Positions 1-35,337 of a stretch of 35,337 nucleotides of DNA are shown one piece after another. A model generated the notes under the pieces. The model saw only the letters and a list, made by a program, of their open reading frames with translations. It was not told where the DNA came from and searched no databases. Origin of the DNA: Parasporobacterium sp. Its GTDB lineage: Bacteria > Bacillota > Clostridia > Lachnospirales > Lachnospiraceae. Within the stretch, counting starts at the first letter, position 1. Each line of letters starts with the position of its first letter. The DNA is taken from NCBI GenBank assembly GCA_017510065.1, contig JAFWOB010000103.1:1-35337 (forward strand). Direction: 5' to 3'. Both the position numbers and the translations under genes were made by a program.

Positions 1-536
1 TAATAAGAACGAACGATATCCTGATCCAGTCTGCGGGCTTGTTCCAGAAGGGTACCGATATCGGTGCCCCCGTACAAAAGCTGCTGGGTGAAATGCTTCA
101 GAAGAGCCTGCCTGACTTCATCCATATCAAACCCGTCAGGTACATTTGCAGCGGATTTCTCTTTTTCGATCTGGGATGCGATCTTCTCTATGACCTGGGT
201 GAGTTCTGCCGGACGGACCGGTTTCAGCAGATACTGATCGACCCCCAGGGTGATCGCTTTCTGCGCATATTCGAAATCGCCGTAACCGCTGATAATGACG
301 ACTTTCAGCCAGGGCATCATGGATTTGGCGTGCCGTATCAGGCCGAATCCGTCCAGAAACGGCATACGGATATCCGTGACCAGGATGTCCGGCATGAGAT
401 CCTGCATGATGGAAAGTGCCATTTCTCCGTCGGATGCCTCGCCGCAGAAAGAAAACGGTCCCTGCATCTGTTCAATTGTGTTGCGGATGTTCTGCCTGAT
501 CAGGAGTTCATCTTCCACCACAAAAATCTGATACAT
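1..536 (-). CDS. Response regulator with receiver domain, probably YesN/AraC type (partial)
   Basis: Receiver domain of a two-component response regulator; the gene runs off the left edge of the window and about 178 residues are visible. It begins MYQIFVVEDELLIR, with acidic pocket residues E8/D9, the phosphoacceptor D55 in VTDIRMP, the switch serine in VIISGYGDFEYA and the conserved lysine in YLLKP. After the receiver a helical, charged segment begins (about residue 120 onward), as in YesN-type regulators whose AraC-like DNA-binding domain lies further on; that domain is outside the window, so the output type is inferred. The start at 536 was chosen because GAGGTG lies 7 nt upstream; a nearby ATG at 541 is in another frame. 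It follows the esterase gene by 14 nt, so the two are probably co-transcribed. Confidence 0.88.
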   Translation of the reverse strand, partial: MYQIFVVEDELLIRQNIRNTIEQMQGPFSFCGEASDGEMALSIMQDLMPDILVTDIRMPFLDGFGLIRHAKSMMPWLKVVIISGYGDFEYAQKAITLGVDQYLLKPVRPAELTQVIEKIASQIEKEKSAANVPDGFDMDEVRQALLKHFTQQLLYGGTDIGTLLEQARRLDQDIVRSY

Positions 537-550
537 TTCATTTCACCTCA

Positions 551-1288
551 TCACAGAACGTAAGGAAGGAAATAACGGATCTGCTTTTTCCACCAGGGCC
601 AGTCGTGGTTGACATCATATCCCCAGTAATCGATCCATGCATCAATGCCTTTAGAACGAAGAACATCTTCCAGTCTCCTGGTTCCTTCGATCAGAGGTTC
701 TTCCCAGGCACCCTGGCCGACGCAGACGATGATCTTGCCTTCCCGGAACAGTTCCATGTACGGATGGTCGGAAGGCAGGTTGGAAAGACTTGCACAGGGA
801 TCATTCCGATAAACGACTTCGTCCATATAGCCGCCGTACATACTTGAGGTATCGTAGAGTCCCGAGAGAGCGATCACGCTGTCAAAGACATCCGGCCGGC
901 GGAAAAAGAAATTGGCAGCATGGTAAGCGCCCATGGAGAAACCTGTGGTAAGGAATTTCCGTCCGGTGCCGTTGATCTCCCGTGCATGGGGGAGGACCTC
1001 CTCCATCACATAGTTGTACCATGCCTCATGAAGCCGGATACGGTCATAGGGATTGCCGGAAGGATTGGCCAGAGTTTCATTGTCAATGGTGTCCACACAG
1101 AACAGCTGGATCTGACCTGTACTCAGGAAATCATCCAGGGTTTCTAGCATGCCAAACCCTTCCCAGTCATAAAAACGTCCGCCCTGGCAGGGAAATACCA
1201 GGACTGGCTTGCCGGACCAGCCGTATACATTGAACTCCATATCCCTTCCGAGACAATTGCTGTATTTCCTGAAATAACGTTTATCCAT
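551..1288 (-). CDS. Alpha/beta-hydrolase esterase (esterase D / putative esterase family)
   Basis: A 245-residue cytoplasmic alpha/beta hydrolase with no signal peptide. The nucleophile elbow is GFSMGA with Ser118. A late histidine, H228 in DVNHDWPWW, is the likely catalytic base, and an acid near E196/E197 could complete the triad. The overall pattern (an early LVFPCQGG strand-loop, then GFSMGAYHA, then NHDWPWW near the C-terminus) is that of the COG0627/Esterase-D-like family, which hydrolyses small esters. The substrate cannot be read from sequence. The start at 1288 has an AAGGAC-like Shine-Dalgarno sequence about 9 nt upstream. It lies directly upstream of, and in the same direction as, the response regulator, an uncommon pairing that suggests the two are expressed together. 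Confidence 0.85.
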   Translation of the reverse strand: MDKRYFRKYSNCLGRDMEFNVYGWSGKPVLVFPCQGGRFYDWEGFGMLETLDDFLSTGQIQLFCVDTIDNETLANPSGNPYDRIRLHEAWYNYVMEEVLPHAREINGTGRKFLTTGFSMGAYHAANFFFRRPDVFDSVIALSGLYDTSSMYGGYMDEVVYRNDPCASLSNLPSDHPYMELFREGKIIVCVGQGAWEEPLIEGTRRLEDVLRSKGIDAWIDYWGYDVNHDWPWWKKQIRYFLPYVL

Positions 1289-1365
1289 ATCCGCTGTCCT
1301 TTCCGTTCCGCTTATGCAGCAGGCGACTGTCTTGATGCCAATAGAATAACAGAAAAGAGAAAATC

Positions 1366-1394
1366 TTGCATTATAAAATGAGGAAGACTATAAT
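1366..1394 (+). promoter_or_regulatory. Sigma-A promoter for the ATP-grasp gene
   Basis: TTGCAT (1366-1371), 17-bp spacer, perfect TATAAT (1389-1394). It lies 30 bp upstream of the ATP-grasp start codon, so the untranslated leader would be short (about 25 nt). Confidence 0.75.
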
Positions 1395-1424
1395 TTTTCC
1401 AAAATCAGACGAGGGAGGGCTGCT

Positions 1425-2633
1425 ATGAATTTTGTGTATATTTCCCCTAATTTTCCGGAAGCGTTCCGCTTCTTTTGTGTCCGTCTGCATGAGAACGGCG
1501 TCAATGTCCTGGGCGTCGGAGACGCGCCTTATGACGATCTGCATGAGGATCTGAAATATTGCCTGACCGAATATTACAGAGTAGACTCTCTGGAAAACTA
1601 TGATGAGGTTCTGCGGGCGGTAGGCTATTTTACGTGGCGGTACGGCAAGATCGACTGGATCGAGAGCAACAATGAGTACTGGTTGGAACTGGATGCAGCC
1701 CTTCGTACAGATTTTAATGTCACAACCGGCCTGAAAACACCGGATATGGCAAAGATCAAGCATAAATCCGCCATGAAGGAATATTATAAAAGCGCAGGGA
1801 TCCCCGTGGCCCGTGCCCGTTTTGCCACAACGCTGGAAGACGCCCTGGATTTTGTCCGGGAAGTAGGTTTTCCGGTGGTGGCCAAACCGGACAATGGCGT
1901 GGGGGCGATCGCCACTTATAAATGGGAATCGGAAGAAGATGTAAGATCTTTCTTTGAAGAGCAGCATCAAACAGAGTACCTGATGGAGGAATTTGTACCC
2001 GGCGAAGTCACTACTTATGACGGCGTCTGCAATTCCAAAGGGGAAGTTCTGTTTGCAGCCAGCCATGTGACAAGGAATTCCATCATGGATATGGTAAATA
2101 AAGGTGTTCCCACCTACTATTATGTGAACAAAAAGGTTCCTGCTGATGTGGAAAAGGCCGGAAAAGCAGTTCTGAAAGCTTTCGGCGTAACGTCGCGGTG
2201 CTTCCATCTGGAATTTTTCCGTCTGACCCGGGCGAAAAAAGGACTGGGGAAAAAGGGCGATATCGTGGCGCTGGAGGTCAATATGCGGCCGGCGGGAGGC
2301 TTTACCCCGGATATGCTGAACTTCAGCCAGAGTACGGACATGTACCAGATCTATGCGGATATGGTGGCTTTTGATGAAGCACGGCATGAATATAACGGTC
2401 CCAAGAGTTACTGCATTTATGCGGGGCGCCGGGATGGGAATCGTTACCGCCTGAGTCTTTCTCAGCTGGAAGAGTATGCAGGAGAGCATGCAAGGCTCTT
2501 TACCCGTATGCCGGACGCCCTGGCCGGTACCATGGGAAATCAGGTGGCCATTGCCTGCTTCAATACCATGAAGGAAGTAGACGCTTTTGTAATGGAAGCT
2601 TTTGCGCCGGAGGAGAACGACGCCGAGACATAA
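1425..2633 (+). CDS. ATP-grasp domain protein (carbamoyl-phosphate-synthase-like ligase)
   Basis: A 402-residue protein with the ATP-grasp fold, which activates a carboxylate with ATP for ligation to an amine or thiol. The N-terminal 100 residues form a Rossmann-like pre-ATP-grasp domain (MNFVYISPNFPEAF). The ATP-grasp core follows: GFPVVAKPDNGVGA with nucleotide-binding K154, EEFVPGEVTTYDG around 188-200, HLEFF (E263), and metal-binding VALEVNMRPAGG (E284, N286, R288). Its length and single ATP-grasp unit separate it from true CarB. The acceptor is unknown. It has its own promoter and GAGGGAGG ribosome site, and no co-directional neighbour follows before the hairpin at 2668, so it is probably monocistronic. 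Confidence 0.85.
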   Translation: MNFVYISPNFPEAFRFFCVRLHENGVNVLGVGDAPYDDLHEDLKYCLTEYYRVDSLENYDEVLRAVGYFTWRYGKIDWIESNNEYWLELDAALRTDFNVTTGLKTPDMAKIKHKSAMKEYYKSAGIPVARARFATTLEDALDFVREVGFPVVAKPDNGVGAIATYKWESEEDVRSFFEEQHQTEYLMEEFVPGEVTTYDGVCNSKGEVLFAASHVTRNSIMDMVNKGVPTYYYVNKKVPADVEKAGKAVLKAFGVTSRCFHLEFFRLTRAKKGLGKKGDIVALEVNMRPAGGFTPDMLNFSQSTDMYQIYADMVAFDEARHEYNGPKSYCIYAGRRDGNRYRLSLSQLEEYAGEHARLFTRMPDALAGTMGNQVAIACFNTMKEVDAFVMEAFAPEENDAET

Positions 2634-2667
2634 GCTGACCGGTACAGATGGATTTAAGCAAAAAAGA

Positions 2668-2694
2668 TTGCGGCTGTGGATCACACAGCCGCAA
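2668..2694 (-). terminator. Rho-independent terminator of the rubredoxin transcript
   Basis: An 11-bp perfect stem (TTGCGGCTGTG / CACAGCCGCAA) with a 5-nt loop. Read on the minus strand it is followed by TCTTTTTT (complement of 2660-2667), making a strong terminator just after the rubredoxin stop. On the plus strand only a weak TTGTTGTATT follows, so it would stop the ATP-grasp transcript less well. Confidence 0.8.
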
Positions 2695-2722
2695 TTGTTG
2701 TATTATTCTGCCAAAGCGTTTA

Positions 2723-2854
2723 TTATTCGGCGGGGCTGAAAGAATCTTTGCTGAGGCCACAAACCGGGCATTCCCAGTCTTCCGGGAGATCTTCCCATTT
2801 TACGCCTTCTGCTTCTTCATCGTATACATAACCGCACGGGCATTCATATTTCAT
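2723..2854 (-). CDS. Rubredoxin, short form with a C-x-C first knuckle
   Basis: A 43-residue electron carrier with a mononuclear Fe(Cys)4 site. It reads [18 protein letters not shown], then [15 protein letters not shown]. The second knuckle is canonical (C29-P-V-C32-G). The first is C5-P-C7-G, one residue shorter than the usual C-x-x-C-G. The central loop is also shortened, as in the 44-45-residue rubredoxins; family members are usually 52-54 residues. The start at 2854 is supported by GGAGGACC 7 nt upstream. It lies 17 nt after the rubrerythrin stop on the same strand, so it probably supplies electrons to rubrerythrin and perhaps to the FprA protein encoded at 12065-13297. Confidence 0.9.
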
Positions 2855-2871
2855 GATCGGGGTCCTCCTTT

Positions 2872-3414
2872 TTAGTGGAAGTATCTCTGCAGCAGGCCTT
2901 CGAATGCCTTGCCGTGACGAGCCTCGTCTCTTGCCATCTCATGAACGGTGTCATGGATTGCATCCAGACCCAGTTCTTTTGCTTTCTTAGCCAGTTCGAA
3001 TTTGCCCTGGGTAGCGCCGTTTTCAGCTTCCACTCTCATCTCAAGGTTCTTCTTGGTGGAATCAGTAACGACTTCGCCTAACAGTTCAGCAAACTTTGCA
3101 GCATGTTCTGCTTCTTCATAAGCAGCTTTCTCCCAGTAAAGGCCGATTTCCGGATATCCTTCTCTGTGAGCAACACGTGCCATAGCCAGATACATACCGA
3201 CTTCGGAGCACTCGCCGTTGAAGTTGTCTCTTAAGCCCTGGATGATGTCTTCCGGAGCATCTTTGCCGACGCCTACGATGTGCTCTGCAGCCCAGGTCAT
3301 ATCGCCGCCCATTTTTTCAAATTTGTCAGATTTTGCGTGGCAGATCGGGCACTCAGCCGGTGCGGTCTCGCCTTCGTGAACATATCCGCAAACTTTACAG
3401 ATCCATTTTGTCAT
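2872..3414 (-). CDS. rbr: Reverse rubrerythrin (N-terminal rubredoxin plus ferritin-like domain)
   Basis: A 180-residue peroxide-detoxifying non-haem iron protein. The rubredoxin-type iron site comes first (C6-K-V-C9-G and C22-P-I-C25), followed by the four-helix di-iron domain. The order is reversed relative to classical rubrerythrin, as in the clostridial 'reverse rubrerythrin' class. Likely di-iron ligands are E68 (NGECSE), the E100-E103/H104 cluster (EEAEH), E129/E131 (VEAEN) and E164/H167 (DEARH). The start at 3414 was chosen because AGGAGGAG lies 7 nt upstream; a TTG 18 nt further up would overlap that ribosome site. It sits between perR and rubredoxin, as in a PerR-controlled peroxide-defence operon. 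Confidence 0.93.
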
Positions 3415-3526
3415 AGTTAATCTCCTCCTCAATAAATATGGTTTTTATAAATAGTCCTGAAATCCACGCTCAGAAGATCGAAGTGGTTCTTTCCGGATCC
3501 ATTGTATCACGCGGGATCAGATATTC

Positions 3527-3916
3527 CTATTGTTTTTTATAACAGGAACAGCAAACTCCCAGAAAATAAAAATCACTGGTTTCGATGATCCCGGCAAAGC
3601 CTTTCTGCGCTTCCTGCCGTATGATCTCGGACATCTGTCTCTCCGGCAGCAGAATGTCTTCCACGATCCCGCAGCAGCGGCAGATAAAATGCTGGTGATC
3701 CGTAGTGTCGGCGTCAAAATGCTCGGATCCGTCGATCCCGCGGACACGCCGGATCGAACCGTGCTCCGCCAGGAGGTTCAGGTTTCGGTAAACCGTTCCC
3801 AGACTGATGCTGGGGATTGTTTTCCGGAGATTCCGATATACGGTGTCAGCAGTCGGGTGGTCTTTCCTGTCACATAGAAAATCCATGATCGCCTGTCTTT
3901 GCCGGGAATAATTCAT
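3527..3916 (-). CDS. perR: Fur-family peroxide-sensing repressor PerR
   Basis: A 129-residue Fur-family repressor. The winged helix is in the N-terminal half (TADTVYRNLRKTIPSISLGT). All five regulatory-metal ligands of Bacillus PerR appear at matching spacing: H20, D68, H74, H76 and D87. The aspartate at the last position is the PerR-type residue, where Fur has glutamate. The structural zinc ligands are C79/C82 and C122/C125. It is about 16 residues shorter at the N-terminus than B. subtilis PerR. The family represses peroxide-defence genes and is inactivated by metal-catalysed oxidation of the histidines. Downstream on the same strand are rubrerythrin and rubredoxin, and a PerR-box-like site lies 35 bp upstream, consistent with autoregulation. 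Confidence 0.88.
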   Translation of the reverse strand: MNYSRQRQAIMDFLCDRKDHPTADTVYRNLRKTIPSISLGTVYRNLNLLAEHGSIRRVRGIDGSEHFDADTTDHQHFICRCCGIVEDILLPERQMSEIIRQEAQKGFAGIIETSDFYFLGVCCSCYKKQ

Positions 3917-3950
3917 AAATACCGCCTTTTCAGATACTGCAAATCAAAAT

Positions 3951-3965
3951 CAGTAATTATTATCA
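3951..3965. promoter_or_regulatory. Candidate PerR box
   Basis: CAGTAATTATTATCA matches the 7-1-7 PerR box TTATAATnATTATAA at 10 of 14 defined positions, including the whole AAT-n-ATT centre. It lies 35-49 bp upstream of the perR start, where a core promoter would be expected. Confidence 0.5.
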
Positions 3966-3992
3966 AATTTATCAAAAGATTTGACTGTTGTC

Positions 3993-4035
3993 AATAATTT
4001 TCGTATATACCAGTTGCTGTATGACGAAAATTATT
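3993..4035. promoter_or_regulatory. 12-bp perfect inverted repeat at the ABC transporter promoter
   Basis: AATAATTTTCGT (3993-4004) and its exact complement ACGAAAATTATT (4024-4035) are separated by 19 bp. The -35 hexamer sits in the spacer, and the right arm fills the gap up to the -10. This placement suits a dimeric regulator or a looped operator. The cognate regulator is not identifiable. Confidence 0.55.
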
Positions 4036-4041
4036 TATAAT
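4014..4041 (+). promoter_or_regulatory. Sigma-A promoter for the ATPase-permease fusion
   Basis: TTGCTG (4014-4019), 16-bp spacer, perfect TATAAT (4036-4041). It predicts a leader of about 105 nt before the start at 4157. Confidence 0.65.
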
Positions 4042-4156
4042 AGAAGATGAGACACGGAGTTTTCACAAATTAGTAGTATCGTAACAGAACACTCAGATCG
4101 AAAAGCGCAGATCCATGCTTTAATATTCAAATCATCGACAGCAAAGGAGAGAAACC

Positions 4157-7100
4157 ATGCTGCAGCTCATTGATATTTCCAAACAATATAAGACCGGCGA
4201 ACTGGTCCAGCAGGCTCTTGACGGCGTCAGTTTCTGCCTGCGGGACAGTGAATTCGTCTCCGTGTTGGGACCCAGCGGCTCCGGAAAGACGACCCTTCTG
4301 AATATCATCGGCGGACTGGACCGGTATGATTCGGGCGACCTGATCATCAACGGGGTTTCTACGAAACAGTATAAAAACAAAGAATGGGATACTTACCGGA
4401 ATCATACCATCGGATTTGTATTCCAGAGCTACAATCTGATCCCTCACCAGAGCATTCTGGCCAACGTGGAACTGGCTTTGACCATCGGCGGCATGTCCGT
4501 ACGGGAGAGAAGGAAGAAAGCAAAACAGGCGCTGGAAAATGTAGGCCTGGGCGATCAGATCCACAAAAAGCCGAACCAGATGTCCGGCGGCCAGATGCAG
4601 CGTGTCGCCATCGCAAGAGCATTGGTCAACGATCCGGATATCCTGCTGGCGGACGAGCCTACAGGTGCTCTGGATTCCGAGACTTCTTTGCAGATCATGG
4701 AACTTCTGAAGGAAGTGGCGGCAGACCGGCTGGTAGTGATGGTGACCCACAATGCAGAACTGGCAGAGCAGTATTCCAACAGGATCATCAAACTCCGGGA
4801 TGGAAAGATCATCTCAGACAGCCATCCTTATGAGCCGGGAGCGGAAACGGCATCGGATGCCGGTTCCGTTGAAACAAAAGACGTCTCTGCAGGCGGAAGA
4901 GAGAAAACGGCGGTCGGCAAGAAAAAAAAGAACGCCAGCATGTCATTTCTGACATCACTGGCTCTGAGCGCCAACAATCTACGGTCCAAGATGGGACGGA
5001 CGATCCTGATCTCTCTGGCCAGTTCCATCGGCATCATCGGCATTGCCCTGATCCTGGCCATTTCCACCGGAGTCAATGATTATATTTACAATATCCAGAA
5101 AGACACCATGTCTTCCTATCCGATCACCATCAGTTCCCGCACTATCGATCTGAACGGCCTGATGAATGAAGGTACCTCCATGCGTGAACAGTTTATGGAT
5201 ATGCTCCTTTCGGGAAATGAGGACGATGGGCAGGTACACAGTGATTACAGCACCATGGAAGCGAGTGAAATGTTTTCCACCAGCATGGTGTACAATAATC
5301 TCACGGATTTCAAGGCGTATCTGGATGATCCTTCCAGCGAGATCCATCGTTATCTGGGGGAAAACGGCATAGCGTATACCTATAATGTGGCTTTTGATGT
5401 TTATGTCAGGGATTCTTCCGGCAATCTGCGCAATACCAATGCCAGCGTGAATGATATTATTGAATCGGGCAACCGTTTTACTGCCATGACCTCGGGACTC
5501 AGCTTTATGCGGACCAATATGTTTGCCTGGCAGAGAGGGGGATTCTCCAGCGCTGCAAACTTTTCCGAGATCACGAAAGGGGGCAGCGGAGAACCGGTAA
5601 GCCGTGTCATCAAAGACAATTATGAGCTGGTGGCGGGCAGCTGGCCGGAAACGGCAGATGAGGTCCTGATCGTGCTGACCCGCAGCAATACGCTGCCTGC
5701 GGAAACACTGTATCAGCTGGGAATTATGGAAGGGCAGGAATATACGGCAGCCCTGGAGAAGATCGAAAAGGGAGAGAAAGTCGAGGATGCCGGATGGGAC
5801 TACGATGATATCCTGGGCAGGACATTTTACCTGATCACTGCTTCTGACCATTATGTGGAAAATGAAGACGGGACATTCTCCTATCTTGACGATTCCGTCA
5901 TGAATCAGCAGATGCTGATGGAAAATGCGATGGAACTGAAAGTCTGCGGCATCATAAGGCCTTCGGATGATGCCAATACGATGGACATCACGACCGCGGT
6001 GGCCTATACGTCCGGTGTTACGGACTATTGTATCGAACATACTTCCGAGAGCAGTGTGATCAAAGCACAGAAGGCTGCACCGGAGGTCAATGTCCTGACC
6101 GGAATGAAGTTTGCAGCAGGATCGGAGGAACAGAAGGCAGAAGATGCAAAGATCTATCTGCACGATCTTACCAGTACTGAAAAAGCGCAGTTGTATACTT
6201 TGATCCGGTATTTTGAAATAGAGGAGTATTCCACGGGAACTACCGAAGAGACAGAGACAGAAGGAAGCGATAAAACCGGTCTGCAGGAAGATCTCTCTGA
6301 TCTGAAGGAAAGGGATGGAGACAGTCTGGGACTCAGTCAGGGACTGTTCGGCGGAGATAATGAAAGCGCCAGTTCCGGCCTGTCATCCGGAGATACCACG
6401 ATGGACAGCAGCAGCCTGGAAGAACTGATGACGCAGATCGGCCTTGATAAAGACAGTCTTTCCTCCATGATGAGATTGCTCGGTATGGGAGACCTGGACA
6501 GTATCCTGGCAGATATCAGTACCATTATTACGGATGAAACTGCGCAGGCGGCACTGTTTGACCGTTGGCTGGAAGATGATCCTGACCAGGAGATCCTGGT
6601 GGCTTTATATGATCAGTATGTCATGGGAGGTTCCTATGATGACAATATGAGTTCCTTCGGTATGGTCAGTTATGACGCGCCGTCGTCCATCAGCATTTAT
6701 ACAGATACCTTTGAAAACAAAGATGCTGTAACAGCCTGCATAGATGACTATAACCTGCGCTCGGACAGTGATCATCGGATCGTCTATACGGATTATATTG
6801 CGCTTCTGACTTCTTCCGTGACACAGATCGTCAATGCCATCTCCTATGTTCTGATCGCATTTGTGGCGATCTCGCTTCTGGTGTCCTGTATCATGATTGG
6901 GATCATTACCCATATTTCAGTTCTGGAACGTACCAAAGAGATTGGTATCCTGAGGGCTCTGGGTGCCTCCAGGGGCAATATTTCCCATGTCTTTAATGCG
7001 GAGACCGTGATCATTGGTCTGATCTCAGGTATCCTGGGAATCCTGATCGCCTGGCTTCTGACAATTCCGATCAATCTGATCCTGAAGGTCCTGCTGGGAA

Positions 7101-7243
7101 GCAGCATGGTGAATGTGCATCTGCCGATCCTGTATGCGCTGCTGCTGATCTGCATCAGCATCGCGGTAACGGTGATCGGCGGCCTGATCCCTGCAGCCAA
7201 GGCATCCAAGAAAGATCCGGTGGTTGCGCTCAGGACAGAGTAG
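4157..7243 (+). CDS. ABC transporter ATPase-permease fusion (MacB/FtsX-type, export or mechanotransmission)
   Basis: A 1028-residue fusion. Residues 1-220 are a LolD/MacB-type ATPase: Walker A GPSGSGKTT (38-46), Q-loop Q90, signature MSGGQMQ (142-148), Walker B ILLADE (162-167) and H-loop H198. A basic linker leads to TM1 (about 282-304). A very large extracytoplasmic region of about 590 residues follows, including an acidic, Ser/Thr-rich stretch near 695-750. The C-terminal FtsX core has TM2-4 at about 895-917, 950-975 and 990-1010, and the cytoplasmic ERTKEIGILRALGAS loop. MacB-family proteins do not span substrate through the membrane but transmit motion, exporting peptides or lipoproteins, or acting on antimicrobial peptides. 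The extracytoplasmic domain is roughly 2-3 times the MacB size. The gene stands alone with its own promoter, and no partner membrane-fusion gene is nearby. Confidence 0.92.
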   Translation: MLQLIDISKQYKTGELVQQALDGVSFCLRDSEFVSVLGPSGSGKTTLLNIIGGLDRYDSGDLIINGVSTKQYKNKEWDTYRNHTIGFVFQSYNLIPHQSILANVELALTIGGMSVRERRKKAKQALENVGLGDQIHKKPNQMSGGQMQRVAIARALVNDPDILLADEPTGALDSETSLQIMELLKEVAADRLVVMVTHNAELAEQYSNRIIKLRDGKIISDSHPYEPGAETASDAGSVETKDVSAGGREKTAVGKKKKNASMSFLTSLALSANNLRSKMGRTILISLASSIGIIGIALILAISTGVNDYIYNIQKDTMSSYPITISSRTIDLNGLMNEGTSMREQFMDMLLSGNEDDGQVHSDYSTMEASEMFSTSMVYNNLTDFKAYLDDPSSEIHRYLGENGIAYTYNVAFDVYVRDSSGNLRNTNASVNDIIESGNRFTAMTSGLSFMRTNMFAWQRGGFSSAANFSEITKGGSGEPVSRVIKDNYELVAGSWPETADEVLIVLTRSNTLPAETLYQLGIMEGQEYTAALEKIEKGEKVEDAGWDYDDILGRTFYLITASDHYVENEDGTFSYLDDSVMNQQMLMENAMELKVCGIIRPSDDANTMDITTAVAYTSGVTDYCIEHTSESSVIKAQKAAPEVNVLTGMKFAAGSEEQKAEDAKIYLHDLTSTEKAQLYTLIRYFEIEEYSTGTTEETETEGSDKTGLQEDLSDLKERDGDSLGLSQGLFGGDNESASSGLSSGDTTMDSSSLEELMTQIGLDKDSLSSMMRLLGMGDLDSILADISTIITDETAQAALFDRWLEDDPDQEILVALYDQYVMGGSYDDNMSSFGMVSYDAPSSISIYTDTFENKDAVTACIDDYNLRSDSDHRIVYTDYIALLTSSVTQIVNAISYVLIAFVAISLLVSCIMIGIITHISVLERTKEIGILRALGASRGNISHVFNAETVIIGLISGILGILIAWLLTIPINLILKVLLGSSMVNVHLPILYALLLICISIAVTVIGGLIPAAKASKKDPVVALRTE

Positions 7244-7296
7244 AAAGAGACCGGCTGCCGGGGAGAACACCCGGAAGATCAGGCTGCCTGAACGGC

Positions 7297-7522
7297 ATCA
7301 TTTGCGGTGCTGTGCATGATTTCGGAAAAGTGCCTGCATCATTCGCGGTGCTATGCATGGTTTTTTGTAATTTATCCGAGGGTATGCATGATTTTGACCC
7401 CTGTTTGAGGGCAAAAATCATGCATACCCTTGATTTCGTTGCACGGCATTTTTGAAAATCATGCATACCCTCGATTTCGTTACAGATTTTTCAGAAAAAT
7501 CATGCATAGCCTCGCAAATGAT
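7297..7522. repeat. Array of six ATGCAT-centred repeats, three forward and three inverted
   Basis: This is most of the 351-bp gene-free gap between the ABC gene and the carboxylesterase. Each unit of about 27 bp carries GGGTATGCATGATTTT or a close variant. Forward units: 7297-7323, 7338-7364, 7371-7395. Inverted units: 7412-7440, 7454-7481, 7494-7522. The outermost units also share ATCATTTGCG before the core. Core centres fall at about 7314, 7355, 7386, 7422, 7463 and 7504, so three of the five spacings are 41 bp. Units 3 and 4 face each other and can form a 17-bp stem (AGGGTATGCATGATTTT) around a 17-nt loop. No open reading frame of substance lies here. The function is not known to me. Confidence 0.85.
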
Positions 7523-7537
7523 ACATGATCAAAGTAA

Positions 7538-7570
7538 AGAGGGGTTGTGCATGAAATGCACAACCCCTCT
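7538..7570 (-). terminator. Rho-independent terminator of the carboxylesterase gene
   Basis: A perfect 15-bp stem (AGAGGGGTTGTGCAT and its complement) with a 3-nt loop, 25 bp past the carboxylesterase stop. On the minus strand it is followed by TTTACTTTGATC. Its GTGCATGA apex resembles the adjacent repeat array. Confidence 0.82.
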
Positions 7571-7594
7571 GTTAACGAATAGGACGTTATTGAA

Positions 7595-9562
7595 TTACGG
7601 AAGCGGTTCCCAGGGAATCTCGCTTGCAACAGCGTCATCCCAGATGAGCTGGGCGTCGCCTGTCATGAAACCGGTCTCATCGTAGTCAACAGTGACAATG
7701 CCGTCTTCTACGGTTCCTTCCAGGACCTGATCCTCATCAAATGCTTCCCAGGTAAGAAGGAATGCTGTGAAATCATCATTGGTCTGCGCAGTGATCTCTG
7801 CATCACCAAATCCGTATGTGCCGTCGAATACCTTTGTCTGAGTGTAGCCGCCTGCTGCTTCCTCTGCCGGAGCTTCGCCTTCTTCAGATTCGCCTTCTTC
7901 AGATGGAGCTTCTTCTGCTTCTTCATTGGATTCTGCAGCAGATTCTCCTGAGCTTGACGGAGCAAGAGCGATCGCATCGAAGATCGGTTTGTCAAAGAAA
8001 CCTGTCTTCAGTTCTGTATTAACACCGTCAAATACCATGGTTGCGCCGTTTTCCGGTGTATAAGCTTCCCATGCAAGATCCTCGGTGCTCGGATTTCCTG
8101 TGTAGGCAAATGCTGCCAGTGCGCCGGATACATAAGCGCCCATTGCATATGCGCCTTCTTCATCGCCTGCGATGAATTCCTTGATGTCGTCGACGTTGTT
8201 GAACCAGAACGGGATGGAGCTTGCGGTATGGATCGGAACGATGCCGCCGTACATTGCATAGTCATAAGCCAGCAGACTGTTGTAAACAGTGCCGCCATAG
8301 GAAACCATAGCGTCGCACAGAGGAAGTGCGGACATACCTGCGCCGTAACGGTTGTTCAGATACAGACCGTCTCTTAACGGATGATTTGGATAAGCTTCCT
8401 TGAAAGCATCCATGATAGCAGGAGCAAACTCTTCCGTATATTTGGAAATGTACTGAGCTGCTGCAGCTTCATCATCCATGTTGGTCAGCATCATATGAAC
8501 ATCATAGTTCGGAGCAAACGGAATGGCTTCTGCATAGTTTGTGGTGAATTCACCCATAACATTGGAAGCGATGAACGGGATATCTGCGGAGATCTCATAG
8601 GTGCCGGTGGGGATGTAATCGCCGTCGACAACCGGACCGTAGCTGACACCGGCCTGTGTGCAGGCTGCCATCAGTTCTTCATAGGAAAGAGCTGCAAGCT
8701 GTGCCGGGATATCGTCGCCTTCAAGACCAAGAACTTCTACTACTTTTGCAGTATCAGCCTGTGCAGATTCGGTAGTGCGGCCAACCTGTACGCCGCCGCC
8801 GGACAGGGCAACTGCTTTGTGGAACAGACCTTTTGCGGACGGTGTGCTCATCAGTGTAGTAACCTTGCTGCCGCCGCCGGACTGGCCGATGATGGTGACA
8901 TTTTCCGGATCGCCGCCGAAAGCTGCGATGTTGTCACGTACCCACTCCAGGGACAGCTGAAGGTCCATCTGGCCTACGTTTCCGGAGTATTTGTATTCTT
9001 CACCATATGCAGACAGATCGGTGAAGCCCAGGCAGTTCAGACGATGGTTCACGCTGACGAATACAACATCATAAGCCTTGGCCATGGATTCGCCCAGATA
9101 GAACGTGAACTGTGTGGAAGATCCGGTAGAGAATCCGCCGCCGTGGAACCAGACGATAACCGGACGGCTGCCTTCGCCGGTCTGCGGGGTCCAGACGTTC
9201 AGGTTCAGGCATTTTTCTTCACTTTCCGGCTGAACAAGATTATACGGGAAGCAGTTGAACAGGTCTCTGCCTGCTGTTGCATGGATGGACTGCGGGCAGA
9301 TCTCGCCCATAACATTGGCACAGTACATACCTTCCCAGGATGCCGGCTCTGCAGGCATGAAACGCTGTGCAGTGCCATACGGAATGGCAAAATACGTATC
9401 AACGCCGTCATAACGATAACCCAGCACATCGCCTCCTGTAGTGGTGGCAAAAGCACCGGTGACGGGCTCGGAAGCTTCTGCCGGAGCGGCAAAAACTGCC
9501 ATTGCAGCAAACACCATGACAGCGGCCATGATGATTGCAAATGCTTTACCAAGTTTCTTCAT
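7595..9562 (-). CDS. Secreted type-B carboxylesterase with acidic linker and C-terminal beta-rich domain
   Basis: A 655-residue secreted esterase of the cholinesterase/carboxylesterase fold. Residues 1-30 are a signal peptide (KK, hydrophobic core, AEA-SEP cleavage site). The oxyanion loop is HGGGF (140-144). The nucleophile is S228 in GQSGGG (the family usual is GESAGG). H445 in PIHTASSIPFWF is the expected catalytic histidine. Residues about 536-572 are a Ser/Glu/Ala-rich, strongly acidic linker. Residues 573-655 form a short domain of alternating strands (FDGTYGFGDAEITAQ, then LEGTVEDGIVTVDYDE) that I cannot assign. There is no lipobox or sortase signal. The start is supported by AAAAGGAGGAG. 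The gene is divergent from a cupin-AraC regulator that may control it. The substrate is unknown; dietary or xenobiotic esters are possible. Confidence 0.9.
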   Translation of the reverse strand: MKKLGKAFAIIMAAVMVFAAMAVFAAPAEASEPVTGAFATTTGGDVLGYRYDGVDTYFAIPYGTAQRFMPAEPASWEGMYCANVMGEICPQSIHATAGRDLFNCFPYNLVQPESEEKCLNLNVWTPQTGEGSRPVIVWFHGGGFSTGSSTQFTFYLGESMAKAYDVVFVSVNHRLNCLGFTDLSAYGEEYKYSGNVGQMDLQLSLEWVRDNIAAFGGDPENVTIIGQSGGGSKVTTLMSTPSAKGLFHKAVALSGGGVQVGRTTESAQADTAKVVEVLGLEGDDIPAQLAALSYEELMAACTQAGVSYGPVVDGDYIPTGTYEISADIPFIASNVMGEFTTNYAEAIPFAPNYDVHMMLTNMDDEAAAAQYISKYTEEFAPAIMDAFKEAYPNHPLRDGLYLNNRYGAGMSALPLCDAMVSYGGTVYNSLLAYDYAMYGGIVPIHTASSIPFWFNNVDDIKEFIAGDEEGAYAMGAYVSGALAAFAYTGNPSTEDLAWEAYTPENGATMVFDGVNTELKTGFFDKPIFDAIALAPSSSGESAAESNEEAEEAPSEEGESEEGEAPAEEAAGGYTQTKVFDGTYGFGDAEITAQTNDDFTAFLLTWEAFDEDQVLEGTVEDGIVTVDYDETGFMTGDAQLIWDDAVASEIPWEPLP

Positions 9563-9706
9563 TGGTTCTCCTCCTTTTAGATATCAATGTGTAATATAAA
9601 CAATTACTTACATTACCATGATACAAGCAGTTCACTTCCTGTACCATGTCGGAAATTGACATAGAGCCTGCATTTTTTTACTGGAAAACGATATTTATTT
9701 GGTATA

Positions 9707-9718
9707 ACATGATCATGT
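9707..9718. promoter_or_regulatory. Perfect 12-bp palindrome at a TATAAC -10 element
   Basis: ACATGATCATGT is self-complementary and overlaps TATAAC (9703-9708), a possible -10 for the AraC gene. It may be an operator for autoregulation or for the divergent esterase. No good -35 element was found, so the promoter call is weak. Confidence 0.35.
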
Positions 9719-9762
9719 GATAAAAAAGGATCTTAACCGCAGAGCAGAAAATGAGGTGCATC

Positions 9763-10920
9763 ATGGGAAAGGAATTATACGGAACACCGGAAATGGTGAA
9801 ACAGTTCCGGAAGCGTCGGAGACAGAAAAATGGAGAAATGCCGGATTTTATGGAAACGCTGGAACTGATGGAACAGGAAGGCGCTTTGTCAGAGGAGCCG
9901 ATCCCGAGGCCTTTTCTGGATGGGCATATGTCCAAAGAGGCGTTTATGGAGGCGTACGACCGGATCCCGTTCCGTGCGGACCTGATCCTCGAAGCGGGGA
10001 GGGTCAAGGAAAGGAAAAAAACAGAAGGCGCCATGTTCCGGAACGGGAAGGATGTGGCATGTGTTCAGCATATACATGATTACGGATTCCACAGACAGCC
10101 GGTGGCGAATTTTTTTGCCGTGACATATCTGTATCAGGGGAAGGTGAGATGCGTCTTTGATGGTCAGACGAAAGACCTGAAGGCGGGGGATCTGTTGATC
10201 GTCACACCGCGGTTTTTGCATGAAACCCATACGTATTCGGGCTCTTTTGCTTTTGAAGCTCTGATCGACGAGGCTTCTTTCAACATTGTTTTCAACGATT
10301 TCCTGGCAGTGCCTTCGAGAATGTCGGATTTCTTCAGCAATGCGCTCAGCAGCGAGACAGGTAATTACTGTATCATTCGCGGAGCAGAAGACGACAGCGA
10401 GCTGCGGTTTTATCTGCAGTCCTTTGCAAATGAATGCGCTGCGGAGGAAGTTTATTCCAATTCCTGCGCGGTAAGCCTGATGAAACTGTTCCTTAGCCGG
10501 GCTTTTCGTAAATATGGACAGAACATGGAATTGTTCAGGGAAGATTTTCACAAAAGAAAAGTGGATGCAGAGAGCATCCGCCGGTATATCAGCAATCATT
10601 ACGTGTCGGTCACATTGGAACAGACAGCGGATCATTTTCATTATAACTCGGCTTATCTGTCCCGTTATATCAGGAACCATTTCAAAAAATCCTTTATGGA
10701 GATCGTAACAGAACTGAAGATCGATCATGCACGGGAATATCTGAAGAATACAGATAAGCATATTATGGATATCGCTCTATTGGTGGGGTATGATTCGGCG
10801 GACCATTTCTCCCGGATGTTTCGCAAGTATACCGGGATGTCACCGGCTGCGTTCCGGAAGGAGAATCGGCAGATACGGGCGGGCAGAACGGCTGCAGAAG
10901 AAAGGAAAACGTCGTCTTAA
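9763..10920 (+). CDS. AraC-family transcriptional regulator with cupin sensor domain
   Basis: A 385-residue one-component regulator. A helical N-terminal extension of about 95 residues precedes a cupin-like sensor (FFAVTYLYQGKVRCVFDG, then LKAGDLLIVTPRFLHETH). The C-terminal 100 residues contain the double helix-turn-helix of AraC: the first around VTLEQTADHFHYNSAYLSRY and the second around IMDIALLVGYDSADHFSRMF, ending MSPAAFRKE. The start at 9763 was preferred over the ATG at 9751 because GAGGTG lies between them at proper distance from 9763. It is divergent from the secreted carboxylesterase (200-bp shared region), which makes that gene its likeliest target. Its last 4 bp overlap the end of the convergent acetolactate decarboxylase gene. 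Confidence 0.9.
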   Translation: MGKELYGTPEMVKQFRKRRRQKNGEMPDFMETLELMEQEGALSEEPIPRPFLDGHMSKEAFMEAYDRIPFRADLILEAGRVKERKKTEGAMFRNGKDVACVQHIHDYGFHRQPVANFFAVTYLYQGKVRCVFDGQTKDLKAGDLLIVTPRFLHETHTYSGSFAFEALIDEASFNIVFNDFLAVPSRMSDFFSNALSSETGNYCIIRGAEDDSELRFYLQSFANECAAEEVYSNSCAVSLMKLFLSRAFRKYGQNMELFREDFHKRKVDAESIRRYISNHYVSVTLEQTADHFHYNSAYLSRYIRNHFKKSFMEIVTELKIDHAREYLKNTDKHIMDIALLVGYDSADHFSRMFRKYTGMSPAAFRKENRQIRAGRTAAEERKTSS

Positions 10921-11648
10921 AAATCTCCTTGTTCCGCTTCCCGGATCGCAGCCATCACATCCTGCCCCAGATCTTTTTTGTTGAAGCTGTCAGAGTCCGG
11001 GATCTCCACGGTAAACCGGCTGATCCGATTGACCTGCAATGAGCAGTCTGAAAGAGAGCCTGCGGTCATATGGCCCCCCTTGGTCCGGTCGCCGGAAATG
11101 AAATGGAAATGCCATCCCGGCGCATTCATGCTCTGCATATAGGGAGGGCAGTAAAGGCCGACGATGGTGCCGTCAATATTGTAGTATTCATATTTGCGCT
11201 GGTCGGTGCGAAGGGCGATATTCAGCATCCGGAAGGGCTCTTCCTGCTTCAGCTCGCTGCGGACTGCGACATAGGGAAAATGCCCCGTGATCTTCACAAA
11301 GAAGAACTGGTTGGGACCTGTGCGGACGACCTGTTCATTGAGGAGTTTTTCCAATTCCGGAAAACCGGCTGCCGTCACGTGGCTGATCTTTGCATCTGCT
11401 TCAAAGAAGGCGGCATTGCCGTAAGGGATCAGGACATCGTCGGAAGGCACGATCACGGATCCGTCAGCAAGAGCCTGATATACTATCCCGTCCAACAGAA
11501 TGAGTTCTCCGTTTACCGCTTCAAAAATTCCCATTCCGATGTCGCCGTGCTCCTTAAACTGGGCGACTGTGCGAAATCCATAGTATTCCCCCAGGGCTAC
11601 AGACTGGAACAGGGCCAGCTGGTATAAGATATGGTCTCTTTTTTCCAT
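10917..11648 (-). CDS. budA: Alpha-acetolactate decarboxylase
   Basis: A 243-residue enzyme that decarboxylates (S)-2-acetolactate to (R)-acetoin, the committed step toward acetoin/2,3-butanediol. The family pattern is clear throughout: [37 protein letters not shown], then [12 protein letters not shown] and [17 protein letters not shown], carrying zinc ligands H180, H182 and H193. Length is normal for BudA/AlsD. The start at 11648 has GAAGGAG 6-7 nt upstream. It is monocistronic here: no acetolactate synthase (alsS/budB) or butanediol dehydrogenase is in the window, so the acetolactate must come from an unlinked or biosynthetic synthase. It is divergent from the DUF1858 gene. Confidence 0.93.
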
Positions 11649-11724
11649 AATTATACTCCTTCTTTTTTAGCCATAATGTATATCGCTTCCATTGGCTTTG
11701 CCATTTTCTTCTCCTTTTCCGATA

Positions 11725-11753
11725 TTGTAATCGGCAGATGGGTAGCCTATAAT
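11725..11753 (+). promoter_or_regulatory. Sigma-A promoter for the DUF1858 gene
   Basis: TTGTAA (11725-11730), 17-bp spacer, perfect TATAAT (11748-11753), 39 bp upstream of the start codon. Confidence 0.72.
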
Positions 11754-11792
11754 CCCACTGCAAAGAGCACACTACCAAGGAGGGAAAGTCTA

Positions 11793-11996
11793 ATGGCAAC
11801 AATCACAAAAGATATGACAATCGGTGAGATCCTGAGAACAGACGAAGGCCTTGTTCCGATCCTGCTGGAAACAGGCATGCATTGTTTAGGATGCCCCGCA
11901 TCCCAGGCAGAGAGCCTTACAGAAGCATGTATGGTTCATGGCACAGATGTGGACGCCATTGTTGCGAAGATGAATGCATTTCTTGCATCCAAATAA
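11793..11996 (+). CDS. DUF1858 domain protein (redox-disulfide / hybrid-cluster-associated domain)
   Basis: A 67-residue single-domain protein. It opens with [35 protein letters not shown], the hallmark of DUF1858, where C31-L-G-C34-P is a conserved CxxC that may form a redox disulfide or bind metal. The domain also occurs attached to hybrid-cluster and ScdA/YtfE-type proteins, suggesting a role in nitrosative or redox stress; no direct function is established. The start at 11793 is set by AAGGAGGG 8 nt upstream; the reading frame stays open further up but without a ribosome site. It has its own promoter and terminator and is convergent with the FprA gene. Confidence 0.88.
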
Positions 11997-12018
11997 TTAA
12001 TATCTTTTGAACATAGCT

Positions 12019-12049
12019 ACCGGGAAGCCATCGGCTTCCCGGTTTTTTT
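12019..12049 (+). terminator. Rho-independent terminator of the DUF1858 gene
   Basis: An 11-bp perfect stem (ACCGGGAAGCC / GGCTTCCCGGT) with an ATC loop, followed directly by a seven-T run. It is unidirectional; the minus strand lacks a T-run. Confidence 0.93.
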
Positions 12050-12064
12050 ATGGCAGATTATGCC

Positions 12065-13297
12065 TCAACGTCCGATCAGTTCCTTTGCAAGTGCAAGGAT
12101 CTGTTCTTTGTTGGCGTCTGTCATGGCGGATTTGATGGAAACAGAAGTATCGCAGTATTCAATTCCGGGACACTCCTCCAACAGGGCTTTCATGCCGACA
12201 GCGGCTTTCGGCGCCCAGCTTCCGTTTTCGATCAGGGCAACCTTCCGGTTCTGGAAAGCGGAATATTTCAAATGGTTAATGAAATCTTTCATGCAGGGGA
12301 AGATGTCATTGTAATAAGTCGTTGTCGCCAGAACCATTTTGCTGTAACGGAAGGCAGCGGCTACGGCAGCACTCAGATCGCAGCGGGCCAGGTCATAAAC
12401 TTCCACTGGCGGAGCAGCATGGCTGTCGCAGTGCCCGATGCCCTTATAAAGCTCTTTCAGGGCAGCTGCCAGCATCTGCACAGCTTCTTTCGTATGTCCG
12501 TAGACGGAGGAATAGCAGATGGCAACGCCCTCTTCTTCCGGTGTGTAAGTCGCCCATTTCATATAGACATCAAAGTATTTTGTCAGATCATGGGTCAGAA
12601 CCGGGCCATGCAAAGCGCAGATGATCCGGGTCTCCAGATTGTCCAGTTCGGCAATCTTTGCAAATGCTTTCTTCACGGAATCGCCCTGTTTTCCTACAAT
12701 GCCGATATAGTAGCGTCTGGCTTCCGTAAGCCATTCTTCCGCTTCGTATTCTGCAGATGCGCCGTCAAGGCTGTGATCCAGCGGGGCTCCGAACCGGCCG
12801 AAGGCATCGGCGGAGAAGAGCACCTTGTCTTCTTTGTCATAAGCCATCATCACTTCCGGCCAGTGTACCATCGGTGCACCGACAAAGACCAGCTCATGCT
12901 TTCCGAGGCATAATGTATCACCGTCTTTGATGATCAGGTTTCTGCCTGCATAATCCGTGCCGAAATAATTTACCATCATGTTGATGGCCGGCTTGGACGC
13001 GACGACTATGGTTTCCGGGTATGCTTTCATAAACCGGTCAAGGGCAGCGGAATGGTCCGGTTCCATGTGCTGGATCAGCAGGTAGTCCGGATTGCGTCCG
13101 TTCAACGCCTCCTTGACCTTATCCATCCATTCCTCTGCAAAGCCTTCCGCCATGGTGGCGACCACCATGGTCTTTTCATCCAGGATCACATAGGAGTTGT
13201 AGGTCACGCCGTTCGGGATCGGGTAATGGCTTTCGAACAGATCCGTTGTGTAATCATTGATACCGGTATAAATAATGTCATTTGTAATCTTATTCAT
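12065..13297 (-). CDS. fprA: FprA-type flavodiiron protein (A-type flavoprotein)
   Basis: A 410-residue flavodiiron protein that reduces O2 to water and/or NO to N2O with electrons from rubredoxin. The N-terminal metallo-beta-lactamase-like domain carries the di-iron ligands H77-M-E79-P-D81-H82, H145 (PMVHWPE), D164 (SADAFG) and H230 (LHGP). The flavodoxin domain starts near residue 257, with the FMN phosphate loop YSSVYGHTK (262-270). The full set of ligands argues for an active enzyme. The start is supported by GAGAGG 7-8 nt upstream. It is a single gene convergent with DUF1858. Its probable electron donor, the rubredoxin at 2723-2854, lies in the same window, and PerR control is plausible but no PerR box was seen upstream. 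Confidence 0.95.
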   Translation of the reverse strand: MNKITNDIIYTGINDYTTDLFESHYPIPNGVTYNSYVILDEKTMVVATMAEGFAEEWMDKVKEALNGRNPDYLLIQHMEPDHSAALDRFMKAYPETIVVASKPAINMMVNYFGTDYAGRNLIIKDGDTLCLGKHELVFVGAPMVHWPEVMMAYDKEDKVLFSADAFGRFGAPLDHSLDGASAEYEAEEWLTEARRYYIGIVGKQGDSVKKAFAKIAELDNLETRIICALHGPVLTHDLTKYFDVYMKWATYTPEEEGVAICYSSVYGHTKEAVQMLAAALKELYKGIGHCDSHAAPPVEVYDLARCDLSAAVAAAFRYSKMVLATTTYYNDIFPCMKDFINHLKYSAFQNRKVALIENGSWAPKAAVGMKALLEECPGIEYCDTSVSIKSAMTDANKEQILALAKELIGR

Positions 13298-13465
13298 GTA
13301 AAACCTCTCTGTGTTGTTGATTTCAGGTTGCTGCGTTTATCATAGCGCAAAAACCTTAATCACGCCATAGCCTGTATGCGTTTTGCATCACAGACATGAT
13401 TGGACTTGTTATGTCGCGGTCAGAACCAGAGCATCTGCCGCAGACTGGAATTGCCCTGCCTGTTA

Positions 13466-13474
13466 TGGTATAGT
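13466..13474 (+). promoter_or_regulatory. Candidate extended -10 promoter for the CAT-like gene
   Basis: TGGTATAGT fits the extended -10 pattern TGnTATAAT with one mismatch, 34 bp before the start codon. No convincing -35 is at the right distance, which extended -10 promoters can tolerate. Confidence 0.4.
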
Positions 13475-13508
13475 TCCATTGACCATGACAAAAGGAGACT
13501 GCGGAAAC

Positions 13509-14189
13509 ATGACAGAAAACTTTTACGATCGGGAGACCAATTCCATCGAATGGATCGACCTGGAAACCTGGGAGCGCAAAGATCTGTTCGCTGCCTATCT
13601 GGGGACGGATCTTCCGTATATTATCATCACGGCTAATGTCGATGTGACAAAACCGCTGAGATATGCAAAGAAAAAAGGACTTTCCTTTAATCTTGTGATG
13701 GTGTATCTGTGCGTAAAGGCGATGGATCAGATCCCGAATTACCGTTACCGGTTCATAGATGGCAAGCCTTTTGTGATCGATCATACCCGCCCGGTCATCA
13801 ATCATATCATTCCGGGGCAGGAACTCTTTGTTATGGCGGAGGGAAAGTGGCCGTGTGATAGTATTGAAGAATTCTGCCTTGAAACTCATAAGCGGCTGGA
13901 AACAGCCGGTCCTGACAGCCGGGAGATCATGAGACAGGGCAAGCTGGATCTTGTCAATTTCACAGCCCTCCCCTGGGTGCAGTACACCGGTTTTATCCGG
14001 ACCATCAAGACGGACGGTGTGGACAATGCTCCCAAAATGTCCTTCGGCAAATACTTTGAAGATCCGGCTGTGTCGGGGAGAATATGGATGCCTATTTCCA
14101 GTCAGACGCATCACGGTCTGATGGACGGCTGGCACGTAGGACGGTTTTATGAAATGCTGCAGAAAGCCTGTAATGAAATAGAGGAATAA
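13509..14189 (+). CDS. Chloramphenicol-acetyltransferase-like acyltransferase
   Basis: A 226-residue protein with the CAT fold, which uses acetyl-CoA to acetylate a hydroxyl. The catalytic segment THHGLMDGWHVGRFYEML matches the CAT motif HHxxxDGxHV: H202 is the catalytic base and D206 the structural aspartate. The N-terminal WIDLETWERKDLFAAY and FNLVMVYLCVKAMDQIPNYRYR are also family-typical. Length is close to classical CAT (about 215). Many CAT-like genes in gut Firmicutes are not proven resistance genes, and substrate-pocket residues cannot be judged here, so resistance is not claimed. The start at 13509 was chosen because AAGGAGA lies upstream within ribosome-binding range. It ends 3 bp before the methyltransferase gene, so the two form an operon. 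Confidence 0.88.
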   Translation: MTENFYDRETNSIEWIDLETWERKDLFAAYLGTDLPYIIITANVDVTKPLRYAKKKGLSFNLVMVYLCVKAMDQIPNYRYRFIDGKPFVIDHTRPVINHIIPGQELFVMAEGKWPCDSIEEFCLETHKRLETAGPDSREIMRQGKLDLVNFTALPWVQYTGFIRTIKTDGVDNAPKMSFGKYFEDPAVSGRIWMPISSQTHHGLMDGWHVGRFYEMLQKACNEIEE

Positions 14190-14192
14190 ATT

Positions 14193-15080
14193 ATGTGGAT
14201 CGCTGACAACTGGAAAGATTATGAAGTACTGGATACCTCCGGCGGGGAAAAGCTGGAACGATGGGGAAAACACATTCTCCTGCGTCCGGATCCGCAGGTG
14301 ATCTGGAATACTCCGAAAAAGATCCCCGAATGGAAAAAGATCAATGCCCATTACCACAGATCCAGCAAAGGCGGAGGAGAATGGGAATTTTTCGATCTGC
14401 CCCAGCAGTGGAGCATTCATTATGATCTTAAAAGTGTGGGAAAGACCCTGACTTTTCATCTGAAACCTTTCAGTTTCAAGCATACTGGACTGTTTCCGGA
14501 ACAGGCAGTGAACTGGGAATGGTTTTCGGGTCTGATCGGAAAGGCCGGAACCGAAGGCGCGCCTCTCAAAGTGTTGAATCTGTTTGCCTATACGGGCGGT
14601 GCTACGGTGGCTGCGGCAGCCGCCGGTGCCCAGGTGACCCACGTGGATGCTTCCAAAGGCATGGTAGGGTGGGCCAAGGAAAATGCAGCCTCTTCCGGAG
14701 TTCCCGAGACCAATACCAGGTGGCTGGTGGATGACTGTCAGAAGTTTGTGGAGCGGGAGATCCGGCGGGGCAACCGCTACGACGGTATCATCATGGATCC
14801 GCCGTCCTACGGACGGGGGCCGAAAGGTGAGATCTGGAAAATAGAAGATAATATCTTTGAACTGATCCGTCTGTGCAGCCAGGTACTGAAGGAAGATGCT
14901 TTATTTTTCCTGGTAAATTCCTATACCACAGGGCTTCAGCCCGCTGTGCTGTCCTATATGCTGAATACTGTTCTGGTGCCGCGGCTGGGGGGATCGGTGG
15001 ATGCCGGGGAAGTAGGACTTCCCGTCAGCAGCAATCATCTGGTGCTTCCCTGCGGGGCAGCCGGACGGTGGTGCAGATAG
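14193..15080 (+). CDS. Class I SAM-dependent methyltransferase (RlmI/COG1092-like)
   Basis: A 295-residue methyltransferase. Residues 1-110 are a non-catalytic N-terminal domain. The Rossmann core has motif I VLNLFAYTGGATVAAAAAGA (127-146), D152 as the probable SAM ribose ligand, and MDPPSYGRG (201-209), the motif IV form seen in rRNA/large-subunit methyltransferases of the COG1092 group. It lacks an obvious PUA domain, unlike full-length E. coli RlmI, so the target nucleotide is uncertain. The start lies 3 bp after the CAT-like stop, indicating translational coupling. It is convergent with the AEC carrier, leaving only 8 bp between stops and no recognisable terminator. Confidence 0.85.
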   Translation: MWIADNWKDYEVLDTSGGEKLERWGKHILLRPDPQVIWNTPKKIPEWKKINAHYHRSSKGGGEWEFFDLPQQWSIHYDLKSVGKTLTFHLKPFSFKHTGLFPEQAVNWEWFSGLIGKAGTEGAPLKVLNLFAYTGGATVAAAAAGAQVTHVDASKGMVGWAKENAASSGVPETNTRWLVDDCQKFVEREIRRGNRYDGIIMDPPSYGRGPKGEIWKIEDNIFELIRLCSQVLKEDALFFLVNSYTTGLQPAVLSYMLNTVLVPRLGGSVDAGEVGLPVSSNHLVLPCGAAGRWCR

Positions 15081-15088
15081 ATAAGGGC

Positions 15089-16009
15089 TTACAGATAGGT
15101 CATCACCAGGTACAGGACAGGGATCGTCGCCAGGGACAGGATCGTCATCATGGCGGTACAGAATGTGGCAGACTTTGCGTCTGCATCGTAGGCAATGGCT
15201 GTCATGCCGACGGCAGAAGCGGTGGGCATGCCGATATAGATGCAGATGATGCGGGTCAGCAGATTGTCCCCCAAAGTCAGTTTCAGGATAAAATACGCAA
15301 GGATCGGGTATACCAGAAGTCTCAGGGCAGACAGAAGGTATACTTTTTTCTGGCTGAAAACAAGCTTCAGCGGGTAAGCGGCTGCCGAACTTCCGATAAT
15401 GATCATGGACAGCGGAGAAGTGATACTCCCGACAAATGAAATGGGTGCAGTGACCACTTCCGGAAGGGGGATCTGCAGGAAAAAGATGATCATGGCCAGA
15501 CAGATACCGATGATCCCGCTGTTGATCAGTTTCTTCGGGGAGAAACTGCCCTTGCCGGACCCGCTGCTTATGATCAGATAAAACCCGTAGGTGAAGAACA
15601 GCAGGTTAAAATGGATGTTCAGTAGAGCGATATAAAACACGCCGAGACTTCCGTACAGGGATTCCGCCAAAGGGATCCCAAGGAAGCTGACATTTCCGAA
15701 GATCATGGCAGCCTGGTAGACGCCCCGGGCAGAGGGAGGCACTTTCAGCAATCTGGTGACGAGGATCGCCAGGGCAATGAGGACCGCATAGACGATCACC
15801 CCCACCCACAGAAGCGTGACGGCATTTTTAAACTCGCTGCTGTCCATGGTAACGATGCTGGCAAACAGTAGGCATGGCGCTGTCACATGGATGATCAGCG
15901 TGGAGATCGCCTTGTTGGAAACATCGTTGAAGATATCTGTTTTTCGCAGGAAAAAACCGATTGCCATTGAGACAATGATCTTCACCATAGCTGTAATAAG
16001 TGCATTCAT
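15089..16009 (-). CDS. AEC-family (auxin efflux carrier) transporter
   Basis: A 306-residue integral membrane protein with about ten hydrophobic segments, for example MVKIIVSMAIGFFLRK at the N-terminus, TLIIHVTAPCLLFASIV, AAMIFGNVSFLGIPLAESLYG and SATFCTAMMTILSLATIPVLYLV at the C-terminus. The NVSFLGIPL and PTASAVG stretches are typical of the AEC superfamily. These carriers export or exchange small organic acids such as malate or amino-acid derivatives; the substrate is unknown. The start at 16009 has no good Shine-Dalgarno sequence (AATCAATATT precedes it), so it may be translated by coupling. It follows proC by 45 nt on the same strand, making an operon likely. Confidence 0.88.
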   Translation of the reverse strand: MNALITAMVKIIVSMAIGFFLRKTDIFNDVSNKAISTLIIHVTAPCLLFASIVTMDSSEFKNAVTLLWVGVIVYAVLIALAILVTRLLKVPPSARGVYQAAMIFGNVSFLGIPLAESLYGSLGVFYIALLNIHFNLLFFTYGFYLIISSGSGKGSFSPKKLINSGIIGICLAMIIFFLQIPLPEVVTAPISFVGSITSPLSMIIIGSSAAAYPLKLVFSQKKVYLLSALRLLVYPILAYFILKLTLGDNLLTRIICIYIGMPTASAVGMTAIAYDADAKSATFCTAMMTILSLATIPVLYLVMTYL

Positions 16010-16054
16010 AATATTGATTCAGAACAATGCGCAGGAACATTCCTGCCGGGAGTT

Positions 16055-16867
16055 CTATTTCCCGAGTTCCAGATTTTTGGCGGTAGACTGGATAATGGAC
16101 TGGGCAACCGCATAGCGGAAGTTGTTCTGCTCTAAAGCCGTAACTCCGACAATAGTGGAGCCTCCGGGGGAGCAGACATTGTCCTTCAGCTGGTCGGGAT
16201 GGGTGCCGGTCTCAAGAACCATCTGGGCGGAACCAAGCACCGTTTTAGCTGCCAACCGGATCGCCTGGGCGCGGGGAACGCCTACCTGGCAGGCACCGTC
16301 TGCCAGAGCACTGATGAACATATAGGTATAAGCAGGGGAACAACTGCTGATACTGGTGGTGATATCAAAGCTGCTCTCGGGAATGTACAGGAAATCCCCG
16401 GCTTCTTTCATGATCTTCTGAAATTCCATGATATTTTCATCCTGTTCGCCGTCACCGGTGAGAAGGATCATTCCCTGCCCGACAGCTACCGGTGTATTGG
16501 GCATGATACGGATCACCGGAGCTTTGTCACCGATACATTCTTTGATCGTGGCAATCGTAATGCCGGCGGCAATGGTAACGATGACATGCTTGATGCCTTT
16601 TTCGATCCCGGCGTTCAGTGTTTCCGCGATCCCTGAAGCTACGCTCCGCATGACGTTGGGCTTGACTGCCAGGAATGTATATTCAGATGAACTCACAACT
16701 TCATTGTTGCTCTCTGCCACCTGGCAGCCGGTCAGTGCAGCCAGTTCCCTGGCTTTTCCCAGGTCGTAATCCGTGATGATAACATGTTCCGGGCCGATAG
16801 TCTTGCAGGCAGCCATGATCAGTGCACCGCCCATGTTACCTGCTCCGATGAATCCTGCTTTGTACAT
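16055..16867 (-). CDS. proC: Pyrroline-5-carboxylate reductase
   Basis: A 270-residue NAD(P)H-dependent enzyme making proline from 1-pyrroline-5-carboxylate. It has the N-terminal Rossmann motif FIGAGNMGGALI (residues 6-17), the central FLAVKPNVM and IRIMPNTPVAVGQGM segments, and the C-terminal signature LKDNVCSPGGSTIVGV followed by ALEQNNFRYAVAQSI. Length is standard. The start at 16867 is set by GGGAGG about 8 nt upstream, and residues encoded further up have no family counterpart. It heads an apparent operon with the AEC carrier, with a promoter at 16944-16972 and a palindromic site at the expected start of transcription. Confidence 0.95.
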   Translation of the reverse strand: MYKAGFIGAGNMGGALIMAACKTIGPEHVIITDYDLGKARELAALTGCQVAESNNEVVSSSEYTFLAVKPNVMRSVASGIAETLNAGIEKGIKHVIVTIAAGITIATIKECIGDKAPVIRIMPNTPVAVGQGMILLTGDGEQDENIMEFQKIMKEAGDFLYIPESSFDITTSISSCSPAYTYMFISALADGACQVGVPRAQAIRLAAKTVLGSAQMVLETGTHPDQLKDNVCSPGGSTIVGVTALEQNNFRYAVAQSIIQSTAKNLELGK

Positions 16868-16920
16868 TATGATGTTCCTCCCTGTTCGGAAATATTCGGA
16901 TCCGTATGTTTTGTTTGACA

Positions 16921-16935
16921 TAAGATCAGATCTTA
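16921..16935. promoter_or_regulatory. 7-1-7 palindrome downstream of the proC promoter (candidate operator)
   Basis: TAAGATC-A-GATCTTA has perfect arms. It starts about 9 bp downstream of the -10, so it covers the predicted transcription start, a classic repressor position. The regulator is unknown. Confidence 0.45.
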
Positions 16936-16943
16936 ACTGTTAT

Positions 16944-16972
16944 ATTATAAATAAAAAAAAGAGAGCAGACAA
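16944..16972 (-). promoter_or_regulatory. Sigma-A promoter for proC
   Basis: On the minus strand: TTGTCT (16967-16972), 17-bp spacer, perfect TATAAT (16944-16949). The leader to the start at 16867 is about 70 nt. Confidence 0.62.
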
Positions 16973-17028
16973 TTCATTTTATCATGTACAAAAAAAATAT
17001 TCCTGATGCACAATTCAACCATATCGGT

Positions 17029-17034
17029 TATAAT
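17029..17034 (+). promoter_or_regulatory. -10 element for the DUF1292 gene
   Basis: Perfect TATAAT, 32 bp upstream of the start codon. No good -35 hexamer at 16-18 bp was found, so only the -10 is called. Confidence 0.45.
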
Positions 17035-17065
17035 ACACAGAAATATACTTACGGAGGAAGTTTTT

Positions 17066-17386
17066 ATGACAGACAAACTGGAACACGGCGAAGACTGCAC
17101 CTGCGGCTGCCAGGATAGCAAAGATGAGGATATGAAGATCACCCTCGAGTTTGAAGATGATGAAAAAGTAGTTGTGGAGCCGCTCTTCGTATTCAATCTG
17201 GACGGCAAGGATTATATTGCCCTTGTTCCGGAAGATGAAGAGTCGGATGATGTATACCTTTACATCTATCATGATCTGGCGGACGAAGAATTTGAATTCC
17301 TGGACATCGAAGACGATGAGGAATTTGACAGGGTCTGCAAAGAATTCGAACGCATCATAGAAGAAACCGAAGGTACCGAAGAATAA
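17066..17386 (+). CDS. DUF1292 family protein
   Basis: A 106-residue, very acidic cytoplasmic protein. It starts MTDKLEHGEDCTCGCQD with a small Cys cluster (C11, C13, C15), followed by the DUF1292 core: ITLEFEDDEKVVVEPLFVF, GKDYIALVPEDE, DVYLYIYHD and FEFLDIEDDEEFDRV. This family is widespread in Firmicutes, often near the yrrK/ruvX-type housekeeping cluster, and has no established function. The start at 17066 follows ACGGAGGAAG. It precedes the NuoE-like gene by 94 bp with a hairpin between, so it is probably a separate transcript or only partly co-transcribed. Confidence 0.87.
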   Translation: MTDKLEHGEDCTCGCQDSKDEDMKITLEFEDDEKVVVEPLFVFNLDGKDYIALVPEDEESDDVYLYIYHDLADEEFEFLDIEDDEEFDRVCKEFERIIEETEGTEE

Positions 17387-17416
17387 TCCGAAATTATCAC
17401 AAGATAGAATTTCACG

Positions 17417-17448
17417 ATACAACTGACTTTCTTCAGAGCCGGTTGTAT
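17417..17448 (+). terminator. Hairpin between DUF1292 and the NuoE-like gene (weak terminator or attenuator)
   Basis: Arms ATACAAC (17417-17423) and GTTGTAT (17442-17448), extended inward by several pairs with one mismatch to a CTTC loop, then TTTGTG. The short T-run makes termination partial at best. It lies in the leader of the NuoE-like operon. Confidence 0.45.
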
Positions 17449-17480
17449 TTGTGTATGTAAGGAACAGGAGGAAAAATGTA

Positions 17481-17990
17481 ATGAGCGACTGCTGCTGCAA
17501 AGATGAAAACATGAAAGCTCTTGATAAAGTGCTGGATGAATGCGGTCATGACGCAGGCAATCTGATCACGATCCTTCAGAATGCCCAGGAGATCTACGGG
17601 TATCTGCCTTCGGAGATCATTTACTATGTGGCCTCCCAGACCGGAATCTCGCCGGCCAGAGTCATGGGCGTAGCTACCTTTTATTCCCAGTTCCGTCTGG
17701 AGCCAGTCGGAAAATACCTTATCATGCTGTGCAAAGGTACGGCATGTCATGTCAATGGTTCCGATACACTGGAAGATGTGATATGCAGTGAATTGGGAAT
17801 CTCCAATGGTCAGACCACCAGCGACGGGATCTTTTCCCTGAAGACTGTGGCCTGCCTGGGATGCTGCTCTCTGTCACCCGTGATGATGATCAATGATGAA
17901 GTGTTCGGCCTTCTGACTTCGGATAAGGTGATCGGTATCCTGAATGATTTTCGGAAGAAAGCACAGGAAGAAGGAGGTACACAGGCATGA
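17481..17990 (+). CDS. NuoE/HydC-like [2Fe-2S] subunit of an NAD(P)-linked flavin/iron-sulfur complex
   Basis: A 169-residue thioredoxin-like [2Fe-2S] protein. The cluster ligands are C84 and C89 (CKGTACH, C-x4-C) plus C125 and C129 (CLGCC, C-x3-C). The family core is ILQNAQEIYGYLPSEII followed by GVATFYSQFRLEPVGKY. The N-terminus carries an extra CCC (residues 4-6) outside the family core. In soluble NuoEF-type enzymes this subunit binds next to the FMN subunit as an electron side-branch; in bifurcating HydABC-type complexes it is the HydC equivalent. The start at 17481 has AGGAGG 8 nt upstream; ATG at 17475 runs straight into a stop. It overlaps the next gene by 4 bp, so the two are translationally coupled. 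Confidence 0.93.
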   Translation: MSDCCCKDENMKALDKVLDECGHDAGNLITILQNAQEIYGYLPSEIIYYVASQTGISPARVMGVATFYSQFRLEPVGKYLIMLCKGTACHVNGSDTLEDVICSELGISNGQTTSDGIFSLKTVACLGCCSLSPVMMINDEVFGLLTSDKVIGILNDFRKKAQEEGGTQA

Positions 17991-19741
17991 TGAAGATCGT
18001 TGTGGGACAGGGATCCTGTGGGATTGCGGCAGGAGCCGGAAAAACATATGAAGCCATAAAAGCCTGTATGACAGAACAGGAACCGTTTGAACTGGGCAGC
18101 ACCGGATGCAACGGCATGTGTTTTCTGGAGCCGATCGTAGATATTTACGATGGACATAAACTTGTAAAAAGGCTTGTTAACGTATCTGCAGATAAGGCTG
18201 AGGCTGTTGTCAGCGCGGTGCGGGCAGGGGATCTGTCCGGTCTGTCGGAAATGGTGATCAAACCGGAAGATGAAGAGTTCCTGACTCAGCAGACCAGGAT
18301 CGCGCTGCGCAACTGCGGCATCATCGATCCGGAAGACATCGCTTCCTATAAAGAGCGGGACGGTTACAAGGCGTTGGAGAAGGTTCTTACCTCTATGACC
18401 CCGGAAGAAGTTATCGAAGAGATCAAGGTTTCCGGACTTGCAGGCCGCGGCGGCGCAGGATTTCCTACCTGGTTCAAATGGAATGCAGCCAGACAGTCGC
18501 CGGGAGAAGAAAAATACCTGATCTGCAATGCAGATGAAGGCGATCCCGGTGCTTTCATGGACAGAGCTGTCATTGAGTCCGATCCGCATAACCTGATCGA
18601 GGGCATGATGATCGCAGCCTACGCCATCGGGGCTTCCGAGGCGATCGTCTATGTACGTGCAGAATATCCGCTGGCGATCATCCATCTGAATGAAGCCATC
18701 CGGCAGGCACGGGAGGCTGGTTATATCGGACAGAATATCCTGGGAACCGGATTTTCCTGTGAATTCCGGTATATGGCAGGTGCCGGAGCCTTTGTATGCG
18801 GTGAAGAGACGGCCCTCATTGAATCCCTGGAAGGAAAACGGGGAATGCCCAGACTCAAACCACCGTTCCCCGCAGCAGCAGGCTATAAGATGAAGCCTTC
18901 CAATATCAATAACGTAGAGACCTTTGCCAACGTGGCATGGATCATCCTGAACGGCGGGGAGAAATTCGCCGCCATGGGTACGGAAAACAGCAAAGGAACC
19001 AAGGTGTTTGCCCTGACCGGCAAGATCCGCCGGGGCGGCCTGGTGGAAATCCCCATGGGACAGACTCTGCGCCATGTTATTTTTGATATCGGCGGCGGAA
19101 TCCGTGAAGATAAGAAGATCAAGGCTGTTCAGCTGGGCGGTCCTTCCGGCGGCTGTATTCCGGAACATTTGCTGGATACCGTGATCGATTACAAGGCATT
19201 AAGTGCCACCGGCGCCATCATGGGATCCGGCGGTATGGTTGTCATGGATGAAAATACCTGTATGGTGGGTATGGCGAAGTTCTTCCTTGATTTTACTTCC
19301 AAAGAGTCCTGCGGCAAATGCGTTCACTGCAGGATCGGCACCAGAAGAATGCTGGAGATCCTGAACCGCATCGTGGAAGGTAATGGTAAAGATGGCGATA
19401 TCGAGCTTCTGGAAGAACTGTGCTATTCCATCAAGGACGGCGCTTTATGCGGACTGGGACAGACCGCTCCGAATCCGGTGTTGACTACGATCCGGTATTT
19501 CCGGGATGAATACGAAGCGCATATCGGTGAGAAGAGATGTCCTGCTGCAGAGTGCAGAGATCTTCTGATGTATTATATTGACCCTGATAAATGTAAAGGA
19601 TGCACTGCCTGTGCAAGAAAATGTCCTGCGGATGCGATCAGCGGCACCGTAAAATCTGCTCACAGCATTGATCCTGAGAAATGCATCAAATGCGGCACCT
19701 GCAAGAGTACCTGTAAGTTTGATGCCATTTATGTGAAATAG
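17987..19741 (+). CDS. NuoF/HydB-like FMN and NAD(H)-binding subunit with extra ferredoxin domains
   Basis: A 584-residue flavoprotein in three parts. Residues 1-90 are a thioredoxin-like [2Fe-2S] domain (C11, C41, C45). Residues about 105-500 are the NuoF core: NAD loop GRGGAGFP (153-160), FMN segment NADEGDPGAF (181-190), an SLBB region, and the [4Fe-4S] ligands C442, C445, C448 with C488. The segment H512...C518-x4-C523 resembles the metal-binding knuckle of HydB-type proteins. The C-terminus is a 2[4Fe-4S] ferredoxin: C536, C539, C542, C546 and C566, C569, C572, C576. This is the HydB/HndC/BfuB layout rather than complex I NuoF. Known relatives exchange electrons between NADH and ferredoxin at a bifurcating FMN. 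It overlaps the previous gene by 4 bp and sits 14 bp before the third subunit. Confidence 0.94.
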   Translation: MMKIVVGQGSCGIAAGAGKTYEAIKACMTEQEPFELGSTGCNGMCFLEPIVDIYDGHKLVKRLVNVSADKAEAVVSAVRAGDLSGLSEMVIKPEDEEFLTQQTRIALRNCGIIDPEDIASYKERDGYKALEKVLTSMTPEEVIEEIKVSGLAGRGGAGFPTWFKWNAARQSPGEEKYLICNADEGDPGAFMDRAVIESDPHNLIEGMMIAAYAIGASEAIVYVRAEYPLAIIHLNEAIRQAREAGYIGQNILGTGFSCEFRYMAGAGAFVCGEETALIESLEGKRGMPRLKPPFPAAAGYKMKPSNINNVETFANVAWIILNGGEKFAAMGTENSKGTKVFALTGKIRRGGLVEIPMGQTLRHVIFDIGGGIREDKKIKAVQLGGPSGGCIPEHLLDTVIDYKALSATGAIMGSGGMVVMDENTCMVGMAKFFLDFTSKESCGKCVHCRIGTRRMLEILNRIVEGNGKDGDIELLEELCYSIKDGALCGLGQTAPNPVLTTIRYFRDEYEAHIGEKRCPAAECRDLLMYYIDPDKCKGCTACARKCPADAISGTVKSAHSIDPEKCIKCGTCKSTCKFDAIYVK

Positions 19742-19755
19742 GGAGGTGAGAGTAA

Positions 19756-21933
19756 ATGGAACAGATCAAGATCACGATTAACGGAAAAGAATGTATCGGC
19801 AATAAAGGTGACTCCATTTTAAAGATCGCGACGGCAAACGGCGTTTACATCCCTACCCTGTGTCATTTTGAAGGCGTTAAGGACTATGGCGCCTGCGGAA
19901 TCTGTCTTGTGGAAGGGGAAGGCCTGCCGAAACTGATGCGGGCGTGTTCCACAGCCGCAGCAGACGGATGGGTACTCAGCACGGAAACCGACCGGGTGAA
20001 AAAAGCCCGTAAGATCGCTCTGGAACTGCTGATGAGCGATCATGACGGAGACTGTGTGGGGCCATGTTCCCTGAACTGCCCGGCAGGTACCGATGCCCAG
20101 GGATATATCAAGCAGATCGCCCTGGGAAATGATTATCAGGCAGTGAAGATCGTAAAAGAGACCAATCCGCTTCCGGCATCCATCGGAAGGGTATGCCCTC
20201 ATCCCTGTGAAAAGAACTGCCGCAGGAGATTTGTAGAGCAGCCTATGAGCATCGCCTATATGAAATATTTTGCTGCGGACAGGGATCTGCATCTTACCAG
20301 CCCTTATGACGGCGTGACAGACGGAACGGTCTTCCGCGGCGGTATGGACGGAAAATGCGGCATATCGATCCCTCCGACGTACAAACCGGAAGTGAAAAAG
20401 GCGACCGGCAAAAAGGTGGCGGTCATAGGAGGTGGTCCCGGCGGACTGACTGCAGCGTTCTTCCTGAGAAGAAACGGCCATGAAGTGACAGTCTATGACG
20501 CAATGCCGGAAATGGGCGGTATGCTCCGCTACGGTATTCCGGAATACCGGCTTCCCAAGAGGATCCTGCACCGGGAGATCGCGGAGATCGCCAATCTGGG
20601 CGTCAAGCTGGTCAATAATGTCAGAATCGGAGGAGAGGCTTCACCGGCAGCATTTACCGGAGCAGAAGTGATCTCACTGGAGTCTTTGCGTAAGGACTAT
20701 GATGCGGTTGTGATCGCGGTAGGCGCCTGGAAGAGTTCTTCCGTGGGATGTCCTGGTGAGGATGCGGAAGGAGTCCTGGGCGGCATCGATTTCCTGCGGG
20801 ATGTAGCACTGGCAGTACAGCCTTACGATCCGGAGGGAACGCTTTCCCGTCCTATCAATATCGGCAAAAAAGTCGCCATCGTAGGTGGCGGCAATACTGC
20901 CATGGACGCCTGCAGAACGGCTGTCCGTCTGGGAGCAGAAGACGTCTATGTCATTTACCGGAGAACCAGAAATGAGATGCCGGCAGATGAGGAAGAGATA
21001 GATGATGCCATCGAAGAAGGCGTTACTTTCAAGTTCCTGACCAATCCTGCCGAGATCATTTCTGAAAACGGGAAAGTAAAGAGGATCAAACTGCAGGTTA
21101 TGGAACTGGGTGAGCCGGATGCTTCGGGACGACGCAGCCCTGTGCCGGTGGAAGGCAAATTTGAGATCCTGGATGTAGATACCGTTATTGCGGCGATTGG
21201 ACAGAAACTGGATCCGACAGGATTTGAAGAGCTGGAGTTTAACCGCAAGGGAATCATTACGGCCGATGAGGCTACTTTCCGGACCAATCTGGAAGGCGTC
21301 TTTGCCATCGGTGATGCCACCAACAAAGGCGCGGATATCGCTATAGCCGCCATCGGCGAAGGCAATAAAGCAGCCCTGGTGGTGGATTCCTATCTGAACG
21401 GAGAGATCATCCCCTACAAGAAGCCTTTTGTTTCCGAGCGGGATGAAGAAACGGTAAAGAAGGAACTGGCAGAAAGAGAAAAAGCAGCCCGCGTCATCAT
21501 GCCGAAGAGAACCCCGGAAGAGAGAAGACATGATTTCAAAGAGGTCAATCTGGGATTCGCTGAGGAAGACGTCCGCAAGGAAGCGGCGCGCTGCCTTGAG
21601 TGCGGCTGCCATGACTATGAAGACTGCCGTCTGATCTTTACCGCCCGTAGGGAAGAGATCTGCCCGGCAAGACTGAAAGGACAGCATCATCCGGGATTCG
21701 TGGAGCAGAAACTGGTGAGCATTGAGCGCAATCAGAATAAGTGCATCCTGTGTAACCTTTGTATAAGAACCTGTGATGAAAATGCAAAGAAAGGCATCCT
21801 GGGACTGGTAGGCCGAGGATTTACTTCCGTGATCAAACCGGAATTCAATGATCCTTCCGTGATCGCCGGATGCAAGGACTGCCATCTGTGCGCAGATGCC
21901 TGCCCGACCGGCGCGCTGAAGATCATCGGCTGA
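19756..21933 (+). CDS. Fusion of NuoG-type [2Fe-2S], GltD/NfnB-type FAD-NADPH and ferredoxin domains (Stn-like third subunit)
   Basis: A 725-residue electron-transfer fusion. Residues 1-80 are a plant-type [2Fe-2S] domain (C36, C47, C50, C64). Residues 93-158 are a Cys-rich linker: H96, C100, C104, C108, then C147, C151, C155 in VCPHPCEKNCRR, as in GltD/NfnB [4Fe-4S] sites. Residues 219-550 are the GltD-type module: FAD loop VIGGGPGGL (223-231), NADPH-type loop VGGGNTAMDA (376-385), and VFAIGDA (515-521). Residues 613-636 hold another Cys set (C613, C616, C618, C624, C636). The C-terminus has two [4Fe-4S] motifs: C663, C666, C669, C673 and C706, C709, C712, C716. No H-cluster motif is present, so it is not a hydrogenase. 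With the two preceding genes the arrangement matches the Sporomusa-type bifurcating transhydrogenase; this is inferred from architecture. GGGAGGTGAG precedes the start. Confidence 0.9.
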   Translation: MEQIKITINGKECIGNKGDSILKIATANGVYIPTLCHFEGVKDYGACGICLVEGEGLPKLMRACSTAAADGWVLSTETDRVKKARKIALELLMSDHDGDCVGPCSLNCPAGTDAQGYIKQIALGNDYQAVKIVKETNPLPASIGRVCPHPCEKNCRRRFVEQPMSIAYMKYFAADRDLHLTSPYDGVTDGTVFRGGMDGKCGISIPPTYKPEVKKATGKKVAVIGGGPGGLTAAFFLRRNGHEVTVYDAMPEMGGMLRYGIPEYRLPKRILHREIAEIANLGVKLVNNVRIGGEASPAAFTGAEVISLESLRKDYDAVVIAVGAWKSSSVGCPGEDAEGVLGGIDFLRDVALAVQPYDPEGTLSRPINIGKKVAIVGGGNTAMDACRTAVRLGAEDVYVIYRRTRNEMPADEEEIDDAIEEGVTFKFLTNPAEIISENGKVKRIKLQVMELGEPDASGRRSPVPVEGKFEILDVDTVIAAIGQKLDPTGFEELEFNRKGIITADEATFRTNLEGVFAIGDATNKGADIAIAAIGEGNKAALVVDSYLNGEIIPYKKPFVSERDEETVKKELAEREKAARVIMPKRTPEERRHDFKEVNLGFAEEDVRKEAARCLECGCHDYEDCRLIFTARREEICPARLKGQHHPGFVEQKLVSIERNQNKCILCNLCIRTCDENAKKGILGLVGRGFTSVIKPEFNDPSVIAGCKDCHLCADACPTGALKIIG

Positions 21934-21990
21934 AAAGGATCCCGTTTATACAGCCTGTGAATGATTTTTGTCCAAAATCGGTAAAAAAAT

Positions 21991-22041
21991 ACAACTTACG
22001 AACGGTAATTCATATAGAGATCGTTCGTAAGTTGTTTTTTT
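21991..22041. terminator. Bidirectional terminator between the Stn-like operon and the HAD gene
   Basis: A 14-bp perfect stem (ACAACTTACGAACG / CGTTCGTAAGTTGT) flanked by an A-run on the left and a seven-T run on the right, so it can act on both convergent transcripts. The loop is unusually long at 17 nt. Confidence 0.87.
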
Positions 22042-22083
22042 GATCAGCCGGGACAGCCCTATAACAGCATGAGGCAGATATCA

Positions 22084-22695
22084 TCAGATCCTGACACCCA
22101 GTTCCCGGAGTTTTTCCCGCAGCTGCTTCGGATCCTGGTTGTAGACAATGCCGTGGATCCCCAGATACATAGCGCCTTCTACATTTGAGGGGTTATCATC
22201 AATAAAGACACATTCCTCCGGCAGCAGACCGAAAAGAGACAACGCTTTCTCATAAAATGCTGCCTCCGGTTTCAGAAGTTTCCATGTGGAGGAGATCATC
22301 AGACGGTCCTCAAAATACCGGGCGACCGGGAATTTCGGCCAGTATTCGCTGTGCCTCAAGGAGGCGTTGGAAAGAAGATACAAACCGTACCCGTTTTCAG
22401 ACAGCTCCTTTACGAGACGGTCTGTTTCCGGCATGGGAACCATCGGCTCCTCCCAGGAAGTCACAAGCTGCCTGGCAGCACTGTGAAGCCTTTCCGGAAG
22501 CCGCGGATACATTCGGGAAAGCGCTTCTTTATCTGTCAGGGTTCCCCGGTCTAGCTGGATCCATTCCACGCTCCGGAACACTTCGTTCATCAGAAGGCGG
22601 GAATCCTCCTCCGGAAGGCCCAGCCTTGACAGAAACAGGCTGGGATTCCAGCAGACCAGTACATTTCCCATGTCAAACAGAATATTTTTTATCAT
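22084..22695 (-). CDS. HAD-superfamily phosphatase (YihX-like)
   Basis: A 203-residue HAD hydrolase. Motif I is FDMGNV with nucleophile D8; the DxGN form is typical of the YihX-like subgroup. Motif II is LLSNAS, the motif III lysine is in WKLLKPEAAFY, and motif IV is FIDDNPSNVEGA. A helical cap lies between motifs I and II. Characterised YihX-type enzymes dephosphorylate sugar phosphates such as glucose 1-phosphate; the substrate here is unknown. Its ATG overlaps the stop of the ABC permease by 4 bp, so it is the coupled last gene of the import operon. That suggests it acts on the imported compound or on a derivative of it. Confidence 0.88.
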   Translation of the reverse strand: MIKNILFDMGNVLVCWNPSLFLSRLGLPEEDSRLLMNEVFRSVEWIQLDRGTLTDKEALSRMYPRLPERLHSAARQLVTSWEEPMVPMPETDRLVKELSENGYGLYLLSNASLRHSEYWPKFPVARYFEDRLMISSTWKLLKPEAAFYEKALSLFGLLPEECVFIDDNPSNVEGAMYLGIHGIVYNQDPKQLREKLRELGVRI

Positions 22696-24590
22696 GGATC
22701 AGTGGCTCCTTTCTTTCCGGAGCGTTTTGTCAGCCAGGCAAAACGCCTCTTCCATTTCTCTCGTGCTTTCAGCCGTTCGCTCAGATCTCTTCCGCCGACG
22801 CCGTATACCAGATACAGGATCAGTCCGGAAACGATCATGATAAATACCGTGGAAGCGCAGCGCCTCCCTGAAGCATTGATATTATAGCCGTACAGGCCTT
22901 CCTCCCTGGTCATGCTCTGAATTACCATAGCGTAAGAGGTACCGTAAGTACTGGCAAATGTTGCCGACATATCATACTCGGTAAAGAGTGCGTTAAAGTT
23001 CAGGGCGAAGACGGCCAGTACGCTGGGCAGGATAATGGGAAGTTTTACCCGCAGGAACGTCCTGATCGGGCTGGCGCCCAGATTGCGGGCTGCATCTTCC
23101 AGCTCCTCGTCGATGGCATAGAAGGCTGCCTTGATCATTCGGAGGGAGAAGGGGAGCTTCACCACCGTATATGCGATTATGATCAGAAGCTTCACCATGT
23201 CCCCATAATACAGATTGGTCCCGAATACATACCACACATCATTGCTGTTGAAGAATACACGATAGGAATAGCAGATCAGGATGGTAGGAAGCAGCCATGG
23301 AAAGAGCAGGGCGTACTCCAGGATGGTTCCCGTTTTCTTATGCTTGAAGATATAATTGCAGGCGATCACCACAATGATACAGGCCAGGGCCGCCGCGGCG
23401 ATGGACAGGATAAAACTGGTCTGGATACCGCCCAGGGTAGCTTCGTTGGAGAACACACCGGAGATGGATCCTTCCCGCGTCTTGTAGGTTCCCCGGGAGG
23501 TCAGATAGGAATAGTCTTCCTTTCCGAAATAGTTCAGCAGCGTCCATTGGGACAGATCCAGCCGCCGCATTTTCACCGCGCTGTAAGTCTGGAAGGAGAA
23601 CACCACGATCATGACTACCGGCGTCATATAGATGATGAACAGCACATAGGCATAGATATGGGCTACCACGTTCCAGAACGGGTTGGTGATCTTCTGCTTC
23701 TGCAGTTTCGCCTTGGTCTTGGAAACTGACAGGTAGTGTCCTTTTCTCTCATAGGAAGAAAGGATCGTCAGCAGGATAATGGTGAAGCAGGCCAGGATGA
23801 TTGACAGAAGAGCTGCCCTTGCCTGGGGAAATGCTTCATCTGCGGTGGAAGAACCTGCCAGCCGGACGATCTCCGGATTGATGGAATCGTATCCCAGAAG
23901 CGTCGGTGCGGACATGGCGCACAGACCCGTGATAAACGTCATGATGGTCAGGGAAAACAACGTCGGCTTCAAAGTGGGCAGCACAACCTTGAACAATACT
24001 TTAAAAGGCTTTGCCCCCATATTCCGGGCGGCTTCAATGGTATTGTAGTCAATCCCACGGATCGCATTGCGAAGGAACAGCATGTGATTGGAGGTACAGG
24101 CAAAGGTCATGGTAAACAACACCGCATTGAAGCCGTTGAACCAGGTTGGGTTGAAGTCGGGATTCATCTCCTTCATGAAGGTGGTCAGGATCCCATCACC
24201 CGCATACAGGAACATATAGCCGGTCACGAGCGCGACGCCGCTGTAGATCAGGGTTGTCATATAGCCGAGCCGCAGGATCTTTGCCCCTTTGATATCAAAA
24301 TATTCCGTAAGCAGGACAATGGAGATGCCGATGATATTCACCGTGATCACCAGCAGGATCGCCAGTTTCAGGGAATTCCAGACGTATTTGCCCATACTGC
24401 CTGCCAGGAAAAAGCGGATCACGGCCAGGGGATCTGTTTCCCCGGCTGCATTTTTCGTGGTAAAGATGCTGGTCAGCGTGTTGAGGCATGGCAGCAGCAT
24501 GAATCCCAGAAACAGGTAGACAAAGCACAGTGCTCCGATCAGCTGCAGGATCCTGGTGGTATTGAATGGTTTCGGATTGCGCAGTTTCAT
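22692..24590 (-). CDS. ABC importer permease, two permease domains fused (iron(III)/phosphonate-type)
   Basis: A 632-residue inner-membrane permease made of two BPD_transp_1 domains in tandem. The first spans about 15-285 with its EAA loop EAARNMGAKPFKVLF (186-200). The second spans about 310-620 with EDAARNLGASPIRTF (498-512). Each domain has about six hydrophobic segments. This fused architecture is found in FbpB/AfuB/SfuB iron(III) transporters and in 2-aminoethylphosphonate-type PhnU/V relatives, so the cargo cannot be decided by the permease alone. It overlaps the ATPase gene upstream and the HAD gene downstream by 4 bp each. Confidence 0.92.
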   Translation of the reverse strand: MKLRNPKPFNTTRILQLIGALCFVYLFLGFMLLPCLNTLTSIFTTKNAAGETDPLAVIRFFLAGSMGKYVWNSLKLAILLVITVNIIGISIVLLTEYFDIKGAKILRLGYMTTLIYSGVALVTGYMFLYAGDGILTTFMKEMNPDFNPTWFNGFNAVLFTMTFACTSNHMLFLRNAIRGIDYNTIEAARNMGAKPFKVLFKVVLPTLKPTLFSLTIMTFITGLCAMSAPTLLGYDSINPEIVRLAGSSTADEAFPQARAALLSIILACFTIILLTILSSYERKGHYLSVSKTKAKLQKQKITNPFWNVVAHIYAYVLFIIYMTPVVMIVVFSFQTYSAVKMRRLDLSQWTLLNYFGKEDYSYLTSRGTYKTREGSISGVFSNEATLGGIQTSFILSIAAAALACIIVVIACNYIFKHKKTGTILEYALLFPWLLPTILICYSYRVFFNSNDVWYVFGTNLYYGDMVKLLIIIAYTVVKLPFSLRMIKAAFYAIDEELEDAARNLGASPIRTFLRVKLPIILPSVLAVFALNFNALFTEYDMSATFASTYGTSYAMVIQSMTREEGLYGYNINASGRRCASTVFIMIVSGLILYLVYGVGGRDLSERLKAREKWKRRFAWLTKRSGKKGATDP

Positions 24591-25624
24591 TGTTCTGCCT
24601 CCGTTCCTCCTTCTGCAGGATAGCTCATGAGATCTGCCGGATTAATGGAAACGGTTACCGGATCGCCTTCCTCATAGATATGAACGCCGTCGTTGCGCTC
24701 CATGATCTTGAGGACCTGGCTGCCGACATCAATGTAGTATTTGATATAAAGACCGTAATATTCACGCATGGTGACTGTTCCGGGAAGGGACAGGACTCCT
24801 TCTTCCGCAGGCTCGTTCACATGGAGCCGTTCCAGCCGGATATAATGGTGCTGTTTCGGATCGACCGAGGAACTTAAGGATGCCAGCTGCGTGACGATCC
24901 CGTTGGAAAGCCGGTTGATGTCTCCGATAAAGTTACATACGAATTCGGTGGCGGAATGATTGTAGATATCATTCGGAGTTCCGATCTGTTCAATCCGGCC
25001 TTTATTGAACACAGCGATCCGGTCGGAAAGGGTCAGAGCTTCCTCCTGGTCGTGGGTGACATAGATGCTGGTGATGCCGAAGTCCTTCTGCATCCGCTTC
25101 AGCTCTTCCCGGAGCTGGACCCTGAGCTTGGCGTCCAGGTTGGAAAGCGGTTCATCCAGGCAGATGATCGAGGGCTCTGTGACCAGGGCCCTGGCGATGG
25201 CAACACGCTGCTGCTGTCCGCCGGAGAGCTGTGAAACGGCTTTATTGAGCTTCTCGTCAGCCAGTTCTACCTTTTTGGCGATGGCACGGACCTTTTCATC
25301 GATCACCGGCTTCTTCAGCTTTTTCACCTTCAGGCCGAAGGCAATGTTGTCATAGACGGTCATGGTGGGGAACAGAGCATAACTCTGGAACACGATTCCG
25401 ATATTCCTCTCTTCGATGGGAACGTGGGTGATGTCTTTATCTTTTACAAAGACAGAACCTTCTGCCGGCTCGATGAATCCGGTAATGGTCCTTAAAGTTG
25501 TGGTTTTTCCGCAGCCGGATGGCCCCAGAAAGGTAAAGAATTCCCCTTCGTTTACCTGTACATTGATATCGTGGAGAGCTGTGAAATCTCCGAATTTTAC
25601 TACGATGTCTTTTAATTTGATCAT
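24587..25624 (-). CDS. ABC importer ATP-binding protein (FbpC/PotA-like)
   Basis: A 345-residue ATPase. Walker A is GPSGCGKT (34-41), Q-loop Q80, signature LSGGQQQ (133-139) and Walker B CLDEP (155-159). The C-terminal 110 residues form a TOBE-type regulatory domain (RLERLHVNEPAEEGVLSLPG, TVSINPADLMSYP). It powers the fused permease encoded directly after it. It has 4-bp stop/start overlap with the permease gene and lies 86 bp after the binding-protein gene, with hairpins between them. Spermidine/iron/phosphonate importers all use this ATPase type, so the cargo is not specified. Confidence 0.94.
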   Translation of the reverse strand: MIKLKDIVVKFGDFTALHDINVQVNEGEFFTFLGPSGCGKTTTLRTITGFIEPAEGSVFVKDKDITHVPIEERNIGIVFQSYALFPTMTVYDNIAFGLKVKKLKKPVIDEKVRAIAKKVELADEKLNKAVSQLSGGQQQRVAIARALVTEPSIICLDEPLSNLDAKLRVQLREELKRMQKDFGITSIYVTHDQEEALTLSDRIAVFNKGRIEQIGTPNDIYNHSATEFVCNFIGDINRLSNGIVTQLASLSSSVDPKQHHYIRLERLHVNEPAEEGVLSLPGTVTMREYYGLYIKYYIDVGSQVLKIMERNDGVHIYEEGDPVTVSINPADLMSYPAEGGTEAEQ

Positions 25625-25648
25625 AATGGGTTCCTGCCTTTATATAAG

Positions 25649-25698
25649 GATGGCGAGTCTTTCGACTCGCCATCTGTGTGCTTGTTCCGAAAACAAGC
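25649..25698 (-). promoter_or_regulatory. Intercistronic hairpins after the binding-protein gene
   Basis: Two stem-loops lie within 50 bp downstream of the binding-protein stop: GCTTGTT/AACAAGC (25680-25686 / 25692-25698) and an 11-bp perfect stem GATGGCGAGTC/GACTCGCCATC (25649-25659 / 25664-25674, loop TTTC). No T-run follows on the minus strand. They probably stabilise the binding-protein mRNA or cause partial termination, giving more binding protein than ATPase/permease. Confidence 0.6.
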
Positions 25699-25710
25699 TT
25701 GTATTCCGGG

Positions 25711-26928
25711 TTATTCGCCTGCGCTCTGTGTCAGGGTAGCCCAGTCAAGAGACTCCCAGTCGGGTTCTGCCGGAGCGGTCGCATCGGTCCAGAAGAATCC
25801 CAGATTGGTCAGGATGTTGGTCCATTCCGCACTGTGCGCGCCAACATATGCCGCATAGGTCATGTCGGTTCCCGGCACAGTGTTCAGAGCGAAGTTGTCC
25901 AGCAGATAGATCGGAGGAATGTCATCGCCGTAGTAAAGAGCAACAGCATCTTCGTTGCACGGAACGGTATCGAATTCTTCTGCCCATGCTGCCTGCAGGT
26001 CAGCGCTGCCGAACCATTCACAGAATGCCTTCACGGCTTCGGTCTCTTCTTCGCTTCTGCCTTCCTTATCCAGGATGCCGATGTATTCGGCAATGTAGTA
26101 AGTGCCGTCTGCGATGTCCACCAGGTTCCAGTTCTCCGGCTCCAGAGTACCGATCAGAGGAACGTCGGAACCTTCCGCTGCAGCATCGATCTTGCCGTAA
26201 AGAGCGGAGGAGTAGAATTCGGAGATCGCCACATCACCTTTGTTCAGCGGATCAAAACCGTATTTGTAATCATCTCCGCCGGATACGCCTTCTGCACAGA
26301 ATTTCCAGAGGGTCTTCCAACCGTCAAGGCTGATGCCGCCGGCCGGTGATTCCGGATCGGTGAACGCATACAGGATCGCAGAGTTAATGTTGGCGTTGGT
26401 GGTTCCGCCGACTTTATTCTGGCGATACCATTTGTATCCGCTGTCCACCACATCTGCCCAGTGCTCAAAATGAAGTTCTTCACCGTTGGTGCCCAGCTCA
26501 TCCGTACGATAGAGCATCAGCACGTTCTGGATCACGATGCCGTAAGCTTTTCCATCATATTTATAGGAGCCTACTTTATCTGCCCAGGACGGGGTCCAGT
26601 CAACCAGTTTCAGGTTTTCATAAGCACCGTCAATGATCTGTCCCCAGCGGGTCTCGTTCAGACCGAAGATCAGATCGCCGTCTTTGTTCTCATTCGCAGC
26701 CTGTACAGCAGCGGTATCACCGGAAATGACCGCATTGTCATCAATGCTGATCGTGAAGCCGGCGTCTCTGGCTTCGTTAATGAGCCAGGTCGTACGCTCC
26801 GTGGAGTTGGAGTTTGAGTAGATCCGGATTGTGTAGCCCGAATAGTCGGCATCTGCACCTTCGCCCGCAAAGGCGGTCATGGAGCATGCCAACACCAGTG
26901 CAAGAACAAGAACTAATAATCTTTTCAT
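25711..26928 (-). CDS. Extracellular solute-binding protein of the ABC importer
   Basis: A 405-residue secreted binding protein of the iron/polyamine/phosphonate class (SBP_bac_6-like). The N-terminus MKRLLVLVLALVLACSMTAFAGEG offers both a lipobox (VLA-C15) and a signal-peptidase-I site (AFA-GEG); lipid attachment at C15 is likelier in a Gram-positive. The mature part has the typical two-lobe pattern: YTIRIYSNSNSTERT at the start, DLIFGLNETRW near the hinge, YDGKAYGIVIQNVLMLYRTDEL, and ADLQAAWAEEFDTVPCNEDA near the end. The classic iron-ligand tyrosine pair of FbpA is not obvious, so iron is not assumed. It is first in the operon, behind a strong promoter and an AGGAGAGG ribosome site. Confidence 0.9.
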   Translation of the reverse strand: MKRLLVLVLALVLACSMTAFAGEGADADYSGYTIRIYSNSNSTERTTWLINEARDAGFTISIDDNAVISGDTAAVQAANENKDGDLIFGLNETRWGQIIDGAYENLKLVDWTPSWADKVGSYKYDGKAYGIVIQNVLMLYRTDELGTNGEELHFEHWADVVDSGYKWYRQNKVGGTTNANINSAILYAFTDPESPAGGISLDGWKTLWKFCAEGVSGGDDYKYGFDPLNKGDVAISEFYSSALYGKIDAAAEGSDVPLIGTLEPENWNLVDIADGTYYIAEYIGILDKEGRSEEETEAVKAFCEWFGSADLQAAWAEEFDTVPCNEDAVALYYGDDIPPIYLLDNFALNTVPGTDMTYAAYVGAHSAEWTNILTNLGFFWTDATAPAEPDWESLDWATLTQSAGE

Positions 26929-26975
26929 GATAAATACCTCTCCTTTATTAGTATTAACTTCAACAAGTTAGAAAA

Positions 26976-27004
26976 ATTATAGTGCTTTATGCTCAGGAAA
27001 TCAA
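26976..27004 (-). promoter_or_regulatory. Sigma-A promoter of the ABC import operon
   Basis: On the minus strand: TTGATT (26999-27004), 17-bp spacer, perfect TATAAT (26976-26981), 47 bp upstream of the binding-protein start. It lies in the 335-bp gene-free gap before gapA. Confidence 0.75.
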
Positions 27005-27071
27005 TAGAGCGAAGAAGATGATTGTGCACATTGACGAAAAAACGGCGAAAAATGGGCTAAAAGAGGTATGA

Positions 27072-27125
27072 TAAAAATGTGAATAAAAGTAAATAAACAG
27101 AATTAGTAAAAATGTCCATAAAAGT
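27072..27125. repeat. Pair of 19-bp direct repeats upstream of gapA
   Basis: TAAAAATGTnnATAAAAGT occurs at 27072-27090 and 27107-27125 (17 of 19 identical, 35 bp apart). They lie 140-190 bp upstream of the gapA start in an AT-rich stretch. A TATGAT (27067-27072) overlaps the first copy, but no clear promoter for gapA could be fixed. Nothing else was recognised in the gap 27005-27263. Confidence 0.55.
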
Positions 27126-27263
27126 GTGGAAATTCTGTGAAAGATTGGCTAGAGTGTGTATGGAAAAAGACTGATAAAAATACTACAATACCCCAGAATT
27201 CAAAGAAAAGACTTCATAAAATACCTTTCCGGCATCACCCGGAAAAGAACAGGAGATGACAAA

Positions 27264-28283
27264 ATGGGAGTTAGAGTAGCAATCAATGGTTTTGGACGTA
27301 TCGGAAGACTGGCTTTCAGAAGAATGTTCGGCGATGCAGAGTATCAGATCGTTGCCATCAACGACCTGACCAGCCCGGAATTTCTGGCATACCTGCTGAA
27401 GTACGACTCAACACAGGGACGTTATGCAAAGGCTGATGCTGTATCTTATACAGATCATTCCATCATTGTTGACGGCTGTGAGATCGAGATCTACAAAGAA
27501 GCAGACGCATCCAAGCTTCCCTGGAAAGATCTTGACATTGACGTAGTCCTGGAGTGCACAGGTTTTTATACCTCCAAGGCAAAAGCACAGGCTCATATTG
27601 ATGCCGGCGCTAAGAAGGTTATCATTTCCGCACCTGCAGGCAATGATCTTCCGACCATCGTTTACAATACAAATCATCAGAACCTGACAAAAGATGATGA
27701 CATCATCTCTGCAGCGTCCTGTACAACAAACTGCCTGGCCCCGATGGCAAAGGCTCTGAATGACCTGGCTCCGATCGAGTCCGGCATCATGGTAACGATC
27801 CATGCTTATACCGGCGACCAGATGATCCTTGACGGACCGCACAGAAAAGGCGACAAGAGAAGAGGCCGTGCAGCAGCAGTCAATATCGTTCCGAACTCCA
27901 CCGGCGCAGCAAAGGCTATCGGCCTGGTTATCCCGGAACTGAACGGCAAACTGATCGGCGCAGCACAGAGAGTTCCTGTAGCAACAGGTTCCACCACGAT
28001 CCTTACCGCTGTTGTGAACGGTACTGTAACAGTTGATGAGATCAATGCACAGATGAAGAAGTGCAGCAATGAATCTTTCGGTTACACCGAGGATCAGATC
28101 GTTTCCAGCGATATCGTTGGCATGAACTTTGCATCTCTGTTTGATGCAACCCAGACAAGCGTTATCCCGTGCGGAGACGGCAAGACTGAGGTTCAGGTTG
28201 TTTCCTGGTATGACAACGAGAGCTCCTTCACAGCCAATATGTGCAGGACCATCAGATATTTCTCTGAGCTTATCAAGAAATAA
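27264..28283 (+). CDS. gapA: Glyceraldehyde-3-phosphate dehydrogenase (type I)
   Basis: A 339-residue NAD-dependent glycolytic enzyme forming 1,3-bisphosphoglycerate. The N-terminal Rossmann motif is [14 protein letters not shown], with D34 following the second strand as an NAD-type residue. The catalytic site is [12 protein letters not shown] with C153 and H180. The C-terminal WYDNESSF is standard. The start at 27264 has AGGAG 8 nt upstream; the frame is open further upstream but without family similarity. Codon choice is strongly biased to a restricted set, as expected for a highly expressed gene. It is followed by a strong terminator, so it is probably monocistronic. Confidence 0.97.
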
Positions 28284-28302
28284 TTAAGTCCAGACAAAAT
28301 CC

Positions 28303-28340
28303 AACCGGAGTTTATGCCATCCGGCATAAACTCCGGTTTT
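28303..28340 (+). terminator. Rho-independent terminator of gapA
   Basis: A perfect 16-bp stem (AACCGGAGTTTATGCC and its complement) with an ATCC loop and a short T-run (28337-28340), 20 bp after the stop codon. Confidence 0.85.
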
Positions 28341-28351
28341 AACCACTCGCT

Positions 28352-28393
28352 AAAGAGGGGTCGTTGCAAATGGTTGCGGCGGTCTCTTTTTTT
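28352..28393 (+). terminator. Possible second terminator or leader hairpin upstream of buk
   Basis: AAAGAGG (28352-28358) pairs with TCTCTTT (28383-28389), with an inner GTCGT/GCGGC stem using G-U pairs, followed by TTTT. It could back up the gapA terminator or belong to a small transcript. No reliable promoter was found between it and buk. Confidence 0.4.
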
Positions 28394-28481
28394 ACGTTAA
28401 GGACTATCATTTCTCGGGACGATAGTGTAGAATTGTATAAAAATTAAAGCAGTCAGTTTTATCATATTCAGGGAGGAAAAA

Positions 28482-29588
28482 ATGGGAGTTTACAAGATTT
28501 TAACCATCAATCCGGGGTCCACATCAACCAAGATCGCCGTTTATAAAGGCGAGGAAAAACTGTTTTCCGAGAATGTGTCCCACGCAGCAGACGAACTTGC
28601 AAAATATAAAACCATTTCCGATCAGCTTCCCTTCCGTCTGGGCATGATCCGTGACCTGATCAAGGCAAACGGCGTGGATCTGTCGGATCTGGATGCTGTT
28701 GTAGGAAGAGGCGGCGGCCTTATGGCGGTTGACGGCGGCGTATACGGGATCAACGATGTCCTGTACGATCACGCTGTACGCGGGGCCAACGGTGTACAGC
28801 ATCCGGCACAGCTGGGACCGCAGATCGCCAAGGCATTTGCGGACGAATACGGCTGCAAGGCATTTGTTGTTAATCCGCCGGATACGGATGAGCTGATCCC
28901 GGAAGCCAGAATGACCGGTATCAAAGGCGTATTCAGAAATGTACATCTTCATGCGCTGAATCAGAAGGAAACGGCGATCCAGCATGCCAAGAAGATGGGC
29001 AAAAAGTATGAAGACTGCAATTTTGTCGTAGCTCATATCGGCGGCGGTACTTCCATCGCTGCCCACAGAAAGGGCAAAATGATCGACGGCAATGACATTG
29101 TAGGCGGCGACGGCCCCATGACACCGACCCGCTGCGGCAGCCTTCCGGCTTCGGAGATCATCAAATATGTGGCAGACACTGATATCAAGACCGCCAAGGC
29201 ACTGTGCACCAAGACAGGCGGATTTGTCAGCCTCCTGGGAACCTCCGACGCGATCGAAGTATCTGACAAGGCGGCAGCCGGCGACAAGTTTGCGGCTCTT
29301 TGCTGGGACACCATGATCTTCCAGATCATCAAGCAGATCGGCGCTATGGCAGCGATCCTTCACGGGGAAGTAGACGGCATCCTGTTAGGCGGCGGTATGG
29401 TCCACAACAAAGGACTGGTACAGAAGATCACGGAAGCGGTCTCCTTCATTGCTCCGGTCACTGCTTATCCGGGTGAATTTGAAATGGAAGCCATGGCTTC
29501 CGGAGCAGCACGTGTTCTGGACGGCGAGGAAGAACTGAAGGAATACACAGGACTTCTGAACTGGGACAAGGCAGATTTCATGGGTTGA
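28482..29588 (+). CDS. buk: Butyrate kinase
   Basis: A 368-residue ASKHA-fold kinase converting butyryl-phosphate and ADP to butyrate and ATP. Signatures: ILTINPGSTSTKIAVYKG (phosphate-1 loop), the segment GRGGGLMAVDGGVY, VNPPDTDELIPEARMTGI, VAHIGGGTSIAAH (phosphate-2) and GDGPMTPTRCGSLP, and C-terminal ILLGGGMVHN (adenosine loop). The family is shared with branched-chain fatty-acid kinases, so isobutyrate or isovalerate is also possible. Phosphotransbutyrylase (ptb), usually adjacent, is not here: gapA lies upstream and an unrelated regulator is convergent. The start has AGGGAGG upstream. Confidence 0.95.
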   Translation: MGVYKILTINPGSTSTKIAVYKGEEKLFSENVSHAADELAKYKTISDQLPFRLGMIRDLIKANGVDLSDLDAVVGRGGGLMAVDGGVYGINDVLYDHAVRGANGVQHPAQLGPQIAKAFADEYGCKAFVVNPPDTDELIPEARMTGIKGVFRNVHLHALNQKETAIQHAKKMGKKYEDCNFVVAHIGGGTSIAAHRKGKMIDGNDIVGGDGPMTPTRCGSLPASEIIKYVADTDIKTAKALCTKTGGFVSLLGTSDAIEVSDKAAAGDKFAALCWDTMIFQIIKQIGAMAAILHGEVDGILLGGGMVHNKGLVQKITEAVSFIAPVTAYPGEFEMEAMASGAARVLDGEEELKEYTGLLNWDKADFMG

Positions 29589-29611
29589 CAGAAACAGCAT
29601 CCTGCATTTTT

Positions 29612-29643
29612 CGGGGGTATGCGCCTTTTCGCGCATACCCCCG
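29612..29643. terminator. Stem-loop between buk and the convergent PucR-type regulator gene
   Basis: A perfect 13-bp GC-rich stem (CGGGGGTATGCGC / GCGCATACCCCCG) with a 6-nt loop. Only TATTTGCTTTT follows on the plus strand and no T-run on the minus strand, so it is a strong hairpin with a weak tail. Its GGGGTATGC arm resembles the repeat core at 7297-7522, possibly by chance. Confidence 0.65.
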
Positions 29644-29662
29644 TATTTGCTTTTCAGGACGT

Positions 29663-31138
29663 TTACAGACGGATCGGATAAAGAGCAAGGATCTTGAAGG
29701 AAAACAGAAGCTGCATCCTGAGCTGCGCATCTTCCAGATCCGCATGAAGCAGTTCTTTGATATGATTGACACGGTACAGAGCGGTATTTTTGTGAATATA
29801 CAGTTTTTCCGCTGTCATCTGCAGATTGCAGTTGCAGTCCAGATAGGTATTTAATGTTTCGGTCAGGGGAAACTGGTAGTCCTTCTGCAGGTGCAGCAGA
29901 TGAAGCACGTCTGAAGATACCATGGAAATAGCCTGTTCCCTGGTAAGGAAAGACAGCAGATAGTCAAAATAATGTTCCCGGAACTGATTGATCCCGACAG
30001 CGCGTTTTCCGAGAGACAGCGTTTTCAGAGCCTGCAGATAGTGATCCCTTAAAGAGCTGAAACGCCGGAACAGGTTGCTGGTGCCGCATTTCATTCCCTG
30101 CGCTTCCAGGAGATCGGAGAGTTTCTGATAGAGTGGGTCAAAATCCTTTTCCTTTGCAGCATGCAGGATCAGGACGATCTTGCCGTCGTATTCCAGCGTG
30201 ATCACCGTGTCTTTGGCGAACATGGTACCGATCTGGGCGGAATAGTAATTCAGTACCTGAGGGTCGTTCCTGACATTGGGCTCGATACAACAGACCTGTA
30301 CAAGGCTTTCCCTGAGAAGGGGCATGGAGCGGAGTCTGTCGAGGATCAGCTCCTCCGAAAGCTGCATTCCCTGCAGAAGATCCAGGACCATACTGTTCAA
30401 AGGACCGGTATAGGACATGGCGCTGCCGGAGGACAAGGCGATCCGCAGGAGACAGGCACAGATGATCCGGCATTCCTCAATGTGCAGTTCGTTCGGCGGC
30501 TCGTGGACACAGAGCATGTTCATACGGCTGTAAAACTGATCCTGGTTCCAGATATTGCAGACCAGGGATTCAAATGGATAGTAGCTGGCATTGTAAGGGA
30601 AAGGCTCTTTTTTATCTGCCAGAAGATCCAGGTCGCCGCTTTCCTGCATCAGACGAATAGAGCGCAGGGACAGAAAGCCTTTTTCTGTCATATGCTCCCA
30701 TTCCGGATCATCGGCAAAACTGACATTTTTCGTGATCGCCAGAACCCGGTAGCTGGCATCAAAGTAAAAAAGCGGAACGTTCAGAAATGCACTGGCGATA
30801 TCGATCACTTCCTGATCACGCATGGCACCTGAAAGCTTCCGGGACAACAGATCCAGATGATCTTTTGCGTTCAGGAGCGAGTTCAGGATCTGTGTGAGAG
30901 TTCCTTTTTCCAGTACGATATAGTTGCTGCATCTCATGACAGCCCGTCCTGCATGTATGATCAGGGCGTTTTCGAATGCCGGGCAGGGCATGCTTTCATC
31001 CGCCAGGCAGACGGTATCCGGAAGATCCTGCGATGTTTCTTCTAACAGCAGGATCCGGTCTGCGGAAGTGAAACAGCGGTTTTTCTTCCTTGCAATCGAA
31101 AAATTTTCCAATAAATAGCAAAGCAGGTCCCAATTCAT
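29663..31138 (-). CDS. PucR/CdaR-type transcriptional regulator
   Basis: A 491-residue one-component regulator. The N-terminal part has a purine-catabolism-regulator-like layout (NWDLLCYLLENFSIARKK; then ALIIHAGRAVMRCSNYIVLEKG). A central GGDEF-like fold follows. The C-terminal helix-turn-helix of the PucR family is clear: LNTYLDCNCNLQMTAEKL followed by IHKNTALYRVNHIKELL. The start at 31138 was chosen because AGGAGG lies about 9 nt upstream; the frame is open 24 nt further but that would translate the ribosome site. It is divergent from the UroD-family gene. Matching palindromes on both promoters suggest that it, or another factor, controls both. Confidence 0.88.
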   Translation of the reverse strand: MNWDLLCYLLENFSIARKKNRCFTSADRILLLEETSQDLPDTVCLADESMPCPAFENALIIHAGRAVMRCSNYIVLEKGTLTQILNSLLNAKDHLDLLSRKLSGAMRDQEVIDIASAFLNVPLFYFDASYRVLAITKNVSFADDPEWEHMTEKGFLSLRSIRLMQESGDLDLLADKKEPFPYNASYYPFESLVCNIWNQDQFYSRMNMLCVHEPPNELHIEECRIICACLLRIALSSGSAMSYTGPLNSMVLDLLQGMQLSEELILDRLRSMPLLRESLVQVCCIEPNVRNDPQVLNYYSAQIGTMFAKDTVITLEYDGKIVLILHAAKEKDFDPLYQKLSDLLEAQGMKCGTSNLFRRFSSLRDHYLQALKTLSLGKRAVGINQFREHYFDYLLSFLTREQAISMVSSDVLHLLHLQKDYQFPLTETLNTYLDCNCNLQMTAEKLYIHKNTALYRVNHIKELLHADLEDAQLRMQLLFSFKILALYPIRL

Positions 31139-31166
31139 AAATATATTTCCTCCTAAATGCACGCTG

Positions 31167-31183
31167 TTGTGATTGTATCACAA
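31167..31183. promoter_or_regulatory. Operator-like palindrome A on the regulator promoter
   Basis: TTGTGAT-TGT-ATCACAA, a perfect 7-3-7 palindrome overlapping the -10 of the minus-strand promoter. Its right part TATCACAAATCC recurs inverted at 31294-31305. Confidence 0.6.
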
Positions 31184-31199
31184 ATCCGTCATGTGTAAA
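31172..31199 (-). promoter_or_regulatory. Promoter of the PucR-type regulator gene
   Basis: On the minus strand: TTTACA (31194-31199), 16-bp spacer, TACAAT (31172-31177), with TG one base before the -10 (extended -10). The palindrome at 31167-31183 covers the -10. Confidence 0.6.
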
Positions 31200-31297
31200 A
31201 TCTTGTTTTTCATCCAATGACAGATAATAATAATGGTGGTATTGTTTAAAATATCGAGTAAAGTATGTCTTTTAGAATTATATTTCAATCATTGGAT

Positions 31298-31314
31298 TTG
31301 TGATAAAGTCACCA
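31298..31314. promoter_or_regulatory. Operator-like palindrome B on the UroD-family promoter
   Basis: TTGTGAT-AAA-GTCACCA, the same 7-3-7 motif with 5 of 7 in the right arm. It sits immediately upstream of TATAAT (31318-31323). A second 9-bp inverted pair, ATCCAATGA (31212-31220) and TCATTGGAT (31289-31297), adjoins it. Confidence 0.55.
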
Positions 31315-31317
31315 AAA

Positions 31318-31323
31318 TATAAT
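31318..31323 (+). promoter_or_regulatory. -10 element of the UroD-family gene
   Basis: Perfect TATAAT, 32 bp upstream of the start codon. The best -35 (TTGGAT, 31292-31297) is 20 bp away, so the promoter may be weak or regulated. Confidence 0.55.
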
Positions 31324-31355
31324 CGAAAAACGAGTCATTTCAGGAGGAAGGTCTT

Positions 31356-32336
31356 ATGTTAACAGAACGCGAAAATATGGAAATCTGCTGGAACCATGAA
31401 CAGCCGGAATGGGTTCCGATGATCAATACCGCATCTCAGATGATCATCTGCCCGGAGATCAATGACCGTCCCTTATTTATGAGCGGCAAAGATGATTTCG
31501 GACTGGACTGGGAAGTGGATCCGGCTCACCCGGAACTGATGAGCCATGTCAGCCCGACTGCCGAACTGTTTGATGATATTACAGAATGGCCGGACAGGAT
31601 CAAATTCCAGAGCCCGAAAGATAAAAACTGGGAAGCGGCAGCCATGCGTACCAAGGCTATGTGGGCCAAGAAAGACCAGCTGCAGGGATACTGGGTCGGC
31701 AATATGGGCGGTTTCGAACGGATCTGCGCCATGATGGGTCATGTAAACGGTCTGATGGCTCCTTATGATGATGAGGAAGCCTATGCGGACTATGTAAATG
31801 CCTATGCTGATTACCGTATCGAGCAGTTCTATTTTATCAAGAAATATCTGGATGTGGATTTCCTGATGATGCATGACGACTGGGGCAATCAGAACCAGAT
31901 GTTCATGTCTCCGGATATGTGGAGACAGTTCTATAAAGAGCCGGAGCGCCGTATGGCGGCAGCAGCTCATGAACTGGGAATGCATTACATGCACCACAGC
32001 TGCGGCTATATCACTCCCATTGTACCGGATCTGGTAGAGATCGGGGTAGACAGCTGGCATTCCGTGCAGCCTATGAATGACCTTAAGATGCTGAAGGAAA
32101 CTCTGGGCGACAAACTTGTCTTTGCAGGCTGCGTGGATCCGCAGGTTACGGATAAGGTGGATTCCACGGAAGAAGAGATCCGTGCGGATGTCCGCAGGGT
32201 AATCGATACGCTGGGCAAAGGCGGCGGACTTCTGTGTTCATCGGCCGTCATGTTCTCCACCAAACCGGGAGTCGACGGGATCATTGACGATGAAGGCAAG
32301 AAATACGGTGATTACAGCAAATTGAAATTTGCGTAA
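31356..32336 (+). CDS. Uroporphyrinogen-decarboxylase-family protein, methylcobamide methyltransferase-like
   Basis: A 326-residue TIM-barrel protein of the UroD/MtaA superfamily. A likely zinc site is H214-S-C216-G in MHHSCGYI together with C294 (GGGLLCSSAVMF) near the C-terminus. This H-x-C...C pattern is that of MtaA/MtbA-type methyltransferases, which move methyl groups to or from a corrinoid protein, rather than haem-pathway HemE. C259 (AGCVDPQV) is where relatives have GNxDP. No corrinoid protein or substrate-specific methyltransferase gene is in the window, so the substrate and role are open. The start is supported by AGGAGGAAGG. A 98-residue orphan follows 41 bp later. Confidence 0.85.
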   Translation: MLTERENMEICWNHEQPEWVPMINTASQMIICPEINDRPLFMSGKDDFGLDWEVDPAHPELMSHVSPTAELFDDITEWPDRIKFQSPKDKNWEAAAMRTKAMWAKKDQLQGYWVGNMGGFERICAMMGHVNGLMAPYDDEEAYADYVNAYADYRIEQFYFIKKYLDVDFLMMHDDWGNQNQMFMSPDMWRQFYKEPERRMAAAAHELGMHYMHHSCGYITPIVPDLVEIGVDSWHSVQPMNDLKMLKETLGDKLVFAGCVDPQVTDKVDSTEEEIRADVRRVIDTLGKGGGLLCSSAVMFSTKPGVDGIIDDEGKKYGDYSKLKFA

Positions 32337-32377
32337 CAATAAAAAAGCAATACAGATAAAAACAGGAGGATATAATA

Positions 32378-32674
32378 ATGGAAGGAAAATGGAATTTCAC
32401 AGTACACACATTTATGGGCGACATGAGATCTGTCTATGAGCTGAAGGTTGTCGGCGACAAGATCGAAGGCACTGCAACGGACGCTGCCAACGGCGCAACC
32501 GCACCGGTGGACAATGGAACCTTTGACGGAACCAACTTTTCCTGGGATATGACCATCAAGACCGCAGTTGGTGAGATGACCAATCATCTGACCGGAACCT
32601 TTGACGGAGAAAAGCTTACCGGCAAATCTGCCAATGCTATGGGCGAATTCGAATTTGACGCTGTCCGCGCATAA
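32378..32674 (+). CDS. Unknown 98-residue beta-rich protein
   Basis: I do not recognise a named family. The protein has no signal peptide and no cysteine. It looks like a small all-beta domain: alternating strands KWNFTVHTFMG, SVYELKVVGDKIEGTATD, NGTFDGTNFSWDMTIKT, NHLTGTFDGEKLTGKSAN, GEFEFDAVRA. The phrase GTFDG occurs twice, suggesting a repeated strand-turn-strand unit as in lipocalin-like barrels. A strong AGGAGG lies 8 nt upstream, and a terminator follows 29 bp after the stop. It shares the promoter region of the UroD-family gene, so it probably works with it, for example as a ligand-binding or stabilising partner (inference). Confidence 0.8.
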   Translation: MEGKWNFTVHTFMGDMRSVYELKVVGDKIEGTATDAANGATAPVDNGTFDGTNFSWDMTIKTAVGEMTNHLTGTFDGEKLTGKSANAMGEFEFDAVRA

Positions 32675-32703
32675 TTGTTATTTGGCTTTTTCTGGAACGA
32701 AAT

Positions 32704-32741
32704 CAGCTGCTGCTTTCTGTAACGGAGGCAGCAGTTGTTTT
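32704..32741 (+). terminator. Rho-independent terminator of the UroD/orphan operon
   Basis: CAGCTGCTGC (32704-32713) pairs with GCAGCAGTTG (32728-32737) with one G-U, extending inward by weak pairs, and is followed by TTTTATTT. Confidence 0.72.
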
Positions 32742-32762
32742 ATTTCGGGAACAGGTCATGCG

Positions 32763-32921
32763 ACTTGCCCCTTGATTTGGCATTTACAGCCTTCAAGGGC
32801 AAGTTCTGCTGCAGAAAGCAGTTTACAACCGTTCTCAATGATGCTATCATTTTTCAGTTATGTAGAAAAACAGCGCAGTCCGGTTCCGGCGGCGTCAAGC
32901 CGCTGCAGGGCATCAGGACTG
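32763..32921 (+). ncRNA. Structured leader upstream of typA (candidate cis-regulatory RNA)
   Basis: Three stem-loops occupy the 200 nt before typA. The first is ACTTGCCCCTTGA / TCAAGGGCAAGT (32763-32775 / 32793-32804, one bulge). The second is CTGCT/AGCAG (32806-32821), mutually exclusive with an overlapping TTCTGC/GCAGAA pairing. The third is CAGTCC/GGACTG enclosing GCGGC/GCCGC (32876-32921). The last ends 16 nt before the GAGG ribosome site. No known riboswitch class was recognised. The reading frame happens to be open through the leader, but the start at 32948 is favoured by family alignment. Confidence 0.4.
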
Positions 32922-32947
32922 TGATCCATTCATATCGAGGCTTATTT

Positions 32948-34774
32948 ATGAAATGTAAACAGGAAAATACAAGAAATATCGCGATCATCGCTCATGTTGA
33001 TCACGGCAAGACCACACTGGTAGACGCCATGCTGCAGCAGTCCGGCGTCTTCAGGGAAAACCAGGAAGTACAGGAAAGGGTCATGGACTCCAATGATCTG
33101 GAACGGGAGAGGGGGATCACGATCCTCTCCAAGAATACGGCGATCGAATATAATGGCGTAAAGATCAATGTTGTGGATACGCCGGGCCATGCGGATTTCG
33201 GCGGGGAAGTGGAACGTGTCCTGAAGATGGTCAACGGCGTGATCCTGCTGGTCGACGCCTTTGAAGGAACCATGCCCCAGACCAAGTTTGTTTTGAAGAA
33301 GGCACTGGAACTTGACCTTCAGGTGATCGTCTGTATCAACAAGATCGACAGGCCGGAAGCACGTCCGGAAAAAGTGATCGATGAGGTATTGGAACTGATG
33401 ATGGATCTGGACGCCTCCGACGAACAGCTGGATGCACCGATCATCTTTGCCTCCGCCAAACAGGGATATGCTGTCAAAGAGCTTGGGGATGAGCATAAAG
33501 ATCTGAAGCCTTTATTTGACTGCATTCTGGAAAATATTCCCGCCCCGGAAGGAGATCCCCAGGCACCGACCCAGATCCTGATCTCTACGATCGATTACAA
33601 TGAATATGTGGGCCGTATCGGCGTGGGAAAAGTAGAAAACGGCGTGATCGCGGTCGGACAGGAACTGCTGCGGCTCAATGCCCATGATCCTTCTACCCAT
33701 GAGAAGGTCAAGATCACCAAACTGTATGAATTCAGCGGGCTGAACAAGATCGATGTAAAAAGTGCCGAGATGGGGCATATTGTCGCCCTGTCCGGAATTG
33801 CCGATCTGCAGATCGGAGATACGATCTGTGCAGAGGGAAGCGAAGCGATTCCGTTCCAGAAGATCTCAGAGCCTACGATTTCCATGAATTTTATCGTAAA
33901 TGATTCCCCGTTGGCAGGGCAGGAAGGAAAATGGTGTACTTCCCGTCAGATCAGGGAACGGCTTTACAGGGAACTGAATACAGACGTATCCCTGCGGGTA
34001 GAGGATACCGAAAGCACGGACACCTTTAAAGTGTCGGGAAGAGGAGAACTCCATCTGTCTGTCCTGATCGAGAACATGCGTCGTGAAGGATACGAATTTG
34101 CGGTATCCAAGGCAGAAGTGATTTATAAAAAGGATGAAAACGGTAAACTCCTGGAGCCGGTGGAGATTGCCACGGTGGATGTGCCGGAAGAATATGCCGG
34201 TACAGTGATCAGCATGCTTTCAGAACGAAAAGGGAACCTGATCAGTATGTCCACTCTGTCTGATGGGAGCAACCGTCTGGAATTCTCCATTCCGGCAAGA
34301 GGACTGATCGGCTTCCACGGCATCTTCCTGACTTCTACAAAAGGAACCGGGATCCTCAACACGATCTTTGACGGGTATGAGCCTTACCGGGGCGATATCG
34401 CCTACCGTAAACAGGGTTCTTTGATCGCATTTGAAGCAGGAGAAGCGGTTGCCTACGGAATCTTCGCTGTCCAGGACAGAGGCATGTTCTTCATCAAGCC
34501 CGGGGACAAGGTCTATGCCGGCATGGTGATCGGGGAAAGCGGCAAATCCGAAGACATTGAACTGAATGTCTGCAAAACCAAACACCTCACCAATACCAGG
34601 GCGTCCGGCGCCGATGAAGCTTTGAAGCTGACTCCGCCCAGGATCTTTTCCCTGGAGCAGTGTCTGGAATTCATCGATACGGATGAACTGCTGGAAGTTA
34701 CCCCCAAGAGCCTTAGGATGCGCAAGAAGATCCTGGATTCCCGGCTCCGCAAGCGCGCTTCCATAAACAAATAA
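32948..34774 (+). CDS. typA: Ribosome-associated GTPase TypA/BipA
   Basis: A 608-residue translational GTPase of the EF-G/LepA superfamily, which binds the ribosome and aids 50S assembly and stress or cold adaptation. G motifs: AHVDHGKT (15-22), RGIT (55-58), DTPGH (77-81), NKID (131-134) and SAK near 170. The EF-Tu-like domain 2, EF-G-like domains and TypA-specific C-terminal part (LTNTRASGADEALKLTPPR, then ELLEVTPKSLRMRKKIL) are all present; length is normal. The start at 32948 (MKCKQENTRNIAIIAH) follows GAGG at about 8 nt. It appears monocistronic, behind a structured leader and before a strong terminator. Confidence 0.97.
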   Translation: MKCKQENTRNIAIIAHVDHGKTTLVDAMLQQSGVFRENQEVQERVMDSNDLERERGITILSKNTAIEYNGVKINVVDTPGHADFGGEVERVLKMVNGVILLVDAFEGTMPQTKFVLKKALELDLQVIVCINKIDRPEARPEKVIDEVLELMMDLDASDEQLDAPIIFASAKQGYAVKELGDEHKDLKPLFDCILENIPAPEGDPQAPTQILISTIDYNEYVGRIGVGKVENGVIAVGQELLRLNAHDPSTHEKVKITKLYEFSGLNKIDVKSAEMGHIVALSGIADLQIGDTICAEGSEAIPFQKISEPTISMNFIVNDSPLAGQEGKWCTSRQIRERLYRELNTDVSLRVEDTESTDTFKVSGRGELHLSVLIENMRREGYEFAVSKAEVIYKKDENGKLLEPVEIATVDVPEEYAGTVISMLSERKGNLISMSTLSDGSNRLEFSIPARGLIGFHGIFLTSTKGTGILNTIFDGYEPYRGDIAYRKQGSLIAFEAGEAVAYGIFAVQDRGMFFIKPGDKVYAGMVIGESGKSEDIELNVCKTKHLTNTRASGADEALKLTPPRIFSLEQCLEFIDTDELLEVTPKSLRMRKKILDSRLRKRASINK

Positions 34775-34795
34775 AACCGATCGGTTATCAATATG

Positions 34796-34866
34796 AAAAA
34801 AGAGGTATTCCAATGCTGAAAAGTTCAGATCCTATTCACTTTTCAGCAGCGGGATGCCTCTTTTTT
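34796..34866 (+). terminator. Long rho-independent terminator of typA
   Basis: A hairpin of about 26 pairs: AAAAAAGAGG...TGCTGAAAAG (34796-34823) with CTTTTCAGCA...CCTCTTTTTT (34839-34866), two G-U pairs and one small internal loop, a 15-nt apical loop, ending in a T-run. The A-run on the left makes it potentially bidirectional. Confidence 0.88.
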
Positions 34867-35005
34867 CTATATAACGGAATCAGTTGCTTTGTTCAGAAAA
34901 AGTACATGTGAATGTATTGAAAAAGATACATGATGGTGCTAACATGGCTAATAATTTTTGAATGTTAATAATCTATCAATATAGCGGATACAAGGAGGCA
35001 CACAC

Positions 35006-35314
35006 ATGGCACAGGATACTCTGAACCGCATCAGGGAAGCAGAACTTGAGGCAAAACAGCTGGTAAAAGATGCCCAGGCTTCCAAGGCGGGGATCATCGC
35101 AGACGCGAAAGAGGAAGCCCTGCAGTATAAACAGGAGCTGATCAGTAAAGCCAGATCGGCTGCGGCAGAGCAGCTGAAAAAGGCAGAGTCCGGCATGGAG
35201 GAAGCTCTTGATGCTGCCCAGAAGAGAGCGGAAGCTGTCATCGAACAGTTTTCCAGAAATCTGGACGAGAAAAAAGAAAAGGCTGTTCAGATGGTAATCG
35301 ATTATATCATCTGA
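35006..35314 (+). CDS. V-type ATP synthase/ATPase subunit H/G-like (AhaH/NtpF), peripheral-stalk coiled coil
   Basis: A 102-residue, fully helical, charged coiled-coil protein: LNRIREAELEAKQLVKDAQ, then AKEEALQYKQELISKARS, and EQFSRNLDEKKEKAVQMV. Length and composition match the E/H-type peripheral-stalk subunit that opens many clostridial V/A-type ATPase operons, where it pairs with subunit E. The identification rests on pattern and size, since coiled coils align poorly. ACAAGGAGG precedes the start at 35006. The window ends 23 bp after its stop in AGAAAGGATGCA, a likely ribosome site for the next gene (expected subunit I, NtpI), supporting an operon. Confidence 0.72.
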   Translation: MAQDTLNRIREAELEAKQLVKDAQASKAGIIADAKEEALQYKQELISKARSAAAEQLKKAESGMEEALDAAQKRAEAVIEQFSRNLDEKKEKAVQMVIDYII

Positions 35315-35337
35315 ATGATATGTTCAGAAAGGATGCA

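Follow-up and report, generated by a model that had tools for sequence, protein, structure and literature searches.

In StnC proteins described so far, a K170-type lysine is conserved at the FAD-proximal cluster (Kumar 2023). In Sporomusa ovata, C114 affects the same cluster, and the substitution C114A halved activity (Kumar 2023). S. ovata StnC also carries an FdhF-like domain, which is partial in Thermococcus sibiricus and T. litoralis and is not stated to be family-defining. When the domain was deleted in S. ovata, no functional complex could be purified (Kumar 2023, PMC10482914). What exactly the StnC clusters C1 and C2 do is not clearly understood, since the enzyme did not survive the removal of either these clusters or FdhF (Kumar 2023).

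We analysed a 35,337-nucleotide stretch of Parasporobacterium sp. DNA (the window), in which an open-reading-frame list shows a compact unit of three genes on the + strand:

17466–17471, + strand: AGGAGG ribosome-binding site of stnA, 9 nt from the ATG at 17481
17481–17990, + strand: stnA, BfuC/HydC/NuoE-like, thioredoxin-like [2Fe-2S] subunit, 169 aa (PF01257, E 1e-50; best PDB matches 9bov_C and 8oh5_A)
17987–19741, + strand: stnB, BfuB/HydB/NuoF-like, predicted FMN/NAD(H) and ferredoxin-side bifurcating subunit, 584 aa (PF01512, PF10589, Fer4; best PDB matches 8oh5_B, E 5e-258, 9bov_B and 9n5u_B)
19756–21933, + strand: stnC, predicted BfuA-like subunit for NADP(H)/FAD input, FdhF domain absent, 725 aa (Pfam, PDB sequence and fold matches)
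21990–22041, + strand: terminator hairpin and U-run, 3′ of stnC (RNA fold of 21985–22045)

The reading frame of stnA is open from 17451 or 17481 to 17990, the ATG at 17481 giving the 169-aa product. The last 4 bp of stnA (17987–17990) are also the first of stnB, and stnB is separated from stnC by 14 bp (19742–19755), as in the original prediction of three coupled genes. The hairpin downstream of stnC has a folding energy of −24.4 kcal/mol (z −7.3), and 0 of 200 shuffles folded as low; a simple terminator scan lists nothing after stnC because the hairpin loop is too long for it. The operon is not a chance arrangement, because stnABC was also read in nine more genomes of the genus and in six from other genera of the family, although contig ends truncate some of the genes. 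In the 12 of 15 comparisons for which dS was computable, dN/dS was 0.02–0.10, all strongly saturated except those with one genome (G002), which gave 0.02–0.04; selection on the operon looks purifying.

In domain content, StnA and StnB resemble a bifurcating core. StnA carries the NuoE-type [2Fe-2S] domain that characterizes BfuC. In StnB, Pfam identifies PF01512, PF10589 and Fer4, the last in two stretches, so that the 51K, NADH_4Fe-4S and Fer4 domains of BfuB are present while SLBB is unlisted at E 0.001; we take the InterPro numbers to correspond to the BfuB domain names (51K FMN, NADH_4Fe-4S, SLBB, 4Fe-4S ferredoxin). The first PDB matches of StnB belong to the same three complexes as those of StnC (8oh5, 9bov, 9n5u), and the predicted NuoE-like and HydB-like identities agree with both Pfam and PDB matches. 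Two features of StnB were mapped:

19373–19375, + strand: V463 of StnB, aligned with C476 of NiFe-Bfu, the fifth (Cys/Thr) B2 ligand (sequence alignment)
19571–19729, + strand: C-terminal 2[4Fe-4S] domain of StnB, aa 529–581, presumed ferredoxin site (Fer4/Fer4_10; eight Cys)

The other four residues of the B2/Zn site, C425, H512, C518 and C523, are invariant in 82 of 82 StnB, and HydB homologues that do not bifurcate are reported to lack the B2-site histidine. Position 463 is variable also among long StnABC and among the HydB proteins of the window's genome; valine occurs there in one of these HydB too. Seven of the eight cysteines of the C-terminal domain are invariant in all 82 StnB, and C539 is present in 81.

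StnC combines an NADP(H) module with several cluster motifs, all invariant in 14 of 14 aligned StnC:

19759–19989, + strand: [2Fe-2S] domain, aa 2–78 (C36, C47, C50, C64; PF13510, E 2e-15)
20041–20286, + strand: HxxxCxxxCxxxCP (H96, C100, C104, C108) and FAD-proximal cluster (C147, C151, C155, K170), aa 96–177
20410–21363, + strand: GltD/NfnB-like FAD and NADP(H) module, aa 219–536, with R265 (R239 of S. ovata; the invariant residue here) and GGGNTA at 377 (PF07992, E 3e-40)
21592–21627, + strand: CxxCxC-x5-C motif (C613, C616, C618, C624)
21721–21918, + strand: 2[4Fe-4S] dicluster, aa 656–721, eight Cys, protein end just after

Specifically, Pfam places PF13510 at aa 2–78, PF14691 (Fer4_20) at 102–177, PF07992 (FAD/NAD(P)) at 219–536 and a ferredoxin-like dicluster at 659–721. 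It lists no hydrogenase domain, and PF02906 (H-cluster) gave no match, in agreement with the make-up first proposed for this protein: [2Fe-2S] domain, GltD/NfnB-type FAD/NADPH module, 2[4Fe-4S] end and no H-cluster motif. A [2Fe-2S] domain joined to an NfnB/GltD-like FAD-NADP(H) domain without H-cluster is expected of a Type 1 BfuA, and StnC shows it. The hallmarks of Stn are kept, including K170 (aligned with S. ovata K170 as counted by eye), the three cysteines of the FAD-proximal cluster, the R239 equivalent and GxGxxA, alongside the BfuB core. The original prediction had also pointed to extra cysteines at 613–636 with no assigned cluster; the cysteines at 613–624 are indeed conserved but correspond to a motif that Kremp 2020 had reported in StnC, and C636 is not invariant. 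The 613–624 set is probably one of the StnC chain clusters.

The best PDB matches of StnC by sequence, 9bov_A, 8oh5_C and 9n5u_A, are also its best fold matches (Foldseek TMq 0.74, 0.73 and 0.70, from a model of medium confidence with pLDDT 75, loops 96–106, 616–620 and 683–693 below 50, and rmsd of ~9 Å). By their PDB titles, 9bov and 8oh5 are electron bifurcating and 9n5u is NfnABC. The closest solved relatives are StnC/NfnA subunits of transhydrogenase complexes, not the glutamate-synthase-like or formate-dehydrogenase-linked subunits that would have refuted the original prediction. GltD-like names rank best among NCBIfam models, yet the best 25 of 77 matches all lie below their curated cut-offs, and a glutamate-synthase identity was rejected. 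Membership in NfnAB was likewise rejected: StnC has lysine where NfnAB has glutamate at the proximal cluster, and its conserved neighbours are stnA and stnB, not NfnA.

With its last residue at 725, beyond the dicluster, StnC lacks the C-terminal FdhF-like domain (~490 aa, one [4Fe-4S] site). This absence, overlooked in the original prediction, is the unusual part of the locus. Passages of papers that name the enzyme (PMC10482914, PMC9304861, PMC7483475, PMC8880783, PMC12773636, PMC10327494, PMC12003927, PMC11253131) contain no description of an FdhF-less StnC. In a quick StnC tree without bootstrap, 28 short StnC fall in the clade of the window protein (29 rows, SH-aLRT 100) and have nearly the same end point, 0–16 residues past the match; the absence in the window protein is inherited. 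An adjoining clade consists of StnC with an FdhF relic of 64–67 residues, and the union of the two clades has an SH-aLRT of only 82 and is not starred. The tree holds 91 of 97 loci, six having been dropped for matches shorter than 560 residues; nine of the 91 carry no length label, and the outlying short rows come with a long-branch warning. The contig profile scan was read from the best 80 of 590 rows, and no prevalence is drawn from these. A single origin of all short StnC was rejected by an AU test (p 2.8e-10, 41 rows vs 41). It is an even call whether Stn shed FdhF more than once and the window enzyme is a Stn pared down to a minimum, bifurcating with a [4Fe-4S] cluster less and without a tetramer held by FdhF. 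In that case FdhF and its cluster would be a relic of assembly and have no part in the mechanism. In StnB, a cysteine pair specific to the clade, C258/C479, may have come with the loss.

We surveyed 200 genomes of the family, one per genus, which is the only correction for kinship in the following test. NfnB over the cut-off is present in 179 of the 200, distributed as 0 of 7 genomes with stn and 179 of 193 without (Fisher p 5.1e-8), and the count in stn genomes was again 0 of 7 with every candidate scored. All eight NfnB matches that were examined adjoin an NfnA-like gene (seven by Pfam, one by eye). Three of the seven stn genomes contain single GltD-like frames of 446–506 aa below the cut-off (one in G066, three in G104, one in G149), which are possible divergent NfnB. 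Within the genus, neither NfnB over the cut-off nor G6PDH was found in any of 14 genomes, four of which also lack stn (G001, G009, G011, G012). The exclusion fits a shared function of stn and NfnB. It extends an earlier report on acetogens to this family, and is consistent with Stn supplying NADPH in a genus whose genomes showed no G6PDH.

Of the systems whose presence was thought informative, Rnf and HydABC occur in the window's genome and canonical nfnB was not found there. A 968-aa protein on another contig (C199) had a length suggestive of an NfnAB fusion, but showed no NfnA-type domain at E 1e-8. A non-acetogenic, butyrate-type setting had also been claimed and is partly supported: the window contains a butyrate kinase gene, the sole butyrate gene looked for, and the window's genome (90% complete) showed no acetyl-CoA synthase, but six of the 14 genus genomes have it. 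Stn outside acetogens had already been reported in Table 1 of Kremp 2020.

We compared neighbours at 54 of the 97 loci (29 of the window clade, 20 long, 5 relic), using frames of at least 100 aa within 6 kb upstream and 3.5 kb downstream of stnC and families found in at least four loci. No conserved fourth gene accompanies stnABC, except a DUF1292 gene in four genus members. By look, five other recurrent families were taken as antisense or out-of-frame readings of stn genes. Four loci with 2.8–5 kb upstream of StnC show no stnA or stnB (L065, L100, L106, L128), L065 belonging to the window clade.

Taken together, sequence, fold, key residues and genome distribution uphold the Stn-type assignment, and stnABC very probably codes for an FdhF-less variant of the soluble electron-bifurcating transhydrogenases of Stn type (Nfn-Bfu, Type 1). 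It is unlikely that FdhF loss and the altered B2 site have uncoupled the core, turning it into an NADPH:NAD+/ferredoxin or NADPH:acceptor oxidoreductase that does not bifurcate, be it a simple transhydrogenase or an Nso-like NADPH-dependent sulfur reductase. The failed purification after FdhF deletion (PMC10482914), the valine at the fifth B2 ligand and the naming of NsoC of Thermococcus, a close relative, for sulfur reduction (Kremp 2020) favour this reading, but position 463 varies in long StnABC and same-genome HydB as well, there is no variation at the residues by which bifurcating and non-bifurcating BfuB are reported to differ, the NfnB exclusion fits a shared function, and selection looks purifying.

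It is very improbable that StnABC serves as accessory electron input to a larger enzyme, such as a hydrogenase or formate dehydrogenase, with its catalytic subunit encoded at another place. StnC has its own NADP(H)/FAD module, and apart from DUF1292 no neighbour family taken as real recurs in the 54 loci. NuoEF-like modules do serve many enzymes (Bfu paper), a formate dehydrogenase gene accompanies the StnABC-like cluster of Dehalobacteriia (PMC10327494), and the genome has five PF02906 [FeFe]-hydrogenase genes, all on other contigs; however, two of these lie behind a HydC-like and a HydB-like gene, and one more behind a HydB-like gene. Since StnC stops just past the dicluster where long StnC continue for ~490 residues, truncation, decay or an assembly artefact might be suspected; this is contradicted by the clade-wide conservation of the end point, the terminator 3′ of stnC and the low dN/dS, and its probability is close to nil.

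Against the FdhF-less Stn assignment counts that C114 of S. ovata is alanine in the window StnC; also against it are the inactivating FdhF deletion in S. ovata, the four genus genomes with neither stn nor NfnB over the cut-off, the GltD-like frames, the four StnC loci without stnA/stnB and the medium-confidence fold model. Under the Stn assignment, NADP(H) would be handled at the StnC FAD, and electrons would pass singly via the StnC clusters, if occupied as predicted, to the StnB FMN, where NAD(H) and ferredoxin would be coupled by StnA and StnB. In the cell, NADH and reduced ferredoxin would likely be used to form NADPH for biosynthesis, with stnABC replacing NfnAB in this lineage. As the window StnC, unlike that of the Stn enzymes characterised so far, has no FdhF-like domain, the core would need neither this domain nor its dead-end cluster to work, and its assembly would do without the contacts that FdhF makes in a StnC tetramer. 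With one [4Fe-4S] lost, ~38 Fe per trimer would be expected against 42 in S. ovata, and V463 would predict Zn at the B2/Zn site. A natural FdhF-less lineage offers a direct test of whether assembly is the sole role of FdhF. It also provides a smaller enzyme to study.

Compared with S. ovata StnABC (PDB 8oh5/8oh9; Kremp 2020, Kumar 2023), the window operon has the same A-B-C gene order, the catalytic and most cluster motifs, and the K170/R239 equivalents. The two StnC are 46% identical in the Foldseek alignment, the window protein having insertions of ~26 residues near 180–206 and of 11 each near 295–305 and 352–362. S. ovata StnC has 1172 aa, and its FdhF-like domain, which contributes to a StnC tetramer, is missing from the window StnC. 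The best PDB match of both StnC and StnA is Caldicellulosiruptor saccharolyticus NfnABC (9bov/9bp5), whose StnC homologue is of the long form (1178 aa), whereas the window StnC is short. T. sibiricus Nfn-Bfu/NfnABC (9n5u; Schut 2022), for which its authors showed bifurcation, is a Type 1 Bfu with a GltD-like BfuA like that of the window; this BfuA has 963 aa and a partial FdhF (Kumar 2023), and in the alignment lacks several dicluster cysteines that the window StnC keeps. The Dehalobacteriia StnABC-like cluster (PMC10327494) shares NuoE- and NuoF-like subunits and a GltD-domain third subunit, which may or may not be of the short form, but adjoins a formate dehydrogenase gene, unlike the window operon. 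NfnAB would carry out the same net reaction and has the GltD-like NADP(H) module in common; the window system differs in having no NfnA partner, in lysine for glutamate at the proximal cluster, and in that bifurcation is assigned to the FMN core, not the GltD-domain FAD. Whereas the window StnC has no H-cluster domain, the bifurcating core is shared with HydABC (group A6 [FeFe]-hydrogenase), StnA and StnB corresponding to HydC and HydB.

Reading of the open reading frames bears out the original prediction of three coupled genes at these positions:

17481-17990, forward strand: stnA, encoding StnA (169 aa)
17987-19741, forward strand: stnB, encoding StnB (584 aa), with a 4-bp overlap with stnA
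19756-21933, forward strand: stnC, encoding StnC (725 aa), after a 14-bp gap

The operon has an AGGAGG sequence 5′ of stnA and, 3′ of stnC, a hairpin followed by a U-run (−24.4 kcal/mol, z −7.3, by RNA folding). It is flanked upstream by a DUF1292 protein gene and downstream, on the opposite strand, by what looks like a HAD-type phosphatase gene. Pfam matches identify protein 1 as a NuoE-type [2Fe-2S] protein, protein 2 as a NuoF/HydB-type protein with additional ferredoxin clusters, and protein 3 as a fusion in which Fer4_20 and an FAD/NAD(P) module lie between a [2Fe-2S] domain and a ferredoxin-like dicluster. Among solved structures, the three proteins are closest to the chains of 8oh5 (S. 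ovata StnABC), 9bov (C. saccharolyticus NfnABC) and 9n5u (T. sibiricus NfnABC), except that for StnA the HydC chains 8a6t and 7p5h score above 9n5u_C. An AlphaFold2 model of StnC (14 sequences, pLDDT 75.3, pTM 0.71) best matches the folds of 9bov_A, 8oh5_C, 9n5u_A and 9n5v_A (TMq 0.70-0.74); the rmsd is near 9 Å, and the domain arrangement is therefore only roughly modelled.

S. ovata StnC has 1172 aa, with an FdhF-like domain from residue 683 (Kumar 2023, PMC10482914), and the StnCs in Table 1 of Kremp 2020 (PMC7483475) span 891-1241 aa, whereas the window StnC ends at 725, immediately after the dicluster, without this domain. Within the genus, FdhF-less StnC occurs in 10 of 14 genomes, in frames of 680-725 aa (that of genome G002 is cut by a contig end). 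Across the family, sampled at one genome per genus, StnC adjoins stnA and stnB in 7 of 200 genomes; six lack the domain (684-737 aa), one of them (locus L049) bearing a remnant tail, and one is long. Six further weak matches, in frames of 572-582 aa, were taken collectively as hydrogenase-type. At the level of the order, StnC matches at E 1e-25 were obtained in 39 of 392 genomes; 28 have frames of 822-1289 aa and 11 have shorter ones of 681-766 aa, counted irrespective of contig ends and neighbours. In the parts of the literature examined, a StnC lacking FdhF is not described. For Dehalobacteriia, a StnABC-like cluster with a GltD domain in its third subunit is reported (PMC10327494), and a short StnC may already be depicted there, the passages seen giving no subunit length. 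As far as could be checked, FdhF-less StnC is a previously undescribed form of a known type of enzyme.

A tree of 91 StnC cores out of 97 loci, with no root inferred, places the window StnC in a 29-row clade (SH-aLRT 100) nested among long forms. This clade comprises 28 short proteins with their ends on the contig (one a 603-aa frame from mechanical start choice) and one truncated by a contig end. Five rows form the sister clade (support 82), and their proteins extend 64-67 residues further; aligned to long tails, these relics correspond to the start of the FdhF domain, their cysteines gone except a single one in one row. Eight other short StnCs fall elsewhere, several on long branches. A single clade for all short and relic StnCs was rejected (p-AU 2.8e-10), and therefore FdhF absence either arose more than once or partly predates a gain of the domain.

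The regular neighbours of stnC are stnA and stnB only. By tblastn, neither was found in the 2.8-5 kb before StnC at loci L065, L100, L106 and L128; L065 belongs to the window clade, and its close relatives L064, L067 and L068 carry stnB. Three StnB residues merit attention:

18758-18760, forward strand: C258, clade-specific Cys pair with C479
19373-19375, forward strand: V463, at the place of the fifth B2 ligand
19421-19423, forward strand: C479, clade-specific Cys pair with C258

C258 and C479 occur together in 33 of 82 StnBs, C258 always accompanied by C479; 31 of the 33 go with a short or relic StnC, one with a long one and one with a StnC without length label. From the sequences, the pair could possibly form a contact or a new redox feature. 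In NiFe-Bfu, B2 is a five-ligand [2Fe-2S] cluster (C438, C476, H525, C531 and C536; PMC9304861), whereas Zn was assigned at the StnB linker site (Kumar 2023, PMC10482914), which is probably the same place. The NiFe-Bfu structure paper (PMC8880783) notes a similar conflict with the Zn assigned in T. maritima HydABC. Four B2 ligands are invariant in all 82 StnBs, while the fifth place holds T in 48, V in 21 (including the window), C in 10, and I, A and S in one each. This pattern agrees better with a metal site of four ligands (CCCH) than with a cluster of five, at least for the StnBs compared, making V463 relevant to the dispute over Zn versus [2Fe-2S] at B2.

By homology with the S. ovata scheme (Kumar 2023, PMC10482914), NADPH would meet FAD in StnC, and electrons would pass along a cluster chain to the FMN of StnB; NAD(H) would react at this FMN and ferredoxin at the StnB C-terminus, with movement of StnA gating transfer. 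In a fermenter, the direction is likely confurcation to NADPH. Of the 200 family genomes, 179 carry NfnB, called by TIGR01316 above its cut-off, and none of the seven with stn is among them (Fisher p 5.1e-8). The first scoring took the top candidates per genome only; scoring all candidates again gave none in the seven, three of which (G066, G104 and G149) contain frames of 446-506 aa that are GltD-like but score under the cut-off. An NfnA-like gene adjoins all eight NfnB matches examined (seven by PF10418, the eighth by eye). None of the 14 genus genomes has NfnB over the cut-off or G6PDH (control for the latter positive in 9 of 14 known genomes), but four of them lack stn as well, which counts against a simple story. 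Acetyl-CoA synthase was not found in the window's genome; it is present in six of the 14, with stn (G003, G007, G008) and without (G009, G011, G012), and thus Stn is not tied to acetogenesis in the genus.

The window's genome also encodes HydABC-type operons on contigs C118 and C135 and an Rnf-type operon (genes named by look plus a PF01512 match). Locus L034 (C218) carries a HydC-like gene cut by the contig start, a HydB-like gene and a gene for a BfuA-like protein of 260 aa that lacks an H-cluster. About 4 kb downstream, beyond genes on the opposite strand, comes an aldehyde ferredoxin oxidoreductase gene, and the locus is possibly a tungsten-type Wor-Bfu system. At L027:2033-5607 (C119), an [FeFe]-hydrogenase gene overlaps that of a 610-aa NADH_4Fe-4S and GltD-like fusion, a possible NADP(H)-linked hydrogenase. 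L030:4993-8240 (C14) encodes a 713-aa protein with StnC-like domains reordered ([2Fe-2S], dicluster, Fer4_20, GltD) next to an NADH_4Fe-4S protein of 368 aa, and frames of ~715 aa resembling the former occur in other genus genomes. L029:3913-6819 (C199) encodes a 968-aa protein, GltD-like in its C-terminal part, whose ~320 N-terminal residues have no Pfam match at E 1e-8. The window itself contains Type I GAPDH and butyrate kinase genes at 27156-29588, ~5 kb 3′ of the operon; both genes directly follow stnC in G004 (L038), as does a GAPDH gene in G010 (L039). The chloramphenicol-acetyltransferase-fold protein at 13383-14189 scores 97.9 bits, far below the CatA model cut-off of 270, and resistance is not claimed.

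In S. ovata, FdhF deletion yielded no functional complex, and C1 or C2 Cys changes blocked tetramer formation (Kumar 2023, PMC10482914). In the FdhF region of long StnCs with tails of at least 380 residues (37 of 41), just four Cys are conserved, each place in 36 of 37; therefore there is one cluster site there, presumably Kumar's C1. Invariant in 14 aligned StnCs are the four [2Fe-2S] Cys, H96/C100/C104/C108, C147/C151/C155, K170, R265, C613/C616/C618/C624 and the eight dicluster Cys. Kremp 2020 (PMC7483475) named the HxxxCxxxCxxxCP and CxxCxCxxxxC motifs of StnC, the second printed with four x but having five in the window and S. ovata proteins. K170 and R239, the latter equivalent to R265, are important for activity in S. 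ovata, whose StnC holds six [4Fe-4S] clusters (Kumar 2023, PMC10482914). The window StnC, in which C114 of S. ovata is replaced by Ala, would by motif count keep five.
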